Source: Pseudactinotalea sp. HY158 (GTDB taxonomy: Bacteria; Actinomycetota; Actinomycetes; Actinomycetales; Beutenbergiaceae). Taken from it: DNA of 64,000 nt. The notes under the pieces are model-generated. The model was not told where the DNA came from. It did no database searches and worked only from the letters and a program-made list of their open reading frames with translations. Position 1 is the first letter of the stretch. Each line of letters opens with the position of its first letter. The stretch lies in the NCBI RefSeq assembly GCF_009660225.1, contig NZ_CP045920.1, positions 3,174,079-3,238,078 of the forward strand, given 5' to 3'. The translations under genes and the position numbers were made by a program. Shown here piece by piece: positions 1 to 64,000 of this stretch.

Positions 1-44
1 AGTTGGCCGCCTCCGGAGGCGGCGAGCGACTTGTCGGTACTCAC
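1..44 (-). CDS. nuoC: NADH dehydrogenase I subunit C, N-terminal fragment
   Basis: Only the first 14 codons lie in the window; the gene continues past the left edge. A GTG start overlaps the nuoB stop as GTGA, the usual arrangement of translationally coupled nuo genes. The visible residues ([14 protein letters not shown]) are not diagnostic. The call rests on position after nuoA-nuoB. Confidence 0.6.
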
Positions 45-598
45 GCGAGCAGGCCCTTCATCTCGTGGGTCGGCGTGGCGCGCAGCGCGGCGGCCTCGAC
101 CTGGCGGCTGATCTCCTCCCGGTGCGCGCCGAGGGGCGCGCCCTTGATCACATGCTTGTGCAGCTCGAGGATGGAGTTGATGAGCATCTCGGGCCGCGGC
201 GGGCACCCGGGAAGGTAGATGTCGACGGGGAGCACGTGGTCGGCCCCCTGGACGATGGCGTAGTTGTTGAACATCCCGCCCGAGGAGGCGCAGACGCCCA
301 TCGCGATGACCCACTTGGGGTCGGCCATCTGGTCGTAGACGGTGCGCATGACCGGGGCCATCTTGTGACTGACCCGCCCGGCGATGATCATCAGGTCGGC
401 CTGCCGCGGCGAGGCCCGGAAGACCTCCATGCCGTAGCGGGAGATGTCGAAGCGCGGTGTGCCCGCGGCCATCATCTCGATCGCGCAGCAGGCGAGGCCG
501 AACGTGACCGGCCACATCGACGAGGAGCGCGTCCATCCCACCAGGTCCTCGATCTTGCCCAGGAGGAAGCCGGAGGGAAGCTTTTCTTCGAGTCCCAT
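41..598 (-). CDS. nuoB: NADH-quinone oxidoreductase subunit B
   Basis: This is the peripheral-arm subunit of complex I that holds cluster N2, the last iron-sulfur centre before the quinone. The protein has 185 residues. The cluster ligands are visible: adjacent Cys37-Cys38 in [10 protein letters not shown], Cys103 in [10 protein letters not shown] and Cys132 in PGCPPRPE. The ATG at 598 is preferred over an upstream in-frame start because family members begin with MGLEEKLP-like sequence. It follows nuoA by 16 nt and overlaps nuoC by 4 nt. In this organism the acceptor should be menaquinone, in line with the men genes nearby. Confidence 0.97.
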
Positions 599-614
599 AC
601 TCGTGGTTCCTTTC

Positions 615-974
615 TCAGTCCCAGTCCAGGCCACCGCGACGCCATTCGTAGACGAACGGCACGGTGATGAAGAACAGGAACGTCATCATTGCGATCAGGC
701 CGAAGACGGCGAGCTCCGAGAAGGCCACCGCCCACGGGTACAGGAAGACGACCTCGATGTCGAACAGGATGAAGGTCATCGCCACGAGGTAGTACTTGAT
801 CGGGAAGCGACCGGTACTGGCCCCGGGGGTGGGTTGGACGCCGCATTCGTAGGCGGCGACCTTGACCTTGTTGTAACGCTTCGGCCCGATGACGGCGGAC
901 GCGGCGAGTCCCCCGCCGGCGAGCAGCAGGGCCAGACCCAGCAGGATCAGGATCGGAAGGTAGGGATTGGTCAT
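615..974 (-). CDS. nuoA: NADH-quinone oxidoreductase subunit A
   Basis: This small membrane subunit of complex I lies near the quinone site. It has 119 residues and three hydrophobic segments (about 5-30, 62-82 and 88-110). The family motif around the exposed loop, [12 protein letters not shown], and the acidic [12 protein letters not shown] segment in helix 2 are present. It is the first gene of the nuo operon on the minus strand. Only 10 nt separate it from the end of the upstream reductase gene, so the two could be co-transcribed. Confidence 0.97.
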
Positions 975-984
975 GGGCAGATCC

Positions 985-2304
985 TCACGCCGCAGGGACG
1001 ATTCGTGTCAGTGAGGTGATGATCCGGTCGGTCAGATCTCCACCTCGGGTGTCGTAGGAGTCCGAGAGCAGCTTCAGCACGAACTTCATGAGCAGCGGCC
1101 GGGGCAGCCCGTACCGCGTGCACACGCGCATGATCTCCGGCCGCTCGATCAACTTGACGAACTGTCGACCGAGAGCGAAATATCCGCCGATGTCCTCGTT
1201 CATTCGGCGCGGGTAGCTGAGCAGCATCCGCTCGCGCGCGGGGGCGGTCGTGCGCATGAGCGCCTGGGCGGCGACGTCCGCCGCGATCCGGCCCGCCTGG
1301 AGCCCGTAGGCGATGCCCTCCCCGTTGAACGGGGAGACCATGCCGCCGGCGTCGCCGATGAGCATGAGGCCGCGCCGGTAGAGGGGGGTGCGGTTGAACG
1401 CCATCGGCAGGGCGGCACTGCGCACGGGGCCGACCTGGTTCTCGGGCGTGAACTCCCAGTCCGCGGGCGCGTTGCGCATCCAGGCCGCGAGCAGGGCCTT
1501 GTAGTCGAGCTTCGTCGCCCGCGCGGTCGAGGAGACCGAGCCGAGGCCGACGTTCGCCGTGCCGTCTCCGAGCGCGAAGATCCACCCGTAGCCGGGCAGG
1601 AGCGGAGAGTTCCCGGCCTCGCCCTCCCACAGCTCGAGCTGGGACTCCATCCACTCGTCGTCGTGGCGCGGGGTGCGGAAGTAGGTGCGCACGGCGACCC
1701 CCATGGGCCGGTCCTCGCGCTTGGCGATTCCGACGGCGGTCGCGAGCCGGGCGGACACCCCGCCCGCGTCGATGACGATCGGCGCGCGCAGCGGACGTTC
1801 CGCACCCTCCTCGCCCGGGATGCGCCGTCCCCGTTCGTCCACGGAGCGGTAGGTGACCCCGACGACCCGGTCGGTGCGCTCGTCCACGAGCGGGCCGGTG
1901 ACGTTGGCCCCCTCGATCAGCTTCGCGCCGCTGGCGCGGGCGTGATGCGCGAGGGTCTGGTCGAGGCCGGTGCGGGCCTTGGCCATGCCGTAGTTCGGGT
2001 AGCGCTCGATCTCCGGCCACGGGAGGTGGAGGGTGTGTCCGCCGCCGACGACCCGCAGGCCCTTGTTGCGGATCCAGCCGTCCTGCGGGTGCATCGGCAC
2101 GCCCATGCGGATGAGCTCGGAGACGGCGCGGGGGGTGAGCCCGTCGCCGCACACCTTGTCGCGGGGGAACGTGGCCTTCTCGAGCAGCAGCACCTCGAGT
2201 CCGACCGTCGCGAGGTGATGCGCGGCCGAGGCCCCGGCCGGGCCTGCGCCTACGACGATGACGTCGGCGTCATCCTCGGGCACGACCAACACGCCAACCA
2301 CCAT
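985..2304 (-). CDS. geranylgeranyl reductase family FAD protein, MenJ-like
   Basis: This flavoprotein probably saturates a double bond in the polyprenyl tail of menaquinone (as MenJ does in mycobacteria) or of another isoprenoid. It has 439 residues from the ATG at 2304. A Rossmann motif GAGPAG sits at residues 19-24, followed by CGDGLTPRAV, which is typical of the family, and a second FAD motif GDAGGMVSPFNGEG near residue 315. Its place directly upstream of nuoA and within the men region supports a quinone role. The reading frame stays open for 56 more codons upstream, but that stretch has no family resemblance. No good ribosome binding site marks the chosen start, so the N-terminus is uncertain. 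Confidence 0.85.
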   Translation of the reverse strand: MVVGVLVVPEDDADVIVVGAGPAGASAAHHLATVGLEVLLLEKATFPRDKVCGDGLTPRAVSELIRMGVPMHPQDGWIRNKGLRVVGGGHTLHLPWPEIERYPNYGMAKARTGLDQTLAHHARASGAKLIEGANVTGPLVDERTDRVVGVTYRSVDERGRRIPGEEGAERPLRAPIVIDAGGVSARLATAVGIAKREDRPMGVAVRTYFRTPRHDDEWMESQLELWEGEAGNSPLLPGYGWIFALGDGTANVGLGSVSSTARATKLDYKALLAAWMRNAPADWEFTPENQVGPVRSAALPMAFNRTPLYRRGLMLIGDAGGMVSPFNGEGIAYGLQAGRIAADVAAQALMRTTAPARERMLLSYPRRMNEDIGGYFALGRQFVKLIERPEIMRVCTRYGLPRPLLMKFVLKLLSDSYDTRGGDLTDRIITSLTRIVPAA

Positions 2305-2730
2305 TTCCGCTACTGCGAGCTTGCCAAATTGATGTTCCTCTGGGGGCGATCCGCGCTGATTTTGCGCGGAAAACATGCCCGTCTGCAGCCTAGCGTCAAT
2401 GACGCGCCCCCGCTGACGCCACACCCCCGATCCAGGTGACTCAGGCGACCATTCCGTCACGTCAGGCCGCAACCGGGCGGAACAACGCGACGGATTCGGC
2501 GACCGGGGCCACGCGCCCGGGCCCCCGTGAGGCGCGTCACGGCCCGCGGAGCGCGAGCGCGACGCCCCGTCGAGGGGATTCCGACAAGTGATCGATCAAT
2601 GTCAGCAAGCCTCTTGACGTCAAGATACCCGGGGCGCATGGTGGAGGCAGGACATCGCGCCGGCATCACACCGGCCCAGCACACCACCGACGCAGCCACC
2701 GACGTGGCTGCGGAGCACCCGGAGGCACTC
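2305..2730. other. divergent intergenic region, 426 bp
   Basis: This gap separates the MenJ-like gene (leftward) and prpD (rightward). Both flanking frames stay open into it, but the encoded residues look random. It contains the 14-bp palindrome listed separately and presumably both promoters. No RNA gene or small CDS could be supported. Confidence 0.5.
2612..2625. promoter_or_regulatory. perfect 14-bp palindrome, candidate operator
   Basis: TCTTGACGTCAAGA is a perfect inverted repeat 106 bp upstream of the prpD start. It also contains TTGAC, so it could overlap a -35 element. The TTGA-N2-TCAA core resembles operators bound by dimeric winged-helix regulators such as the MarR family. No regulator gene is adjacent, so the ligand and protein are unknown. 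Confidence 0.5.
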
Positions 2731-4110
2731 ATGACCGAAGTCCAGGACCTGGCCGCGTTCGTCCACCGCGTCACGCTGGCGGATGCCGGCGCGGAGGCGA
2801 TCGATCGTTTGAAGATCCACGTCCTCGACACCCTCGGGGTCGCGATCGGCGCCCTCGACGCCGAGCCGATGGTCGCCGTCCGCGGCCTGCTCGAGGACCT
2901 CGGCGGCACCGAGGTCGCGACCCTCATCGGCGGCGGCCGGACCTCCCCGGACCGGGCCGCCTTCTACAACAGCGGCCTGAGCCGCTACCTCGACTTCATG
3001 GACGCCTACCTCGCCCCGGGGGAGACGAATCACCCGTCGGACAACCTCGGCGCGGTCCTCGCCGCCGCCGAGAGCGTCGGCGCCTCCGGAGCCGAGTTCC
3101 TCGCGGCCCTGGCGGTGGCGTACCAGGTGCACACCCGCCTCGCGGACGAGGCGCCCGTGCGGGCACGCGGCTTCGACCACACGACCCAGGGTGCCTATGC
3201 CGCGGCCGCCGGAGCGGCCAAGGCGATGCGGCTGACGACCGGCCAGATCGCGAACGCGATCGCGATCTGCGGCACCGCCAACAACGCCCTGCGCGTGACC
3301 CGCACGGGCTCGTTGAGCCACTGGAAGGGCCTCGCCTATCCGCAGGTGTCGAAGGAGGGGACGTTCGCGGCGCTGCTCGCGGCACGCGGGATCACGGGCC
3401 CGGCGGAGGTGTTCGAGGGGAACAAGGGCTTCAAGGAGACCGTCTCCGGCCCGTTCACGCTCGACTGGGCCGGGGAGGACCTGGAACGGGTCCGCCGGGT
3501 GATCATCAAGAAGCACAACGCCGAGATCCACTCGCAGTCGGCGCTCGAGGCGGTCATCGCCGTCCGGGCCCGCTTTCGGGCCGGCGTCCGGGCCGAGGAC
3601 GTCGCCTCGATCGAGCTGACGACCTTCGACGTGGCGTACTCGATCATCGGCGGCGGCGAGGAGGGCGACAAGCGGACGGTCGCCACGAAGGAGGAGGCCG
3701 ATCACTCCCTGCCGTGGATGCTCGCCGTGACCCTCCTCGACGGCGAGCTCACGCCCGCCCAGTACGAGCCCGCCCGGATCGTCGCCGACGACGTCCAACA
3801 GCTCATGACACGCGTGCGCATCCGGCCGGACGACGACCTGTCGGCGCGCTTCCCCGAGGAGATGCCGGCGCGCCTGGTCCTCACCCTGACCGACGGCACG
3901 TCCTTCGAGGCCGAGGAGTCCGCCTACGAGGGGTTCCACACCCGTCCGCAGAGCTGGGCGGGCGCCGAGCGGAAGTTCCACGCGCTCACGACCCCGTTCG
4001 CACCCGCCGAATTGCGCGAGGAGATCGTCGCGCTCGTGCGCGGGCTCGAGCACGAGCCCGTCACCGCCCTCACCTCCGCACTCGCCCGGGTGCGCCGGGA
4101 GCGGGCCTGA
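2731..4110 (+). CDS. MmgE/PrpD family protein
   Basis: The protein belongs to the family of 2-methylcitrate dehydratase (PrpD), cis-aconitate decarboxylase and iminodisuccinate epimerase. These enzymes act on small di- or tricarboxylic acids through proton abstraction. It has 459 residues. The N-terminal all-helical domain begins LAAFVHRVT and continues through IDRLKIHVLDTLGVAIGA, and the central NHPSDNLGAVLAAAESVGASG segment is typical. The ATG at 2731 has GGAGG 5 nt upstream; in-frame starts further upstream lack it. It is followed 40 nt later by a comA-like gene, not by prpB or prpC, so a methylcitrate-cycle role is unlikely and the substrate is unknown. Confidence 0.85.
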   Translation: MTEVQDLAAFVHRVTLADAGAEAIDRLKIHVLDTLGVAIGALDAEPMVAVRGLLEDLGGTEVATLIGGGRTSPDRAAFYNSGLSRYLDFMDAYLAPGETNHPSDNLGAVLAAAESVGASGAEFLAALAVAYQVHTRLADEAPVRARGFDHTTQGAYAAAAGAAKAMRLTTGQIANAIAICGTANNALRVTRTGSLSHWKGLAYPQVSKEGTFAALLAARGITGPAEVFEGNKGFKETVSGPFTLDWAGEDLERVRRVIIKKHNAEIHSQSALEAVIAVRARFRAGVRAEDVASIELTTFDVAYSIIGGGEEGDKRTVATKEEADHSLPWMLAVTLLDGELTPAQYEPARIVADDVQQLMTRVRIRPDDDLSARFPEEMPARLVLTLTDGTSFEAEESAYEGFHTRPQSWAGAERKFHALTTPFAPAELREEIVALVRGLEHEPVTALTSALARVRRERA

Positions 4111-4150
4111 ACCGAGCCCCGTCCGGGGCATTCACACAAGGAGACCGACC

Positions 4151-4987
4151 ATGTCCAACGCCACCGGATTCGATGTGAGCTTCGACTTCGTGCCGCGCGC
4201 CTACCGCCCGGCCAAGCCCCGAGCCACCGGGATGACCGAGATCCGCGCCCCGTACTATGCGACGTTCGGCACCCGGCACCTGCAGGACGTCTTCGAGGTC
4301 GCCGGCCAGTGGGTCGACGGCATCAAGTGGGCGGGCGGCTCGTTCGCGCTCGTGCCGCCCGAGCAGGTCCGAGCGTTCAGCGACCTCGCGCACGAGAACG
4401 ACTCCTACGTCTCCTCGGGCGGCTGGATCGAGACCGTGCTGCGCTACGGCCCGGACGCGGTCGACCACTACCTCCGTGAGGCCAAGGAGGTGGGCTTCGA
4501 CGTGATCGAGATCTCGACCGGCTTCATCATGCTGCCCACCTCCGGGCTCGAACGACTCGTCGAGAAGGTGGTGGCGGCAGGCCTGCGGCCCAAGCCCGAG
4601 CTCGGCATCCAGATCGGCTCCGGCGGGGACTCCGGGGAGGCGGAGCTGGCGGCGGAGACGACGAAGGACATCGGCGACCTCGTCGACCGCGGCCGGCGCG
4701 CGCTCGCGGCCGGCGCATCGATCATCATGATCGAGTCCGAGGGGATCACCGAGAACGTCGCCGAGTGGAACACCTCCGCCGCGGCGTCGATCATCAACGG
4801 CCTCGGCCTCGAGAACGTCATGTTCGAGGCCGCGGACGGGCCGGTCTTCGAGTGGTACGTCAAGAACTACGGCAACGAGGTCAACCTGTTCGTCGACCAC
4901 AGCCAGATCCTCCAGCTCGAGGGGCTGCGTCAGAACATCTGGGGCAACGTGTCCACCTGGGGGCGCGTGATCAACCCCGCTCCGTGA
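4151..4987 (+). CDS. phosphosulfolactate synthase (ComA) family protein
   Basis: ComA enzymes add sulfite to phosphoenolpyruvate to give (2R)-phospho-3-sulfolactate, the first step of coenzyme M synthesis in methanogens and of sulfolactate synthesis in some bacilli. The 278-residue protein is the usual length for a TIM-barrel ComA. Recognisable stretches are VDGIKWAGGSFAL, FDVIEISTGFIMLP and IIMIESEGITENV, which carry the Lys and Glu residues expected near the metal and substrate site. AAGGAG lies 7 nt before the ATG. The gene forms an apparent operon with the PrpD-family gene. No comB, comC or comDE homologue is in the window, so the product may differ from sulfolactate. Confidence 0.85.
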   Translation: MSNATGFDVSFDFVPRAYRPAKPRATGMTEIRAPYYATFGTRHLQDVFEVAGQWVDGIKWAGGSFALVPPEQVRAFSDLAHENDSYVSSGGWIETVLRYGPDAVDHYLREAKEVGFDVIEISTGFIMLPTSGLERLVEKVVAAGLRPKPELGIQIGSGGDSGEAELAAETTKDIGDLVDRGRRALAAGASIIMIESEGITENVAEWNTSAAASIINGLGLENVMFEAADGPVFEWYVKNYGNEVNLFVDHSQILQLEGLRQNIWGNVSTWGRVINPAP

Positions 4988-5000
4988 CCGGCCCGCGCCG

Positions 5001-5030
5001 ATTCAGGGCCGTTCAGGGCCGTTCAGGGCT
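5001..5030. repeat. 10-bp tandem repeat, three copies
   Basis: Three head-to-tail copies of a unit like GTTCAGGGCC lie between the convergent comA and menG genes. The last copy runs into the menG stop codon. The first copy starts with A instead of G and the last ends in T. Confidence 0.85.
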
Positions 5031-5736
5031 ACTCGGCCGGCTTGAATGCCCGGTGAAGCGCGACGATCCCGCCGGTGAGGTTGCGATAGCCGACGCCCCG
5101 CCACCCGGACGCGTGCAGCACGCCGGCGAGCGCGTCCTGGTCGGGCCAGGCCGCGATCGACTCGGCCAGATAGTCGTAGGCCGGGGCGTTCGAGGAGACG
5201 GCCTTGGCGACCGGGGAGAGGATCCGGTCGCGATAGAACCCGTACAGGCCCGCCCAGGCCCGGTTCGGCGGCTGGGAGAATTCGCAGACGACGAGTCGCC
5301 CGCCCGGCACGGTCACCCGCAGCATCTCCCGCAGGGCCAGGCCCGTGTCAGAGATGTTGCGCAGGCCGAACGAGATCGTCACCGCGTCGAAGCTCGCGTC
5401 CGCGAACGGCAGGTCGGTCGCATCCCCGAGGACGAACGGCAGGTCGGGGCGCCGGCGACGGCCCTCGGCCACCATGCCCTCGGACATGTCGCACGGGGTG
5501 ACGTCGATGCCGGCATCGGCGTAGTCCGCGCTCGAGGTGCCCGTGCCCGCCGCCAGGTCGAGCACCCGCTCGCCGGGCCGGGCCGCGACCGCGTCGAACG
5601 TCGCCCTCCGCCAGATCCGGTCGATACCGCCGGTGAGGATGTCGTTGGTGCGGTCGTAATTGCGGGCGACCTCGTCGAACATCCCGGCGACCGCGGTCGG
5701 GTCCTTGTACAGGCTGGCGCGTGACATGGCGTCCAT
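5029..5736 (-). CDS. menG: demethylmenaquinone methyltransferase
   Basis: This SAM-dependent methyltransferase (UbiE/MenG family) methylates demethylmenaquinone to menaquinone, the last step of the pathway. The protein has 235 residues. A SAM-binding motif [13 protein letters not shown], lies near residue 60, and SFGLRNISD and the C-terminal [17 protein letters not shown] are family signatures. The start at 5736 is chosen because GGAGG lies 7 nt upstream; a second ATG three codons later lacks this spacing. It is transcribed divergently from the serine hydrolase gene and converges on comA. Confidence 0.95.
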
Positions 5737-5835
5737 TAGACCACCTCCCCCCGATTGCACATCCTTGCCAAGACTGCGGTCGACGACGATAATTCGTTTC
5801 GACCGACTCCCATCCCCCTCAAGGAGCGAACACCG

Positions 5836-8616
5836 ATGTTCAGATCGAGAGGCACGGCGATCGCCGCCGTCGCCGGCCTGGGGGTGTCCCTGCTCATCGC
5901 GGCCCCCGCCGGCGCCGCGGAGACCACCACCCTGACCGTGCACTACTACTCCGCGACCGGCAGCGACGGCGACCTCGAGGCGCTCACCCTCGGTGGCGCC
6001 GCCCCGACCGCCATGTCCACCGACGAGGACTCCTTCGGCACCGTGGCGGAGTTCGCCTTCGCCGGCGAGCACGACCGCCTCGGCGTGCGCGCGAGTGGCG
6101 ACAGCCGATTCCCCGAGGACCTGCGTTACGTCGAGGCGACCGACGGCGCCGCCGAGGTCTGGCTGATCGACGGCGACGCCCGCGCCTACGGGGCCCCGCA
6201 GACGCTCGACGCCGACGACGTGACCACGAGCGACCGGAAGGCGTTCATCGCGGTCGAGGATCTGACCGACGTCCTCGACCTCACCTACTCCTACGGCAGG
6301 AACGGCTACGTCTTCGACGGCGCCCCCGCGGACACGCTCGACATCCTCACGATCTTCCGCAACCGCGACTACTACGAGATCGCGGTCGACACGAACCGGA
6401 TCGGCCAGAACGTCACCGGCAACATGATCAGCTACTGGCTCTCCGAGGACTACGTGTTCTCCGACATCGACGGCTACTCCGAGGGCGGCGAGTACTACCT
6501 CTCCTTCGGCGCCATCGAATGGCTGTTCCAGGTGCGCACGCTCATCCACTCCGGCGACGCCCTCGTGCTCACGCCGCAGTTCGTCGCCCACGACGAGCTC
6601 ACCACGGCCGACCCCGCCGCGGTGGGCTTCGATCCGGTCGAGCTCGCCTCCCTGGACGACTGGATCCAGGACCAGGTCGACGCGGGCGGCCCGGCGGTGG
6701 GCGTCGTCGTCACGAAGGACGGCAAGGTGGTCAAGAACGACGCCTACGGCTACGCGCTGCGCTACTCGACCGGCGTGGACGAGGCGGGAGACCTCACGCC
6801 GGCGGAGCTCCTGCCCGAATCCGAATGGGAGCCGGCCACGACCGACACCCTGTTCGACCTCGCGTCGAACTCGAAGATGTACGCCACGAACTACGCGATC
6901 CAGCGACTCGTGAGTGAGGGCCGGCTCGACCTGGACGCCACCGTTGCGTCGTTCCCGGGCTGGGAGGACTTCACCGACGCCAACTCCGACTACACGGGCA
7001 AGTGGACCGTCGGCGGCGCGGGCGGGATCACGGCGGTGCACACCGGCAAGGAGACCGTGACGGTCCGTGACCTCCTCCATCACGAGGGCGGCCTCATCCC
7101 CGATCCCGAGTATCCGAACCGGGCCTCCGCCGGGGACCTGTGGTACCAGACCGACGATCCGGACGACCGGGCCGGGATCATCGACGCGATCAGCCGCACC
7201 CCGCTCATGTACGCGCCTCGGACGCGGTTCGCCTACAGCGACGTGGACTTCATGATCCTCGGGCTGCTCGTGGAGCAGATCACCGGCGAACGCCTGGACG
7301 TCTATCTGGAGAACGAGTTCTACGGGCCGCTCGGGCTCGAGGCCACGACGTTCCGGCCGCTCGCCTCCGGCTTCGCCCCCGAGGAGGTCGCGGCGACCGA
7401 GCTCAACGGGAACACCCGCGACGGGAACGTCTCCTTCGGCACGCTCCCGAACGGCGACCCCGTGCCGATGCGCCACTACACGCTCCAGGGCGAGGTGCAC
7501 GACGAGAAGGCCTTCTACTCCATGGCCGGTGTCGCCGGGCATGCCGGCCTGTTCTCCACCACCGGCGATATGGCGGTGCTCACCCAGCTCATGCTCAACC
7601 GGGGCAGCTACGGCGGTGAGCAGTACTTCGACGCCGACGTGGCCGACGAGTTCACCACGCCGCACGCGGTCGGCGGCGGCAACGCGGACTCCTCGACGAT
7701 CGCGCTCGGGTGGCGGGTGCACTCGAAGAACGCCGCCGCGTACTACTACTTCAACTGGGGCCCCTCGCGCGAGACCTACGGCCACCAGGGCTGGACCGGC
7801 ACGCTCACGATCATCGACCCGCTGCACCAGCTGACGATCACGATCCTGACGAACATGCGCCACTCGCCGGTGACGAGCCCCCCGAACGGCTTCGCCGGGG
7901 CGAATTACGCCGTGGCGGACCTCGTGCCGATCTCGGCGCGCGTGTACCGGGCGCTCACGGGCGAGAGCGTGCAGTTCACCCCGGCGGCATCGGTCGCCGC
8001 GGTGGCCGACGTGACGGTCGCGCACGGCACCTCCCTCGAGGACGCGATCGGAGCGCTCGCCTCCTCGACGACGCTCACCGACGCCGACGGCGGCGAGTGG
8101 GACGTGGCCCTGAGCTGGGAGCTTCCGGGCTACGACGGCCGCAGCGCCGGCGACTACGAGGCGATCGGCACGTTCGACCTGCCGGACGGCATCACCCCCG
8201 GCGAGCCCGCGATCTCGACCGAGGTGCGCGCGACGGTCACCGTGGCCGACGAGCCGACCGCCCCGACGGACGAGCCCACCGACCCGACCGACCCGACCGA
8301 CGAGCCCACCGACGGCGCGCAGGACGCGGGCGGGACGAGCGATGCCGGTGGCACGGATGGCGCTGCCGGCACCGATGGCACCGATGGCACCGACGGCTCG
8401 GACGGCACGGACGGCACCGACGCCACGGGCGGAACCGGATCCGCCGACAGCATCGGATCCGCCGACGGAACGATCCCGCCGACCGGCGACGCGAGCGAGC
8501 CCCTGCCCTCGACGGGCGCGAGTGCCGGGGCCGCCGCGCTCCTGGCGACGCTCGTCGCGGCCGCCGGGGCCGCCGTCCTCCTCGGACGTCGCCACCGGGT
8601 GATCACCCGCCGGTGA
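5836..8616 (+). CDS. LPxTG-anchored serine hydrolase (beta-lactamase/PBP4* fold)
   Basis: This is a 926-residue surface enzyme. A signal peptide (1-30, ending PAGAA) is followed by a region like pullulanase-associated PUD modules ([15 protein letters not shown]), then a stalk-like segment. The hydrolase domain has the serine-lysine motif S344-N-S-K347, Y467-S-D469 and H650-QGWTGT in place of KTG. After it come an Ig-like domain of the Big_4 type (about 715-800), a Thr/Asp/Gly-rich linker, and an LPSTG sortase signal at 890-894 with a hydrophobic segment and a basic tail. AAGGAG precedes the ATG. The family includes DD-peptidases and esterases; the substrate cannot be read from the sequence. 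The PUD-like module suggests binding to a glycan. Confidence 0.85.
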
Positions 8617-8620
8617 GCAT

Positions 8621-8626
8621 TAGGCT
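8621..8626 (+). promoter_or_regulatory. -10 hexamer for menF
   Basis: TAGGCT lies 7 nt before the menF ATG, placing the transcription start at or next to the A of the start codon. Confidence 0.55.
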
Positions 8627-8633
8627 GGGGGCG

Positions 8634-9929
8634 ATGTCTGCTCCCTCCGCGGCACCCCTCGCCCCCAGCCCCGCCTACCTCGCCCGCACGGTCCCGATCG
8701 ACGACCCGGGCGACCTGCTGAGGTACCTGCCGGCCCCCACCCCCGGGGCCGCGCTCAGCTGGATCCGCGGCGGTGAGGGGCTCGTCGCCTGGGGCGAGAT
8801 CGCCCGGTTCCGCACGACCGGGCCGGCCCGGTTCGACGATGCCGACAACCACTGGAGCGAGTTCATGTCGCGCTGCGTCGTCCGCGACGAGGTGGGCCTG
8901 CCCGGCACCGGGCCGCTCGCCTTCGGCTCCTTCGCGTTCTCCGCGGACTCCCCCGCGGGCGGGGTGCTCATCGTGCCGGAGGTGATCCTCGGGCGTCGGG
9001 ACGGCGCAGCGTGGCTCACCGTCGTCACTCCCGGATCGCTCGGGCCACTTCCCGATCTTCCGGCTCACCTCGCGAGCGTGGCACCGCTCACGGAGGCGAC
9101 CACCGCCGCCTTCGCCGCCGGCGCCCGGGACGAGGCCGCCTGGCTCGCCGAGGTCGGGCAGGTCATCTCCGCGATCCGCTCGGGCGAGGTGGCCAAGGTG
9201 GTCGTCGCGCGTGATCTCATCGCCACGACGACCGCCCCGATCGACGTGCGCCGCACGCTCGGCCACCTGGCGAGCGCGTACGCGACGAGCTGGACCTTCG
9301 CGGTCGACGGGCTCATCGGGGCGACCCCCGAACTCCTGCTGCGGCGGGAGCGGGGACTGCTCGCCTCCCGGGTCCTGGCCGGCACGATCCGGCGCACGGG
9401 CGACGCGGACGTCGACGCCACGCACGCGGCCGCCCTCGCGCACTCGTCGAAGGACCTCGAGGAGCACGAGTACGCGGTCGACTCCCTGCTCGAATCGCTC
9501 CGGGACCACGTGGCCACGACGAGCTGCCCCGAGGTGCCGTTCATCCTGCAGCTGCCGAACGTCATGCACCTGGCGACCGACGTCACGGCCGTACCGGACG
9601 CCGACTCGACCGAGGTGTCCTCGCTCGCGTTCGCTGCGCTGCTCCATCCGACGGCGGCGGTATGCGGCACCCCCACCGCCGAGGCCGCGCGGGTGCTGGC
9701 CGCCCACGAGGGAATGGACCGGAACCGCTACGCCGGGCCGGTCGGCTGGATGGGCGGCGACGGCGACGGCGAATGGGCCATCGCGCTGCGGACCGCCCGG
9801 GCCGTCACGGATCGGACGTGGCAGCTCTTCGCCGGCTGCGGGATCATGGCGGCCTCGGATCCCGCCGCCGAGTGGGCCGAGTCCGAGGCGAAGCTCGCCC
9901 CGATGCGCGAGGCGATCACGGCGTCCTGA
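8634..9929 (+). CDS. menF: isochorismate synthase
   Basis: The enzyme converts chorismate to isochorismate, the entry step of menaquinone synthesis. The 431-residue protein has the C-terminal chorismate-binding fold. The stretches KVVVARDLIA, FAVDGLIGATPELLLRRE, SSKDLEEHEYAV, LHPTAAVCGTP and GCGIMAASDPAAEWAESEAK carry the family's magnesium-binding glutamates. The ATG at 8634 was chosen for the -10 hexamer 7 nt upstream. A GTG overlapping the preceding stop codon is a weaker alternative. It is closely downstream of the serine hydrolase gene but appears to have its own promoter. Confidence 0.93.
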   Translation: MSAPSAAPLAPSPAYLARTVPIDDPGDLLRYLPAPTPGAALSWIRGGEGLVAWGEIARFRTTGPARFDDADNHWSEFMSRCVVRDEVGLPGTGPLAFGSFAFSADSPAGGVLIVPEVILGRRDGAAWLTVVTPGSLGPLPDLPAHLASVAPLTEATTAAFAAGARDEAAWLAEVGQVISAIRSGEVAKVVVARDLIATTTAPIDVRRTLGHLASAYATSWTFAVDGLIGATPELLLRRERGLLASRVLAGTIRRTGDADVDATHAAALAHSSKDLEEHEYAVDSLLESLRDHVATTSCPEVPFILQLPNVMHLATDVTAVPDADSTEVSSLAFAALLHPTAAVCGTPTAEAARVLAAHEGMDRNRYAGPVGWMGGDGDGEWAIALRTARAVTDRTWQLFAGCGIMAASDPAAEWAESEAKLAPMREAITAS

Positions 9930-9973
9930 GGCGCCGCCCGGGCCGCCTTCGGGTGGCAGCGCACGTCACGGCC

Positions 9974-10033
9974 CTGCACGCCCCGGCACGACCCTGCACG
10001 ACACTGCACGCCCCGGCACGACCCTGCACGACT
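9974..10033. repeat. 30-bp direct repeat built from 10-bp units
   Basis: There are two 30-bp copies that differ only at the last base. Each is made of three 10-bp units (CTGCACGCCC, CGGCACGACC, CTGCACGACA), giving six units with a shared GCACG core. They lie in the 180-bp gap between menF and the BCCT carrier gene. Confidence 0.85.
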
Positions 10034-10109
10034 CAGGGCCGGTTGCCAGAACACCCCGAACCCGTCAGCCTGGGGAGCGATCGAACATCGACGGATACGG
10101 AACCCACCA

Positions 10110-11990
10110 GTGCGCGCAACAACGACGAACGAACCGACCGAACTCGAGAACCCGCCACCGACCGGCACCGGAGCCGCAGCGGCGAACGGCCTGCCGAGCA
10201 CGGTGCACCTCCCGCGCCGGATGTGGATCGGCGACGGGGACTCGGACGACGAGATCAGCACCAAGCTGCGCCGACACGGGATGCGGATCGGCCGCGGGAT
10301 GATCGCTCCACGGGTCTTCTGGCCCGCCCTGGTCATCATCCTCGCCGTGGTCGCGTTCGCAGTCATCGCCCCGGACGCGACGGACAGCGTGTTCAAGGGC
10401 ATGAACGGCTGGATCGTCACGAACCTCGGCTGGTACTACATGCTCGTGGTCGGGATCTTCGTGGCGGTCGCGATCGGCCTCGGGGTCTCCCGGTTCGGGC
10501 GGATCCGGCTGGGCAAGGACGACGAGAAGCCGGAGTTCGGTCTCCTGTCGTGGTTCGCGATGCTGTTCGCGGCCGGCATGGGCATCGGGCTCGTGTTCTA
10601 CTCCGTGGGAGAGCCGCTCACGTACGCCACGACCGACCCGAAGCCGGGCTGGGACGGCAGCGGTGCGGACCTCGCCGGACCGGCCATGGCGCAGACGTTC
10701 CTGCACTGGGGGCTGCACCCCTGGGCCATCTACGCCGTGGTCGGCCTCGCACTCGCCTACGCGATCCACCGGCGAGGACGCCCCGTCTCCATCCGCTGGG
10801 CGCTCGAACCGATCCTCGGCAGGTGGGTGCGCAGCTGGGTGGGAGACCTCGTCGACGTGCTCGCGATCGTGGGCACGCTGTTCGGCATCGCCACCTCGCT
10901 CGGGCTCGGGGTCAAGCAGATCTCGGTCGGGCTGGCATCGATGGGCATCGTCGAGACCGGTGACAACCTGCTCCTCATCGTGCTCATCATCGTCATCACC
11001 TTCCTCGCCACCCTGTCCGTGGTCAGCGGTGTCGGCGCCGGGATCAAATGGCTCTCCAACATCAACCTCTCGCTCGCCGGCCTCCTGCTCATCGCGGTGT
11101 TGCTGCTCGGCCCGACCGTCTTCCTCTTCCAGAACCTGGTCGAGGCCCTGGGCATCTACCTGGGCGACCTGTTCCAGATGACGTTCGACGTCGGGGCCTA
11201 TCAGCGCGGTGAGGGCGCGGCCGACTGGTTCTCGAACTGGACGGTCTTCTACTGGGGCTGGTGGATCTCCTGGTCGCCGTTCGTGGGCGTGTTCATCGCC
11301 CGCATCTCCCGGGGCCGGACGATCCGCCAGTTCGTGGCCGGTGTGCTGCTCGTGCCGACCATCGTCGGGTTCCTGTGGTTCTCCGTGCTCGGCGGTACCG
11401 GCCTGTTCGAGGAGCTCTTCGGGGGCGCCGACATCGTCGCGAACAACCTGAGCGAGGACGGCTCGCTCATCGTGGAGAGCGCGATCTTCGATGCCCTGGG
11501 CCGGCTGCCGCTGGGCTCGGCGTTCTCGTTCCTGGCCATCCTGCTCGTGGCGATCTTCTTCATCACGTCCTCCGACTCGGGCTCCCTCGTGGTGGACATG
11601 CTCGCCTCCGGGGGGCACCCGAATCCGCCCATCTGGTCGCGGGTCCTGTGGGCCACGCTCGAGGGCCTCGTGGCGGCCGCCCTGCTCCTGGCCGGCGGGC
11701 TCGGCGCCCTGCAGGCCGCGGCCCTGGCCACCGCACTGCCGTTCAGCATCGTGCTGCTCGCGATGTGCTGGGCGAACGTCAAGGCGCTCCGACTCGATTC
11801 CCAGGTGATCGAACGTGATCGGCTCGAGGAGCGGCTCAACCGGGTGACCGATCACATCGCCGACGTCGTCACCGAGGACTTCTCGAAGTACCCGCAGCTG
11901 GAGTCCTACGTCGACGACCGGATCGACTACCGGCTCTCCCGCACCCGGACGGCGTTCGGATCCCGCCCCACGCCCCCGGCGAAGGGCTGA
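10110..11990 (+). CDS. BCCT family betaine/carnitine/choline transporter
   Basis: This secondary carrier takes up compatible solutes such as glycine betaine or choline, usually with sodium or protons. The 626-residue protein has about 12 membrane helices. The GMGIGLVFYSVGEPLTY segment and the tryptophan-rich WTVFYWGWWISWSPFVGVFIARISRGRT region are BCCT signatures of the substrate pocket. Long hydrophilic tails flank the core: about 65 residues at the N-terminus and about 65 at the C-terminus, the latter charged. In BetP-type carriers such tails sense osmotic stress. The start is a GTG. A strong bidirectional hairpin follows the gene. Confidence 0.92.
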   Translation: MRATTTNEPTELENPPPTGTGAAAANGLPSTVHLPRRMWIGDGDSDDEISTKLRRHGMRIGRGMIAPRVFWPALVIILAVVAFAVIAPDATDSVFKGMNGWIVTNLGWYYMLVVGIFVAVAIGLGVSRFGRIRLGKDDEKPEFGLLSWFAMLFAAGMGIGLVFYSVGEPLTYATTDPKPGWDGSGADLAGPAMAQTFLHWGLHPWAIYAVVGLALAYAIHRRGRPVSIRWALEPILGRWVRSWVGDLVDVLAIVGTLFGIATSLGLGVKQISVGLASMGIVETGDNLLLIVLIIVITFLATLSVVSGVGAGIKWLSNINLSLAGLLLIAVLLLGPTVFLFQNLVEALGIYLGDLFQMTFDVGAYQRGEGAADWFSNWTVFYWGWWISWSPFVGVFIARISRGRTIRQFVAGVLLVPTIVGFLWFSVLGGTGLFEELFGGADIVANNLSEDGSLIVESAIFDALGRLPLGSAFSFLAILLVAIFFITSSDSGSLVVDMLASGGHPNPPIWSRVLWATLEGLVAAALLLAGGLGALQAAALATALPFSIVLLAMCWANVKALRLDSQVIERDRLEERLNRVTDHIADVVTEDFSKYPQLESYVDDRIDYRLSRTRTAFGSRPTPPAKG

Positions 11991-12004
11991 GGCTCGGTTC
12001 GAAT

Positions 12005-12043
12005 CCACCCGGGTGGCACCTCGGTCGGGTGCCACCCGGGTGG
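12005..12043. terminator. bidirectional terminator hairpin
   Basis: A perfect 16-bp stem (12005-12020 with 12028-12043) closes a 7-nt loop between the convergent BCCT carrier and htrA genes. No U-run follows, as is common in actinobacteria. A further copy of the inner CCACCCGGGTGG palindrome lies at the htrA 3' end. Confidence 0.85.
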
Positions 12044-12047
12044 GGCC

Positions 12048-13715
12048 TCAGTTCGATTCCACCCGGGTGGTCAGGGTGGCCTCGACGGTCAGCTCCTGGC
12101 CGGAGCGGATGATCGTCAGCTTGACCTTGTCGCCGGACTTGTACTGGCGCACGTAGCCGGTGAGGGACTCGGCGCTGGCGACCGAGTGGCCGTCGATCCC
12201 GACGATCACGTCGCCCTCCTGGATGCCGGCCTGCTCGGCCGGCGTTCCGGGCTGGACCTGGAGCACCTGGGCGCCGGTGCGGGTGACGCCCCCGGCGGTG
12301 GCGGTCGCATCCTTCATCGAGACACCGAGGAAGGCGTGCTGGGCGACACCGTTCTCGATGAGCTGCTCGGCGATGTTCTTGACCAGGTCGACCGGGATCG
12401 CGAAGCCGAGGCCGATGTTGCCCGAACTCTGGCTCGTCGTGGCGATCGAGGAGTTGATGCCCACGACCAGGCCGGCCGAGTTGAACAGCGGCCCGCCCGA
12501 GTTGCCGGGGTTGATCGCGGCGTCCACCTGGATCGCGTTCGTGATCGTCGGCTGACCGCCCTGCCGGTCGCTGGCGCTCACGGGCCGGTCGAGGGCGGAG
12601 ATGATCCCGGTGGTGACGGTGGAGTCGAGGCCGAGCGGGTTCCCCACGGCCATGACCGGTTGACCGACCGTGAGATCCGCGGACGTGCCCAGGGTGGCGG
12701 CGACAAGGTTGTCGGGAATCGAGTCGAGCTTGATCACGGCGAGGTCGGTCGTGGGGTCGGTGCCGACGACCGTGGCCGGAATGATCTGTCCGTCCGCCAT
12801 CGTGACCTGCAGCTTCCGGGCGCCGGCGACCACGTGGTTATTGGTCACGATGTGGCCGGAGCCGTCGATCACCACGCCCGAGCCGAGCGCCTCCCCCGAG
12901 TTCGTGAGCACCTGGATGGCGACGACGGCGGGGGCCACCTTGGCGGCGACCTCGGCCCAGGCCGGATCGCCGGTCGCGGGCTGACTGGTCTGCGTGGTCT
13001 GGGTGATCCCGACGGCGGTGGCCTGATCGGAGTTCATGACGGCGGCCGTGCCCCCCGTGGCGAGCGCCGCGGCCAGGACGGCCGCCGTGCTCACGGCGAG
13101 CCACACCCGTGGTCGCTTCTGCTCCCGCACGGGGCGGGCCGGCGCGACCGGGAAGCCCGGGTAGCCGCCGGCCGCCGGCTGCTGATCCGGCCGCCCGTAT
13201 TCCTGGAACCCTCCCTGCCGGCGGTATTGGCCCTCGTGGTCAGAGTGGCCCTGTTGACCCTGGTGACCCTGGTGGCCCTGGTGGCCCTGTTGGCCCTGTT
13301 GGCCGTATTGGCTCTGTTGGCTCAGCTGGTTCTGCTGGTCGTACGGGCCCCGCTGCTGATACTGGTAGCCGGCGTAGGCGCCCTGCGCAGCAGCGCCCGG
13401 CTGCACGGGCTGCTGGGCACCCGGCTGCTGCGGTGGCAGATAGGGCTGGTGCGGCCGATAGGCCGGCGGGGCCTCGTGGGCCGGCGGGTTCTCGTGGGCC
13501 GGGGCGTCGGGCCGCCCCCCGGTCTCCCGGCTCGAATGTGACTGGTCCGCGTCCGGCCGGCTCGGATCGGGGTTGAGGGCCGACTGGTCGACGGCCGGCT
13601 CGCTCGGATCCGGCCGGCCCGGTCGGCTCGGGACGCCCCAGCCGTTCGGGGTGGCCCAGGCGGACTGTGGCTGGTCGGAATCGTGGTCGCCGTGTGGTGT
13701 GGGGCGTTCGCTCAT
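12048..13715 (-). CDS. HtrA/DegP-type serine protease with PDZ domain
   Basis: This membrane-anchored quality-control protease faces the cell envelope. The 555-residue protein starts with about 190 disordered residues rich in Gln, Pro and Gly, including a (GQQGHQ)-like run. One membrane segment follows (about 200-225, WLAVSTAAVLAAALATGG). The trypsin-like domain has His in TNNHVV (about 293), Asp in TDLAVIKLD (about 323) and Ser in NPGNSGGPL (about 405). A C-terminal PDZ domain with GTPAEQAGIQEGDVIVGI completes it. The start at 13715 has AAGGAG upstream. HtrA-like genes near men genes also occur in other actinobacteria. Confidence 0.93.
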   Translation of the reverse strand: MSERPTPHGDHDSDQPQSAWATPNGWGVPSRPGRPDPSEPAVDQSALNPDPSRPDADQSHSSRETGGRPDAPAHENPPAHEAPPAYRPHQPYLPPQQPGAQQPVQPGAAAQGAYAGYQYQQRGPYDQQNQLSQQSQYGQQGQQGHQGHQGHQGQQGHSDHEGQYRRQGGFQEYGRPDQQPAAGGYPGFPVAPARPVREQKRPRVWLAVSTAAVLAAALATGGTAAVMNSDQATAVGITQTTQTSQPATGDPAWAEVAAKVAPAVVAIQVLTNSGEALGSGVVIDGSGHIVTNNHVVAGARKLQVTMADGQIIPATVVGTDPTTDLAVIKLDSIPDNLVAATLGTSADLTVGQPVMAVGNPLGLDSTVTTGIISALDRPVSASDRQGGQPTITNAIQVDAAINPGNSGGPLFNSAGLVVGINSSIATTSQSSGNIGLGFAIPVDLVKNIAEQLIENGVAQHAFLGVSMKDATATAGGVTRTGAQVLQVQPGTPAEQAGIQEGDVIVGIDGHSVASAESLTGYVRQYKSGDKVKLTIIRSGQELTVEATLTTRVESN

Positions 13716-13806
13716 CGCTACTCCTTGCTCGATGGCTCCATTCCACACCCGCTTCCTGGAGCTGTTCGGAGCCTTTCCTGGGCAGCGTCTGGGAATTGCC
13801 TCGACG

Positions 13807-15390
13807 TCACGTCAGGGGGATCTCCACCACCCTACGTCCGCGGATCTCGTGCGCGAGCTCCCGGTCCAGCTCCGCCATCGAATCGACGCGCCGATAGTCG
13901 GCCCCATAGCCGTGGGCGAGCGCCTCCAGGTCGAGCCGCAGCGGGGTCGTGAAGAACCGTCGCAGCACGGGATCGGGCGCGGCCGCGTGTTCGAGCGTGG
14001 AGAAGATCGTGCCGCCGCCGTCGTTGAGCACGAGCACCTGCAGGTCCGCCTCGATCTCGTCCGGCCCCAGCGCCAGCCCGCCGGCATCGTGCGCGAAGCT
14101 CAGGTCGCCGAGCACGACCCGCACGGGGCGATCCAGGCCGAGCGCGAGCCCCGTCGCCGTCGAGATCGTGCCGTCGATGCCCGCGAGGCCGCGGTTCGCG
14201 TGAACGCCGGAGTCGGTGTACTCCTCCCCCGCCGGGGCGTGCACGTCGGCATGGCGGATCGTCATCGAGGCGCCGAGCATCGTGGTGGGCGCGCCCGGGC
14301 GCAGGCAGCGGTCGAGCACCGCCGCCCCGGTGGGCCGATCGCCGAGCAGATCTCCGGGCCGATCACCGGGCCGGCCCGCCCGCCGGGCGCGGTCGGCGGC
14401 CGCGCGCCACGCGCCGAGCCAGGCCCGCGTGGCCTCATCCGGCGGGTCGGCCGTCACGGCGGGCGTGACGACGCTCGCGCTGCCCGAGGTGTCCGGCCAT
14501 CCGGGCCGCGACGCGACGACCACGACCTCGACCCCGGTGCGGGCAAGCAGCGCCGAGACCGGCCGGCTGAGCGTCGGCCGCCCGAACACGACGACCCGGT
14601 CGATCCGATCGCCCAGCTCGCCGGTGAGCACGGGCCGGTACTGCAGCGCCGTGGCCCCGGCGCGCGCACCCGAGGAGGGTTCGGCCAGCAGCGGGAGGCC
14701 GGCCCCCTCGGCGAAGTGGGCGGCGGCGATTCCGGCGCCGTCGCCGGCGAGCACGACGGTCCGCGGACCGCGCCGGAGGTGGTGGCCGCCCGACGGCTCG
14801 CCGCCGCGGCCCGTGACCTCGATGGCGGGTGCCGGGGCCGGGCCGGGAATCCAGGAATCCCCGGGCACGAGGGGGTCGCGGAGGGCGACGTTCAGGTGCA
14901 CCGGCCCACCCGGTGCGCCGACGCCCCGGGCGCATGCCACGGCCCGCACCACCTGCTGGGCGAGCGCACGGCCGCCGAGGCCCGCGGGCAGATCGACGTC
15001 GAGTCGGGTGAGCGGGGCGAACATGCCCGGCTGCACGGTCGTCTGGTTCGCGCCGACCCCGCGCAGTTCCGCCGGCCGGTCCGCGGTGACCGCGAGCAGC
15101 GGGAGATGGGAGTGGGCGGCCTCGGCGATCGCGGGGTGGAGGTTCGCCACCGCGGTCCCCGAGGTCGTGACCACGGCCGCCGGCCGCACCCGTGCCAGGC
15201 CGAGCGCGGTGAAGCCCGCGACCCGTTCGTCCACGCGCACGTGCACGGTGAGCCAGCCCGCCTCGGCCGCGGCGGCGAGGGCGTAGGCGAACGGGGCGCT
15301 GCGCGAACCGGGCGCGAGCACGACGTCGCGCACCCCGCTGCCCACAAGCGTGGCCACGATCTGCCGGGCGGAGTCCGTCGCCCCGGTCAT
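13807..15390 (-). CDS. menD: SEPHCHC synthase (2-oxoglutarate-dependent)
   Basis: This thiamine-diphosphate enzyme joins isochorismate and 2-oxoglutarate to give SEPHCHC, the second step of menaquinone synthesis. The 527-residue protein has the N-terminal Pyr domain (DVVLAPGSRSAPFAYAL, VVTTSGTAVANLHPAIAEA, LTADRP-like VTADRPAELRGVGANQT). The C-terminal PP domain ends with LNDGGGTIFSTLEHA. Its start overlaps the menC stop as ATGA, so it is translated from the menC-menD transcript. An Arg/Gly/Asp-rich stretch near residue 345 (GRPGDRPGDLLGDRP) is a low-complexity loop. The length is close to the family norm. Confidence 0.95.
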   Translation of the reverse strand: MTGATDSARQIVATLVGSGVRDVVLAPGSRSAPFAYALAAAAEAGWLTVHVRVDERVAGFTALGLARVRPAAVVTTSGTAVANLHPAIAEAAHSHLPLLAVTADRPAELRGVGANQTTVQPGMFAPLTRLDVDLPAGLGGRALAQQVVRAVACARGVGAPGGPVHLNVALRDPLVPGDSWIPGPAPAPAIEVTGRGGEPSGGHHLRRGPRTVVLAGDGAGIAAAHFAEGAGLPLLAEPSSGARAGATALQYRPVLTGELGDRIDRVVVFGRPTLSRPVSALLARTGVEVVVVASRPGWPDTSGSASVVTPAVTADPPDEATRAWLGAWRAAADRARRAGRPGDRPGDLLGDRPTGAAVLDRCLRPGAPTTMLGASMTIRHADVHAPAGEEYTDSGVHANRGLAGIDGTISTATGLALGLDRPVRVVLGDLSFAHDAGGLALGPDEIEADLQVLVLNDGGGTIFSTLEHAAAPDPVLRRFFTTPLRLDLEALAHGYGADYRRVDSMAELDRELAHEIRGRRVVEIPLT

Positions 15391-16360
15391 GCGTGCCGCC
15401 CCGTCCGCTCGGCGCGCCGTCGCCAGCGCTCCGCGAGGTCCGCTCCGGCCGCCGGGAAGCGCCGTTCCGAATCCCCGCCGAGCCCCGCCAGCAGGTCGGG
15501 TTCGACCGGGCGCACGGGCAGATGGCCGGAGACCGGCACGAGCGGGTCGGCGGTCACGTCGGCGGTGAACAGGTTGACGGTCGCGAGCCCGCAGGCATAC
15601 GGCAGTTCCGGCAGGGCCGCCGCGAGCGCCACCCCGGCGGCGATCCCGACGGAGGATTCGAGCGCGGAGGAGACGACGACCGGCAGCCCGATCCGCTCGG
15701 CGATCTCGAGACAGGCCCGCACCCCGCCGAGCGGCGCGACCTTGAGCACCACGACGTCCGCGGCCTCGAGGCGGGCGACCTCGTATGGATCCTCGGCCCG
15801 GCGGATCGACTCGTCCGCGGCGATCGGCACGTCGACGCGGCGCCGCAGCCGCGCCAGCTCGGCCACGTCGGCGCACGGCTGCTCGGCGTACTCGAGCCCG
15901 CCCGCGGCCCGGTCGAGGAGCCGCAGCCGGGTGCTCGCCGTGTCCACGTCCCAGGCGCCGTTGGCATCGATGCGGATCCGGCCCCGCGGCCCGAGCGCGT
16001 CGCGGACGGCCTCGAGCCGGGCCTGCTCGTCGGCCACGTCCTGCCCGGGCTCGGCCACCTTGACCTTCGCGGTCGTGCATCCGCCGCTCGCCCCGACGAG
16101 GCGAGCGACGTCGTCCGCACGCACGGCGGGGATGGTGACGTTCACGGGAACGCGCGCGCGCACGGCGCGGGCCAACCGAGCCGGGCCGCCTCGCGGGCGG
16201 CGCGCAGCCAGGGCGCGCTCGTGGCGTCGTCGTAGTCCCAGAACGGGGAGAACTCGCCCCAGCCGGCGTCGCCGCGCAGGAGCAGTCCGTCGCGGGTGTC
16301 GAGGCCGCGGAATCGCGTGCGCAGGCGGACGGAGTAGGCCGTGGGGGCGGTGGGCTGCAC
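15387..16360 (-). pseudogene. menC: o-succinylbenzoate synthase, frameshifted at a GC repeat
   Basis: MenC dehydrates SHCHC to o-succinylbenzoate (enolase superfamily). The N-terminal 70 residues (16142-16360) are in one frame and run into a stop after GWPAPCARAFP. The rest (VPVNVTIPAV onward, with KVKVAEPG, DANGAWD and ADES motifs) is in another frame. The switch lies at a CG-dinucleotide tract, 16151-16161. Removing one CG unit gives the uninterrupted GWPAPCARVPVNVTIP expected of the family. This could be a sequencing error, a recent mutation or slippage. All catalytic residues are otherwise present. The GTG at 16360 is 6 nt after a TAGAGT hexamer, and the gene overlaps menD by 4 nt. Confidence 0.85.
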
Positions 16361-16366
16361 GGCCTC

Positions 16367-16372
16367 ACTCTA
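16367..16372 (-). promoter_or_regulatory. -10 hexamer for menC-menD
   Basis: On the minus strand TAGAGT lies 6 nt before the menC GTG. It is part of a divergent promoter pair with menB. Confidence 0.5.
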
Positions 16373-16422
16373 TGCGGATCGGACGACGGGCCCGGGGCGG
16401 AAGGCCGGCCGGCGGTTCGGCC

Positions 16423-16428
16423 TAGAGT
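16423..16428 (+). promoter_or_regulatory. -10 hexamer for menB
   Basis: TAGAGT lies 6 nt before the menB GTG, identical to the divergent menC hexamer. Confidence 0.55.
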
Positions 16429-16434
16429 TGGGGG

Positions 16435-17385
16435 GTGAGCCAGTTGCCAGCACAGGTCTCGGACCTCTTCGACCCCGCGCGGTGGCGCGACATCCCCGGA
16501 TTCGACTTCACCGACCTCACCTACCACCGCGGCGTCGAGCGCTCGGGCGGCGCCACGGGTGCCGAGCGCGACCTGCCGGTCGTGCGGATCGCGCTCGACC
16601 GGCCCGAGGTGCGCAACGCGTTCCGCCCGCACACGGTCGACGAGCTGTACCGGGCGCTCGACCACGCACGGATGAGCCCGGACGTCGCGGCCGTGCTCCT
16701 CACCGGCAACGGCCCGAGCCCCAAGGACGGCGGGTGGGCGTTCTGTTCCGGCGGCGACCAGCGGATCCGGGGGCGCTCCGGGTACCAGTACGCGGAGGGC
16801 TCGACCGCGCAGACGGTCGATCCGGCGCGGGCGGGGCGGCTGCACATCCTCGAGGTGCAGCGGCTCATGCGCACGATGCCCAAGCCGGTCATCGCGGTCG
16901 TGCCGGGCTGGGCCGCGGGCGGCGGGCACAGCCTGCACGTCGTGGCGGACCTGACGATCGCCTCGATCGAACACGCGAGGTTCATGCAGACGGACGCGAA
17001 CGTCGGCTCCTTCGACGCCGGCTACGGCTCGGGCCTGCTCGCCCGCCAGGTCGGCGACAAGCGCGCCCGGGAGATCTTCTTCCTCGCCCGCGAATACTCG
17101 GCGGAGCAGGCCGAGCGCTGGGGGGCGATCAACGAGGCGGTGCCGCACGCGGAGCTGGAGAACGTCGCGCTCGAGTACGCGCGGATCATCGCCACGAAGT
17201 CCCCGCAGGCGATCCGGATGCTCAAGTTCGCGTTCAACCTCGTGGACGACGGGCTCGCGGGCCAGCAGGTCTTCGCCGGGGAGGCGACCCGGCTGGCCTA
17301 TATGACCGACGAGGCCGTCGAGGGCAGGGACGCGTTCCTGCAGCGCCGCGATCCCGACTGGTCGGGCTTCCCGCGGTACTTCTGA
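16435..17385 (+). CDS. menB: 1,4-dihydroxy-2-naphthoyl-CoA synthase
   Basis: This crotonase-fold enzyme closes the second ring of the naphthoquinone from o-succinylbenzoyl-CoA. The 316-residue protein shows VRIALDRPEVRNAFRP, the oxyanion segment SGGDQRIRG, VPGWAAGGGHSLHVVADLTIAS, and GSFDAGYGSGLLARQVG with the conserved Asp. It ends with RDPDWSGFPRYF, a MenB hallmark. It is divergent from menC with a compact 74-bp intergenic region. A 10-bp tandem repeat begins at its stop codon. Confidence 0.97.
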   Translation: MSQLPAQVSDLFDPARWRDIPGFDFTDLTYHRGVERSGGATGAERDLPVVRIALDRPEVRNAFRPHTVDELYRALDHARMSPDVAAVLLTGNGPSPKDGGWAFCSGGDQRIRGRSGYQYAEGSTAQTVDPARAGRLHILEVQRLMRTMPKPVIAVVPGWAAGGGHSLHVVADLTIASIEHARFMQTDANVGSFDAGYGSGLLARQVGDKRAREIFFLAREYSAEQAERWGAINEAVPHAELENVALEYARIIATKSPQAIRMLKFAFNLVDDGLAGQQVFAGEATRLAYMTDEAVEGRDAFLQRRDPDWSGFPRYF

Positions 17386-17435
17386 GACTTCTGAAGACTC
17401 CTGAGGACTTCTGAGGACTCCTGAGGACTCCTGAG
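17382..17435. repeat. 10-bp tandem repeat, about five copies
   Basis: About five copies of a unit like CTGAGGACTC run from the menB stop codon into the gap before the convergent DUF3048 gene. Copies at 17411 and 17421 are identical; the others have one or two substitutions. Confidence 0.85.
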
Positions 17436-17477
17436 CCGGCGCGCTCGCGCAGGTCGCCGGAGGTCGAGGGCGGTCCG

Positions 17478-18542
17478 CTATGAGACGGCGATGGTGCCGC
17501 GCATGACCGGCACGAGTTCGACCCACGTGTTTCCGGGCGTCAGCTCGATCACCTCTCCGCCCGCATCGGTCAGCTCGATCACGTCGGTGGCGTCGCCCTT
17601 GGACCAGGTGCCGTCGATCGCGTGACCGTCGCTCAGCACGATCGCCTCCCCGGTGCCGGTGAGGATCGTCTCGGGCACGGGTGCGCCGGCCGCGTCCCGG
17701 TTGCCCGTGTCGCGGATCGTGACCGTGAGCACGACGACGTTCGCCGCCGTGATCTGGTCGCCGCCGTCCGTGGCGGGCGAGCCGGACTCGTACCGGCGCC
17801 AGCCACCGTCACCCCACTGCCAGGACGGGCTCGAGGCGGGGAAGGTCGTGGCGACCGCGCTCGCTTCCCGTCCATCGGTCGCGGCGGAGGATTCGGCCGC
17901 GGAGTCGGCGTAGGCGAATTGCGCCGGGGGCGGGGCCGCGTCGCCGGCCCGTGCAAGGAAGGTCCGGGGATCGCCGAAAAGGGTGTGGTCGCCGCGGCGC
18001 TGCGGATTGCGGTAGAAGCCGGACCCGCCCCCGTCGTCGGACACGAGCACAAGCCCGGCCGCGCGGGCCTTCTGCTGGTAGGCGAGCTGGCCGCCGGAGT
18101 AGGCGAGCACGCCGCCGACCGGTCCGGCGATGGCGGCATCCATCGGCCGGATCGAGCGGATGGGGCCGACGTCCTCGGGGAGATCCGAGTGGTAGGTGGC
18201 CACGAAGCGGGTCATGCCGCCCTCGACGAGTTCCTCCCACACGATGTCCGCGCGCTGCAGCCCCACCTGCGGCCGCGAGGCCGCAGAGTTCTCGATCTTC
18301 ACGGAGACGGCGGCGCGCTCCAGGTCGTCGCCGGCATCCGGCGCCGGCTCCCCCGTGAGCGGCCAGCGGACCTGCTGGGCGGGGTCCGGCGGGACGGTCT
18401 TGTCGGCGCTCACAGTGGGAGCGACGGTCACCCACTCGGTCGGGGCGGGCTTCGGCGCGCAGCCGACGAGCAGGACGGCCGCGAGGCCCAACACCCCCAC
18501 GCTGCCGAGGCGAGCGGGGGCGAGGTGGCGGAATCGGCGCAT
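17478..18542 (-). CDS. DUF3048 (YerB-like) lipoprotein
   Basis: This is a 354-residue secreted lipoprotein of unknown function. The signal peptide has a lipobox LLVGC near residue 27, after which Cys would be lipidated. The mature protein has the DUF3048 pattern: VSVKIENSAASRPQVGLQRADIVWEE, then RFVATYHSD, VGPIRSIRPMD and GGQLAYQ. The C-terminal part includes WSKGD and a terminal TWVELVP. The ATG at 18542 follows a TACGAT hexamer by 6 nt, so this start is preferred over the longer frame. It converges on menB. Confidence 0.88.
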   Translation of the reverse strand: MRRFRHLAPARLGSVGVLGLAAVLLVGCAPKPAPTEWVTVAPTVSADKTVPPDPAQQVRWPLTGEPAPDAGDDLERAAVSVKIENSAASRPQVGLQRADIVWEELVEGGMTRFVATYHSDLPEDVGPIRSIRPMDAAIAGPVGGVLAYSGGQLAYQQKARAAGLVLVSDDGGGSGFYRNPQRRGDHTLFGDPRTFLARAGDAAPPPAQFAYADSAAESSAATDGREASAVATTFPASSPSWQWGDGGWRRYESGSPATDGGDQITAANVVVLTVTIRDTGNRDAAGAPVPETILTGTGEAIVLSDGHAIDGTWSKGDATDVIELTDAGGEVIELTPGNTWVELVPVMRGTIAVS

Positions 18543-18548
18543 GGCCTC

Positions 18549-18554
18549 ATCGTA
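18549..18554 (-). promoter_or_regulatory. -10 hexamer for the DUF3048 lipoprotein gene
   Basis: On the minus strand TACGAT lies 6 nt before the ATG. Confidence 0.5.
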
Positions 18555-18642
18555 GGGCGCACGCCGGGAATTCGACCCCGCCTCGCGCGCGGGGATCGTC
18601 GGCCGGACGCCTCCACTCGACGGGTACGGATCACGCATGGAT

Positions 18643-18692
18643 CAGGCACGGGGCAGGCACGGGCAGGCACGGGCCGGCACGGACCGGCACGG
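18643..18692. repeat. about 10-bp tandem repeat upstream of the glycosidase gene
   Basis: There are five units resembling GGGCAGGCAC, spaced 10-11 bp apart, in the 250-bp gap between the divergent DUF3048 and glycosidase genes. Confidence 0.8.
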
Positions 18693-18706
18693 CGCAAACT
18701 CGTCAC

Positions 18707-18767
18707 TTTTCGAGCACTTCTGAGCGGTCTAGGTGACTTGCGCTCACGGTCGTGCTATTTTCGAGCA
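18707..18767 (+). promoter_or_regulatory. paired direct repeats upstream of the glycosidase gene
   Basis: The 10-mer TTTTCGAGCA occurs at 18707-18716 and again at 18758-18767, exactly 51 bp apart (about five helical turns). The second copy ends 25 bp before the start codon. These are candidate binding sites for a sugar-responsive regulator; no regulator gene is adjacent. Confidence 0.4.
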
Positions 18768-18792
18768 ACTTGTCACTCGACGAAGGTGTCTG

Positions 18793-21700
18793 ATGTTTAC
18801 CCGTCAACGTTGCTCTCTCCTCGGTGTGGGCGCCGCGGCCACCGCGCTCGCGCTCCTCGTTCCGGTCGCCGCGACCGCCCAGCCGGTTCCCCCGACCATC
18901 CCGCAGGCCCCTGCGGCCGCGGCGGACGACCCCGGCCTGCTCGACGCCGGCGACCTCGCCTATCCGGGCACGACGCCCGGCCCGGCGACGGCGCAGCTCG
19001 ACGGCGACACGCTCACGTTCGCCAACGCCGTCCTCACGGCCACGTTCATGGGCGCGAACGGCGGCGCGCTGACGCTCGGCGGCCTGGCCGGGGCGTCCGG
19101 CGACCTCGGCGTCACCGGCGGCGCCCTGTTCCGACTCTCGGTCGACGGCGGGCCGGAGCTCACCCCCGAGACCATGACCGTGACCTCCCCGCCGGCGATC
19201 ACCTCGGTGGCCGGCGACGCGGATGCGGCACGCATGTCGGATCAGGAGGACGGGGAGCGCGCCTCCGTCACCTACGCCTACACATCGGACGGCTACGACC
19301 TCGAGGTGGTCTGGCAGGCGGAGCTGCGCGACGACGCGAACAACCTCCAGCAGAACGTCACCGTCACGAACAACGGCGCTGCCGCCGTGAGCATCTCGCG
19401 GCTGCAGTTGCAGGAGCTCACCGCCACGAGCGCACGGATCGTCGGCGACAGCGCCGGCAGTCCGGTCGCGATCGGTCCGGAGGGCGCCGAGGTGGCGTTC
19501 GCCGGTGTCGAGAATCCCATGGCCGAGACGACGGTCGACGGGAACTCGATCACCTCGTGGGTGGACCGTGAGGGCGATCTCGCCGCGGCCTCGACGTGGC
19601 AGTACTCGAGTTCGATCGGTGTGACCCCGCCGGGCCAGCTGCGCCGAGCCTTCACCTATTACGTCGAGCGCGACCGGGCACACGCCCGCCGGACCTTCCT
19701 GCATTACCAGAGCTGGTTCGACCTCAAGCCCCCGGGGCTGATCATCGATTCGAGCGAGCTGAACGAGGCGATCGACCTCTTCGGCACCGAACTGACCGAC
19801 CGGGGCGCCACGATCGACTCGTTCTGGATCGACGACGGCTGGGACTACCTGCGTGCGCCGCAGCAGCCGGACGAGACCGGCCTCGAGGTGTGGGACTTCG
19901 ACCCCGTGCAGTTCCCCGACGGCTTCGCGCCCCAGAAGGCCGAGGCCGCGACCTACGACGCCTCGCTGTCGGTGTGGATGTCCCCGTTCGGCGGCTACGG
20001 CGAGAGCTCGAACCGCCGCAAGCAGCTCAACAACTCCAAGCCGGCCGGCGAGCGGCTCGACACCCACGGGCCGAACGGCGGCTTCGACCTGGGCGGCGAG
20101 CGCTACTACGAGCGGTTCCGCGACGTCGTCTTCGACATGATGGAAAACCAGGGCGTGCAGGGCTTCAAGTTCGACGGCATCGGCGGCGGGCTGTGGCAGC
20201 AGCGCCCGAACGCGGCCTACGTCCGCGACTACGAGGCGCTGCTGTCGATGACCGGCGACATGCGCGAACACACGCCGGACGTCTTCATCAACGCGACCGT
20301 GGGCACGTGGCGCTCACCGTACTGGCTCTGGTACGTCGACTCGATCTGGCGCGACGGCCACGACGCCCAGCAGGCCGGCGAGGGGGACCCCCGCGAGAAG
20401 TACGTGAGCTACCGCGACTCGATCACGTATGAGCACACGGTGACCACGAACCCGCTGTTCCCCGTGACCGCGCTCATGAACCACGGGTTCATCTTCTCCG
20501 AGCGCGCCCCGCAGTTCTCCCCCGATCACGACCTGACCAAGGAGTCGGTGCGCACGGGGGTGGCCGCGGACCTGCGCGGGTACTTCGCGATGGGCCTGAG
20601 CCTGCAGGAACTGTACGTCCGCAACACGCAGGTGCGCCCGGACCAGCCGGGAGCGGACTGGTTCTGGGACGAGGTCGCCGCGAACGCGCGGTGGTCACGA
20701 GAGAACACCGACCTGCTCACCGACGTGCACTGGGTGGGCGGGGACGCAGCCCTCGGCGAGGTCTACGGCACCGCGGCCTGGCAGAACAGCACCGACGGTG
20801 AGCGAACCATGATCATGCTGCGCAACCCGAGCGCACGTGCCCAATCCTTCGCGATCGACGTCGGCGACGTGCTCGAACTGCCCGACGGCGCCGCCGGCAC
20901 CTACAAGTTCACCGCCCGGGACGGCGGATACGACGACTTCGTGGCCACCGCGGACACCGACTACCACGCGACCCTCGCGCCCTTCCAGGTCGTGCTCCTC
21001 GAGGGCACACCGACCGACGAGCCCCCGACCCCCTCGGAGCCGTTGCCGGTCGACGTCGCCCTCGACCGCACCGGCTGGGTGGCCACGACCGACAGCGCCG
21101 AGTCCGCGGGCGAGAACGGGGCGGCGCAGCGCGCGATCGACGGCGACGTCTCGACCCTGTGGCACACCGCCTACAACCCCGCGATCGCTCAACTGCCGCA
21201 CCAGCTGACGATCGACATGGGCGAGGGCAACCTGCACGTGGTCGGCGGGCTCGATCACCTGCCTCGGCAGGACGCGCCGGACGGCAACGGCACGATCAAG
21301 GACTACGCGGTCTACACGAGCCTCGACGGCGAGACCTGGACGGAGGTCGCCCGCGGAACGTTCGACCCGCCCGGGGCCCGGGCCCGGGTCGAGCTCACGC
21401 CGACGCTCGCCCGCTACGTCCGCCTCGAGGCGCTGACGACGTCGAAGAACGGCAGCTACTCCGCCGACTCCGGCTTCGCGTCGGTGGCCGAGCTCAATCT
21501 CTATCCGGCCACGACCCTCGACCGGGCCGGGTGGACCGTGAGCACCGACAGCGAGGAGACCGACGGTGAGGACGGCCGGGCGACGCGGTCGATCGACGGC
21601 AACCCCGCGACCTTCTGGCACACCGAGTACAACACCGGCACCACCGAGGACCAGGCGATGCCCCACGAACTCGTGATCGACACCCACTCCGAGAACACCC

Positions 21701-23037
21701 TGACCGGATTCGACTACCTCCCGCGCCAAGACGTCAAGGACGCCAACGGCACGATCGCCGGCTATGAGTTCTACGTCGGTTCCGACGGCGAGACGTGGAC
21801 GAAGGTCGCCGAAGGCACATTCGACCCCACAGGCGAACTCGCCTACATCGCGTTCGACCCGGTCGAGGCCCGCTACGCGAAGCTCGTGGCGACCTCCTCG
21901 GCGAACGGCACCCGGTTCGCCGGGGCCGCCGAGGTGAACCTCTACGGGGATCCCGTCGAGACACCCGCGCAGGAGGTGCTCACCGAGATCGCCGGCGTCG
22001 AAGGCGTGACGGTGACGTTCGGCACGAGCGAGGCCGCCGCCCTCGCGGCGCTGCCGGCCGCGACGACGATCACGACCAGCCTCGAGGGGGCCACCTCGAA
22101 CCGCGAGGTCACCCTCGACTGGGCCCTCACCGACTACGACGGCACCCAGGCCGGCGACTACACCGCCACCGCCACCTTCCCCCTCCCCGACGGCGTGATC
22201 CAGGGCGACCACCCGATGGAGCTCCAGGTGGGCGCCACCGTCACCGTCGAGGCCGAGGCCCTCCCCACGATCGCGGCGATCACCGCCGTCGAGGACGTGA
22301 CCGTGGCGTTCGGCACGACCGAGAGCAACGCAACCGCCACCCTCCCGGCCACCACCACCATCACCGACAGCGACGGCACCACCCACACCGTCACCCTCGA
22401 CTGGACCCTCACCGACTACGACGGCACCCAGGCCGGCGACTACACCGCCACCGCCACCTTCCCCCTCCCCGACGGCGTGACCCAGGGCGACCACCCGATG
22501 GAGCTCCAGGTGGGCGCCACCGTCACCGTCTCGCCGGAGGACACCGACGGAGACGACAACGGGACGACCGACACCGGCGCGGACTCCGACGGGACAAGCG
22601 ACACCGGCGCGGACACCGACGGGACCACCGACACCGGTGCGGACACCGACGGGACGACCGACACTGGTGCGGACACCGACGGGACAAGCGACACCGGCGC
22701 GGATACCGACGACGGGACCGCCGACACCGGTGGAGCCGACAACGGGACCACCGACACCGGCGGTGGTGTCGGCGGGACGACCGATACGGGCGGTGATGTC
22801 GACGGGACCACCGGCGCCGGCGGTGACGATGGGGCGGCCTCGGCGGAGGGTGGCTCGCACGACCCGGAGGCCTCGGCCGCGGGTACCGGGAGCGATGCAG
22901 GCACCGATGCCGGCGACGGCGAGGGGGCCGTGCCGCTGCCCGACACGGGTGCGAACGTGCTCGCCGTCACCGTCACCGCGCTGCTCCTGCTCGCGGCCGG
23001 CGCGGTATTCGTCCGGCGGCGGGGTACTCGCGGCTGA
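18793..23037 (+). CDS. LPxTG-anchored glycoside hydrolase with two CBM32-like and two Ig-like domains
   Basis: This is a 1414-residue cell-wall enzyme. A signal peptide (1-30) precedes a beta-sandwich domain and a TIM barrel related to alpha-galactosidase (GH36-type) enzymes. FWIDDGWDY is near 345, the probable nucleophile is Asp461 in GFKFDGIG, and acid/base candidates lie in YVDSIWRDGHD (about 514-523). Two F5/8 type C (CBM32-like) domains follow (about 754-906 and 909-1054), then two Big_4 Ig-like domains (about 1062-1153 and 1158-1246). A DTDGTTDTGA-type repeat linker leads to the sortase signal LPDTG at 1382-1386, with a hydrophobic segment and a basic tail. It probably degrades host or plant glycans at the surface. 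The exact linkage is not evident. Confidence 0.85.
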   Translation: MFTRQRCSLLGVGAAATALALLVPVAATAQPVPPTIPQAPAAAADDPGLLDAGDLAYPGTTPGPATAQLDGDTLTFANAVLTATFMGANGGALTLGGLAGASGDLGVTGGALFRLSVDGGPELTPETMTVTSPPAITSVAGDADAARMSDQEDGERASVTYAYTSDGYDLEVVWQAELRDDANNLQQNVTVTNNGAAAVSISRLQLQELTATSARIVGDSAGSPVAIGPEGAEVAFAGVENPMAETTVDGNSITSWVDREGDLAAASTWQYSSSIGVTPPGQLRRAFTYYVERDRAHARRTFLHYQSWFDLKPPGLIIDSSELNEAIDLFGTELTDRGATIDSFWIDDGWDYLRAPQQPDETGLEVWDFDPVQFPDGFAPQKAEAATYDASLSVWMSPFGGYGESSNRRKQLNNSKPAGERLDTHGPNGGFDLGGERYYERFRDVVFDMMENQGVQGFKFDGIGGGLWQQRPNAAYVRDYEALLSMTGDMREHTPDVFINATVGTWRSPYWLWYVDSIWRDGHDAQQAGEGDPREKYVSYRDSITYEHTVTTNPLFPVTALMNHGFIFSERAPQFSPDHDLTKESVRTGVAADLRGYFAMGLSLQELYVRNTQVRPDQPGADWFWDEVAANARWSRENTDLLTDVHWVGGDAALGEVYGTAAWQNSTDGERTMIMLRNPSARAQSFAIDVGDVLELPDGAAGTYKFTARDGGYDDFVATADTDYHATLAPFQVVLLEGTPTDEPPTPSEPLPVDVALDRTGWVATTDSAESAGENGAAQRAIDGDVSTLWHTAYNPAIAQLPHQLTIDMGEGNLHVVGGLDHLPRQDAPDGNGTIKDYAVYTSLDGETWTEVARGTFDPPGARARVELTPTLARYVRLEALTTSKNGSYSADSGFASVAELNLYPATTLDRAGWTVSTDSEETDGEDGRATRSIDGNPATFWHTEYNTGTTEDQAMPHELVIDTHSENTLTGFDYLPRQDVKDANGTIAGYEFYVGSDGETWTKVAEGTFDPTGELAYIAFDPVEARYAKLVATSSANGTRFAGAAEVNLYGDPVETPAQEVLTEIAGVEGVTVTFGTSEAAALAALPAATTITTSLEGATSNREVTLDWALTDYDGTQAGDYTATATFPLPDGVIQGDHPMELQVGATVTVEAEALPTIAAITAVEDVTVAFGTTESNATATLPATTTITDSDGTTHTVTLDWTLTDYDGTQAGDYTATATFPLPDGVTQGDHPMELQVGATVTVSPEDTDGDDNGTTDTGADSDGTSDTGADTDGTTDTGADTDGTTDTGADTDGTSDTGADTDDGTADTGGADNGTTDTGGGVGGTTDTGGDVDGTTGAGGDDGAASAEGGSHDPEASAAGTGSDAGTDAGDGEGAVPLPDTGANVLAVTVTALLLLAAGAVFVRRRGTRG
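22108..22530 (+). repeat. 141-bp direct repeat within the glycosidase gene
   Basis: Positions 22108-22248 and 22390-22530 match at 139 of 141 bases. They encode the second half of each Ig-like domain. The first halves of the two domains are clearly diverged, so the identity is local, which suggests gene conversion or a recent partial duplication. Confidence 0.9.
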
Positions 23038-23052
23038 CCGATGGTCGACCGA

Positions 23053-23094
23053 CGGCCGGTGGCCGGCATCCTCGTGGGTGCCGGCCACCGGCCG
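23053..23094. terminator. terminator hairpin after the glycosidase gene
   Basis: A perfect 16-bp GC-rich stem (23053-23068 with 23079-23094) has a 10-nt loop and starts 15 nt after the glycosidase stop codon. The menE -10 hexamer begins at the very next base. Confidence 0.85.
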
Positions 23095-23100
23095 TATCCT
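23095..23100 (+). promoter_or_regulatory. -10 hexamer for menE
   Basis: TATCCT lies directly after the terminator stem and 6 nt before the GTG at 23107. It decides the menE start against an ATG at 23041 that lies before the terminator. Confidence 0.55.
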
Positions 23101-23106
23101 GCGAGG

Positions 23107-24207
23107 GTGACCGTGGACCGCCTCCTCGCCGACCTCGACGCCGCCCTGCGCGGCGGACCCCCGATGATCGTGGGGGAGCCGCCGGAACGCGAGGTGCCTA
23201 TGGACGCCGCGCTCGTCATTCGTACGTCCGGTTCGGTCTCGGGGCGCGGGCGCCCTGTACCGCTGACCACGGCCGAGGTGACCGCGAGCGTGCGGGCGAC
23301 CGAGGCGCGCCTCGCCGGACCGGGGCAGTGGCTGCTCGCGCTGCCGGCCGGGCACATCGCGGGCTTGCAGGTGCTGGGCCGCTCCATACTCGCGGGCACG
23401 ACTCCGGTGCAGCTGGGTTCCGAGGAGACGATCGCCGATGCCGTCGCCCGCCTGCGCACCGACGTGCCGCGCTACGCCTCGATCGTGCCGACCCAGCTCA
23501 TCCGCGCCCTCTCGCCGGCCGGACGCTCCGACCTCGAGGCGCTCGCCGCACTCGACGCCGTGCTCGTGGGCGGTTCGGCCGTCGACCCGGGCGCGGTGGC
23601 GATGGCGCGGGAGCGGGGCGTGCACGTCGTCACCACGTATGGCATGACCGAGACGGCGGGCGGCTGCGTGTACGACGGCGTCCCGCTCGACGGGGTCGAG
23701 GTGGGCCTCGAGGGCGGCGCGGTGCAGCTGAGCGGCCCGATGATCACGAGCGGGTATCTCGACGACGGGCCGCAGCCGTTCACCCTCACGGCCGGGCGTC
23801 GGTGGTTCCGCACGAGCGACCTGGGACGGTGCTCGGACGGGCGGCTCGAGGTGCTCGGCCGGGTCGACGACGTGCTCATCTCGGGCGGGGTCAACGTGCA
23901 TCCGGCCGCGGTCGAGCGGGTGATCGGCGAAGTCGACGGCGTCGCCGGGGTCTGCGTGGTGGGCCGGGCCTCGCGCGAATGGGGCACCGAGGTCGTCGCG
24001 GTCGTGGTGCCCGCGGCTGATGCACGGACGCCGGCAGGACTCCTCGACACGATCCGCGCGCGGGTGAAGTCGGCGGTCGGCGCCGCGGCTGCGCCCCGGG
24101 TGCTGTTCCTGCGGGAGTCGCTGCCGCTGCGCGGTCCCGGCAAGGTGGATCGGCTGGCCGTCGCCGCCTGGGCTGCCGATGCCCGGCCCGACGCCAGTCG
24201 CGGATAG
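23107..24207 (+). CDS. menE: o-succinylbenzoate-CoA ligase
   Basis: This acyl-CoA synthetase activates o-succinylbenzoate for MenB. The 366-residue protein is short for the ANL superfamily but normal for actinobacterial MenE. The P-loop-like VIRTSGSVSGRGRPV, the TTYGMTETAGG adenylate motif, WFRTSDLG and GRVDDVLISGGVNVHPAAVE are present. The terminal GPGKVDRLAVA contains the catalytic lysine. The start was moved from the open frame's ATG at 23041 to the GTG at 23107 because a terminator hairpin and a -10 hexamer lie between them. Confidence 0.92.
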   Translation: MTVDRLLADLDAALRGGPPMIVGEPPEREVPMDAALVIRTSGSVSGRGRPVPLTTAEVTASVRATEARLAGPGQWLLALPAGHIAGLQVLGRSILAGTTPVQLGSEETIADAVARLRTDVPRYASIVPTQLIRALSPAGRSDLEALAALDAVLVGGSAVDPGAVAMARERGVHVVTTYGMTETAGGCVYDGVPLDGVEVGLEGGAVQLSGPMITSGYLDDGPQPFTLTAGRRWFRTSDLGRCSDGRLEVLGRVDDVLISGGVNVHPAAVERVIGEVDGVAGVCVVGRASREWGTEVVAVVVPAADARTPAGLLDTIRARVKSAVGAAAAPRVLFLRESLPLRGPGKVDRLAVAAWAADARPDASRG

Positions 24208-24218
24208 CGCCCGCCCGC

Positions 24219-24400
24219 GGATGTGGGTGGCCCGGACCCCGCCACAGGTAGTCCGAACCACCCAGTGGCTCCCCACCAAGGATGTGGGTGACCCGGACCC
24301 CGCCACAGGTAGTCCGAACCACCCAGTGGCTCCCACCCGAGGATGTGGGTGGCCCCGACCACACCACAGGTAGTCCGAGCCACCCGGTGGCTCCCCAAGG
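24219..24400. repeat. 61-bp tandem repeat, three copies
   Basis: Three head-to-tail copies start at 24219, 24280 and 24341, in the menE-menA gap. Each contains an imperfect palindrome in the GGTAGTCCGAACCACC region flanked by CCAC and GTGG. Copies 1 and 2 are nearly identical; copy 3 is more diverged. There are no spacers, so this is not a CRISPR array. Confidence 0.9.
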
Positions 24401-24437
24401 GCCCGTCCGGCCGCCGAACGGGCCCGCGCGTGGCGGC

Positions 24438-24443
24438 TACGCT
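24438..24443 (+). promoter_or_regulatory. -10 hexamer for menA
   Basis: TACGCT lies 6 nt before the menA GTG. Confidence 0.5.
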
Positions 24444-24449
24444 GGATCC

Positions 24450-25346
24450 GTGACCGCCCCCGCGCCCGCTCCCCGACCGACCCTCGCCGACTGGCTCGAG
24501 GGGGCCCGCCTGCGGACCCTGCCCGCGGCGATCGCGCCCGTGCTCGCGGGAACCGGGATGGCCGGCGCCGACGCCGATGCGCTCCTCGCCGCCCTCGCGG
24601 TGATCGTGGCGTTGGCGTTGCAGATCGGCGTCAACTTCGCCAACGACTACTCCGACGGGATCCGCGGCACCGACTCGGACCGGGTCGGACCCACGCGGCT
24701 CACGGCGTCCGGGCTCGTGACTCCCCGGAGCGTCAAGCTCCTCGCCTTCGCGTTCTTCGCGCTGGCGGGTGCCGCGGGCGTCGCGCTGAGCCTGCTCGCG
24801 GGCACCTGGTATCTCATCCTCGTCGGCGTCGTCTGCGTGATCGCCGCCTGGTACTACACCGGCGGGCGCTCCCCCTACGGCTATCGCGGACTGGGCGAGG
24901 TGGCGGTCTTCGTGTTCTTCGGATGGGTGGCCACCCTCGGGACGACCTTCACCCAGACGCTCGAGATCACCTGGTCGGCGTTCCTCGCCGGCACCGGCAT
25001 GGGGCTCATCGCCTGCGCGCTGCTCATGGTCAACAACCTGCGCGATATCGCCACCGATGAGGTGGCGGGCAAGCACACGCTAGCGGTCCGCCTGGGTGTC
25101 CGGCAGGCCCGGACGACGTACGTCGCGCTCGTCCTCGGCGGCAGCGCCGTCTGTGTGGGAGCGCTCGTGGCCACGTGGCACTGGACCTACCTGCTCGTGG
25201 TGCCGCTGGGGATCTTCGCCCTCGTCGTCAGCTCCCGCGTGCTTCGCGGCGACACCGGCCGGGCCCTCGTGCCCGTGCTGCGCGACACCGGGCTGCTCCA
25301 GCTCGGCTTCGGCATCGTCCTCGGCCTCGGGGCCGTGCTCGCCTGA
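24450..25346 (+). CDS. menA: 1,4-dihydroxy-2-naphthoate polyprenyltransferase
   Basis: This integral membrane prenyltransferase attaches the polyprenyl tail to DHNA, giving demethylmenaquinone. The 298-residue UbiA-family protein has about eight or nine membrane helices. The first Asp-rich motif is NFANDYSDGIRGTDSDR (near residues 62-80). The second region, NNLRDIATDEVAGKHTLAVRLG, completes the magnesium-pyrophosphate site. The start is the GTG at 24450, set by the -10 hexamer. The last 267 bp are overlapped on the other strand by the DUF4229 gene. Confidence 0.95.
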   Translation: MTAPAPAPRPTLADWLEGARLRTLPAAIAPVLAGTGMAGADADALLAALAVIVALALQIGVNFANDYSDGIRGTDSDRVGPTRLTASGLVTPRSVKLLAFAFFALAGAAGVALSLLAGTWYLILVGVVCVIAAWYYTGGRSPYGYRGLGEVAVFVFFGWVATLGTTFTQTLEITWSAFLAGTGMGLIACALLMVNNLRDIATDEVAGKHTLAVRLGVRQARTTYVALVLGGSAVCVGALVATWHWTYLLVVPLGIFALVVSSRVLRGDTGRALVPVLRDTGLLQLGFGIVLGLGAVLA

Positions 25347-25598
25347 TCCGGGGCCGTCGACGGCGGCGTCCTCGATCTCCTCGTCCGACGGCTCGGTGCG
25401 TACCCGGCCGTGCTGCTCCGCCACCTGGGCGAGCCGGCCTGCGGCCCGATCACGCGGGCGCGGTAGCAGCACGTAGGAGAGCATCGCGGCCACGATGATG
25501 GCCACCGCGGCCAGCAGCCAGCCTCGCAGTCCGAGCAGGTAGAGACCGCCGATGGCGGCGAGGAGCAGCAGGATCCGGAGGGCCGCATACACGAGCAT
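25080..25598 (-). CDS. DUF4229 membrane protein with extended C-terminus
   Basis: This is a small membrane protein of unknown function that is conserved in actinobacteria. Two hydrophobic segments (about 3-20 and 24-43) are followed by LLPRPRDRAAGRLAQVAEQHGRVRTEPSDEEIEDAA, which is where family members usually end. Here the frame continues for about 90 residues, antisense to menA, with a His/Glu/Gly composition typical of an antisense GC-rich frame. Either the native stop has been lost or the stop lies out of view because of a sequence error. The ATG is 6 nt after TACGCT. It is divergent from the PLDc_N gene. Confidence 0.7.
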   Translation of the reverse strand: MLVYAALRILLLLAAIGGLYLLGLRGWLLAAVAIIVAAMLSYVLLPRPRDRAAGRLAQVAEQHGRVRTEPSDEEIEDAAVDGPGSGEHGPEAEDDAEAELEQPGVAQHGHEGPAGVAAKHAGADDEGEDPQRHHEQVGPVPRGHERSHTDGAAAEDERDVRRPGLPDTQADR

Positions 25599-25604
25599 GG
25601 TCCC

Positions 25605-25614
25605 AGCGTAGGCT
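25605..25614. promoter_or_regulatory. overlapping divergent -10 hexamers
   Basis: The minus-strand TACGCT (25605-25610, for DUF4229) and the plus-strand TAGGCT (25609-25614, for PLDc_N) share two bases. Each is 6 nt from its start codon. The two polymerases could not occupy these sites together. Confidence 0.5.
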
Positions 25615-25620
25615 GGATCC

Positions 25621-26025
25621 ATGCCCCGTGTTCTCCTCGCCCTCGCGATCATCGGCCTGACGATCTACGCGATCCTCGATTGCGTCCGGTCCGAGGACTC
25701 CCGACGCTCGGTCGGGCCGACGTGGCTGTGGGTCGCGTTCATCATCGTGGTGCCGGTCGTCGGCGCCCTCGTGTGGCTCCTCGTCTCGCGCGCCGCGGAC
25801 GCCGCCCCGCAGGCTTCGCGCCGCCCGATGCCGCAGGCTCCGGACGACGACCCCGACTTCCTGCGCTACCTGCAGCAGCGCAACCGGCGCACGAACGAGG
25901 GCCCACCGCCCGCGGGATCGAGCGAGACCGACGACCACGGCCACGAGCCCGATCCGGACGACGACCGCCGGGGCCGCAGCGGCGACGGGCACCCCTCGGA
26001 CGATCACCCCTCCGACGGCCGGTAG
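25621..26025 (+). CDS. PLDc_N domain membrane protein
   Basis: This is a 134-residue protein with two membrane segments (about 4-21 and 38-58) that match the phospholipase D nuclease N-terminal (PLDc_N) family: AILDCVRSEDSRRSVGPTWLWVAFIIVVPVVGALVWLL. No nuclease domain is attached. The remaining half is hydrophilic and acidic with His/Asp-rich repeats (DDHGHEPDPDDD), possibly disordered or metal-binding. Such genes are common next to men or cytochrome c biogenesis genes in actinobacteria. The function is unknown. Confidence 0.8.
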   Translation: MPRVLLALAIIGLTIYAILDCVRSEDSRRSVGPTWLWVAFIIVVPVVGALVWLLVSRAADAAPQASRRPMPQAPDDDPDFLRYLQQRNRRTNEGPPPAGSSETDDHGHEPDPDDDRRGRSGDGHPSDDHPSDGR

Positions 26026-26078
26026 GCGGGCGCCCGGCCCCTCCGGCCCCCCGGCTCCTCCTCAGGGCACCCGGTCCC

Positions 26079-27296
26079 TCAGAGGCCCGAGTAGGAGTGG
26101 TTGCCCGGGATGAAGATGTTGACGATGTAGTAGTTCGCCAGCAGCGCGAGGAACCCGGCGAGCGCGAAGTAGGCGAACTTCTCCGCGGTCCAGCCGACCG
26201 TGGCGCGGGCGTGCAGGTAGGCCGCGTAGATGACCCAGATCACGAACGTCCAGGTCTCCTTCGGGTCCCAACCCCACGGGCGGCCCCACGCGTGCTCGGC
26301 CCAGATCGCGCCGGCCACGAGGGTGAAGGTCCAGGTGACGAACCCGATGGCGCTGAGCCGGTAGCACCACGACTCGAGCGTCGAGGCGCTCGGCAGGCTC
26401 CCCATGAGCCGTGCGAGCGGGCCCGAGGGCCCAGCGGCGTCGGCTCCCAGGGCCGCGGGTCCCACGGCCTCACCGGGCCGGCCGGCGCCCGCTCCCGTTG
26501 TGTCGACCGCGCCCACTGTGTCGGCCGTGTCGGCCGTGTCGGCTGTGCCTGCTGCGGCGGCTATGACTGCTGTGGGTGCGTCCTCCACGAGCGTGGCGGT
26601 GGCCCGGACCCGGCTGTCCGCCGCGGCCGGGACAGTATCCGTCATGCCCGTCATGACGGCCGCGCCCTCCGGGTGACCCACCACCCGGGCGGCGCGCTCC
26701 TGCCGACGGCGAGCTGCGTCGTCCGCACGCTTGGAACGCAGGGTGACGACGGCTGCGGGCGTGTGGCCGTCGCGCGTGCGTTCGACCCGGTGCTGGATCA
26801 GCTGCAGGCCGGCGAACACGGCCGCCACGGAGAACAGTCCGGTCGAGAGGGTGGCGACGGAGACGTGGATGAGGAGCCAGTAGGAGTCGAGGATCGGCTC
26901 GACCCCCACGGCGGTGACGAAGAGCACGGAGACCGCGACGCCGAGGCCGAGGACCACCAGGAGGGTGACGGCCGAGCCGATGAAGCGGATGTCGCGGCGC
27001 AGGTTGAGGCCGAGGAAGATCGCCACCATGAAGAACGTGAACATGAGCGTGAACTCGAACATGTTCGCCCACGGCGCCCGGCCGGCGGCGATCCCGCGGG
27101 TGACGAGCGCGAGCAGGTGCAGCCCGGCGGCGAGCCACGTGGTGCTCATCCCGATCGCGGCGGCGCGGCGGGGCTTGGCCTCGGACCGGGCCAGCGCGAG
27201 TCCCGAGAGGTCGACGGAGAAGGCGATCATCGCCACCGTGTACGCCGCGATCGCAGCGTAGACGAGTGCGGTGCTCAGGTCGGCAACATTCATCAT
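26079..27296 (-). CDS. ccsB: cytochrome c biogenesis protein CcsB (CcsA-type)
   Basis: With ResB this protein forms the system II synthase that delivers heme and attaches it to CXXCH motifs of c-type cytochromes outside the membrane. The 405-residue protein has about eight membrane helices and the heme-handling tryptophan-rich motif WAEHAWGRPWGWDPKETW near residue 345. An extra hydrophilic stretch of about 120 residues (about 180-300), rich in Ala/Thr/Asp with a TADTADTADT run, interrupts the helices. This is unusual for the family. The start codon overlaps the resB stop. It is the last gene of a five-gene operon. Confidence 0.93.
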   Translation of the reverse strand: MMNVADLSTALVYAAIAAYTVAMIAFSVDLSGLALARSEAKPRRAAAIGMSTTWLAAGLHLLALVTRGIAAGRAPWANMFEFTLMFTFFMVAIFLGLNLRRDIRFIGSAVTLLVVLGLGVAVSVLFVTAVGVEPILDSYWLLIHVSVATLSTGLFSVAAVFAGLQLIQHRVERTRDGHTPAAVVTLRSKRADDAARRRQERAARVVGHPEGAAVMTGMTDTVPAAADSRVRATATLVEDAPTAVIAAAAGTADTADTADTVGAVDTTGAGAGRPGEAVGPAALGADAAGPSGPLARLMGSLPSASTLESWCYRLSAIGFVTWTFTLVAGAIWAEHAWGRPWGWDPKETWTFVIWVIYAAYLHARATVGWTAEKFAYFALAGFLALLANYYIVNIFIPGNHSYSGL

Positions 27297-28933
27297 TCGT
27301 CCTTCGGTTCCATGGCGGTCAGCACCCGGTCCAGCGCCCGCGCGAGGCCGGGATCGTCCCCGCGGGCGAGCGCGGCCGCCTCGACCATCGTAGTTCCGTC
27401 CGCGGCCGGCGCCAGCCTGATCCAGATCCGGCGCCGGCGCAGGAAGAGCGACCCGATGAGACCGGCGAACGCGAGCCCGGCGAAGACGCCCATCCAGACG
27501 ATCGACGGGTCGTAGCGCAGGTCGAGGGCGACGTATCGCGGCAGGTCCGTGAAGGTGACCGTGCCCCGCCCCCCGGGCAGGTCGACGCTCTCCCCCGGGC
27601 GAAGCACGGCGCGATAGGGCACGAGCTCACCGGAGCCGGTGGAGCTGGGTGTCATCACCTGCTCCATGTTCGTGGTGTCGAGCTGCATGAGGCTCTTCGG
27701 CACCCCCTCGTCCAACCCGAGATCGCCCTCCCACAGTTCGAGCACGAGCACCGGGTCGAGCGGATCGGGGTGGGCCGAGCCTGCGAACGCGCCGTCGCTC
27801 GAGGGGATCGCGCTCGGCAGGAACGTGCCCCGGAAGCCGAGCTGGTTCTTCCCGGCGTTGGCGTCCGGGACCGAGACGACCCCGGTGGACATGTAGGTGC
27901 TGTTCTGCGGCAGGAACGGCACCGGACCGGAGTAGGCGACCTGGCCGGAGGCGTCGGTGACTTCCAGGTCCGGGGCGTACCCGTTGCCCATGAGGTAGAC
28001 CCGGGCGTTGTCGATCGCCATCGGGTCGTTCACCTTGACCTGCTCGGACGACGTGTGCCCGTCCGGGGTGGTGACCGTGACGTCGGCCTGGAAGTCGCGG
28101 GCGCGGGCGTCGATGGTGAACTGGGAGCTGAAGTCCTCGAGCGTGAACCGGAAGGGCTCGAGATCGCCCTCCGCGAAGAGTGCCCCGGAGTCGAAGGAGT
28201 TGTAGTCGAGCGGCGCGTTGACGAAGGAGTGCCCCTCGACCACCACGGCCTGGCCGCGATAGTGCACGAGCTGGCCCCACGCCATCGTCATGAGCACGCC
28301 GACGAGGGCGAGGTGGAACACGATGTTGCCGGTCTCACGACCGTATCCGGTCTCGCTCGAGACAGTGAGGACCCCGCCGGGCTCCTCACGGGTGGCGATC
28401 TTGGAACGGCGCAGCACGTGGGCCGCGCGGGCCTGCGCCGTGGCGGGGTCGGCCGCGAGCGGGTACTGCTCCCGCACCGGGAACCGGGTGAGGCGGCGGG
28501 GCACGGCCGGGGCCGGGGTGCGCAGGGAACGCAGGTGCACGCCCACGCGCGGCACGATGCAGCCGATGAGGGAGGTGAACAGCAGCAGGTACACCGCGGA
28601 GAACCACGGGGAGGAGTAGACGTCGAAGAAGCCGAGCTGCTCCAGCCACGGGCCCGAGGTCGGGTGGTCGCGCAGGTACTGGGAGACCGCGGTCGGGTTC
28701 TGCGGGGTCTGTGGGAAGAACGAGCCCGGCAGCGCCACGACCGCGAGCAGCAGCAGGAGCATGAGGGCCACGCGCATGCTGGTGAGCTGGCGCCACATCC
28801 AGCGCAGCCACCCGGTGAGGCCGAGGCCGCCGCGCCGGGTCGGGGCGGTCGAGCCGGTCGGGTCGGTCGGGGCGGCTGAGCCGGTCGGGTCGGGGGCCGG
28901 GGCGTCTTTGAGCCCCTCGGGCGAGTACGGCAT
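27293..28933 (-). CDS. resB: cytochrome c biogenesis protein ResB
   Basis: This is the partner of CcsB in the system II heme lyase. The 546-residue protein starts with a Pro/Thr-rich segment, then membrane helices (SMRVALMLLLLLAVVALPGSFFPQ; WFSAVYLLLFTSLIGCIVPR; NIVFHLALVGVLMTMAWGQ), a large external domain and a final helix near residue 475. SFFPQ and the GCIVPR region are typical ResB motifs. The start overlaps the ccdA stop as ATGA, and the stop overlaps the ccsB start. Confidence 0.94.
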   Translation of the reverse strand: MPYSPEGLKDAPAPDPTGSAAPTDPTGSTAPTRRGGLGLTGWLRWMWRQLTSMRVALMLLLLLAVVALPGSFFPQTPQNPTAVSQYLRDHPTSGPWLEQLGFFDVYSSPWFSAVYLLLFTSLIGCIVPRVGVHLRSLRTPAPAVPRRLTRFPVREQYPLAADPATAQARAAHVLRRSKIATREEPGGVLTVSSETGYGRETGNIVFHLALVGVLMTMAWGQLVHYRGQAVVVEGHSFVNAPLDYNSFDSGALFAEGDLEPFRFTLEDFSSQFTIDARARDFQADVTVTTPDGHTSSEQVKVNDPMAIDNARVYLMGNGYAPDLEVTDASGQVAYSGPVPFLPQNSTYMSTGVVSVPDANAGKNQLGFRGTFLPSAIPSSDGAFAGSAHPDPLDPVLVLELWEGDLGLDEGVPKSLMQLDTTNMEQVMTPSSTGSGELVPYRAVLRPGESVDLPGGRGTVTFTDLPRYVALDLRYDPSIVWMGVFAGLAFAGLIGSLFLRRRRIWIRLAPAADGTTMVEAAALARGDDPGLARALDRVLTAMEPKDE

Positions 28934-29694
28934 CAGATCACCAGGTCGTAGCTGTCGATGAGGCCTTGCAGGAGGAGGGTGAGGCGGTTCCACAGCCCGG
29001 TGACCAGCAGGATGCCGATGAGCGTGAGCAGCACGCCGCCGAATCGCATGACCCCGAGCCGGTGCCGGGTGAGCCAGCCGAGCATCCGCCGGGAGCTGCG
29101 CAGCCCGAGCGCCACGAGGAAGAAGGGCACGCCGAGCCCGATGCAGTACGTGATCGTGAGCGCGATCGCCCGGGCGGGGCTCTCCTGGTCGTAGGCGAGG
29201 GTGAGCACGGCGGCGAGCGTCGGCCCGATGCACGGCACCCAGCCGAGCGCGAACACGATGCCGAGGATCGGGGCACCGACGAGGCCGGCCCGCGGGGACA
29301 CGTGCAGCCGCCGCTCGCGCTGGAGGAACGGGAACGCCCCGAGGAACGCGAGCCCGAGCAGCAGCACGATCACCCCGAGCAGCCGGGTGATGAGGTCCTG
29401 ATGCTGCACGAGCACGAGTCCCAGGCTCGTGACGAGCGCGGTCATCGCCACGAAGACGGCCGTGAACCCGGCAATGAACAGCGCCACGCCGAGGAGCATC
29501 CGGCCGCGCCGCCGGCCGCCCGCCCCGGCTCCCCCCTCGGCGCCGGCCATCCCGCCGACGTAGCCGACGTAGCCGGGCACGAGCGGGAGCACGCACGGGG
29601 AGGCGAAGGAGACGAGCCCGGCCAGGAGCGCCACCGGGATCGCGAGCAGCATCGGGCCCGACAGGACCGTGGTGGCGAAGGTGGAGCCGATCAC
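28933..29694 (-). CDS. ccdA: cytochrome c biogenesis protein CcdA
   Basis: This thiol-disulfide membrane carrier (DsbD transmembrane family) passes reducing power from cytoplasmic thioredoxin to extracytoplasmic TlpA/ResA-type proteins. The 253-residue protein has six predicted helices. The two catalytic cysteines are in FASPCVLPLVPGYVGYVGG and LGWVPCIGPTLAAVLTLA. The GTG start overlaps the tlpA stop as GTGA. It ends with ATGA coupling to resB. Confidence 0.96.
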   Translation of the reverse strand: MIGSTFATTVLSGPMLLAIPVALLAGLVSFASPCVLPLVPGYVGYVGGMAGAEGGAGAGGRRRGRMLLGVALFIAGFTAVFVAMTALVTSLGLVLVQHQDLITRLLGVIVLLLGLAFLGAFPFLQRERRLHVSPRAGLVGAPILGIVFALGWVPCIGPTLAAVLTLAYDQESPARAIALTITYCIGLGVPFFLVALGLRSSRRMLGWLTRHRLGVMRFGGVLLTLIGILLVTGLWNRLTLLLQGLIDSYDLVI

Positions 29695-30359
29695 TGCGCC
29701 CCGTCCACCTCGGCGAGGGCGTCGTCGATGAGGGAGGCGAGCGTGCTCTTGTCGGCCAGGCCGATGATCCGGGCCGCGACGCGCCCCTGTGGATCGAGGA
29801 CGACGGTCGAGGGCATGGCCGCCAGCGGCACCACTCCCTGAACGGCGGCCACGCCCGCGGCCTGCTTGTCGTACAGGCTCGGGTAGGGCAGCTCGAATCG
29901 GCGTTCGAAGGCCTGCGCGGTCGCGGGCTCGTTCGTGTGGTTGACGCCGAGGAATTCGACGCTGTCCTCGTACTCGGTGGCCAGCGCGGCCAGGTCGGGC
30001 GCCTCCTTGCGGCACGGCGGGCACTCCGCGTACCAGAAGTTGAGCACGACGGGTCGCCCGCGCCAGTCGGCGATGTCCACCGGGTCGCCGGCCATGGTCT
30101 CGCCGGCGAGCTCGACGACCTTGCCGCGCTTCTCGGGCGGCCAGGTCCGCACGGTGCCGTCGCCGTTGACGTAGCCGGCGTCGGCGGCCTCCGCCGCGGA
30201 CGGGCCGCTCGAGCATCCGGCCAGCACGAGCAGCGCGACCGCCAGGAGCAGAACGAGCACGGGCACCGGTGCGGCCGCGGCGTGGTTCCGGGCGGGCGCG
30301 GGCGGAGTCGTGACCGGTGCCTGTCGCGTGGACAGGGGGCGTCGGGGAGTGCGGATCAT
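29691..30359 (-). CDS. TlpA/ResA-type thioredoxin-fold lipoprotein
   Basis: This secreted disulfide reductase keeps apocytochrome c cysteines reduced. The 222-residue protein has a signal segment with a lipobox VLAGC near residue 48 and a thioredoxin fold with the active site WYAECPPCRKEAP. GVNHTNE and VPLAAMPSTVVLDPQGRV carry the cis-proline loop (MPST). It is coupled by 4-nt overlaps to the histidine phosphatase gene before it and to ccdA after it. Confidence 0.94.
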   Translation of the reverse strand: MIRTPRRPLSTRQAPVTTPPAPARNHAAAAPVPVLVLLLAVALLVLAGCSSGPSAAEAADAGYVNGDGTVRTWPPEKRGKVVELAGETMAGDPVDIADWRGRPVVLNFWYAECPPCRKEAPDLAALATEYEDSVEFLGVNHTNEPATAQAFERRFELPYPSLYDKQAAGVAAVQGVVPLAAMPSTVVLDPQGRVAARIIGLADKSTLASLIDDALAEVDGAQ

Positions 30360-30994
30360 GTGATGGTCGTGGCCTGGGTGAGCAGCGGGGCCGCGGGTTC
30401 GCGGTAGCCGATGCCCACGAGCGTGGCGCCGTCGAAGATCAGGGTGGTGAGGGAGGCGAGCGTGCACTGCCGCCGGCGCGGATCGTGCAGATACGAGCGC
30501 CCCTCGAGGAAGAGCCGGGTGCTCCAGATGGGACTCTGGTGGGAGACGATGAGCGCCTCGTGACCCTCGGCCGCGGCCCGGGCGGTCTTGATCGCGGTGA
30601 TCATCCGATCGGTCTGGTCCTGGAAGGGTTCCCCCCACGAGGGCCGGATCGGGTTGTAGAGCTTGACGAGGTTCGCCGGGCGCAGCAGCAGCGCGGGGTG
30701 CCGACTGATCGCCTGCCCCTGCAGGTCGCTGCCCGCCTCGATCACGCGGGGGTCGGTCACGACCTCGAGATCGAACGCCGCGGCGACGGGCGCGGCGGAC
30801 TCCTGGGCGCGTTCGAGCGGCGAGGCCCGCAGGTGCACGAGGTCGGCCCCGGTGTCCGCGAGATCACGCGCGACCGTCTCGGCCATCCGGCGCCCGAGGT
30901 CGCTCAGGTGGTAGTCCGGCAACCGGCCGTAGAGGATCGAGTCGGGGTTGTGCACCTCGCCGTGTCGCATGAGGTGCACCAGCGTGCGTGTCAT
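30356..30994 (-). CDS. histidine phosphatase family protein
   Basis: This 212-residue phosphoglycerate-mutase-like enzyme has the catalytic motif LMRHGEVHNP near the N-terminus, RASPLERAQESAAP and the second histidine in IVSHQSPIW. The substrate is unknown. It heads the cytochrome c maturation operon, as Rv0525 does in M. tuberculosis, so the linkage is conserved although its role in cytochrome assembly is not established. The ATG at 30994 is preferred over a longer frame that lacks homology. Confidence 0.9.
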   Translation of the reverse strand: MTRTLVHLMRHGEVHNPDSILYGRLPDYHLSDLGRRMAETVARDLADTGADLVHLRASPLERAQESAAPVAAAFDLEVVTDPRVIEAGSDLQGQAISRHPALLLRPANLVKLYNPIRPSWGEPFQDQTDRMITAIKTARAAAEGHEALIVSHQSPIWSTRLFLEGRSYLHDPRRRQCTLASLTTLIFDGATLVGIGYREPAAPLLTQATTIT

Positions 30995-31034
30995 GACGTC
31001 AGTCTCGCAAACAATCCTGGGAGGACCGTCCCCC

Positions 31035-31523
31035 CTACTCGGCCACGCCGGGACCGGCGCTCTCGCGACCGAGCGCATGGGCGATCGCGGCGAACGCCTC
31101 CCCCACGGCCGCCAGCTGCTCCGGGGTGAGCACGTCCACGAGGTGGCGACGGACCGACTCCACATGCCCGGGTGCGGCGGCGACGAGAGCCGCGTGACCG
31201 TCGTCCATGAGCACGGCCTCGACCCCGCGGCCGTCCCCCGCACACTGGCGGCGGCTCACGTAGCCGCGCCGCTCCAAGCGCGCCACGGTGTGGGTCAGGC
31301 GCGAGCGGGAATGCACGAGGGACGCGGCGAGGGCGGCCATCCGGCTGCGACGCTCGGGCAGCTCGGACAGCCGAACGAGCACCTCGTACTCGTTCAGGGA
31401 GAGCCCGCTCGCAAGCTCCAGGTCGCGGTTGAGGGCCTCGGCGAGCCCGGCCGAACCGGTGAGATAGGCGCGCCAGGATCGCTGCTCGGCGGGGCTCAGC
31501 CAGCGGGTCGGTGTCGTGGTCAT
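31035..31523 (-). CDS. MarR family transcriptional regulator
   Basis: This is a 162-residue winged-helix repressor. The core LSLNEYEVLVRLSELPERRSRMAALAASLVHSRSRLTHTVARLERRGYVSRR contains the recognition helix and the start of the wing. The C-terminal helix (VRRHLVDVLTPEQLAAVGEAF) should mediate dimerisation. It is transcribed divergently from the yceI-like gene with a 97-bp gap that is lower in GC than its surroundings, so it probably controls that gene. Direct CAAC-TTT-CAAC and an ACTAGT palindrome in the gap are possible but unproven sites. Confidence 0.9.
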   Translation of the reverse strand: MTTTPTRWLSPAEQRSWRAYLTGSAGLAEALNRDLELASGLSLNEYEVLVRLSELPERRSRMAALAASLVHSRSRLTHTVARLERRGYVSRRQCAGDGRGVEAVLMDDGHAALVAAAPGHVESVRRHLVDVLTPEQLAAVGEAFAAIAHALGRESAGPGVAE

Positions 31524-31620
31524 CACAGTAGGGTCCCTTGCTCTTGACAGGTTCGGCAAGACCGATCATAGTCACTAGTACAACTTTCAACCACTTTTTC
31601 ATCGAGGCACAGGAGCAGAC

Positions 31621-32157
31621 ATGACCACGATCCCCGCCGGCACCTTCACGATCGACACCGCCCACTCCCGCATCGGCTTCGCCGCCCGCCACGCCGCCGT
31701 GGCCCGCGTCCGGGGCTCCTTCGACGACTTCACCGGCCAGATCACGATCGCCGACCACTTCCCGGCCTCGACCGCCAGCGTCGAGATCGCCTCAGGCAGC
31801 GTGAAGACCGGCAACGCCGACCGTGACGCACACCTCACGTCCCCCGACTTCTGGCACTCCGAGCAGAACCCGACCTGGACCTTCACCACGACCGGGCTCG
31901 AGGGCGCCGGCGAGGAGTTCGTGCTCACGGGCGATCTGACCATCAACGGCGTGACCAAGCCGGTGGACATGGACGTGGAGTACAACGGCCAGGCGGTCGG
32001 TCCGGACGGCGTGCAGCGCCTCGGCTTCTCGGCCTCCACCGCCGTCTCCCGCAAGGACTACGGCCTCACCTGGAACGTCGCGCTCGAGGGTGGCGGCGTG
32101 CTCGTGGGGGACAAGATCCGCATCGACCTCGACATCGCGGCGGTCCCGGCGGCCTGA
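31621..32157 (+). CDS. YceI family protein
   Basis: This is a 178-residue lipocalin-like beta barrel. The family binds polyisoprenoids, and some members respond to base or oxidative stress. Typical segments are GTFTIDTAHSRIGFAARHA, VRGSFDDFTGQI, RDAHLTSPDFW, GDLTINGVTKPV and GFSASTAVSRKDYGLTW. There is no signal peptide, so it should be cytoplasmic. AGGAG precedes the ATG. A polyisoprenoid ligand would fit the menaquinone setting, but this is inference. Confidence 0.93.
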   Translation: MTTIPAGTFTIDTAHSRIGFAARHAAVARVRGSFDDFTGQITIADHFPASTASVEIASGSVKTGNADRDAHLTSPDFWHSEQNPTWTFTTTGLEGAGEEFVLTGDLTINGVTKPVDMDVEYNGQAVGPDGVQRLGFSASTAVSRKDYGLTWNVALEGGGVLVGDKIRIDLDIAAVPAA

Positions 32158-32163
32158 CCCGGC

Positions 32164-32194
32164 GGTCGCGCGCTCCACACCGGGGCGCGCGACC
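32164..32194. terminator. bidirectional terminator hairpin
   Basis: A 13-bp stem with one G-T pair (32164-32176 with 32182-32194) lies between the convergent yceI-like and glutaredoxin genes. The loop is 5 nt. Confidence 0.75.
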
Positions 32195-32488
32195 TCAGCC
32201 CCCGGGCGTGCGGCGCCGGCGCCACCACCTGGGGGCCGTGTCATGTCCGGGGGCGGATCCGAGCGCAGCGCGCAGCCGCGCGGGCTCGATGCGCCAATAG
32301 CCGACCTGGGTGTCGTCGACCACGACGACCGGGACGTACTCGCCGTACCGGGCCCGCAGCTCGGGATCCGAATCGACGTCGATCTCGGCGAACTCGAGTC
32401 CGGCCCGGGCGCACTCGGCGGACAGCAGCCGGCGGGCCTCCTCGCACAGGTGGCAGTGGGCGCGCGTGTAGAACCGGACCTCGGTCAT
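32195..32488 (-). CDS. glutaredoxin-like (DUF836) protein
   Basis: This is a 97-residue thioredoxin-fold protein with the redox motif RAHCHLCEEARRLL (CHLC) near the N-terminus, EFAEIDVDSDPELRARYGEYVPVV and the cis-proline in YVPVVVVDD. It is a probable thiol-disulfide oxidoreductase; the partner is unknown. The ATG at 32488 has GGAGGGG upstream. The C-terminus is Arg/Trp rich (PRWWRRRRTPGG). Confidence 0.88.
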   Translation of the reverse strand: MTEVRFYTRAHCHLCEEARRLLSAECARAGLEFAEIDVDSDPELRARYGEYVPVVVVDDTQVGYWRIEPARLRAALGSAPGHDTAPRWWRRRRTPGG

Positions 32489-32557
32489 CGCGACCCCTCC
32501 TCTCCGGCGCGGCTGCCGATCGCCTCGCGCTCGGCGCGCCCCGTCACGGAACACGAA

Positions 32558-32577
32558 AGCCGGACCGAAGTCCGGCT
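32558..32577 (-). terminator. terminator of the small basic protein gene
   Basis: On the minus strand AGCCGGAC pairs with GTCCGGCT across a TTCG tetraloop. It is followed by TTCGTGTT, 5 nt after the stop codon of the 32-residue gene. Confidence 0.8.
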
Positions 32578-32582
32578 CCCGA

Positions 32583-32681
32583 TCACTTCTTGTTACGACG
32601 CTGGTGGCGCGTCTTGCGAAGCAGCTTGCGGTGCTTCTTCTTCGCCATCCGCTTCCGACGCTTCTTGACTACTGAACCCAC
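32583..32681 (-). CDS. AURKAIP1/COX24-type 32-residue basic protein
   Basis: This 32-residue protein has about 20 Lys or Arg residues (motifs KKRRKRMAKKKHRK and RKTRHQRRNKK). It matches the short actinobacterial family annotated as AURKAIP1/COX24 domain, a probable small ribosomal-subunit-associated protein. It starts with GTG and ends at a TGA, followed by a strong TTCG-loop terminator. It is usually found beside the BldC-type regulator gene in actinobacteria, as here. Confidence 0.88.
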   Translation of the reverse strand: MGSVVKKRRKRMAKKKHRKLLRKTRHQRRNKK

Positions 32682-32790
32682 AGGACCTCACTAGGATCTG
32701 GAACTGGTCAGGCGCGGACATGTGCGCCCACACGCTGGTGTTGGAGTTTACTACCCGCGACCACAGCCACGGACACGGGTCTCGGTGCGC

Positions 32791-32994
32791 TCAGTACCCG
32801 GTGCCGGTGGTGAAGTCGGAATGTCCACTGAGCATCTCCTCCACGGCCGCCTGCGGCACCCGGAACGAGCGTCCCACCCGGATCGCGGGCAGATCGCCCG
32901 CATGCACCATTCGGTAGACGGTCATCTTCGAGACCCTGGCCATGTCGGCGACCTCGGCAACGGTCAGGAAACGAGGGGGGTCCGGCTGTGCCAT
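32791..32994 (-). CDS. bldC: BldC-type MerR-like helix-turn-helix protein
   Basis: This is a 67-residue DNA-binding protein. The sequence FLTVAEVADMARVSKMTVYRMVHAGDLPAIRVGRSFRVP is the BldC/excisionase-like winged helix. BldC in Streptomyces binds head-to-tail on direct repeats and times developmental genes; in non-sporulating actinobacteria its targets are unclear. AAGGAG is 7 nt before the ATG at 32994. The upstream part of the open frame shows no homology. Confidence 0.9.
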   Translation of the reverse strand: MAQPDPPRFLTVAEVADMARVSKMTVYRMVHAGDLPAIRVGRSFRVPQAAVEEMLSGHSDFTTGTGY

Positions 32995-33162
32995 TCGCTC
33001 ATCTCCTTCCCATCGCTGTTGTGCTCTCGCATGATCTCGGCGGCCGCCTGCGCGGATCCCGGGCGAGCCGATCGCCGCTCGGGCTCGGATCGCCGCACCG
33101 GTGCCACCACGGGTGAACTCTAGGGCCAAATGTAGTGCACGGGCAAAGGTTTGTTCATCCGC

Positions 33163-34320
33163 TCAGAGAAGCGCGCCGAGCCCGTGCTCGGGGAAGACGA
33201 CGCGGCGCGTGGCCAGGATCGCCTGATCGACCGGGTCCGCCGGGTCGTAGCCGTCGTCGAACGGCCGCAATCGCGGGCGCCTGCCATCGGTCATGGTCTG
33301 GGGGACCTCCGCCCCGAGCGAGTGCACGTGCGCCCGCCAGCGCGCGGGCAGCAGCCGCTCCGGGTCGACGGGCTGCCCGGAGGCGATCGCCACGAGGTTC
33401 GCCCACACCCGCGGCACGGTCGAGGCGATGTCGTAGCCCCCGCCCCCGAGGGCGACCCAGCGGTCGTCGGCGTGGTCCGCGGCCCACCGGCCGAGCTGCT
33501 CGGCGGCGATCCGCTGGGCGTCGACCGAGACCCGCAGCTCCGTCAGCGGGTCGCGGGGATGGGAGTCGCAGCCGTGCTGGGAGACGAGGACCTCCGGGCG
33601 GAACTCCGCCAGCAGCGGGGCCGCGACCGCCTCGACAGCCCGCAGCCACGGCTCATCACCCGTGTCCGGGGGGAGGGCGACGTTCACGGCCATGCCCCGG
33701 GCGTGCGGCCCGCCGCAGTCCTGGGCGAACCCCGTGCCCGGGAAGAGCGACATCCCGCTCTGGTGGACCGAGATGGTCAGCACCCGTGGATCGTCCCAGA
33801 AGGCCCGCTCCACGCCGTCGCCGTGATGGGCGTCGATGTCGACGTAGGCGACCCGACGGGCGCCCTGGTCGAGCAGCCACCGGATCGCGACCGCCGCGTC
33901 GTTGTAGATGCAGAACCCCGATGCGCGGCCGGGCATCGCGTGGTGCATTCCGCCGGCGAAGTTCACGGCGTGCCGTGCGCGCCCGGACCAGACCTCCCGG
34001 GCGGCCTGGAGCGTTCCCCCCGCGATCCGCGCGGCCGCCTCGTGCATCCCGGCGAAGACCGGATCGTCCGCGGTGCCCAGGCCGTACCGGGCCGAGGCCG
34101 CCCCGGCCCGGACGGCCGCGATGTACTCGGGCCGGTGCACGAGTTCGAGCTCGGCGTCGGTGGCCACGGGGGGATCGACGACCCGTACCCCCTCGCACAG
34201 CCCGAACGCCCGCACCAGTTCACGGGTGAGGCCCAATCGGGTCGGGGCCATCGGGTGGGACGCGCCGAAGTGATAGGTCAGCAACTCCTCGGACCACACC
34301 AGGACTGTCTGCTCGGACAT
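33163..34320 (-). CDS. acuC: acetoin utilization protein AcuC (class I deacetylase family)
   Basis: This is a zinc-dependent histone-deacetylase-like enzyme of 385 residues. It carries the charge-relay and metal residues in NFAGGMHHAMPGRASGFCIYNDAAVAI, YVDIDAHHGDGVE and LVSQHGCDSHPRDPLTELRVS, and GGGGYD near residue 300. AcuC removes acetyl groups from lysines, for example of acetyl-CoA synthetase. The ATG lies 6 nt after TAGGTT. It is divergent from trkH. Confidence 0.94.
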   Translation of the reverse strand: MSEQTVLVWSEELLTYHFGASHPMAPTRLGLTRELVRAFGLCEGVRVVDPPVATDAELELVHRPEYIAAVRAGAASARYGLGTADDPVFAGMHEAAARIAGGTLQAAREVWSGRARHAVNFAGGMHHAMPGRASGFCIYNDAAVAIRWLLDQGARRVAYVDIDAHHGDGVERAFWDDPRVLTISVHQSGMSLFPGTGFAQDCGGPHARGMAVNVALPPDTGDEPWLRAVEAVAAPLLAEFRPEVLVSQHGCDSHPRDPLTELRVSVDAQRIAAEQLGRWAADHADDRWVALGGGGYDIASTVPRVWANLVAIASGQPVDPERLLPARWRAHVHSLGAEVPQTMTDGRRPRLRPFDDGYDPADPVDQAILATRRVVFPEHGLGALL

Positions 34321-34326
34321 GGCTAC

Positions 34327-34332
34327 AACCTA
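34327..34332 (-). promoter_or_regulatory. -10 hexamer for acuC
   Basis: On the minus strand TAGGTT lies 6 nt before the ATG. Confidence 0.5.
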
Positions 34333-34431
34333 ACCTCCCCCGGCGGCATGCGGCTTGTTATCGCCACCGTGCGGGCAGATCGTGGCACAGTAGGCAACCG
34401 TGACGATGCGCGCGCACCTGGGAGGAGACCC

Positions 34432-35805
34432 GTGAGGGAACTGCCGGCGTTCCTGTCCCGCCCCCGGGACGCCATCGACTCGATCGCCCGCCGCTCCCCC
34501 GCCCGGCTCACCCTCATCGTGTTCTCGGGCGTGATCGTCGCCGTGACCGGCCTCCTGCTGCTGCCGATCTCCACCGCCGACGGCACGGTGCCCCCGTTCG
34601 TCGACGCCCTGTTCACCGCCACCTCGGCCGTCTGCGTGACCGGGCTCGTCACCGTGGACACGGCCGCCTACTGGTCCTCCTTCGGGCACGTGGTGATCAT
34701 GGGCGGGATCATGGTCGGCGGGCTCGGGGTGATGACCCTCGCCTCGATCCTCGGCCTGGCGGTCTCGCGCCGGATCGGTCTGACCCAGCGGCTGCTCGCC
34801 GCCTCCGAGACCCGCACCGCGGCCCTCGGCGAGGTCGGGAACCTCGTGCGGGCGGTGATCGTGGCCAGCCTCACGCTCACCGGCGCGCTCGCGGTCGTGT
34901 TCATCCCCCGGTTCGTCGCGCTCGGGCTGACCATCCCGCAGGCGCTGTGGCAGGGCTGGTTCATGGCCGTGTCCACGTTCAACAACGCCGGCTTCGTGAT
35001 CCTGCCGGGCGGCATCGGCGGTCACGTGGGCGACTGGTGGATGTCGCTGCCGATCATCGTCGGCACCTTCGTGGGCGGGATCGGGTTCCCGGTCATCCTG
35101 TCCGTGGCCACGCACTGGCGCGAGCCCCGCCGCTGGAGCCTGCACGCGAAGCTGACCATCACCACGAGCGTCGCCCTCTGGCTGCTCGGCACGGTGCTCA
35201 TCGGCTGGTTCGAGTGGACCAATCCGGCCACCCTCGGCTCCCTGCCGATCGGGGACCGGATCATCGGTTCGATGACCGCCGGCATGACCCCGCGCTCCTC
35301 CGGCATCGACACCGTCGGGGTGCCCGAGATGCGCGAGGCCACGTGGTTCCTGCAGGACGCACTCATGTTCATCGGCGGCGGCTCGGCCTCGACCGCGGGT
35401 GGGATCAAGGTGGGCACGTTCGCCGTCATGACCCTCGCGATCGTCGCCGAGGCCCGCGGCGACCGGGACATCGAGGCGTTCGGACGGCGCCTGTCCTCCT
35501 CCGTGGTCCGGCTCGCCATCGCGGTCTCGTTCATCGGGGCGACGTTCGTGGGCCTGGCGGCGCTCGCGCTCCTGGTCATCACGGACCTCCACCTCGACGT
35601 GATCCTCTTCGAGGTGATCTCCGCCTTCGCGACCTGCGGATTGAGCACCGGGGCCACGGCTCTCCTCCCGGACTCCGCGAAATACGTGCTCGTCGTGCTC
35701 ATGTTCGCGGGCCGGACTGGCACCATGACGTTGGCGGCGGCCCTGGCCCTGCGCAACCGGCGCAGGGTGATCCGCTTCCCCGAGGAAAGGCCGATCATTG
35801 GCTGA
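34432..35805 (+). CDS. Trk/Ktr potassium uptake channel subunit
   Basis: This is the membrane subunit of a Ktr/Trk potassium transporter, 457 residues. It has four pore repeats with filter segments TSAVCVTGLV, STFNNAGFV, TPRSSGIDTV and SAFATCGLST. The intervening helix with GGGSASTAGGIKVGT matches the gating loop of the family. The GTG start has GGAGGAG upstream. The gene overlaps the regulator gene by 8 nt, so both subunits are made together. Confidence 0.93.
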   Translation: MRELPAFLSRPRDAIDSIARRSPARLTLIVFSGVIVAVTGLLLLPISTADGTVPPFVDALFTATSAVCVTGLVTVDTAAYWSSFGHVVIMGGIMVGGLGVMTLASILGLAVSRRIGLTQRLLAASETRTAALGEVGNLVRAVIVASLTLTGALAVVFIPRFVALGLTIPQALWQGWFMAVSTFNNAGFVILPGGIGGHVGDWWMSLPIIVGTFVGGIGFPVILSVATHWREPRRWSLHAKLTITTSVALWLLGTVLIGWFEWTNPATLGSLPIGDRIIGSMTAGMTPRSSGIDTVGVPEMREATWFLQDALMFIGGGSASTAGGIKVGTFAVMTLAIVAEARGDRDIEAFGRRLSSSVVRLAIAVSFIGATFVGLAALALLVITDLHLDVILFEVISAFATCGLSTGATALLPDSAKYVLVVLMFAGRTGTMTLAAALALRNRRRVIRFPEERPIIG

Positions 35806-36475
35806 GCAGCAGAATCCGGACCAGGGTCCCGACGCCGGGGTGCTGGTCATCGGCCTGGGCCGGTTCGGCGCAGCGCTGGCCGTGACGTTGGACGAGCTCG
35901 GCAAGGACGTGCTCGCGGTCGAGCGCGACGAGGAGCTGATCCACCACTGGGCCGGGCGGATCCCGCTCGTCGAGGCCGACGCCACCAATCCGGAGGCCCT
36001 CGAACAGCTCGGCGCGCGGGACTTCCCGATCGCAGTCGTCGGGGTGGGCACCTCCCTCGAGGCGAGCGTGCTCATCACTGGCAACCTCGTGGACCTCGGC
36101 ACCTCGCTCATCTGGGCGAAGGCGATCTCCTCGGAGCACGGGCGCATCCTCAAGCGCATCGGCGCCCACCACGTGGTCTACCCCGAACACGACGCGGGCA
36201 CCCGCGTGGCCCACCTGGTCTCGGGGCGGATGCTCGACTTCATCGAGATGGAGGACGGCTTCACCATCGTCAAGATGCGCCCGCCGAAGGAGACCCACGG
36301 GTTCACCGTCGGTCAGTCGCAGATCGGCAAGAAGTACGGGGTCACGGTCATCGGGGTCAAGCCGCCGGGGCGCCCGTTCGAGTACGCCGATCAGGACACC
36401 CGCATCGACGCCGCCGACACCCTCATCATCTCCGGGGACACGACCCTGCTGGAGAACTTCGCCCGCCGGCCGTGA
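35798..36475 (+). CDS. TrkA/KtrA potassium channel regulatory subunit
   Basis: This is the cytoplasmic RCK ring subunit that gates the channel on nucleotide binding. It has 225 residues. The N-terminal Rossmann domain has the motif VIGLGRFG (residues 17-24) and AVERDEELI, and the C-terminal RCK_C domain begins around residue 140. The start is a TTG inside the end of the channel gene, giving MAEQQNPDQG. No better ATG or GTG is near. Confidence 0.94.
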   Translation: MAEQQNPDQGPDAGVLVIGLGRFGAALAVTLDELGKDVLAVERDEELIHHWAGRIPLVEADATNPEALEQLGARDFPIAVVGVGTSLEASVLITGNLVDLGTSLIWAKAISSEHGRILKRIGAHHVVYPEHDAGTRVAHLVSGRMLDFIEMEDGFTIVKMRPPKETHGFTVGQSQIGKKYGVTVIGVKPPGRPFEYADQDTRIDAADTLIISGDTTLLENFARRP

Positions 36476-36540
36476 CGAAATAGACCACCGGTCAACGAAT
36501 CCCGAGACGACACCACTCCCACGTGGTAGGAGTGTCCTGC

Positions 36541-37257
36541 ATGAATACCGCGCAATCCGGCAGACGTGTGCTAGTCGTCGTCCCGTGGGCGCTCACAGTG
36601 ATACTGGCGTTACTGAGTGCGTACCTCTTGCTGGGCCCTGGCGGCATCAGTTCTATTTTCAGCGCGAGTGAGCGGGCGTACGCCCTGGCGATGATCCTCA
36701 TCGGTGCGGCCTCCCTCACCACGGCGATCTCCTCGCTCGTTCTCGTGCGGAAAGTCTCGCGGCGCGACGACACCGGGGCTCGAAGCGAACTGTTGCGGGC
36801 AACACTTGATGCCTGGTCACGCTGGTCCGACACGACCCGCGACTCCCGGGTACTGCTATCGGAGCAGCTCGGCACCGATACGATCACGCACACACAGGCC
36901 GACGCCCTTGTGCATCGCCCATTGCGACTCCACGATCGCCACGGACGGGAGTTGGACGAGCAGCAGGCGCGGGACGTCCTGTACGCCATGATCAGCGTCC
37001 TCAACGGTCTCGAACGGATCGCGATCGGCGTGAACACGGGCGCTTATGACCGAAAGCTCCTCACCGCAGTCGGAGGAACCATCATCAAGCGCAGCTTCAC
37101 TCGCTTCAGTCCCTACGTGGAACGTCGGCGCGAGTCCGCTCAGGCACACTCCGGCCAATCACGAGCGTTCGTAGAACTCGAGATCCTCGTCTCGGAGATC
37201 CCGGAGGCAGTCGTGGATCACGCTCGACTCAAGAAGTTGAACGAGGGACGCCGGTAG
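36541..37257 (+). CDS. DUF4760-like membrane protein, low-GC gene
   Basis: This is a 238-residue protein of unknown function. Two membrane segments (about 10-32 and 43-64) are followed by a cytoplasmic helical domain. The stretch VLNGLERIAIGVNTGAYDRKLL resembles DUF4760 (LNxxExIAxGIxxGxxD). The gene is visibly lower in GC than its neighbours and has mixed codon third positions, suggesting acquisition. GGAG upstream of the ATG lies in a possible hairpin (CACTCC with GGAGTG). A GTG six codons upstream is an alternative start. A strong terminator overlaps its end. Confidence 0.7.
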   Translation: MNTAQSGRRVLVVVPWALTVILALLSAYLLLGPGGISSIFSASERAYALAMILIGAASLTTAISSLVLVRKVSRRDDTGARSELLRATLDAWSRWSDTTRDSRVLLSEQLGTDTITHTQADALVHRPLRLHDRHGRELDEQQARDVLYAMISVLNGLERIAIGVNTGAYDRKLLTAVGGTIIKRSFTRFSPYVERRRESAQAHSGQSRAFVELEILVSEIPEAVVDHARLKKLNEGRR

Positions 37258-37283
37258 GCTCGTACCTACCGGCATCCCTCGTT
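37240..37283. terminator. terminator overlapping the DUF4760-like gene stop
   Basis: A 19-bp stem with one mismatch (37240-37258 with 37265-37283) and a 6-nt loop includes the stop codon. It can serve both this gene and the convergent proC. Confidence 0.85.
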
Positions 37284-37396
37284 GAGAGCGTCTCAGTCGA
37301 CGTCTTCCTCTTCGTATCGACACATCATCCGGATCGTCCTCCAGTCGAACGTCACGCGGGTTCCCGGATAGTACCATCGACCCGCGACTCACGAGT

Positions 37397-38209
37397 CTAC
37401 TCCCGGCCGAGTTCGGCGGCCCGCAGCCACGCCTTCTCGGCGGCGGCTCCGATGGCTCCGCGCACGTCGCGTGCGTCGAGTTCGGCGATCGCGGCCTCGG
37501 TCGTGCCGCCCGGGGAGGTGACGTTGCGGCGCAGGGTCGCGGGATCGTCCTCGCTCGCTGCGGCCATCATCGCCGCCCCGGCCACGGTCTCCCGGGCGAG
37601 CAGGAGCGCGAACTCCGGGTCGAGGCCGCCGGCCACCCCGGCCCGGGCCATCGACTCGATCAGGTAGAACACGTAGGCGGGCCCGCTGCCGGAGATGGCC
37701 GTGACGGCGTCCTGACGCCCCTCGTCGACCCGGGCCACCCGCCCGGTGCCCGCGAGGAGTTCGGCCACGAGGTCGAGGTGCTCGTCACTGGTGTGCTCCC
37801 CGGGGCTCATGACCGACATCCCGCGGCCGATCGTCGCCGGGGTGTTCGGCATGACCCGCACGACCGGCACCGGCGCGCCCACCCCGCGGGCGAGCCGGGC
37901 GGTGGTGATCCCCGCGGCCACCGAGACGAGCACGGTCCCCGCCGCGAGCGCCGGGCCGATCTGCGCGAGGAGGGCGTCGACGTCCTTCGGCTTGACGGCG
38001 ATGACCACGACATCGGCACCCTCGACGGCCTCGCCGTTCGATTCGCACCAGGTGACGCCATAACGCTCGGCGACGCGGACGCCGTGCTCGGGCCGGTCGT
38101 CGCGGATGCGCACCCGGTCCGCCCCGACGGCGTCGGTGAGAGACCCGAGGATCGCCTCGCCCATGACCCCCGTGCCGATGAGCGTGACGGTGGGAACGTG
38201 ATGAACCAT
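37397..38209 (-). CDS. proC: pyrroline-5-carboxylate reductase
   Basis: This enzyme performs the last step of proline synthesis, reducing pyrroline-5-carboxylate with NAD(P)H. The 270-residue protein has the Rossmann motif LIGTGVMGEAIL, VIAVKPKDVDALL, VRVMPNTPATIGRGM and the signature DAVTAISGSGPAYVFYLIESMARAGV through TSPGGTTEAAIAELD. AAGGAG lies 7 nt upstream of the ATG. A gap of about 60 bp separates it from the upstream membrane protein gene, with which it may be co-transcribed. Confidence 0.97.
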   Translation of the reverse strand: MVHHVPTVTLIGTGVMGEAILGSLTDAVGADRVRIRDDRPEHGVRVAERYGVTWCESNGEAVEGADVVVIAVKPKDVDALLAQIGPALAAGTVLVSVAAGITTARLARGVGAPVPVVRVMPNTPATIGRGMSVMSPGEHTSDEHLDLVAELLAGTGRVARVDEGRQDAVTAISGSGPAYVFYLIESMARAGVAGGLDPEFALLLARETVAGAAMMAAASEDDPATLRRNVTSPGGTTEAAIAELDARDVRGAIGAAAEKAWLRAAELGRE

Positions 38210-38266
38210 GCGTGAACTCCTTGGGCCTGGACGATCTGTGTGGATCAGATGGGGATGAGAGTGGGA

Positions 38267-38866
38267 TCAGAGCGGGTAGGCGAGCTGGAAGTCCTCGAGC
38301 GCGTCGATGGGGCCGGTCAGGGTGAACACGGCGGTCGTGTTCTGCCAGAGCAGCAGGCCCTGGCCGTCGGACTGAGTGATCAGCCAGGCGTGGCCGACGG
38401 TCTCCCCGGCCGCGCCGACGGTGCCGAGGTCGCGCGCCTCCTGGGCACCGTCGCGCTCCTGCTCGAGCACCGCGTCGAAGGCGGCGGTCGCAGCGTCCCG
38501 CTCGGGCCACTGGCCCGCCACGAGGTCGACCGTACGCTCGGGTGAGGTGTAGGTCAGGTGCCAGGACTCGACCGGGTCGCCCGGCACGTCGATCGGCTCG
38601 ACGCCGGTGAGCAGGTAGTCGAGCACGGTGGCGGGCTGGGCGGCGGTGAAGGCCGTCTGGTCGTGGGCCGCCGGCGTTCCCGTGGCGGTGGGAACCGGTC
38701 CGGTGGTCGTGCTCGTGACGGCCGCCGCCGGCTCCCCGCCGCGTGTGAGGTTCCAGGCGACCAGGACCGCGACCGCGAGGACGAACGCGCCGAGCACCCC
38801 GGCGATCACGTAGGTGCGCGTGCGGTGACTGCGCGGGCCGCCGGGCCCGCGGGCCGCTGTCTCCAT
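38267..38866 (-). CDS. hypothetical single-pass membrane protein
   Basis: This is a 199-residue protein that I do not recognise. A basic N-terminus precedes one membrane segment (about 20-40, VIAGVLGAFVLAVAVLVAWNL) and a Thr/Ala-rich linker. An external domain of about 130 residues (DYLLTGVEPIDVPGDP to the C-terminus) contains no cysteine. The gene lies upstream of proC on the same strand. GAGG precedes the ATG. Confidence 0.7.
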   Translation of the reverse strand: METAARGPGGPRSHRTRTYVIAGVLGAFVLAVAVLVAWNLTRGGEPAAAVTSTTTGPVPTATGTPAAHDQTAFTAAQPATVLDYLLTGVEPIDVPGDPVESWHLTYTSPERTVDLVAGQWPERDAATAAFDAVLEQERDGAQEARDLGTVGAAGETVGHAWLITQSDGQGLLLWQNTTAVFTLTGPIDALEDFQLAYPL

Positions 38867-39021
38867 GTCGCCTCACCGTCTCGCGGTACCCAGTTCGTGG
38901 CACCAGCGTAGTGGAGGCGGGCCCCGAGCCCGCCCCTCTCCCCGAACCGACAAGGAGCGGACAGGGAGTGGAACGGGGCGGGCGGGGGACGGGCGCGGCC
39001 TCGCTTCCGGTCAGCGCGTGG

Positions 39022-40233
39022 TCAGGCGACCATGCCGTGTGGGTCGATCACGTACTTGTGCGCGGCGCCCTTGTCGAACTTCGCGTACGACTCCGGTGCC
39101 TCGTCCAGGGTGATCGTCGTGGCGTTCACCGCATCGGCGATGTGTGCCTTGTCGGCGAGGATGAGCTTCATCAGTCCCCGGTTGTACTTCTTCACCGGGC
39201 ACTGGCCGGTGGTGAAGTGGTGGGACTTCGCCCAGCCGAGGCCGAGCCGGACTCCGATCTGGCCGACCTTGGCATTCTCGTCGACGGCTCCGGGGTCGCC
39301 GGTGACGTACAGCCCGGGAATGCCCAGACCGGCGCCGACGCGCGTGATCGACATGATGTCGTTGAGCACGGTGGCCGGCGCCTCACCCGCGCCCTCCCCG
39401 TGGCCGCGCGCCTCGAAGCCGACCGCGTCGACGGCCGCGTCCACCTCCGGTTCACCGACGATCTCGGCGATCATGTCGGCCAGCTCGTTGCCGGTGCTCA
39501 GGTCGACGGTCTCGCAGCCGAAGCTCTCCGCCTGGCGGAGGCGCTCGGCGTTCATGTCGCCGACGATGACGGCCGAGGCGCCGAGCAGCTGCGAGGCGTG
39601 CGCGGCGGCGAGGCCGACCGGCCCGGCGCCGGCGACGTAGACCGTCGAACCGGTCGTCACCCCGGCGGTGTACGCGCCGTGGTACCCGGTGGGGAAGATG
39701 TCCGAGAGCATCGTCAGGTCCATGATCTTCTCGAGGGCCTGATCCCGGTCGGGGAACTTGAGCAGGTTGAAGTCGGCGAACGGAACCATGACGTATTCCG
39801 CCTGGCCCCCGATCCAGCCGCCCATGTCCACGTAGCCGTACGCGGCACCCGGGCGGGCCGGGTTGACGTTGAGACACACGCCGGTCTTGCCGGCGTTGCA
39901 CATCTCGCAGCGCCCGCAGGCGATGTTGAACGGGACCGAGCAGATGTCGCCCTTCTTGACGAACAGCACGTCGGCACCGGTCTCGACCACCTCACCGGTG
40001 ATCTCGTGGCCGAGGCTCTGCCCGACCGGGGCGGTGGTGCGGGCCCGGACCATGTGCTGGTCGCTGCCACAGATGTTGGTCGTGACGACCTTGAGGATCA
40101 CGGCGTGCGGCGCGGCCACGGGGATGCCGAGCCAGTCCGCGACCTCGTGCGGTATCTCCAGCTTGGGGTAGTCGATCCCCTCGACCGCGGTCTCGCGGGG
40201 TCCCTTGAACTTGACGACTCGATTGTCCGACAT
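39022..40233 (-). CDS. fdhA: glutathione-independent formaldehyde dehydrogenase
   Basis: This zinc-dependent alcohol dehydrogenase-family enzyme oxidises formaldehyde to formate with tightly bound NAD, as in Pseudomonas putida. The 403-residue protein has the catalytic zinc Cys in TNICGSDQHMVRARTTAPVG and structural zinc cysteines in CGRCEMCNAGKTGVC. The Rossmann motif is VYVAGAGPVGLAAAHASQLLG, and DPGAVDENAKVGQIGVRLGLGWAKSH is typical of this subgroup. AAAGGA precedes the ATG. It sits next to the formate dehydrogenase maturation and selenocysteine genes, so formate made here can be consumed by the Sec enzyme. Confidence 0.94.
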   Translation of the reverse strand: MSDNRVVKFKGPRETAVEGIDYPKLEIPHEVADWLGIPVAAPHAVILKVVTTNICGSDQHMVRARTTAPVGQSLGHEITGEVVETGADVLFVKKGDICSVPFNIACGRCEMCNAGKTGVCLNVNPARPGAAYGYVDMGGWIGGQAEYVMVPFADFNLLKFPDRDQALEKIMDLTMLSDIFPTGYHGAYTAGVTTGSTVYVAGAGPVGLAAAHASQLLGASAVIVGDMNAERLRQAESFGCETVDLSTGNELADMIAEIVGEPEVDAAVDAVGFEARGHGEGAGEAPATVLNDIMSITRVGAGLGIPGLYVTGDPGAVDENAKVGQIGVRLGLGWAKSHHFTTGQCPVKKYNRGLMKLILADKAHIADAVNATTITLDEAPESYAKFDKGAAHKYVIDPHGMVA

Positions 40234-40473
40234 GTCTGTCCTTTCGGCTGTCGGGTGTGGTGATGTCATGCGATGCGGCGACGGGCCGCGGCCGGTGCCA
40301 TGCCCCTGCGCTCACCCCCTCACGTCCGACGGCGCGTGGTCCCCGGCCGTCTGCCCCTCGGCGGCGCGTGGGCATCGGCCCGACCGGCGAGGAACCCGTG
40401 GAAGCCTGCGCATAGCCGCTCAGCTCCTCTCTCGGCGGCATCGGAACGATTCGACGCCCTGGGAACCATCGTG

Positions 40474-40504
40474 CGTGACGCTCGTCACGTTACCCGTTCG
40501 TAAC
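40474..40504. promoter_or_regulatory. CRP-like site and adjoining inverted repeat
   Basis: CGTGACGCTCGTCACG (40474-40489) contains GTGA-N6-TCAC, the core of CRP/GlxR-family sites. GTTAC-N6-GTAAC (40489-40504) abuts it, sharing one base. The pair lies 241-271 bp upstream of fdhA and about 40-70 bp upstream of the fdhD -10. Confidence 0.55.
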
Positions 40505-40541
40505 CTGTTCCGGTAGACCTTCGTCGCGCGGGCCGGCGGGG

Positions 40542-40547
40542 TAGCCT
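40542..40547 (+). promoter_or_regulatory. -10 hexamer for fdhD
   Basis: TAGCCT lies 7 nt before the ATG. Confidence 0.5.
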
Positions 40548-40554
40548 GGCGGGC

Positions 40555-41382
40555 ATGGGTCGGATCACGACGCGTCGACGTATCCGCCGGATCACCGGTT
40601 CCGATACGCGCAGCCGGCAGGACTCCCTCGTGGTCGAGGAGCCGCTCGAGATCCGGCTCGCCGGCCGGCCGCTGGCGGTGACGATGCGCACGCCGGGCCA
40701 CGACGTCGAGCTCGCCGCCGGTTTCCTCACCTCCGAGGGGATCATCTGGCGCGCCCACGACCTGCTCACCGCGATCCACTGCGGCGGCCCCGGCTCCGGC
40801 GGCGGGGAGAACACCTACAACGTGCTCGACATCGCGCTCGCCCCGCACGTGCCACCGCCCCCGGCGAGCTCGGAGCGCTCCTTCTACACCACGAGCTCGT
40901 GCGGGGTCTGCGGCAAGGCGAGCATCGAGGCGATCGCCACGATCTCGAAGTTCTCGGTCGCCGGCGACCCGGCGGCCATGAGCGCCGCGGAGGTGCGGGC
41001 GCTGCCGGAGCGGCTGCGCGCGCAGCAGGAGGTGTTCGCCAAGACCGGCGGGCTGCACGCGGCCGGCCTCTTCGACGCCGCGACCGGCGAGCTGCTCGTG
41101 GTGCGCGAGGACGTCGGCCGGCACAACGCCGTGGACAAGGTGATCGGCTGGGCACTGCTGGCGGGACGGCTGCCGCTCGCGGGCACGGTGTTGCAGGTCT
41201 CGGGCCGGGCGAGCTTCGAACTCGTGCAGAAGGCGACGATGGCCGGCGTCCCGATGCTCACGGCCGTCTCGGCGGCCTCCTCGCTCGCGGTCGACCTGGC
41301 CGAGGAGGCGGGCCTGACGCTCGTGGGCTTCATGCGCGGGGAGAGCATGAACGTCTATACCCACCCCGACCGGATCCGGTAG
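40555..41382 (+). CDS. fdhD: formate dehydrogenase accessory sulfurtransferase
   Basis: FdhD transfers sulfur to the molybdenum cofactor of formate dehydrogenase, which is needed for activity. The 275-residue protein has the active-site cysteines C116 and C119 in TSSCGVCGKASIEAI. MRTPGHDVELAAGFLTSEGII, VREDVGRHNAVDKVIGWAL and VSGRASFELVQKATMAGVP are also present. It converges on selB and is the maturation partner of the formate dehydrogenase operon at 47.1-52.6 kb. Confidence 0.97.
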   Translation: MGRITTRRRIRRITGSDTRSRQDSLVVEEPLEIRLAGRPLAVTMRTPGHDVELAAGFLTSEGIIWRAHDLLTAIHCGGPGSGGGENTYNVLDIALAPHVPPPPASSERSFYTTSSCGVCGKASIEAIATISKFSVAGDPAAMSAAEVRALPERLRAQQEVFAKTGGLHAAGLFDAATGELLVVREDVGRHNAVDKVIGWALLAGRLPLAGTVLQVSGRASFELVQKATMAGVPMLTAVSAASSLAVDLAEEAGLTLVGFMRGESMNVYTHPDRIR

Positions 41383-41407
41383 CGCCACCCGGCGGGCGGC
41401 CCGCTAC
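41379..41407. terminator. weak hairpin between fdhD and selB
   Basis: GTAGCG pairs with CGCTAC around a GC-rich inner loop. The stem includes parts of both stop codons of these convergent genes. Confidence 0.4.
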
Positions 41408-43416
41408 GACCGGTTGACGATCCGCGTGGCCGCGTCGATCCGCCGGGTCCAGCCGCGCGTGTCGAGGTATTCGAGCAGCGGCACCGCCACCCGCCGGGTC
41501 GTGCCGAGCTCCCGCCGGGCCTCGCTCACCGTGAACGGGCCCGGCAGCCGCGCGAGCACCGCCATCGCCCGGGCCGGCCCGTCCGGCGTGAGGACGACGC
41601 CGCTCGCCAGCCGTAGCAGCCGCCCCGCCCGCTCGGCCGCCGCGAGTTCCCGTGGCCCGAGTCCGGCCGCGGCCAGGTCGCCGGCCTCCGGTGGGTTGAA
41701 CGGCTCGAAGCGCAGCCGGGCCTCGATCTCGGCGACCGCAGCCTCGGCCGCGCCGAGGTCGCCGGCATGCTCGGGATCGAGGATCCGCCCCGCCTGCTGG
41801 ACGAACCCGGCGCGGGCGATGAGTTCGTCGAGCAGCCCGCGTTCGGCGGAGGCGGGGAGGTCGAGCGCGGAGAACACCTCGCCGCGGGAGGGCCCTGGGC
41901 CGAGCGGATCGCGTTCCCGGGCCGCGGCAATGAGCGCGCCGAGCCGCTCGAGCCGGCCGTCCCAGGCGGCGCGGCTCACCCAGTGGCCGGCGATCTCGAG
42001 CACCCCCTCCGGGGGCCGCGCCGCGCCGGAGCCACTCCTAGGGCCGCTGTTCTCGGAGCCGCTGCCTCCGGGGCCACTCTCGGGGCCACCGTCGGGGCCA
42101 CCGCCCGGCTCACCACAGACGAGCCCCTCGGCCACGAGCTCGGCCACCGCGATCGCACCGGCGGCGGCGAGCCGCTCGGCGAGCGGATCGGCGGCGGCGA
42201 GGGAGGCCGCGCGCCGGCGGGCGTCCCCGCGGCGGGTCAGGAGGGGCGGGTGGAGGTCGAGCGCCGTGACCCCGGCGAGCACGGCGCGACTGTGCGCGGA
42301 CCGCAGCAGCAGCCGGTCCCCGGGCAGGAGCGGCAGGGCACGCTCGAGGGTGAGCCGGGCGTAGTCGTCGTCGAGGGGGCGCAGCCGGGCCGCCACGACC
42401 GCGGTTCCGACGTGCACGCGCACGCCGGGCCCGGCGCCGGCCAGGCCCGGGCCCCAGGTGCGGCGGACGTCGAGCCGGTCGGTCGGTGCCCACGCGCCGG
42501 GCCCGAGCAGCACGTCGCCGCGGGCGGCACCGGCGGCGGTGTTCCCGCGGAGGTTGACCGCGACCCGGTCGACGGCGGTCACTCGCTCCCGCTCCTCGCC
42601 GCGGCTCTGCAGGCCGCGCACCGTGACCGCGACCGGCTCCGCGTGGCCATTCCCGTGGCCACCGGCGTGGCCGTGCCAGCGGAGCCGGTCACCGACGCCG
42701 ATCGCGCCGGCCTGGAGCGTGCCGGTCACCACGGTCCCGGCCCCGGTGATCGTGAAGGCCCGGTCGAGCCAGAGCCGCAGCCCGGCGGCGGCGCCGGGCG
42801 TGCCCCCGTGCCCATGGCCGGGGGCGGATCCCTCCCCCGCCGAGGCTCCGTCCACACCTCCGGTGGCATCCCCGGCAAACTCCATCGGCGCCTCGAGCGG
42901 TCTGAGCAGCCTGAGTAATCCGAGCAGCTCCGTCCGGAGCCGGTCGAGCCCCTGCCCGGTCACCGCGGAGGTGACCACGAGCGGGGCACCGGCCAGGCCG
43001 GTGCCGGCGAGCTCGCGGCGCACCGCAAGCTCGGTCTCGGCGATCCGGTCGGCATCGGCCCGGTCGGCCCGGCTGAGCACGACGATCCCGCGCTCGATCC
43101 CCAGGGCGGCGATCACGTCCCGGTGGTCGCTCGACTGCGGCTGCCAGCCGGCGTCGGCGGCGACCACGAAGCACACCGCCGAGGCGGGACCGAGCCCCGC
43201 GAGCGCGTTGCCGAGGAAGCGCTCGTGGCCGGGCACGTCGACGAACGAGACGTCGCAGTCGGGCGCGAGGGTGGTCCACGCGAAGCCGAGGTCGATCGTC
43301 AGGCCGCGGCGCCGCTCGGCCTCCCACCGGTCCGGCTCCATGCCGGTCAGGGCCCGCACGAGCGCGGACTTGCCGTGGTCGACGTGCCCGGCGGTGGCTA
43401 CGACGTGGCTCGTCAT
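41404..43416 (-). CDS. selB: selenocysteine-specific elongation factor
   Basis: SelB brings Sec-tRNA to the ribosome at UGA codons by binding the SECIS hairpin. The 670-residue protein has the GTPase domain with AGHVDHGKSALVRALTG, GLTIDLGFAW, DVPGHERF and an SRAD motif in place of NKxD (IVVLSRADRAD). EF-Tu-like domains 2 and 3 follow. A Gly/Ser/Pro-rich linker near residue 455 precedes the C-terminal winged helices that bind SECIS RNA (ending YLDTRGWTRRIDAATRIVNRS). Its ATG overlaps the selA stop by 4 nt. Confidence 0.96.
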   Translation of the reverse strand: MTSHVVATAGHVDHGKSALVRALTGMEPDRWEAERRRGLTIDLGFAWTTLAPDCDVSFVDVPGHERFLGNALAGLGPASAVCFVVAADAGWQPQSSDHRDVIAALGIERGIVVLSRADRADADRIAETELAVRRELAGTGLAGAPLVVTSAVTGQGLDRLRTELLGLLRLLRPLEAPMEFAGDATGGVDGASAGEGSAPGHGHGGTPGAAAGLRLWLDRAFTITGAGTVVTGTLQAGAIGVGDRLRWHGHAGGHGNGHAEPVAVTVRGLQSRGEERERVTAVDRVAVNLRGNTAAGAARGDVLLGPGAWAPTDRLDVRRTWGPGLAGAGPGVRVHVGTAVVAARLRPLDDDYARLTLERALPLLPGDRLLLRSAHSRAVLAGVTALDLHPPLLTRRGDARRRAASLAAADPLAERLAAAGAIAVAELVAEGLVCGEPGGGPDGGPESGPGGSGSENSGPRSGSGAARPPEGVLEIAGHWVSRAAWDGRLERLGALIAAARERDPLGPGPSRGEVFSALDLPASAERGLLDELIARAGFVQQAGRILDPEHAGDLGAAEAAVAEIEARLRFEPFNPPEAGDLAAAGLGPRELAAAERAGRLLRLASGVVLTPDGPARAMAVLARLPGPFTVSEARRELGTTRRVAVPLLEYLDTRGWTRRIDAATRIVNRS

Positions 43417-44840
43417 CGGGCCTCGCCGCCGGCGGGCACGTGGGGCAGTTCGGTCGACGGCCCGGTCGGCAGGTCGGGCGCCGGGGCGGGCAACACCTCC
43501 GGCGCCGCGAGCGCGGCGCGCACCACCCGCTGGAGCACGTCGTCGTCCGCCTCGGGGATGCAGCGCAGGTCGAGGAGGCACGCGCCGTCGTGGGTGCGGG
43601 CGAGCACCGCAGGATCGTTCGCGCGCAGCGTCCGGGCGAGGCGCTCGGGCAGGCGCACGGCCCACCCCTGCAGGGCGACCCCGGGCGCCCCGCCGCCGCC
43701 GACCCGCCCGTCGTGGGGCACGACCGTCGCCGCGAGGGAGGCCGGCAGCGCGGCCGCAAGCGCCTCGGCGCGGTCCCGCAGCCGCTGCGGGTCGGCGCGG
43801 ACGGCGCTCATCACCGGCGTGGCGGCGGCCGGGCCCGGCATCGCGGTGAGCGCAATCACGGTGGCCTCGAGCGCGGCGAGAGTGAGCTTGTCGGCGCGCA
43901 GGGCGCGGGCGAGCGGGTGGCGCGCGAGCCGGTCGATCAGGTCGACCCGGCCGAGCAGGATGCCGGCCTGCGGCCCGCCGAGGAGCTTGTCGCCGCTGAC
44001 GATCACGAGGTCGGCACCGGCTGCGAGCGCGGAGGTCACATCGGGTTCACCGGGGAGCACCGGTTCGGGATGCAGCAGCCCGCTGCCGAGGTCGGCCACG
44101 AGCGGCACGCCGCCCTCGCTCGCGATGCCGCGAAGCTCGGTGAGCGGCACGTCGGTGACGAAGCCGGCCTGCGTGAAGTTGCTCGGGTGCACCTTGAGGA
44201 GGCAACCCGTCTCGGCGCCGAGCGCGCCGGAGTAGTCGCGGGCGTGGGTGCGATTGGTCGTGCCGACCTCCCGCAGCCGGGCGCCGGTGGCGGTGAGCAG
44301 TTCCGGGAGCCGGAAGCCGCCGCCGATCTCGACGAGCTCGCCGCGGCTGATGATCACATCGCGGCCGGCGGCCAGCGCGGTGACGGCCAGCAGGAGGGCC
44401 GCGGCCCCGTTGTTCACCACGAGCGCGTCGCCCGCCGCCGGGCACGCGGCGAGCAGCGCGGCCCGCGCTCCCTCGCCGCGGCGTGACCGCCGCCCCGTGC
44501 GGAGGTCGAGTTCGAGGTCGGTGTACCCGCTCGCGGCGGCCACGGCCGCGCGCGCCGCGTCCGACAGGGGCGCGCGGCCGAGGTTCGTGTGCACGACGAC
44601 CCCGGTCGCGTTGAGCACGGGGCGCAGGGACGACGCCTCCCGGCTCTCGAGGCCGGCTATCCGGGCGAGGGTGTCGGCCTCGACCGCCTCGGGCGCGAGC
44701 TCGCCTCGGCGAGCCGCCTCCTGGGAGGCGCGCACCGCCGTCCGTACGCGGTTCGGGCCGAGCCGATCGGCGGCGGCGCGCGCGGCGGGCAGGGCGAGGA
44801 GCGCATCGGTGCGGGGGATGCCCCGGCGCGGATCCGGCAC
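43413..44840 (-). CDS. selA: L-seryl-tRNA(Sec) selenium transferase
   Basis: This PLP enzyme converts Ser-tRNA(Sec) to Sec-tRNA(Sec) using selenophosphate. The 475-residue protein has LNATGVVVHTNLGRAPLS, HPSNFTQAGF and the PLP lysine K285 in SGDKLLGGPQAG. The N-terminal domain (RRGIPRTDALL) binds the tRNA. The GTG at 44840 has GGGAGG just upstream; an ATG at 44867 is also possible. It lies immediately downstream of tRNA-Sec on the same strand and is coupled to selB. Confidence 0.96.
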   Translation of the reverse strand: MPDPRRGIPRTDALLALPAARAAADRLGPNRVRTAVRASQEAARRGELAPEAVEADTLARIAGLESREASSLRPVLNATGVVVHTNLGRAPLSDAARAAVAAASGYTDLELDLRTGRRSRRGEGARAALLAACPAAGDALVVNNGAAALLLAVTALAAGRDVIISRGELVEIGGGFRLPELLTATGARLREVGTTNRTHARDYSGALGAETGCLLKVHPSNFTQAGFVTDVPLTELRGIASEGGVPLVADLGSGLLHPEPVLPGEPDVTSALAAGADLVIVSGDKLLGGPQAGILLGRVDLIDRLARHPLARALRADKLTLAALEATVIALTAMPGPAAATPVMSAVRADPQRLRDRAEALAAALPASLAATVVPHDGRVGGGGAPGVALQGWAVRLPERLARTLRANDPAVLARTHDGACLLDLRCIPEADDDVLQRVVRAALAAPEVLPAPAPDLPTGPSTELPHVPAGGEAR

Positions 44841-44875
44841 GGTGCCTCCCTCGCATCCCGGCAGCATCGATCATG

Positions 44876-44971
44876 TGGCGGAGGCGGACGGGAATCGAAC
44901 CCGCCAGGCCGAGGTTCTCGGCCTCGTCGGTTTTGAAGACCGCGGGGACCACCAGGTGCCCGGACGCCTCC
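44876..44971 (-). tRNA. selC: tRNA-Sec (anticodon TCA)
   Basis: This is a 96-nt tRNA with an encoded CCA end. The acceptor strands GGAGGCG and CGCCTCC pair, and the discriminator is G. The anticodon UCA (44934-44936) lies in the loop CTTCAAA. The long variable arm AGGCCGAG-AAC-CTCGGCCT is an 8-bp hairpin, as in tRNA-Sec. The T loop is TTCGATT. It is located 35 bp upstream of selA. Confidence 0.97.
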
Positions 44972-45012
44972 CTGCCGCCTCACCCTACTGCCCGCGCCGG
45001 CGCGCGCGGGAC

Positions 45013-45150
45013 TCAGCAGAGCGCGAGATCGATCGCGGGGTCGAGCCGGCGCATGTCGTCGGGGTCGCTCGTCACGAGGACCCCCTCGACCGCGCGTGAG
45101 AGCAGGACGACGGAGGCGTTGATCACGTCGGCGGTCGCGAACTCGCCGGC
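45013..45150 (-). pseudogene. PIN-domain toxin, C-terminal fragment
   Basis: The last 45 residues, AGEFATADVINASVVLLSRAVEG followed by VLVTSDPDDMRRLDPAIDLA, match the C-terminal half of VapC-like PIN domains, including the acidic TADV and TSDPDD positions. The upstream part of the open frame has no PIN similarity. The missing middle part is found on the opposite strand at 45172-45291. Confidence 0.65.
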
Positions 45151-45171
45151 GCCGTCCACATCCCCGCCGGA

Positions 45172-45291
45172 GCGCTCGCACAGGCGTGGCGAAATCCCGC
45201 GCGGCAGGTACGACTGGCGCGGGTGGTCGGCGCGGCCGAGGTGACGATCCACCCGTTCGACGAGACCGTCGCGAGGGCCGCCGGAGCGTGA
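45172..45291 (+). pseudogene. PIN-domain toxin, middle fragment on the opposite strand
   Basis: The plus-strand frame ALAQAWRNPARQVRLARVVG followed by AAEVTIHPFDETVARAAGA and a stop resembles the central part of VapC-like proteins. It would continue naturally into AGEFATADV of the minus-strand fragment. There is no N-terminal part and no start codon. The arrangement suggests inversion of one piece. Confidence 0.6.
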
Positions 45292-45357
45292 TCCTCGTGC
45301 GCATACGAAGAGCTTGCTCGCGCGGGGCGATCTTCGGCCGCCGATGCGCTCGGGTCC

Positions 45358-45363
45358 TATGCT
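45358..45363 (+). promoter_or_regulatory. -10 hexamer for selD
   Basis: TATGCT lies 7 nt before the selD ATG at 45371 and supports that start. Confidence 0.55.
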
Positions 45364-45370
45364 CGATCAC

Positions 45371-46396
45371 ATGGAGATCTCGCCAGAAACCCTCGGAGCG
45401 GGCCAAAGCGACACGACCGCGGCGCTGCGGCTCACGGACTTCGCCCACGGCGGCGGCTGCGCGTGCAAGATCCCGCCCGGGGAGCTCGAGGAGGCCGTGC
45501 GCGCGCTCGCCGGTCAGGACGAGCGCGGCGTGCTCGTCGGGCTCGATGACGGCGACGACGCGGCCGCCGTGCTCGTCGCGCCGGACCTCGCGGTGCTCTC
45601 GACGGCCGACTTCTTCACCCCGGTCGTGGACGGCGCGCGCGCGTGGGGGATGATCGCGGCGGCGAACGCGCTCTCCGACATCTACGCGATGGGCGGGCGG
45701 CCGGTCGTGGCGATCAACCTCGTGGGTTGGCCGCGCGAGCGACTGCCGATGGAACTGCTGAGCGAGGTGCTCGCCGGCGGGCTCGAGATCGCGCAGCGGG
45801 CGGGCTGCCCGCTCATCGGCGGGCACTCGATCGACGACCCGGAGCCGAAGTACGGCCTGGCGGTCACCGGGGTGGCTGATCCGGATCGGCTGCTGCGGAT
45901 CGACGCGGCCACCCCGGGCCTGCCGATCACGCTGACGAAGCCGATCGGGGTGGGGATCCTGAACAACCGGCACAAGGCCACGGGCGAGTCGTTCCCGGAG
46001 GCGATCGCCTCGATGACGGCGCTCAACCGGGAGGCCTCCGAGGCGGCGATCGGCGCGGGTGCGCGGGCCGCGACGGATGTGACCGGCTTCGGGCTGCTCG
46101 GGCACCTGCACAAGCTGTGCCGGGCCTCCGGGGTCGGGGCCGTGATCGAGGCGGGCGCGGTGCCGGTGCTGCCGGGCGTGCGGTCCTCACTCGCGGCGGG
46201 CTACGTCTCGGGAGGCACGCGCCGCAACCTCGACTGGGTGCGCGAGCATCTGCGGGTCGGGCCGGGGGTGAGCGAGGAGGACCTGCTCCTGCTCGCCGAC
46301 GCCCAGACCTCGGGCGGGCTGCTCGTCGTGGGGGAACTGCCGGGCCACCCGGTCATCGGCCACACGGTGGCCGGGGCGGGTATCGAGATCCGCTGA
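45371..46396 (+). CDS. selD: selenide, water dikinase
   Basis: SelD makes selenophosphate from selenide and ATP for SelA. The 341-residue protein has the catalytic C30 and K33 in FAHGGGCACKIPPGEL (Cys, not Sec, at the active site). VGLDDGDDAAAVLV, the metal-binding segment ANALSDIYAMGGRPVVAINLVG, and TDVTGFGLLGHLHKL follow. Near the end is DAQTSGGLLV. The start is set by the -10 hexamer. It points away from tRNA-Sec-selA-selB, with the broken PIN gene between. Confidence 0.97.
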   Translation: MEISPETLGAGQSDTTAALRLTDFAHGGGCACKIPPGELEEAVRALAGQDERGVLVGLDDGDDAAAVLVAPDLAVLSTADFFTPVVDGARAWGMIAAANALSDIYAMGGRPVVAINLVGWPRERLPMELLSEVLAGGLEIAQRAGCPLIGGHSIDDPEPKYGLAVTGVADPDRLLRIDAATPGLPITLTKPIGVGILNNRHKATGESFPEAIASMTALNREASEAAIGAGARAATDVTGFGLLGHLHKLCRASGVGAVIEAGAVPVLPGVRSSLAAGYVSGGTRRNLDWVREHLRVGPGVSEEDLLLLADAQTSGGLLVVGELPGHPVIGHTVAGAGIEIR

Positions 46397-46440
46397 GGTC
46401 GTACCGCTCAGCACCGCTTGGCACAACCGTGAACCCCAAG

Positions 46441-46446
46441 TAAACT
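46441..46446 (+). promoter_or_regulatory. -10 hexamer for the small gene pair
   Basis: TAAACT lies 7 nt before the GTG at 46454. It favours this start over the in-frame GTG at 46448, which is only 1 nt away. Confidence 0.5.
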
Positions 46447-46453
46447 TGTGAAA

Positions 46454-46687
46454 GTGGAGTCGGAGTTGATCATCCTGGAGCCTGCCCACCGGCATGGCGT
46501 CCAGGACGCGGCAATGCTCCATGCGCTCCGTTACCCAGTCCGACACTTCGTGCAGGACGACGGGATGACCATGTTCATCGGCCCCGACGAGACCGGCACT
46601 CTGGTCGAAGTCGGAGTGATCGAATGGAATGGCATCATCGCAGTCGCCCACGCGATGCGTCCGGCCCGACCCAAGTTTCTGAGGTGA
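46454..46687 (+). CDS. small protein, candidate toxin of a two-gene module
   Basis: This is a 77-residue protein that I recognise only as a recurring actinobacterial small protein. The pattern ILEPAHRHGVQDAAMLHALRYPVRHF, then MTMFIGPDETGTLVEVGVIEWNG and HAMRPARPKFL suggests a short helix followed by a beta-sheet, as in BrnT/RelE-sized toxins. It is 5 nt upstream of a second small gene with a helix-turn-helix end. That layout, the lower GC and the separate promoter suggest a toxin-antitoxin module. Activity is not proven. Confidence 0.6.
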   Translation: MESELIILEPAHRHGVQDAAMLHALRYPVRHFVQDDGMTMFIGPDETGTLVEVGVIEWNGIIAVAHAMRPARPKFLR

Positions 46688-46692
46688 CCATC

Positions 46693-46962
46693 ATGACTCG
46701 CCGCTCCCTCGAGGAGATCAAGGCACGTGCCAACAAGTTCGCGGACGCGTTCGAGAGCTACGACCCGGAGCCCGGTCACGAGGGTGCCCCGCTCCCACCG
46801 GTGATGGCAGTCAAGCTCGCGGCCTGGCGACGCGACGTCGCCGAACGTGACCTCGCGGAAGCCGTGCGGATCGCACGGGAACAACGGCTCTCCTGGCGTG
46901 AGGTCGGCGACGCGATCGGGACGAGCGGTGAGGCGGCGCGCCAGCGGTACACCAACGCCTGA
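46693..46962 (+). CDS. small helix-turn-helix protein, candidate antitoxin
   Basis: This is an 89-residue protein. The N-terminal helix RRSLEEIKARANKFADAFE is charged. The C-terminal half, LAEAVRIAREQRLSWREVGDAIGTSGEAARQRY, reads as a helix-turn-helix of the sigma-region-4/Xre type. It probably binds its own promoter. The ATG at 46693 is chosen because it follows the first gene by 5 nt; the open frame extends further upstream inside that gene. Confidence 0.65.
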   Translation: MTRRSLEEIKARANKFADAFESYDPEPGHEGAPLPPVMAVKLAAWRRDVAERDLAEAVRIAREQRLSWREVGDAIGTSGEAARQRYTNA

Positions 46963-47133
46963 CCCTCCGCGGGCGAGCATCCCGCCCGTCTGGCGACCCG
47001 GACTACGCGCAACTGCGCACCGAATGCCGCCCCGGAGCAGAACCCACCGGTCCGTGACACCCGAGTTCGCCGTTGTCCGCTCCATCCGCGGCATGCACCG
47101 GCACAGATTCCGGGTGGGGAACGTCGCTGTTCC

Positions 47134-48246
47134 TCATTCGGCGGTGGTGATCGAATCGTCGGTGATTCCGGCTGCCCGTCGCCGCTCGAGCCGGCGCTTC
47201 TGCGGCTCGACCGTGTAGCGGGGGTCCCGCGCGGATGACATCCCCGCCTCGAAGATCCCGAACCGGGTGAGCACGGAGGCCGCGAGGAGCGCCGCGCCGG
47301 AGCAGACGGCCGCGGTCCGGCTGCGGCCCGCGAGCAGGGTACCGATCCCACCGGTCACGGCGAGGGCCTGGCTCGCGCGCAGCATCTCACCGGCGCGGCC
47401 CCCGCGCAGGGTCTCGGCGATGGCCGGGTCGACGCGGCGTTCCATGACCCCGCTCGCCGCCAGGTCGGCGGCGACGCCCGCGAGCGCGAGCCCCCGCGCC
47501 GGGCCGGCCTCGGCGCGCGGGGTGGCGATCATCGCGAGCCCGCCCGCCGCGAGCGCCGCCGAACCCGCGAAGAGGAACGGCAGCTCGTCCCTGGCCTCGT
47601 TCCAGGTCGGCGTCGCGGTGGCCGAGAGCAGCACGCCGGTGTAGGCGGCCAGCCCGGGGGCGAGTGCGCCGGCGACGATCCCGGCGGCGCCGTCGGCCTG
47701 GCGCAGCAGCGGGCGCAGCGGCCCGAGCGGGAGCCGGCCGGCGCTCATCCGGTCCACCTCGCCTGCGGCCGCCACGCCCGCGGAGGTGGCGAAGCCGGCG
47801 AGCAGCCACGAGCCGACGCTCATCGGCGAGGTCACCTTGATCGTGCGGAGCATGTTCGCGAACCGTTCGGGCCGGCCGAGGTCGCGGATGAGGGTGACCG
47901 TGCCGAGGCCGGCGGAGCCGATCGCGGCGAACCGGCCGACCCGGCGCAGCGCAGGCCGCCCGGTGAGCTGGGCGCCGGCCGCGAGCAGGCCCGATCCGGC
48001 CGCGAGCCCGCCGAGGAACAGGTAGGCGGCGATGTCGCCGCCCCACGGGGCGGGCTTGACGATCGGGCGCCCGTAATACGAGGTGAACTCCGCATCGGGC
48101 ACGACCGGCATCTCCCGCGAGCCGTCCGCCCCGCCCGGCCTACGCGGGCCGCGTCCGCGCCCCGAACCCGGCCGGGCGCCGTCCCTGCGCCGGCGACGCC
48201 GCGGCTCGTCCGGCGGCCGGTAGCCGGCGAACTCCGAGGCCGTCAT
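47134..48246 (-). CDS. formate dehydrogenase membrane subunit, NrfD/PsrC family
   Basis: This is an integral membrane quinone-interacting subunit of 370 residues. The first 45 residues are Arg/Pro/Gly rich. Then SYYGRPIVKPAPWGGDIAAYLFLGGLAAGSGLL matches the NrfD entry helix (typical E-PxPWG-YLFLGG). About eight hydrophobic segments follow, with LIRDLGRPERFANMLR between helices. It passes electrons from the iron-sulfur subunit to menaquinone. It is the third gene of the operon, with a 4-nt overlap with the iron-sulfur subunit gene. Confidence 0.9.
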   Translation of the reverse strand: MTASEFAGYRPPDEPRRRRRRDGARPGSGRGRGPRRPGGADGSREMPVVPDAEFTSYYGRPIVKPAPWGGDIAAYLFLGGLAAGSGLLAAGAQLTGRPALRRVGRFAAIGSAGLGTVTLIRDLGRPERFANMLRTIKVTSPMSVGSWLLAGFATSAGVAAAGEVDRMSAGRLPLGPLRPLLRQADGAAGIVAGALAPGLAAYTGVLLSATATPTWNEARDELPFLFAGSAALAAGGLAMIATPRAEAGPARGLALAGVAADLAASGVMERRVDPAIAETLRGGRAGEMLRASQALAVTGGIGTLLAGRSRTAAVCSGAALLAASVLTRFGIFEAGMSSARDPRYTVEPQKRRLERRRAAGITDDSITTAE

Positions 48247-49355
48247 GCCCGGCCCCCGCGCCGGGCGAACGCGAGCGCGGCGGCCGCGAGCATCCCGGCC
48301 GCGGCGAGTCCGGCCCGGGCGTACATGCCGGGCAGGTCGGCGGTGCACACGCGCGGATCGGGTGGGAGACCGTAGGCCTCGGGCTCGTCGAGCAGGAGGA
48401 ACACCGAGCCGGTGCCGCCCACGCCGTCGTTCTCGTTCGCGCCGTAGAGGCGGGCCTCGGTCATGCCCTGGGAGTGCAGTTGCCCGACCCGCCGCCGTGC
48501 CCGCTCGACCAGCTCGTCCCGCTCGCCGAAGCGGATCGACTCCGTGGGGCAGGTCTGGGCGCAGGCGGGCTGCTCGCCTTCTGTGAGCCGGTCGTAGCAG
48601 AGCGTGCACTTCTGGGCGATGCCGCCCTGGGAATGGCCGACGGCCTCGGCCTGCGGGCGCTGCCGCGCGGGCTCGCTCACCCCGTCGGCCCGCCGCTCGA
48701 TCACCCCGAACGGGCAGGCGGCCACGCAGGCGCCACAGCCGTTGCACACGTCGTCCTGCACCACGACGCTGCCGAACTCGCTGCGGAACAGCGCCCCGGT
48801 CGGGCACACGTCGAGGCACGCGGCGTGGGTGCAGTGCTTGCACACGTCCGAGGCCATGAGCCAGCGGAACTCGGGGGTATCGGGGTGCGCGGACCCCTCG
48901 GTGCCGCCGAGCACGTCGAGGCCCGCATGCGCCCCCGCACCACCGGGCGCGCCGATCCCGTCGGACGCGCCCGCAGCGGCGAGCGCGTCCACCCGCGGCG
49001 AGCGGGCGCCGTCCATACTTCCGCCGGCCGCGGGCGAGAGGGTGGGCATGCCGAGGTCGACGAGCCTGCGGCCGGACTCGCGGGCGGCGGCGATGCGGCC
49101 GGAGTCCTGTTCGATGAACGCGACGTGGCGCCACGTGTCCGCCCCGAGCGCGCCGGTGTTGTCGTAGGAGGAGCCGAGCAGCCCTCCGCCCTCACCCGCC
49201 CCCGCCGCCGGCAGCTGGTTCCACTCCTTGCAGGCGACCTCGCACGCCTTGCAGCCGATGCAGATCGAGGTGTCGGTGAAGAATCCCTTGCGGGGCCCGG
49301 CGTCCGTCCAACCCGCATCGGGCGCCGGATCGGTGTGTCCGAAGAGCTGACCCAT
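48243..49355 (-). CDS. fdnH: formate dehydrogenase iron-sulfur subunit
   Basis: This is the electron-transfer subunit with four 4Fe-4S clusters. The ligand sets are visible in CIGCKACEVAC, CKHCTHAACLDVCP, CNGCGACVAACP, and CTLCYDRL with CAQTCP. The 370-residue protein ends in a hydrophobic segment (about 340-360) like the FdnH anchor. An insert of about 65 residues rich in Gly/Ala (about 105-160) separates clusters 1 and 2. The ATG overlaps the stop of the catalytic subunit gene; a GTG one codon upstream is possible. Confidence 0.93.
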   Translation of the reverse strand: MGQLFGHTDPAPDAGWTDAGPRKGFFTDTSICIGCKACEVACKEWNQLPAAGAGEGGGLLGSSYDNTGALGADTWRHVAFIEQDSGRIAAARESGRRLVDLGMPTLSPAAGGSMDGARSPRVDALAAAGASDGIGAPGGAGAHAGLDVLGGTEGSAHPDTPEFRWLMASDVCKHCTHAACLDVCPTGALFRSEFGSVVVQDDVCNGCGACVAACPFGVIERRADGVSEPARQRPQAEAVGHSQGGIAQKCTLCYDRLTEGEQPACAQTCPTESIRFGERDELVERARRRVGQLHSQGMTEARLYGANENDGVGGTGSVFLLLDEPEAYGLPPDPRVCTADLPGMYARAGLAAAGMLAAAALAFARRGGRA

Positions 49356-52300
49356 CACGCTCCCCCTTCTCGTGGTTCGGTGGGTGGTTCGCCCGGCCCG
49401 CCGAGCGGCTCGTTGCCCGTGTGGGTCGTGGCCCCGGCGCGGCTCTGATACTCCGACACGAGCCGCAGCAGCGCCGCCCCGCGCGGGCGCCGGCCGGGAA
49501 CGATGTCGCAGGTCGCGGCCTTCGACTCCTGGATGAGCACGTTCGGGTCGAGGGTGATGCCGAGCAGGTCGTTGGCCGCATCGCCGGAGACGATCGCATC
49601 CCCGCCGACGCCCCAGTGATAGGGCAGCCCGACCTGGTGCACGGTGCGCCCGGCGACCTGCAGCGGACGCAGCCGGCGCGTGACGAGCACGCGGGCCTCG
49701 ATCGCCGCCCGCGCCGAGACGATCGTGGCCCAGCCCTCGTTCGTGAGCCCGCGCAGGGCCGCGAGCTCGGGTGAGACCTCGCAGAACATCTCCGGCTGCA
49801 GCTCCGAGAGGTAGGGCAGGGTGCGGCTCATGCCGCCGGCGGTGTGGTGCTCGGTGAGCCGGTAGGTGGTGAACACGAACGGGTAGACGCCGGCGCCCGG
49901 CTCGTCCGCGCTCGGTGCGCTCAGGTTGTCCTTGTGGGGGAACGTGACCCGGCCCGGGTTGCGCTGCTGGGTGTACAGCGCGTTCGCGACCGGGGACTCC
50001 TGCGGCTCGTAATGGGTGGGCAGCGGCCCGTCGACCACCCCGGTCGGGGCGAACAGCCAGCCCTTGCCGTCGGGCTTCATGATGAACGCGTCGTCGCCGG
50101 CGATCGCGCCCGGCCCGCCCGCGGCCGGGTCATCGGGATCACCCGTGGCACCAGGGGCACGATCCGGGATGAAGTCGGGCACGTCGACGCCGGTCCAGCG
50201 ACCTGCCGCCTCGTCCCACCACACGTACTTCTTGCGTTCGCTCCAGGGCCGCCCCTGCGGGTCGGCCGAGGCCCGGTTGTACAGGATGCGTCGGTTCGAG
50301 GGCCACGCCCAGCCCCATTCGAGGGCGGTCGTGGGCTGCTGGTCGCCGGGCTTGCGGCGGGCCGCCTGATTGACGCCGCCCGCGTACACGCCCGTGTAGA
50401 TCCAGCAGCCGCCCACGGTCGAGCCGTCGGCGCGCATCTCGTTGAACGTCGACAGGTAGCGACGCTTCGAACCGGCCTCGGCGGCGGGGTCCACGTGCCA
50501 GCCGTTGATCTCCGCGAGCACGGCGCCCGAGTCGATCTCGCCGTCGGCATCCGCGGGATAGTCCCAGGTGAGCTCGAGCAGGGGCCGATCGCGCTCGTCG
50601 GTCGAGCCGGCGAGCCGGTCGCGCAGCCGCTTACCGAGCTGGTGGAAGAACTCGAGCTCGCTCATGCACTCCCCCGGCGGGGCCACGGCCTTGTGCCGCC
50701 ACTGCAGCAGCCGCTGGGTCTGGGTGAACGATCCGGCCTTCTCCACGTGGCTCGCGGCGGGCAGGAAGAACACCTCGGTGTCGATGTCGCCCGTGCGCAG
50801 CTCGCCGGTCTCGATCTCCGGGGAATCACGCCAGAACGTCGCCGACTCGATCATGTTCAGGTCGCGCACGACGAGCCACTTCAGATGCGACATCGCCATC
50901 CGTTGCATCCGCCCGTTCGAGGAGCCGACGGCCGGGTTCTGCCCGAGCAGGAAGTACCCCTCGACCTCGTCGGCGAGCATCGCGGCCACGGTCTGATAGG
51001 TGCCGTGCGGGCCGGTGAGCCGGGGCACGTAGTCGTAGGCCCAGTCGTTGCCGGCCGTGGCCGACTCGCCCCACCACGCCTTGAGCAGGCTGACGGCGTA
51101 CGCGTCGCCGTTCGCCCAGAACCCCTTCTGATCCTTCGCGGCGAACGAGGCGGTGTAGTCGGCGAACGTGTCGTGCCTGCCCGCGAGCGGCATCGGCAGG
51201 TAGCCGGGGAGCATGTCGAACAGGGTCGGGATGTCGGTGGATCCCTGGATGCTCGCGTGCCCGCGCAGCGCCATGATGCCCCCGCCGGGCCGGCCCATGT
51301 TCCCCAGCAGCAGCTGCAGGATCGCGGCGGTGCGGATGAACTGGGCCCCGAGCGTGTGCTGGGTCCAGCCCACCGCGTACACGAACGCGGTCGTGCGTTC
51401 CCGCCCGGAGTTCTCGATCACGGCCCGCGCGAGGTAGTCGAAGTCCGCCGGGCCGATGCCGCACGAGGCCTCGACCGCCTCCGGGGTGTAGCGGGAGTAG
51501 TGGCGCCTGAGCACCTGGAACACGCAGCGCGGATCCGTCAGCGTCGGATCGTGCAGCTCGGCGCCGGTCTCCGGGTCCGTTGCGTAGGCCCACGTGGCGT
51601 TGTCGTAGGAGCCGGTGCGGGCGTCGTAGCCGGAGAAGAGTCCGTCGAGGTCCTCGGCGTCGCGGAAGTCCTCCCGCAGGATGGTCGAGGCATTCGTATA
51701 GGCGGTCACGTACTCACGGAAATACGACTCGTCGGTGAGCACCCGGTTGATCACCGCGCCGAGCAGCACGACGTCGCTGCCCGCCCGGATCGGCAGGTGC
51801 TTGTCGGCGAGCGCCGAGGTGCGAGTGAACCGGGGATCGACGTGGATGACCCTCGCACCCCGCGCCTGCGCCTCGGCCACCCACTGGAAGCCCACGGGGT
51901 GGCATTCGGCCATGTTGGATCCCTGGATCACGATGCAGTCCGCATGAGCCAGGTCCTGCAGATATTGCGTGGCGCCGCCGCGACCGAACGAGGTTCCCAG
52001 ACCGGGAACCGTGGCGGAGTGTCATATGCGCGCCTGGTTCTCGATCTGGATCGCGCCCGCGGCGGTGAACAGCTTCTTGATGAGGTAGTTCTCCTCGTTG
52101 TCCAGCGTCGCCCCGCCGAGGGCCGCGATCCCCATCGTCCGGCGCAGGATCCGCCCCTGCGGGTCGCGCTCCTGCCACGTGTTCCTGCGGGAGGCGAGGA
52201 ACCGGTCGGCGATCATGTCGAGCGCGGTGTCCCGGTCGAGCCGGGTCCATTCCGCGGCGCCCGGCGCCCGGTAGAGCACCTCGGTCTGCCGTCCGGGCGA

Positions 52301-52588
52301 GTTGACGAGCTGCTCGCTCGCTGCGCCCTTGGGGCACAGCCGCCCGCGCGAGATCGGCGAATCGGGGTCGCCCTCGATCTGGATGACCTTCTCGTTCTTG
52401 ACGAACACCCGCTGCCCGCACCCCACCGCGCAGTAGGGGCACACGCTCTGCACGACCCGGTCGGCGGTCGCCGTGCGCGCCCGCGTGCCGCGGGTGGCGG
52501 CGGAGGTGACCGCGGCTCCGCGGCCGAGTACGTCCCCGGAGCGCGCCTGCCGGAAGACCGGCCATTCCAGGGGACTCCAGCGTGCCAT
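49355..52588 (-). CDS. fdnG: formate dehydrogenase catalytic subunit, selenoprotein
   Basis: This molybdenum or tungsten bis-MGD enzyme oxidises formate to CO2. Read through the in-frame TGA at 52022-52024, the protein has 1077 residues with selenocysteine at position 189 (context NQARI-U-HSATVPGLG). The 4Fe-4S ligands are C50, C53, C57 and C85. Downstream are FGRGGATQYLQDL, GSNMAECHPVGFQW and VDPRFTRTS. No twin-arginine signal is visible, so it should face the cytoplasm, unlike E. coli FdnG. The ATG lies 7 nt after TATAGT. Reading the two open frames as separate genes or as a frameshift is excluded by the local SECIS and the full sel gene set. Confidence 0.96.
51992..52024 (-). promoter_or_regulatory. 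bacterial SECIS element and UGA(Sec) codon
   Basis: On the minus strand the UGA is followed by 18 nt and then a GGTCT loop closed by the perfect stem GGTTCCC/GGGAACC. In E. coli fdhF the loop GGUCU also begins 18 nt after the UGA. This is the SelB binding hairpin within the coding sequence. Confidence 0.9.
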
Positions 52589-52595
52589 GCGATCC

Positions 52596-52601
52596 ACTAT
52601 A
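52596..52601 (-). promoter_or_regulatory. -10 hexamer for the formate dehydrogenase operon
   Basis: On the minus strand TATAGT lies 7 nt before the fdnG ATG. It is the hexamer closest to consensus among those noted in this window. Confidence 0.6.
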
Positions 52602-52609
52602 GGCACGGA

Positions 52610-52615
52610 TAGGCT
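52610..52615 (+). promoter_or_regulatory. -10 hexamer for the M3 peptidase gene
   Basis: TAGGCT lies 7 nt before the GTG at 52623, only 8 bp from the divergent fdnG hexamer. Confidence 0.5.
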
Positions 52616-52622
52616 GATCCGG

Positions 52623-54776
52623 GTGAGCCCGCACCCCTTGGATCTTCCCGCGCCCGCCGAGACCGCCGCGTGGCTGCAACGGCGTACGGACGACGCCCTC
52701 ACCGGCGCCGCAGCGATCGTCGCCCGGCTCGAGGCCTCGCCTCCCGAAACGGCCGCGGAGCTGCTCGAGGAGTGGAACGAGCTGTCGATCCTGCTCGCGG
52801 GCGCCGAGGCGCCCGCATCGACCCTGAGCGAGTTGCATCCGCTCGCCGAGGTACGCGCGGCGGGTGAGGGTGCGGTGCAGCGGGTCGACCGGTTCACCAC
52901 GGCCCTCATGCTCGACGCGGAGCTGTACGCGATCGTCGACCACCTCGCCGACGGCGCAGACGGGGCTGACAGGGCTGACAGAGCCGACAGTGCCGACGGG
53001 TCCGGCAGTGCCGACGGGGCCGGCAGTGCCAACGGGGCCGGCAGGGCTGACGGGGCCGGTCGCACCGACGACGAGAGCGGAGCCGGCGGGGGCACAGGCT
53101 CCGGGCTGGACCCGGTTGCCCGCCGGCTGCTCGAGCGGGTGCGCCGGGACTTCCGCCGGGGCGGCGTGGGGCTCGCCGGCCCGGAGCGGACCCGGATCGC
53201 GGCGATCTCGGAGCATCTCGTGTCGGCCGGGCAGGAGTTCGCCCGCAACATCCGGGAGGACACCCGATCGATCCGTGTCCATCCCGACCGGTTGGCGGGG
53301 CTGCCGCCGGACTGGATCGCCGACCACCCGGCGGAGGCCGACGGTCTCGTGAGCGTCACGACCGACTATCCGGACTCGGTGCCGTTCTTCATGTTCGCCC
53401 AGGATGCCGAGGCCCGCCGCGACCTGCGGCTCGCCTACCTCAACCGGGCGTGGCCGGTGAACGAGGAGGTGCTCGGGCGTATCCTCGCGCTGCGCCGGGA
53501 GCAGGCGCACTTGCTCGGCTACGCCTCGTGGGCCGACTACGACGCCGAGGTGAAGATGATCGGCTCGGGGCCCGCGATCGCGGACTTCATCGGGGCGATC
53601 GCCGCGGCCGCCCTGGAACCCGGGCGCCGTGACCGCGACGTCGTGCTCGAACGACTGCGCCGTGACGACCCGGCGGCCACCGGCGTGGGCATCGCCGACG
53701 CCGCGTTCTACACCGAGCTCGTGCGCCGCGAACGCTTCGGCGTCGACGCCCAGGAGGTGCGCGCCTACTTCGACTTCGAGCGGGTGCGCGCCGGGCTGCT
53801 CGAGGTGACCGGGCGGCTGTTCGGGGTGGAGTATCGGCCGGTGCCGGACGCCCCGATCTGGCATGAGGACGTGACCTGTTACGACGTGTACGAGCGGGAC
53901 GGGGCAGCGGGTGCGGATGGGCGAGCGGGCGCCGTCGGCGATCCGCGGCTGCTCGGGAGGATCTATCTCGACCTGCACCCGCGCGAGGGCAAGTTCAGTC
54001 ACGCGGCCCAGTTCGAGCTCGTGTCCGGGGTGGCGGGGCGGCAGCTGCCGGAGGGCGTGCTCGGCTGCAACTTCGGGCGCGGGCTCCTCGATCACGACGA
54101 CGTGGTCACGCTGTTCCACGAATTCGGTCACCTGCTCCATCACGTGTTCGCCGGTCACGGCCGATGGGTCGAGTTCTCCGGGGTCGCCACGGAGTGGGAC
54201 TTCGTCGAGGCGCCGAGTCAGCTGCTCGAGGAGTGGGCGTGGGACGCGCGCGTGCTGGCAACGTTCGCTCGGAACGCCGCGGGCGAGACGATCCCGGCCG
54301 AGCTGGTCGCGCGGATGCGGGCTGCGGACGACTTCGGCCAGGGCCTCGACGCCCGCACGCAGATGTTCTACGCGGCCCTGTCCTATTCGCTCCACACGGA
54401 GCAGGTCGCCGACCTCACGGCCCACACCGCCCGCCTGCAGGGCGAGTACTCGCTGTTCGAGTACCTGCCGGGAACGCACCAGGCGGCCTCGTTCGGGCAC
54501 CTCGACGACTACTCCTCCGGCTACTACACCTACATGTGGTCGCTCGTGATCGCGAAGGACCTGTTCAGTGCCTTCGCGGGCGAGGACGGCGAGAACGGCC
54601 GGGGCGGCGCGGGGCACGGCGGTACGGGCGGGGCGGACCTGTTCGATCCGGCCACCGCCCGCCGCTACCGGGAGACGGTGCTCGCCCCGGGCGGGTCGAA
54701 GGACGCGGCCGACCTGGTGGCCGACTTCCTCGGCCGGCCCTATTCCTTCGCCCCGTTCGAGCGCTGGCTGGCCTGA
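52623..54776 (+). CDS. M3 family metallopeptidase (oligopeptidase)
   Basis: This is a cytoplasmic thimet-oligopeptidase-like zinc peptidase that degrades short peptides. The 717-residue protein has the active site HEFGH at 499-503, followed by a downstream glutamate in WDFVEAPSQLLEEW. FGQGLDARTQMFYAALSY and LPGTHQAASFGHLDDYSSGYYTYMWS are family signatures of the substrate-binding tyrosines. A low-complexity run near 113-145 (GADRADRADSADGSGSADG) is an insertion in the N-terminal helical domain. The GTG start is set by the promoter hexamer. Confidence 0.93.
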   Translation: MSPHPLDLPAPAETAAWLQRRTDDALTGAAAIVARLEASPPETAAELLEEWNELSILLAGAEAPASTLSELHPLAEVRAAGEGAVQRVDRFTTALMLDAELYAIVDHLADGADGADRADRADSADGSGSADGAGSANGAGRADGAGRTDDESGAGGGTGSGLDPVARRLLERVRRDFRRGGVGLAGPERTRIAAISEHLVSAGQEFARNIREDTRSIRVHPDRLAGLPPDWIADHPAEADGLVSVTTDYPDSVPFFMFAQDAEARRDLRLAYLNRAWPVNEEVLGRILALRREQAHLLGYASWADYDAEVKMIGSGPAIADFIGAIAAAALEPGRRDRDVVLERLRRDDPAATGVGIADAAFYTELVRRERFGVDAQEVRAYFDFERVRAGLLEVTGRLFGVEYRPVPDAPIWHEDVTCYDVYERDGAAGADGRAGAVGDPRLLGRIYLDLHPREGKFSHAAQFELVSGVAGRQLPEGVLGCNFGRGLLDHDDVVTLFHEFGHLLHHVFAGHGRWVEFSGVATEWDFVEAPSQLLEEWAWDARVLATFARNAAGETIPAELVARMRAADDFGQGLDARTQMFYAALSYSLHTEQVADLTAHTARLQGEYSLFEYLPGTHQAASFGHLDDYSSGYYTYMWSLVIAKDLFSAFAGEDGENGRGGAGHGGTGGADLFDPATARRYRETVLAPGGSKDAADLVADFLGRPYSFAPFERWLA

Positions 54777-54810
54777 TCGGGCGCCTGTCCGAGCGGCTCG
54801 GCCAGGGCTC

Positions 54811-56232
54811 CTAGACCCGCCGCGGCCCGCGGTAGCCGGCGGAGAGCCCGGTGTACTTGAGCGCGTCGTCCAGGTGGGCGATCTCCTTGACACGGATCCC
54901 GGCGAGTTGGGCGCCGCCCAGGTCGCTTCCGACCGGTACGAGCGCGCGGGTGAACCCGAGGCGGCGGGCCTCCGCGATCCGCCGGCCCGTGCCGAGCACC
55001 GGCCGGAGCTCACCGGTGAGGCTCACCTCGCCGAGGGCGACGAGCCCTTCGGGCAGCGGTTCGTTGTCCTGCGAGCTGGCGACGGCGAGCGCGACCGCGA
55101 GGTCGGCGCCGGGTTCGTGGGCGCGGGCGCCGCCGACGCAGGAGACGTAGACGTCCAGACCGGCGACGGGTTTCATCGATCGGGTGGCGAGCACCGCGAG
55201 GGTCATGGCGACCCGGGAACCGTCGACCCCGTGCGTGGCGCGCCGCGGCTGCGGGGTGCTGCTGTGGGAGAGCAGCGCCTGGATCTCGATGGGTAGGGGA
55301 CGGCGGCCGTCGAGGGTGACGGTGACGCAGCTGCCGGTGACGCCCGAGCGCCGCCCCGAGATGAACAGTCCCGACGGGTCGGCCAGGCCGTGGATGCCCG
55401 ATTCGTTCATGACGAAGCAGCCCACCTCGTCGGTGGCGCCGTAGCGGTTCTTCACCGCCCGGAGCATCCGCAGCTGGGCGTGCTTGTCGCCCTCGAACTG
55501 GCAGACGACGTCGACCAGGTGTTCGAGCACGCGCGGCCCCGCGATCGAGCCGTCCTTGGTCACGTGGCCCACGAGGATGACGGGCATATTCGTGCGCTTC
55601 GCGACGCCGATGAGGGAGGCGGCCACCTCCCGGACCTGGGCGACGCCGCCCGCGCTGCCGTCGACCTGGGCGGAGGCGAGGGTCTGCACCGAGTCGACGA
55701 CGAGCAACTCGGGCTGGGTGGCCTCGATCTGCCCGAGCACCTTGCCCAGGTCCGTCTCGGCCGCGAGGAGGAGCCGCTCGTGTACGGCGTCGATCCGGTC
55801 GGCCCGCAGGCGTACCTGCGCGGCGGACTCCTCAGCCGTGACATAGAGGACCCTGCGGCCCGTGCCCGCGCAGCGGGCGGCGACGTCGAGCAGCAGCGTC
55901 GACTTGCCCACCCCGGGCTCGCCCGCGAGCAACATGACGGCGCCGGGCACGATCCCGCCGCCGAGTACCCGGTCGACCTCGCTCACGCCGGTGCTGCGGA
56001 AGCGGGCGAGGTTCGCGTCGACCTCGCCGATCGGCAGCGCGGCCGCCGCGAGGGTCGGGACCACACTCGCCGTACGGGCGCTCGAGGGTCCGTCCGTCTC
56101 GGCCACCGTGCCCCAGGCCTGACATTCACCGCACCGCCCGACCCATTTGCTCGTCGTCCACCCGCATTCGCTGCACTGGAACTGGGGCCTGGTCGCCGAT
56201 GCGGTGGCCGACTTGGTGGACTTGGAACTCAT
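54811..56232 (-). CDS. radA: DNA repair protein RadA
   Basis: This RecA-like ATPase promotes branch migration during recombination. The 473-residue protein has an N-terminal zinc finger (C20, C23, C34, C37). Walker A is GEPGVGKST, and a Walker B-like segment is LLVVDSVQTL. The RadA-specific KNRYG motif lies in LRAVKNRYGATDEVG. The C-terminal Lon-like domain contains PVAGLDVYVSCVGGARAHEPGADLAVALA. The ATG is 6 nt after TAGCCT. Confidence 0.97.
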   Translation of the reverse strand: MSSKSTKSATASATRPQFQCSECGWTTSKWVGRCGECQAWGTVAETDGPSSARTASVVPTLAAAALPIGEVDANLARFRSTGVSEVDRVLGGGIVPGAVMLLAGEPGVGKSTLLLDVAARCAGTGRRVLYVTAEESAAQVRLRADRIDAVHERLLLAAETDLGKVLGQIEATQPELLVVDSVQTLASAQVDGSAGGVAQVREVAASLIGVAKRTNMPVILVGHVTKDGSIAGPRVLEHLVDVVCQFEGDKHAQLRMLRAVKNRYGATDEVGCFVMNESGIHGLADPSGLFISGRRSGVTGSCVTVTLDGRRPLPIEIQALLSHSSTPQPRRATHGVDGSRVAMTLAVLATRSMKPVAGLDVYVSCVGGARAHEPGADLAVALAVASSQDNEPLPEGLVALGEVSLTGELRPVLGTGRRIAEARRLGFTRALVPVGSDLGGAQLAGIRVKEIAHLDDALKYTGLSAGYRGPRRV

Positions 56233-56238
56233 GGCCGC

Positions 56239-56244
56239 AGGCTA
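56239..56244 (-). promoter_or_regulatory. -10 hexamer for radA
   Basis: On the minus strand TAGCCT lies 6 nt before the ATG. Confidence 0.5.
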
Positions 56245-56339
56245 TCCGGCGCGGCCGACATCCTCGGTGGAACGCCGAGGATCCACAGCGACAGACGTGA
56301 GGAAGGCGCTCGCCCGCACGGGCACCCGACCGTCTCGCG

Positions 56340-59300
56340 TCAGAAGGGTGGTTCGTCGGGTCGGCAGTCGTCGGCGGCGGCGTCTTCTGCCCGGCGTCTG
56401 GCGGCGCGGGCCTGGTCGGCTCTCTTGATGATGTCGTGGTTGCAAGCCTCGAGGATGTCCCGGTTCTCGAGGGTGGCCTCGGACCAGTGGGCCCGGTTCG
56501 CCCGTTCCCGCTGCGGGGACATCGACCCGTTCGCGGACCGTTCGCTCGCGCCGGTCGAGCCGGTTGGGCCGGTTGGGCCGGTTGGGCCGGTTGGGCCGGT
56601 TGGGCCGGTCGCACAGGTCGCGCCGCCCACGCCACCCACGCTTGTCGCGCCGGTCGCGCCGGTCGCACCGGTCGCACCGGTCGCGTCGGTCGGGCCGGTC
56701 GGACCGTTCGAGCCGCCCACGCCGGTCGGACCGGTCGAGCCGTTCGAGCCGCCCACGCCGGTAGGACCGTTCGAGCGGGTCGGGCCGCCCACGCCGTTTG
56801 GGTCGTTCGAGTCACGGTGGTCGCTCGTCTTGCTCGTCTGACCCGGCTCGTCTGCTTCGTGGGTGCCGGTGTTCTGGGTGTCGTAGGTGCCCCACGGGGT
56901 GCGTAGGAGCCGTAGGCCGTGGGGGCCGGTCCACAGGTAGGTGCCGGTATCGAATTTGACGTAGGTCCAGGCCGCGTGTCGGCCGCGGGACGCGGCGTCG
57001 GCGCGGGCGTGGGTCTTGAGCCGGTGATGCGCGCGGCACAGCGGGGCGAGGTTGCACGGGCAGGTCGCCCCGCCGGTGGCGACCTCGGCGCCGGCGTTCG
57101 GGCCGGTGCGGGGCCGGATGGTGTGCCAGGCCTGGATATGGTCCAGGTCGCAGGCGCGGGCGGTGCGGGTACACCAGGGGAAGGCGCATCGATCCTCGGC
57201 CAGGACGAGTTGTTCACGCAGCCGCTCAGACGGGGTGTAGCAGTCCGTGGCGAGCGGCTCGTCCAGGTCCAGGACCGGCCGCACGATGATCTCCGGCGCG
57301 AAACACGCCAACCCGCAACCAGCCGCACCCGTAGCACCCGTAGCACCGACAGCACCCGTAGCACCGGCAGCACCGGAGCCGGGGCGGTCGACCGATGCCC
57401 CGGGCCGGACGGTCTCGCCGGCCCCGGCGGCGACTACGGTGGATCCGGGAGCGGTGGACACACCTGTGCTGTCGGTCCCGCTGGTCCCGTCGGTTCCGGG
57501 CCGTACGGTCTCGCCGGCCTCGGCGGCGACTACGGTGGTTCCGGGAGCAGTGGACACACCTGTGCTGTCGGTCCCGTCGGTTCCGGGCAGGGCTGTCCCC
57601 TCAATGCCGCCAGCTCGGCTGCTGCCAGATCGGTGCCTGCGCCGGTCGAGGATCGGGCCCGCGGGCGGGCCGTCGGGCGGGCCTGTGGGCGGGCCGGTGG
57701 GCCGGGTGAGGCAGTCCCCGGTGCAGGGGCGTCCGTGCGGGGTGAGCGCGGATGGGCGGTAGAAGATCGGGGCGAGTTCAGCGGCGCTGATGAACGTGCC
57801 GGCCGGGATGCCGCGGGCCTCGATACGCACCGGCGTCCGCCGCAACCGGCCGGGATCGATCCCCAACGACGACCCAGTCGACGGCCCAGTCGGCGGCCCA
57901 GTCGGCGGCCCAGTCGGCCCAGTGGGCGGCCCGGTCGGTGGCCCGGATGCGCGCGTGGCGGGCCTGCCGGCGGCGTCATCGCCGTGATCCGCGCCAGCGC
58001 TACCGGCGCCGGGTGTCGGCGGTGGTGGTGGGCCGGTGTTCGGGATGCCGAAGGGGAACAGGTCACGGGCCTGGACGTGCAGGTACATCAAGATCTTGCC
58101 ACGCGGCACACCCGCCCCACCCGTAGTCACCGGGGCGCCCGTGGTCACCGGGACGCCCATCGTCACCGGGACGCCCGTGGTCACCGGGCCTTCCGGACCG
58201 GCCGGCCCGGCCTCGAGCGTGGCGCTCAGAGCACCCGATGCGGCCGATGTGCCGGCCGGGGCGTCGTCGTGGCGGTTGCCGGTGCAGTTCGGATCCCCAC
58301 ACCAACTCGGCCCTGCCGGCCCATCGTTCGGCCCATCGGGCGGTCTGTCGGGCAGCTGGGCACCGGGCGGCCCACCGTTCGACCCACCGTTCGACCCACT
58401 GTTCGGCTCGCTGGTGGGGGTCTCGGGTGGGGTGAGGGGGTGTTGGCCGTCGTAGCGGAGCCGGGCGAGGTCGCCCATCGCGTAGGAGCGCAGCTCGCCC
58501 GCGGTCAGCTTCCAGCCCTGGGCGGTGAGGGTGGCGGCGAGGTGGTCGATGACGTCTTCGAGGATGCGGCCCTCCACGACGGGCAGGACGGCCTGCACGC
58601 TGGTGTCCCCGGTCCCGTTGCGTGCGTGCGTGAACACGACGTCTCGTGCCGGGGGCGCGGCGAAGCGTTCCTCGAGGTCTTCGTACTCCTCGGGCATGTG
58701 CTCGATCAGGGCCCGCTTGATCAGGCCATCGAGCTGGGCCTGCCCGAAGTTCAAGGGCACGAGGTCGAGCTGGGCATCGACGTAGTCACATGCCTCTTCC
58801 GAGAGGAACAGGGTCGCCCGGGCGAGGGTACGGGCCCGCCACACCCGCGTCCGCCCGGCCATGGTCCGGGCGAACAGGCGCGGTAGCCGCACCCGCAACT
58901 GCTCGGCCTCCAGCAGCAGCCGCTCGGCCGCGCCCAGACCCATCCCGGCCGCGGTCGCGAACGTCGAGATCGAGAACTCCTCCACCGTCCACAACCCCCG
59001 CACCCCCGTGCCCGGATCGACCCCGTGCTCACCACCCGAGGCCACGAACCCCGAGACCCCGGCCCCGGAGCCGGATCCGGTCGTGGCGGATTCAGAGGTG
59101 GTGAAGCCGGAGGCCGCGGAGCTGGAGGTGGCCGGCTCGCCGGCCGCGGGAGAGGAGGAAGCACCTGCAAGCGTGCCACTGGCCGAGGGCGCGGGATCGG
59201 CACACGCGGCGGTGGCGTCACCGCCGGTGGCGGACTCGCTGGAGGAGGGCGACGTGGTGGCGGTCGCCGGGGCATCCATCGAATCAGAGCCCATGGCACC

Positions 59301-59627
59301 CGCGCCGGCCACGGCCCCGGTGCCGGATCCGGTTGTGGCCGGGGTGACCACGTGGCCCTCCTGCTCCCAGATCGCGTTGCGGGCACGGGCGCGTTCGGCC
59401 ACGAGCCGCGGCGCACCGGCCAGGTCCTCATCGCCGTCATAGTCATCGGCGATCACGAACGGATGCCACTGCACCCACGTCGCCGCCAACGCGAGCTGCT
59501 CCACCTTGACCCGATCCACGGTATCGCGGCCCTGACGCAGCCGAGCGACCAGGCCGGCATCATCGCCCACCTCGCCCACCAGCTGCTGAAGTTCCATACC
59601 AATCATGGTCTCAGCGACCACCGACAT
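56340..59627 (-). CDS. DUF222/HNH endonuclease domain protein with collagen-like repeats
   Basis: This is a 1095-residue protein of the DUF222 + HNH family, abundant in actinobacteria and probably mobile or selfish. DUF222 covers about 1-390, interrupted by an Ala/Ser/Thr-rich insert at about 95-205. Gly-Pro-Thr/Asp linkers occupy much of 430-800. The HNH nuclease has [38 protein letters not shown], and cysteine pairs that should bind zinc. A (GPT)n and GATGATGAT-like collagen tail follows. The start is uncertain: ATGs at 59606 and 59597 are alternatives, and none has a good ribosome binding site. Confidence 0.85.
56562..56606. repeat. 9-bp tandem repeat encoding Gly-Pro-Thr
   Basis: Five perfect copies of GGTTGGGCC (plus strand) encode the (GPT) collagen-like tail of the HNH protein. 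Less perfect copies continue to about 56770. Confidence 0.9.
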
Positions 59628-59833
59628 TCCCCCGGCCCCAACCGCACAGGCACACAGCCGGGCCAGCGAGGCACCGGTCCACCGGGCCACTTGTGAAACA
59701 CATCGGAGAGATGTCGGGCCGGCCAGCCGCGGTGTCGAGCGGACTTGGACCCGTGAGCATCCGAAGGCCCTCTGACGAGAGCGGGGTCGAGGAGGCGGAG
59801 AGGAACGATCGCAACCAGATCGCGGGAACCGGC

Positions 59834-60700
59834 TCAGAGCCCCGCGTGGTCGAGTTCGGCGAGCAGCCGGGCACGCAGCCCCGCCCCCTCGGCCGCGAAC
59901 TCGCGCTGGGCGGCGACGTATACGGCCTTGCCGGTAGGGGTCTCGATCGCGACGGGCTCGTAGCCGAGGTCGCGCAGGTCGTAGGGCGAGGCGCGCATGT
60001 CGAGCACGCGGATCCGGCGCGCGAGGTCGAAGCAGTCGGCCACGAGCTCGCTCGGCACCACGGGCACGAGCTTGAACGCCCACCGATACAGATCCATGCC
60101 GGCGTGCAGGCAGCCCGGCTGCTCGAGCGCCGGCTGCCGCTCCCGGGTGGGCGTGACCGTGTTGCGCGGCGCGGCGGGCTCGGTGAAGAACCGGTAGGCG
60201 TCGTAGTGGGTGCACCGGATCGTGTGCGACTCGACCACGTCCTCGGTGCCCCCGACCCCGAGCCGCAGCGGCCACGGGTGCCGAACCGCCTCCGGCCGCT
60301 CCCCCGCCCGGTAGACCATCGCCCATTCGTGCAGGCCGAAGCAGGCGAGCTGGGCCGACCGGGAGGCGGTGCGGGCGAGGACGAGCCGGGCCCGGGCGAT
60401 CACCCCCTCCCGCTCGGCGGCGAAGGAGGCGACGTCAACGCCCAGGTGAGCGTCGTCGTCCATACGATAGAACCGGCGGCCGGCCCGCTCCTCGGCGCCG
60501 GCCAGCACGAACCGCGCGCCGGGATGCCACCGGCGCAGGTGCCCGAGCGGGTTGCGGTAGTAGTGGAAGAGGAAGTCCTCGACCGGATGCGGCTCGCCTC
60601 GCCCCGCGCGCTCCCGATGGCCGCGGGTGAGGTCGTCGATGCGCGCCTCATGCGCCCGTTCGCGGGCTGGCCACTGCTCCCGGTCGAGGATCGTGCTCAT
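59834..60700 (-). CDS. 3-methyladenine DNA glycosylase-type protein
   Basis: This is a 288-residue protein of an actinobacterial family usually annotated as 3-methyladenine DNA glycosylase, without the classical AlkA or Tag motifs. Recognisable segments are [50 protein letters not shown], and [26 protein letters not shown]. The catalytic mechanism cannot be read from the sequence. The ATG is 6 nt after TACCGT. It is divergent from disA, another DNA-damage gene. Confidence 0.75.
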
Positions 60701-60706
60701 GGCGGC

Positions 60707-60712
60707 ACGGTA
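60707..60712 (-). promoter_or_regulatory. -10 hexamer for the glycosylase-type gene
   Basis: On the minus strand TACCGT lies 6 nt before the ATG. Confidence 0.45.
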
Positions 60713-60729
60713 ACAGCGTCGCCGGAACG

Positions 60730-60735
60730 TATGAT
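60730..60735 (+). promoter_or_regulatory. -10 hexamer for disA
   Basis: TATGAT lies 38 nt before the disA GTG. This gene has a leader with GAGGAG, in contrast to the leaderless pattern nearby. Confidence 0.5.
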
Positions 60736-60773
60736 GTGGGCGGGTCTGGTGGCCGAGGAGAAGAGGACTGGCA

Positions 60774-61853
60774 GTGTCGGAGTCTGCGCTGGCGCCCCTG
60801 CTGCGGGAGACGCTCGCCTCGGTCGCGCCCGGGACCGAGCTGCGCGACGGCCTCGAGCGGATCCTGCGCGGCCGCACCGGCGCCCTCGTCGTGCTCGGCT
60901 TCAACGACGTGGTCGAGGCGATGTCGACCGGTGGCTTCCACCTCGACGTCGGGTTCTCCTCCACGCGGCTGCGGGAGCTCGCGAAGATGGACGGCGCGAT
61001 CGTGCTCGACCCCGGCCGGAACCGGATCCTGCGCGCGGCCGTGCAGCTGCTGCCCGACTCCGCCATCGAGACGAGCGAGTCCGGCACCCGGCACCGCACC
61101 GCGGAGCGCGCGGCGAAGCAGACCGGGCTGCCGGTCATCTCGGTCTCCGCCTCGATGCGGATCGTGGCCCTGTACGTGGGGCATCAGCGGTACGTACTCG
61201 AGGACTCCGACACGATCCTTGGGCGGGCGAATCAGGCGCTCGCCACCCTCGAGCGGTACAAGATCCGCCTCGACGAGGTCTCCGGGGCGCTGTCGGCCCT
61301 CGAGATCGAGGATCTCGTCACGGTCCGGGACGTCGCCGCGGTGGCCCAACGGCTCGAGATGGTGCGGCGGATCTCGGTGGAGATCGGCGACTACGTGGTG
61401 GAACTCGGCACGAACGGGCGGCTGCTCGCGCTGCAGTTCGACGAGATGATCACCGGGATCGGCCCGGGCCTGGAGCTCGTGGTGCGCGACTACGTCGACT
61501 CCCGCTCGGCGCGGTCGGAGTCCGGAGTGCTCGCCGACCTGGCCGCGCTCGACTCGGCCCAGCTCATCGACCTGACCCAGATCGCCCGCGTGCTCGGGCT
61601 CGGCGGCCGCCAGGGCGAGGCGCTCGACTCCGCGATCGCCCCCCGCGGTTACCGCATGCTCATGGGGATCCCGCGGCTACCCACCTCCGTGGTCACGGCG
61701 GTGGTCGCCCACTTCGGCACCCTGCAGAAGATGCTCGCCGCCTCGATCGACGACCTCGAAACGGTCGACGGCATCGGCGCCCAGCGCGCCCGGGCCGTGC
61801 GCGAGGGTCTCAGCCGCCAGGCCGAGTCGAGCCTGCTCGAACGGTTCGTCTGA
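60774..61853 (+). CDS. disA: DNA integrity scanning diadenylate cyclase
   Basis: DisA makes cyclic di-AMP and stops when it meets branched DNA. The 359-residue protein has the DAC domain with D73-G-A75 and R106-HRT109, which bind and cyclise ATP. The linker helices include [19 protein letters not shown]. The C-terminal helix-hairpin-helix DNA-binding domain has [14 protein letters not shown] and [15 protein letters not shown]. It is divergent from the glycosylase-type gene, and radA lies about 5 kb away. Cyclic di-AMP also regulates potassium uptake, and a Ktr/Trk system is encoded 25 kb upstream. Confidence 0.97.
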
Positions 61854-61856
61854 GGC

Positions 61857-62534
61857 TCATTCGAGGCCGAACACCCGGGTCTGGGTGATCGGCGCGGCCG
61901 GGCCGGCGTCCTCGCCCCGGGAGACCGGGTGGAGCGTCACCCGCGCCCGGTAGGTTCCCGCATCGGCGAAGTTCTGATCCTTCGCGCAGTCGGGCGCGCT
62001 GCGCCGGCCCTGCCAGGGGATGGTCGTGGTCTGGCTGTAGCCGAGGTCGAACAGGTACTCCTGATGCTCGGGCCGCTCGCCGTGACAGTCGGCCGTCGTC
62101 CAGACTCGATCGCCCCCGGAGAACAGGGCGAGTTCGAGGCCCGCGTAGCCGAGGTCGACGAGGCAGGGCACCTGCCCGGAATTGGTCACGGTGATCGGGA
62201 AGTCGGAGCCCGCCCCGTGCCGGAGCGTGTCACCGGTCAGGTCGATGCTCACCTCGAGCGCCCCGGCCGCGCAGGCCACCGGATTGGCGAGCTCCTCCTC
62301 GGTCGGACCGGTCGGGGTGGCCGGCGTGCTTCCCCCGGCGTCCGCGGAGCCGGCCCGGTCCCCGCCGACGATCCCCCACAGCGCGCGGCCCCCGATCACG
62401 AGGCCCGCGACGAGCACGAGCGCGAGGAGGCCGACGGTCAGCCGGCGGCGTCGGAACGTCGCGGCATCGGGCCGCCCGGAGGGCGCCCCGCCCCGCGCGG
62501 ACGTCGGAGGCGTACGGCGGCCGGATCCACTCAC
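61857..62534 (-). CDS. hypothetical single-pass membrane protein
   Basis: This is a 225-residue protein that I do not recognise by name. A basic N-terminus and one membrane segment (about 32-52, LTVGLLALVLVAGLVIGGRAL) are followed by an external Ig-like beta domain of about 130 residues. It has four cysteines (CAAGALEVSI, PCLVDLGYAG, DCHGER, DCAKDQ) that could form two disulfides. It converges on disA with 3 nt between stops. The GTG start is 6 nt after TAGGTT. Confidence 0.7.
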   Translation of the reverse strand: MSGSGRRTPPTSARGGAPSGRPDAATFRRRRLTVGLLALVLVAGLVIGGRALWGIVGGDRAGSADAGGSTPATPTGPTEEELANPVACAAGALEVSIDLTGDTLRHGAGSDFPITVTNSGQVPCLVDLGYAGLELALFSGGDRVWTTADCHGERPEHQEYLFDLGYSQTTTIPWQGRRSAPDCAKDQNFADAGTYRARVTLHPVSRGEDAGPAAPITQTRVFGLE

Positions 62535-62540
62535 GCACCG

Positions 62541-62546
62541 AACCTA
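62541..62546 (-). promoter_or_regulatory. -10 hexamer for the membrane protein gene at 61857
   Basis: On the minus strand TAGGTT lies 6 nt before the GTG. Confidence 0.5.
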
Positions 62547-62568
62547 GCCCACCCACCCGCGCCCGCCG

Positions 62569-63606
62569 ATGAGCGACACTGGGCACGTGTCCGAGCCCAC
62601 CGCCCCGCTCCGTCCACCCCATCCAGCCCGGCCGCCCCGGCCGCCCCATCGAACCGATCGAACCGATCGAGCCGGAGTCGCCGCACCCGACCCCGCGACT
62701 CCCGCCGCGTCGTCCGCACTCGTGCGGGCGCTGACCGACTGGTTCGACGCGCACGCCCGGCCGCTGCCGTGGCGTTCGGCGGCCGGGGTGCGGGCGGCCG
62801 GCGGCCCGCGCGCCGACCACGCCTGGGGCGTGTTCCTCAGCGAGGTGATGAGCCAGCAGACCCCGATCTCCCGGGTCGAGCCGATCTGGCGGGAGTGGAT
62901 CCGCGCGTGGCCCACGCCGGCCGATCTCGCCGCGGCCACCCCCGCCGAGGTGCTGCGGTCCTGGCGTCACCTGGGCTACCCGCGCCGCGCGCTGCGGCTG
63001 CTCGAGGCCGCGGCGGCGATCACGCGCGACCACGGCGGGCGGGTGCCGGCGGCGGAGGCGGATCTGCTCGACCTGCCCGGCGTCGGCGCGTACACGGCCG
63101 CGGCCGTGAGCGCGTTCGCGTTTGGACGGCGCAGCGTCGTGTTGGACACGAACGTGCGGCGGGTGCTCGGCCGGGTCACCGGCGGGCTCGCCCTCCCGCG
63201 TCCGCACCTGCGCCGCGACGAGCAGCGCGGCGCCGCCGCGCTCGTTCCGGCGGACCCGGCCGCGGCGGCGACGTGGAACGCGGCCGTCATGGAGTTCGGC
63301 GCCCTCGTGTGCACGGCCGCCGCCCCGGACTGCTCCGCGTGCCCGCTCACGTCGTGCGCATGGCGGGAGGCGGGCTATCCCGCGGATGTGTTCCGGCGGC
63401 GCCGGCAGAGCTGGGCCGGCAGCGACCGGCAGGCGCGTGGCCGGATCATGGCGCAGCTGCGGGAGTCTCCCGAGCGCACGGCCGCCGAGCTCGCGGCGGG
63501 CGTGCCGGCGGCGGCTCCCGCGGGACAGCACGAGCGCGCACTCGCCTCCCTCCTCGCCGACGGGCTCGTGGCGCAGGTCGCGGGCGGGTACCGGTTACCC
63601 TCCTAG
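62569..63606 (+). CDS. mutY: A/G-specific adenine DNA glycosylase
   Basis: This enzyme removes adenine mispaired with 8-oxoguanine. The 345-residue protein has the catalytic Glu in GVFLSEVMSQQTPISRV, the helix-hairpin-helix DLPGVGAYTAAAVSAFAFG, and VVLDTNVRRVLGRV with the catalytic Asp. The iron-sulfur ligands are spaced C-x6-C-x2-C-x4-C, one residue shorter in the last interval than the usual x5. The first 45 residues are a Pro/Arg-rich tail. A GTG at 62587 is an alternative start. Confidence 0.93.
   Translation: MSDTGHVSEPTAPLRPPHPARPPRPPHRTDRTDRAGVAAPDPATPAASSALVRALTDWFDAHARPLPWRSAAGVRAAGGPRADHAWGVFLSEVMSQQTPISRVEPIWREWIRAWPTPADLAAATPAEVLRSWRHLGYPRRALRLLEAAAAITRDHGGRVPAAEADLLDLPGVGAYTAAAVSAFAFGRRSVVLDTNVRRVLGRVTGGLALPRPHLRRDEQRGAAALVPADPAAAATWNAAVMEFGALVCTAAAPDCSACPLTSCAWREAGYPADVFRRRRQSWAGSDRQARGRIMAQLRESPERTAAELAAGVPAAAPAGQHERALASLLADGLVAQVAGGYRLPS
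63596..63601 (+). promoter_or_regulatory. -10 hexamer for the membrane protein gene at 63608
   Basis: TACCCT, inside the end of mutY, lies 6 nt before the GTG. Confidence 0.45.
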
Positions 63607-63607
63607 G

Positions 63608-64000
63608 GTGATCCCCACCCCCGACCGCCCCGCCGGGCCCGAGCGCCCCGAGGTTCCCGGGCTCGACGAGATCCCCGCCGACGTCGTGCTCGCCCGCGGC
63701 GCCCGCGCGCTCCTACAGGCCCTACTCCTGTCGATCGGCATGGTCGTGCTGCTCGCGCTGGTGACCCTCGCGGCGATCGCGCTGGCCGGGCCGCAGCGCA
63801 CCGGCCCGATGATCACCGCCGGTCAGATCGTCACGGCCTGGGCCGCGGCGCTCGCCCTCGTCGGCGCGATCGTGTGCGGCCGGGGGCACCTGGAGGTGCT
63901 GCGCGATTCGCCCGATCCCCGCGGCGTCGCCGCCGTGCTCGCCGCGACGCAGCGACGACTCGCCTGGCTGCCGCGGCTCGTCGTGGCCGGCTGCATCGTG
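63608..64000 (+). CDS. hypothetical membrane protein, N-terminal part
   Basis: The open frame runs to the window edge (131 codons seen). A Pro-rich N-terminus precedes two clear membrane segments (LLSIGMVVLLALVTLAAIALA near 42-62 and VTAWAAALALVGAIVCG near 77-93). The start of a third (LPRLVVAGCIV) is at the edge. I do not recognise the family. It starts 1 nt after the mutY stop. Confidence 0.65.
   Translation, partial: MIPTPDRPAGPERPEVPGLDEIPADVVLARGARALLQALLLSIGMVVLLALVTLAAIALAGPQRTGPMITAGQIVTAWAAALALVGAIVCGRGHLEVLRDSPDPRGVAAVLAATQRRLAWLPRLVVAGCIV

Follow-up and report, generated by a model that had tools for sequence, protein, structure and literature searches.

The closest described counterpart of the locus analysed here is cg2796-cg2797 of Corynebacterium glutamicum which, matched by annotation only, likewise encodes an MmgE/PrpD-family and a ComA-family protein in one operon. 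This operon is strongly repressed by DtxR, and the publications cited here assign it no function. In a dtxR mutant, cg2796, which carries a predicted DtxR motif, changed by +5.3 on arrays and by +1610 in RT-PCR (PMC1382209 Table 1), which puts it near the top of the derepressed genes of this mutant, as the listed values extend to 2000-fold (PMC1382209). At pH 6, C. glutamicum turns on its iron-starvation response, aconitase is slightly down and citrate accumulates; cg2796-cg2797 mRNA rises by 2.79 and 2.92 (log2) while prpB2 and prpC2 fall (PMC2807442). According to the accessible part of another study, deleting or overexpressing the operon leaves growth with indole unaffected (PMC7764795). 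A second related system is the TamR regulon of Streptomyces, in which control of aconitase by TamR was shown in published work; TamR responds to trans-aconitate and citrate, according to the accessible part of its description (PMC5487221).

The window, a 64,000-nucleotide stretch of the Pseudactinotalea sp. HY158 genome (labelled G000 here), carries a gene for a 459-residue MmgE/PrpD-family enzyme at 2731..4110 on the forward strand, assigned by Pfam, profile and motif comparison. It is followed at 4151..4987 on the same strand by a gene for a divergent, 278-residue ComA-family TIM-barrel enzyme from a clade apart from the known phosphosulfolactate synthases. The intergenic gap of 40 nt contains an AAGGAG ribosome-binding site read from the sequence (4138..4143, forward strand), 7 nt ahead of the second start codon, and the pair is flanked by opposite-strand genes, geranylgeranyl-reductase-like and UbiE-like by their translations alone. 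The first protein matches the Pfam families MmgE_PrpD_N (235 bits) and MmgE_PrpD_C (142 bits); the second matches PF02679 with 236 bits (cut-off 25.2) and is the sole such match in the whole genome. The first-pass annotation had described this arrangement as a two-gene operon joining families that no known pathway pairs. The coordinates, shared strand, short gap and conserved pairing confirm the operon, and no paper among those listed by literature searches joins both families in one pathway.

The pairing is conserved far beyond chance. Of 330 ComA relatives found, the best 80 from named genomes were kept, and in 70 of these, from Actinomycetota and Pseudomonadota, the same PrpD (at least 55% identity) lies directly upstream. 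The pair is therefore not unique to this strain; uniqueness would have told against the earlier proposal. The two genes of these 70 pairs are a median of 38 nt apart (range -4 to 130; 0 or less in four pairs), and the pair is also found on Salinibacter and haloarchaeal plasmids. In the remaining ten relatives PrpD is either broken (L086) or absent (nine); at L056 and L057 the ComA gene is likewise without such a PrpD nearby. In 11 genomes with an unpaired ComA gene, no PrpD above 30% identity was found, apart from a 67-residue stretch of 40% identity at a contig end in G455. The ComA-like enzyme can thus exist without PrpD.

No third gene recurred beside the pair among the 25 commonest Pfam families on each flank, and prpB and prpC were not among these 25 of 129 and 157 flank families at 50 loci, where the Pfam lists drew on 85 and 92 flanking genes (85 of 96 and 92 of 99 called). 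The widest neighbour clusters, considered as sources of a third pathway gene, were rejected as antisense reading frames or apparently large generic families, which by our reading include short-chain dehydrogenases and ABC ATPases. A suspected succinate dehydrogenase link shrank to 5 loci, and a menaquinone-gene link was confined to the window and L056.

Upstream of the operon, at 2610..2627, lies a TamR-box-like palindrome, CCTCTTGACGTCAAGATA, with two mismatches to TATCTTGANNTCAAGATA and a possible -35 element, TTGACG, inside it (2614-2619). With at most two mismatches, TATCTTGANNTCAAGATA has three copies in this genome: at the pair, before acnA, and between icd and mdh, the genes for isocitrate and malate dehydrogenase. 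Ten genomes together hold 15 exact copies of the core TCTTGANNTCAAGA: seven at the pair, five before acnA, one before a TamR-like gene, one before tam and one unrelated. In two 9-Mb genomes (G075 and G112), where nothing at least 45% identical to the pair's ComA occurs, the palindrome stands between tamR and tam and before acnA; this placement where the pair is missing marks it as very probably the TamR box. Across actinobacterial pair promoters it was present with at most two mismatches in 14 of 30, against 0 of 487 control promoters from the same loci, and it was found nowhere at this threshold in 6 of the 12 pair-bearing genomes scanned genome-wide. A TamR-like gene (52-68% identical) is present in 12 of 15 pair-bearing actinobacterial genomes; that of the window's genome (G000:789710-790180) matches Pfam MarR and shares 62% identity with the tam-adjacent MarR gene. 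We infer that TamR binds in this genome.

These sites could also be read as marking disposal of trans-aconitate, a toxic by-product of cluster-less aconitase, with the pair replacing or backing up the trans-aconitate methyltransferase Tam; one enzyme would hydrate, isomerise or decarboxylate the compound and the other would process the product. The palindrome common to the pair and to tamR-tam, and the response of TamR to trans-aconitate as well as citrate, agree with this, as does the finding of Tam in only 3 of the 15 pair-bearing actinobacterial genomes when 12 have a clear TamR-like gene. Brevibacterium daeguense, in which the ComA-like gene has a perfect palindrome despite there being no PrpD, fits a clean-up enzyme. 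Yet three genomes carry Tam plus the pair, the acids on which PrpD-family enzymes are known to act are cis-configured or saturated, and iron boxes suit a supply route at least equally well. We consider trans-aconitate disposal rather unlikely, though it is the foremost alternative to the substitute-aconitase reading given below.

Such iron boxes stand at the pair in many actinobacteria. A DtxR/IdeR box with at most three mismatches was present in 13 of the 30 actinobacterial pair promoters versus 0 of the 487 controls; the window's own promoter has none within five mismatches. In seven Corynebacterium promoters the box was found at three to four mismatches in L073, L078, L082 and L085, only at five in L068 and L081, and not in L126, and none of the seven has the TamR palindrome within five mismatches. 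Among Pseudomonadota, a Fur-like box with at most five mismatches, one of three consensuses tried and uncorrected for this, occurred in 3 of 14 pair promoters versus 0 of 207 controls, and a shorter Fur core in 3 of 14 versus 1 of 207 at up to three mismatches. An Irr-type motif was set aside as evidence, its excess being only loose (1/14 versus 6/207 at up to four mismatches, 5/14 versus 31/207 at up to five). Palindrome and iron box were both unseen at the pair in family f69 and G493 (L058-L063, L066) and in Salinibacter and the rhizobia/methanotrophs, in scans that covered non-haloarchaeal promoters. To judge from these promoter sequences, the pair in many actinobacteria is wired to aconitase's citrate/aconitate sensor site and to iron-starvation control.

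Iron boxes in relatives and DtxR control in C. glutamicum would also suit synthesis by the pair of a small, citrate-like iron chelator when iron is scarce, and SbnG, a TIM-barrel citrate synthase that acts in staphyloferrin B synthesis, is among the general barrel matches of the ComA-like model (Z 14.4). That score is no higher than those of dozens of unrelated barrels, however, no third gene recurs among the flank families listed, and the palindrome common to acnA, icd/mdh and tam would be left unexplained. We regard chelator synthesis as very unlikely.

It is highly likely, in our judgement, that the pair forms a module of citrate/aconitate metabolism that acts when aconitase is under stress. 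From the shared aconitase sensor site and the iron-starvation control it follows that the pair probably replaces aconitase, or cleans up after it, when iron is short. Within the TCA cycle, aconitase is a step highly vulnerable to oxidants and to loss of iron, and we know of no iron-free replacement for it, unlike for fumarase. The chemistry of a substitute aconitase, both steps of which we infer, is the best-placed single reading, though one that we hold only tentatively. This mobile two-enzyme module would be turned on when iron is short or the iron-sulfur cluster of aconitase is damaged. Its PrpD-like enzyme, free of any metal cluster, would dehydrate citrate to cis-aconitate; its ComA-like TIM barrel would then hydrate the cis-aconitate double bond and so yield isocitrate, analogous to the addition of sulfite to the double bond of phosphoenolpyruvate by ComA relatives. 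A TamR-type MarR repressor that leaves the DNA as citrate or aconitate builds up would, in the window's lineage, govern the operon along with acnA and icd/mdh; in many other actinobacteria, DtxR/IdeR would add iron-dependent repression. Somewhat more doubtful is the broader proposal of an iron-free two-enzyme aconitase in bacteria and haloarchaea, switched on through TamR and often an iron regulator, in which a PrpD-type citrate dehydratase is joined by a cis-aconitate hydratase. The latter would have evolved from the phosphosulfolactate synthase barrel, with water taking the place of sulfite and aconitate that of phosphoenolpyruvate. The ordinary acnA in the window's genome counts against a substitute. 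So does the glutamate requirement of C. glutamicum lacking aconitase although cg2796-cg2797 is present, an objection that would lapse if such media keep the operon repressed.

The first-pass annotation had proposed, as one option, a sulfonate made or broken by the pair, through ComA-type addition of sulfite to phosphoenolpyruvate and then a PrpD-type step. Family and fold are compatible with this: the structural model of the ComA-like protein, only fair at a mean pLDDT of 74, best matches the M. jannaschii phosphosulfolactate synthase 1qwg (Z 25.6, rmsd 3.4, 236 aligned) and also matches 1u83 (Z 22.3), with neighbours beyond ComA being general barrels below Z 16. Part of the conserved barrel residues is retained (Lys59, Gly90-Gly91, Glu94, Glu120, Glu150, Glu195 and Phe225-Glu226). 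ComA relatives also include the plant heat-stress protein HSA32. The protein nevertheless scores 66.6 bits on the archaeal ComA equivalog TIGR03849 against a cut-off of 280, and in an alignment of 15 paired-type rows with 14 others plus 1u83, the motifs KxGWGT, E[VIT]GxK, E[GA]R, FEAPxK and GLRxDT of M. jannaschii ComA, B. subtilis 1u83 and distant actinobacterial ComAs are replaced in all 15. The tree sets the paired-type clade off by a very long branch. A separate clade devoid of the motifs of true synthases makes sulfite/phosphoenolpyruvate chemistry unlikely, and loss of such residues was one of two outcomes that the annotation had named as evidence against its proposal. With regulatory sites that indicate citrate/aconitate and iron, not sulfur, the sulfonate route finds no support and is very unlikely indeed; the annotation's other option, that the ComA-like enzyme uses another nucleophile, is compatible with our observations.

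The PrpD-like protein scores 130.9, 114.4 and 98 bits on PrpD equivalog models with cut-offs of 950, 575 and 458, the first of these being for 2-methylcitrate dehydratase. Two motifs of that dehydratase are retained, AExHSQ, which E. coli PrpD also has, and HPSDN. Its His101 lines up with the catalytic His of cis-aconitate decarboxylase, and Glu265 stands at the position of the decarboxylase's His277. Its GGG.EGD loop is not in solved PrpDs and is partly common to unpaired sister PrpDs, whose gene context indicates no clear substrate. In favour of a substitute aconitase, one PrpD model in NCBIfam is named 'bifunctional 2-methylcitrate dehydratase/aconitate hydratase', and AcnC of E. coli, which is PrpD, acts on citrate and isocitrate. 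The retained motifs might suggest that the pair acts on an aconitase-blocking compound, either 2-methylcitrate or some other substituted tricarboxylate. We think this quite unlikely, given equivalog scores so far below the cut-offs and the opposite responses of prpB2-prpC2 and cg2796-cg2797 at pH 6.

The shared palindrome ties an operon that had been assigned no function to aconitase and opens the question to direct testing in benign laboratory strains, and the annotation 'phosphosulfolactate synthase' is corrected for a large clade. The pair may be how citrate flow is maintained in many microbes of soils, seas and saline habitats when they are starved of iron. Compared with the Streptomyces TamR regulon, the same palindrome is found at acnA and between tamR and tam (G075 and G112), whereas the accessible part of the published description does not list the pair among the regulon's members (PMC5487221). 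The likeness of the ComA-like protein to ComA (1qwg, 1u83) lies in Pfam family and TIM-barrel fold; it is only 18-20% identical in these alignments, with replaced motifs and a clade of its own. The PrpD-like protein shares its full-length fold (Z 40.6-44.8) and catalytic His with 2-methylcitrate dehydratase PrpD, cis-aconitate decarboxylase and IDS epimerase, at 20-27% identity in these matches. In C. glutamicum, cg2797 has a calculated mass of 30.3 kDa and a pI of 4.77, and the three Corynebacterium members in our sample have 30.3-30.5 kDa and pI 4.8.

The pair, a PrpD-family gene (2731–4110) followed by a ComA-family gene (4151–4987), forms a two-gene operon that stands isolated between genes on the opposite strand. 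Scores of both proteins fall far short of the equivalog cut-offs for the corresponding named enzymes. The ComA-family gene is the only one in this genome, which carries a second PrpD elsewhere (33% identical). The sole tRNA that ARAGORN detected in the window is a tRNA-Sec on the minus strand (44876–44971).

Using a ComA-clade profile, we identified 330 relatives in named genomes and kept the best 80. In 70 of these, ComA directly follows the same PrpD (55% identity or more). With start codons assigned by a simple criterion, the gap ranges from −4 to 130 nt, with a median of 38, and is zero or less in four. The remaining ten comprise nine loci without PrpD and one with a broken copy, in Gulosibacter chungangensis (L086, 9097–9974), in which the pair is present with its PrpD gene split into two frames. 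No third gene was found to recur, whether within 10 kb across clustered loci or in the most frequent Pfam families assigned to the closest flanking genes. Plasmid records extended the range to Methylosinus, Methylocystis, Salinibacter and haloarchaea: in the 16 opened of 22 with a match, the two genes were adjacent in nine; in six, PrpD was upstream and co-directional, separated from ComA by other genes over a distance of no more than some 8 kb; and one, from Natrinema halophilum, showed no PrpD. In three Halorussus plasmids (L149, L153 and L155), a gene for a CGCGG-type rSAM-modified RiPP separates PrpD from ComA, and ComA is followed by an MBL-fold hydrolase gene. On a Bradyrhizobium sp. Ash2021 plasmid (L180), a sister PrpD without ComA (8001–9419) adjoins transporter, cytochrome bd oxidase, malic enzyme and fumarase genes, a context that may hint at its substrate.

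Among 396 genomes of the phylum, a PrpD at least 55% identical occurred in seven besides the window's, all seven with the ComA clade; two more had a ComA-clade match without such a PrpD, one at a contig end (G455) and one in G499 (L065; C2:36335–36733), where the gene is in two separate pieces, apparently a remnant. The ComA gene was present in 4 of 59 near-relative genomes, the window's own counted. Rows from Actinomycetota and proteobacteria are intermixed in our trees, and the pair has therefore likely moved between lineages. One 57%-identical ComA-clade gene without PrpD (L056, G076:C4, 9415–10245, minus strand) is flanked, as in the window, by ubiE/menF-like and geranylgeranyl-reductase/nuo-like genes, named from window translations; despite this like neighbourhood it is not closely related to the window's ComA gene.

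We then examined the upstream DNA, 350 nt at most, of the PrpD match in 84 cases including the window; 82 of these sequences are distinct and several are near-copies. The palindrome TATCTTGANNTCAAGATA was present at up to two mismatches in 36 of the 84 (dinucleotide shuffles, 0.00 per 84), and a DtxR/IdeR iron box, for which we assumed the consensus TWAGGTWAGSCTWACCTWA, in 24 at up to three mismatches (shuffles, 0.00) and in 43 at up to five (shuffles, 0.40). In a thinned locus set with promoters of other genes from the same loci as controls, the palindrome at up to two mismatches (C/T and A/G variants counted) preceded 14 of 30 actinobacterial pairs versus 0 of 487 controls (Fisher p ~2e-19), and the iron box at up to three mismatches preceded 13 of the 30 versus 0 of 487 (Fisher p ~5e-18), with both p values ignoring relatedness. 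In Pseudomonadota, what we take to be a Fur-like box consensus matched 3 of 14 pair promoters versus 0 of 207 controls at up to five mismatches (p 2e-4, uncorrected). The window's pair carries the palindrome at 2610–2627 with two mismatches, and no iron box within five. Both elements were absent from the promoters of the family f69, genome G493, Salinibacter, rhizobia and methanotrophs. Brevibacterium daeguense, which has a ComA-like gene and no PrpD, carries a perfect palindrome before that gene; the element was not kept at nine other ComA-only loci checked.

Across ten genomes, the palindrome core TCTTGANNTCAAGA occurred at 15 places: seven pair promoters, five before the aconitase gene acnA, one before a TamR-type MarR gene, one before a trans-aconitate methyltransferase gene and one unrelated (L214); two of the ten lacked it, with a single-base difference at their pair promoters. 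A scan at up to two mismatches of 14 genomes, 12 with the pair, located three copies in the window's genome (acnA, the divergent icd/mdh promoter and the pair), two each in G020 and G022 (pair and acnA), five in Nocardiopsis (one at tamR, a further two upstream of acnA, another matching the sequence found at its pair, and a fifth) and one in Leucobacter G813, at its pair. Two 9-Mb genomes from which the clade is absent (G075 and G112) each had one copy in the tamR–tam intergenic region and one upstream of acnA; a Bradyrhizobium genome had two matches, neither at a recognised gene, and six of the 12 pair-bearing genomes had none. Family assignment was verified on a single example each of AcnA, monomeric isocitrate dehydrogenase, malate dehydrogenase, MarR and trans-aconitate 2-methyltransferase (Tam; 353 bits versus a cut-off of 320), with the AcnA and isocitrate dehydrogenase pieces scoring below full-length cut-offs because they end at the locus edge; other acnA, tam and tamR places were called by tblastn with these examples (46–93% identical). 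Streptomyces TamR is described as repressing aconitase and other TCA genes until released by citrate or trans-aconitate (PMC5487221). Given this behaviour and its positions at acnA, tamR and tam, the palindrome is therefore very probably a TamR box. Of 15 pair-bearing genomes searched, 12 have a TamR-like gene (52–68% identity), and the remaining three give best matches of 37–44%. The main rival account, in our view rather unlikely, is that the pair disposes of trans-aconitate; the scarcity of Tam (3 of the same 15 genomes) and the existence of ComA-only loci speak for it.

We identify Corynebacterium glutamicum cg2796–cg2797 as this pair by annotation, gene order, calculated mass and pI, and Corynebacterium loci rather than by direct alignment. 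There, cg2797 (annotated comA) is reported in a DtxR-repressed operon with cg2796 (PMC2627906). A DtxR motif is predicted 18 nt ahead of the cg2796 start, and this gene rises in a dtxR mutant (+5.3 by array, +1610 by RT-PCR; PMC1382209). At pH 6 versus 7.5, mRNA of the two genes was up by 2.79 and 2.92 (log2), with the iron-starvation response on, aconitase slightly down and citrate accumulating (PMC2807442). A heme-tolerance study lists cg2796 with 11.01 (PMC9491836), and with indole both genes were among the largest changes, growth being unaltered by their deletion or overexpression (PMC7764795). The relevant passages of these publications give cg2796–cg2797 no function, and none of the literature matches listed makes a biochemical connection between the PrpD and ComA families or ties the pair to aconitase. 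In Brevibacterium aurantiacum co-culture, aconitase was the sole TCA gene reported down more than twofold, with no hint of iron limitation (PMC13198182), a drop that would fit TamR control.

The promoter element common to the pair and the aconitase, isocitrate/malate dehydrogenase and Tam genes, seen in several lineages besides the window's own, together with membership of the iron-starvation regulon in many actinobacteria, points to a role in citrate/aconitate metabolism. The simplest reading, which we consider probable, is that a self-contained enzyme pair serves this metabolism when aconitase fails. Within that reading we tentatively prefer an iron-free aconitase substitute, in which the PrpD partner would convert citrate to cis-aconitate and the ComA-like barrel, relatives of which add a nucleophile to an unsaturated acid, would hydrate cis-aconitate.

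In a 67-row ComA tree, built by a quick method and with long branches that make branch depth uncertain, 41 paired-type sequences fell on one side of a branch with 100% support, separated by around five changes per site from 26 others, including M. jannaschii ComA and B. subtilis 1u83. Comparing 15 paired-type rows with 14 others, plus a 1u83 alignment, we found that the others carry KxGWGT (RxGWGS in one), E[VIT]GxK, E[GA]R, FEAPxK (with Asp in one row and FETP in another) and GLRxDT, to which the 1u83 alignment does not extend. Paired-type rows have instead KxxGGSF (mostly), K[PA]E[LVI][GN][IV]Q, E[SA]EG and [IL]WG, with FEA, FES or FEG and no lysine at the FEAPxK position, while keeping Lys59, Gly90-Gly91, Glu94, Glu120, Glu150, Glu195, Phe225-Glu226 and Arg260. 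The ComA-partner model (mean pLDDT 74) best matched the solved (2R)-phospho-3-sulfolactate synthases 1qwg (Z 25.6) and 1u83 (Z 22.3), further matches being general barrels (Z below 16). Judged by its sequence, the ComA partner falls outside the known ComAs, and the sulfonate route suggested in the first-pass annotation appears very improbable.

The PrpD partner looks catalytic from its model (pLDDT 93) and sequence, and matched cis-aconitate decarboxylase, PrpD/MmgE and IDS epimerase at Z 40.6–44.8. Its Glu265 occupies the position of a decarboxylase histidine that we take to be His277. The AExHSQ motif is as in E. coli PrpD, and His101 (of HPSDN) aligned with the histidine described as most critical in cis-aconitate decarboxylase (PMC7347537). 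Together, these likenesses and the difference at Glu265 argue for dehydration or a related proton abstraction over itaconate formation.
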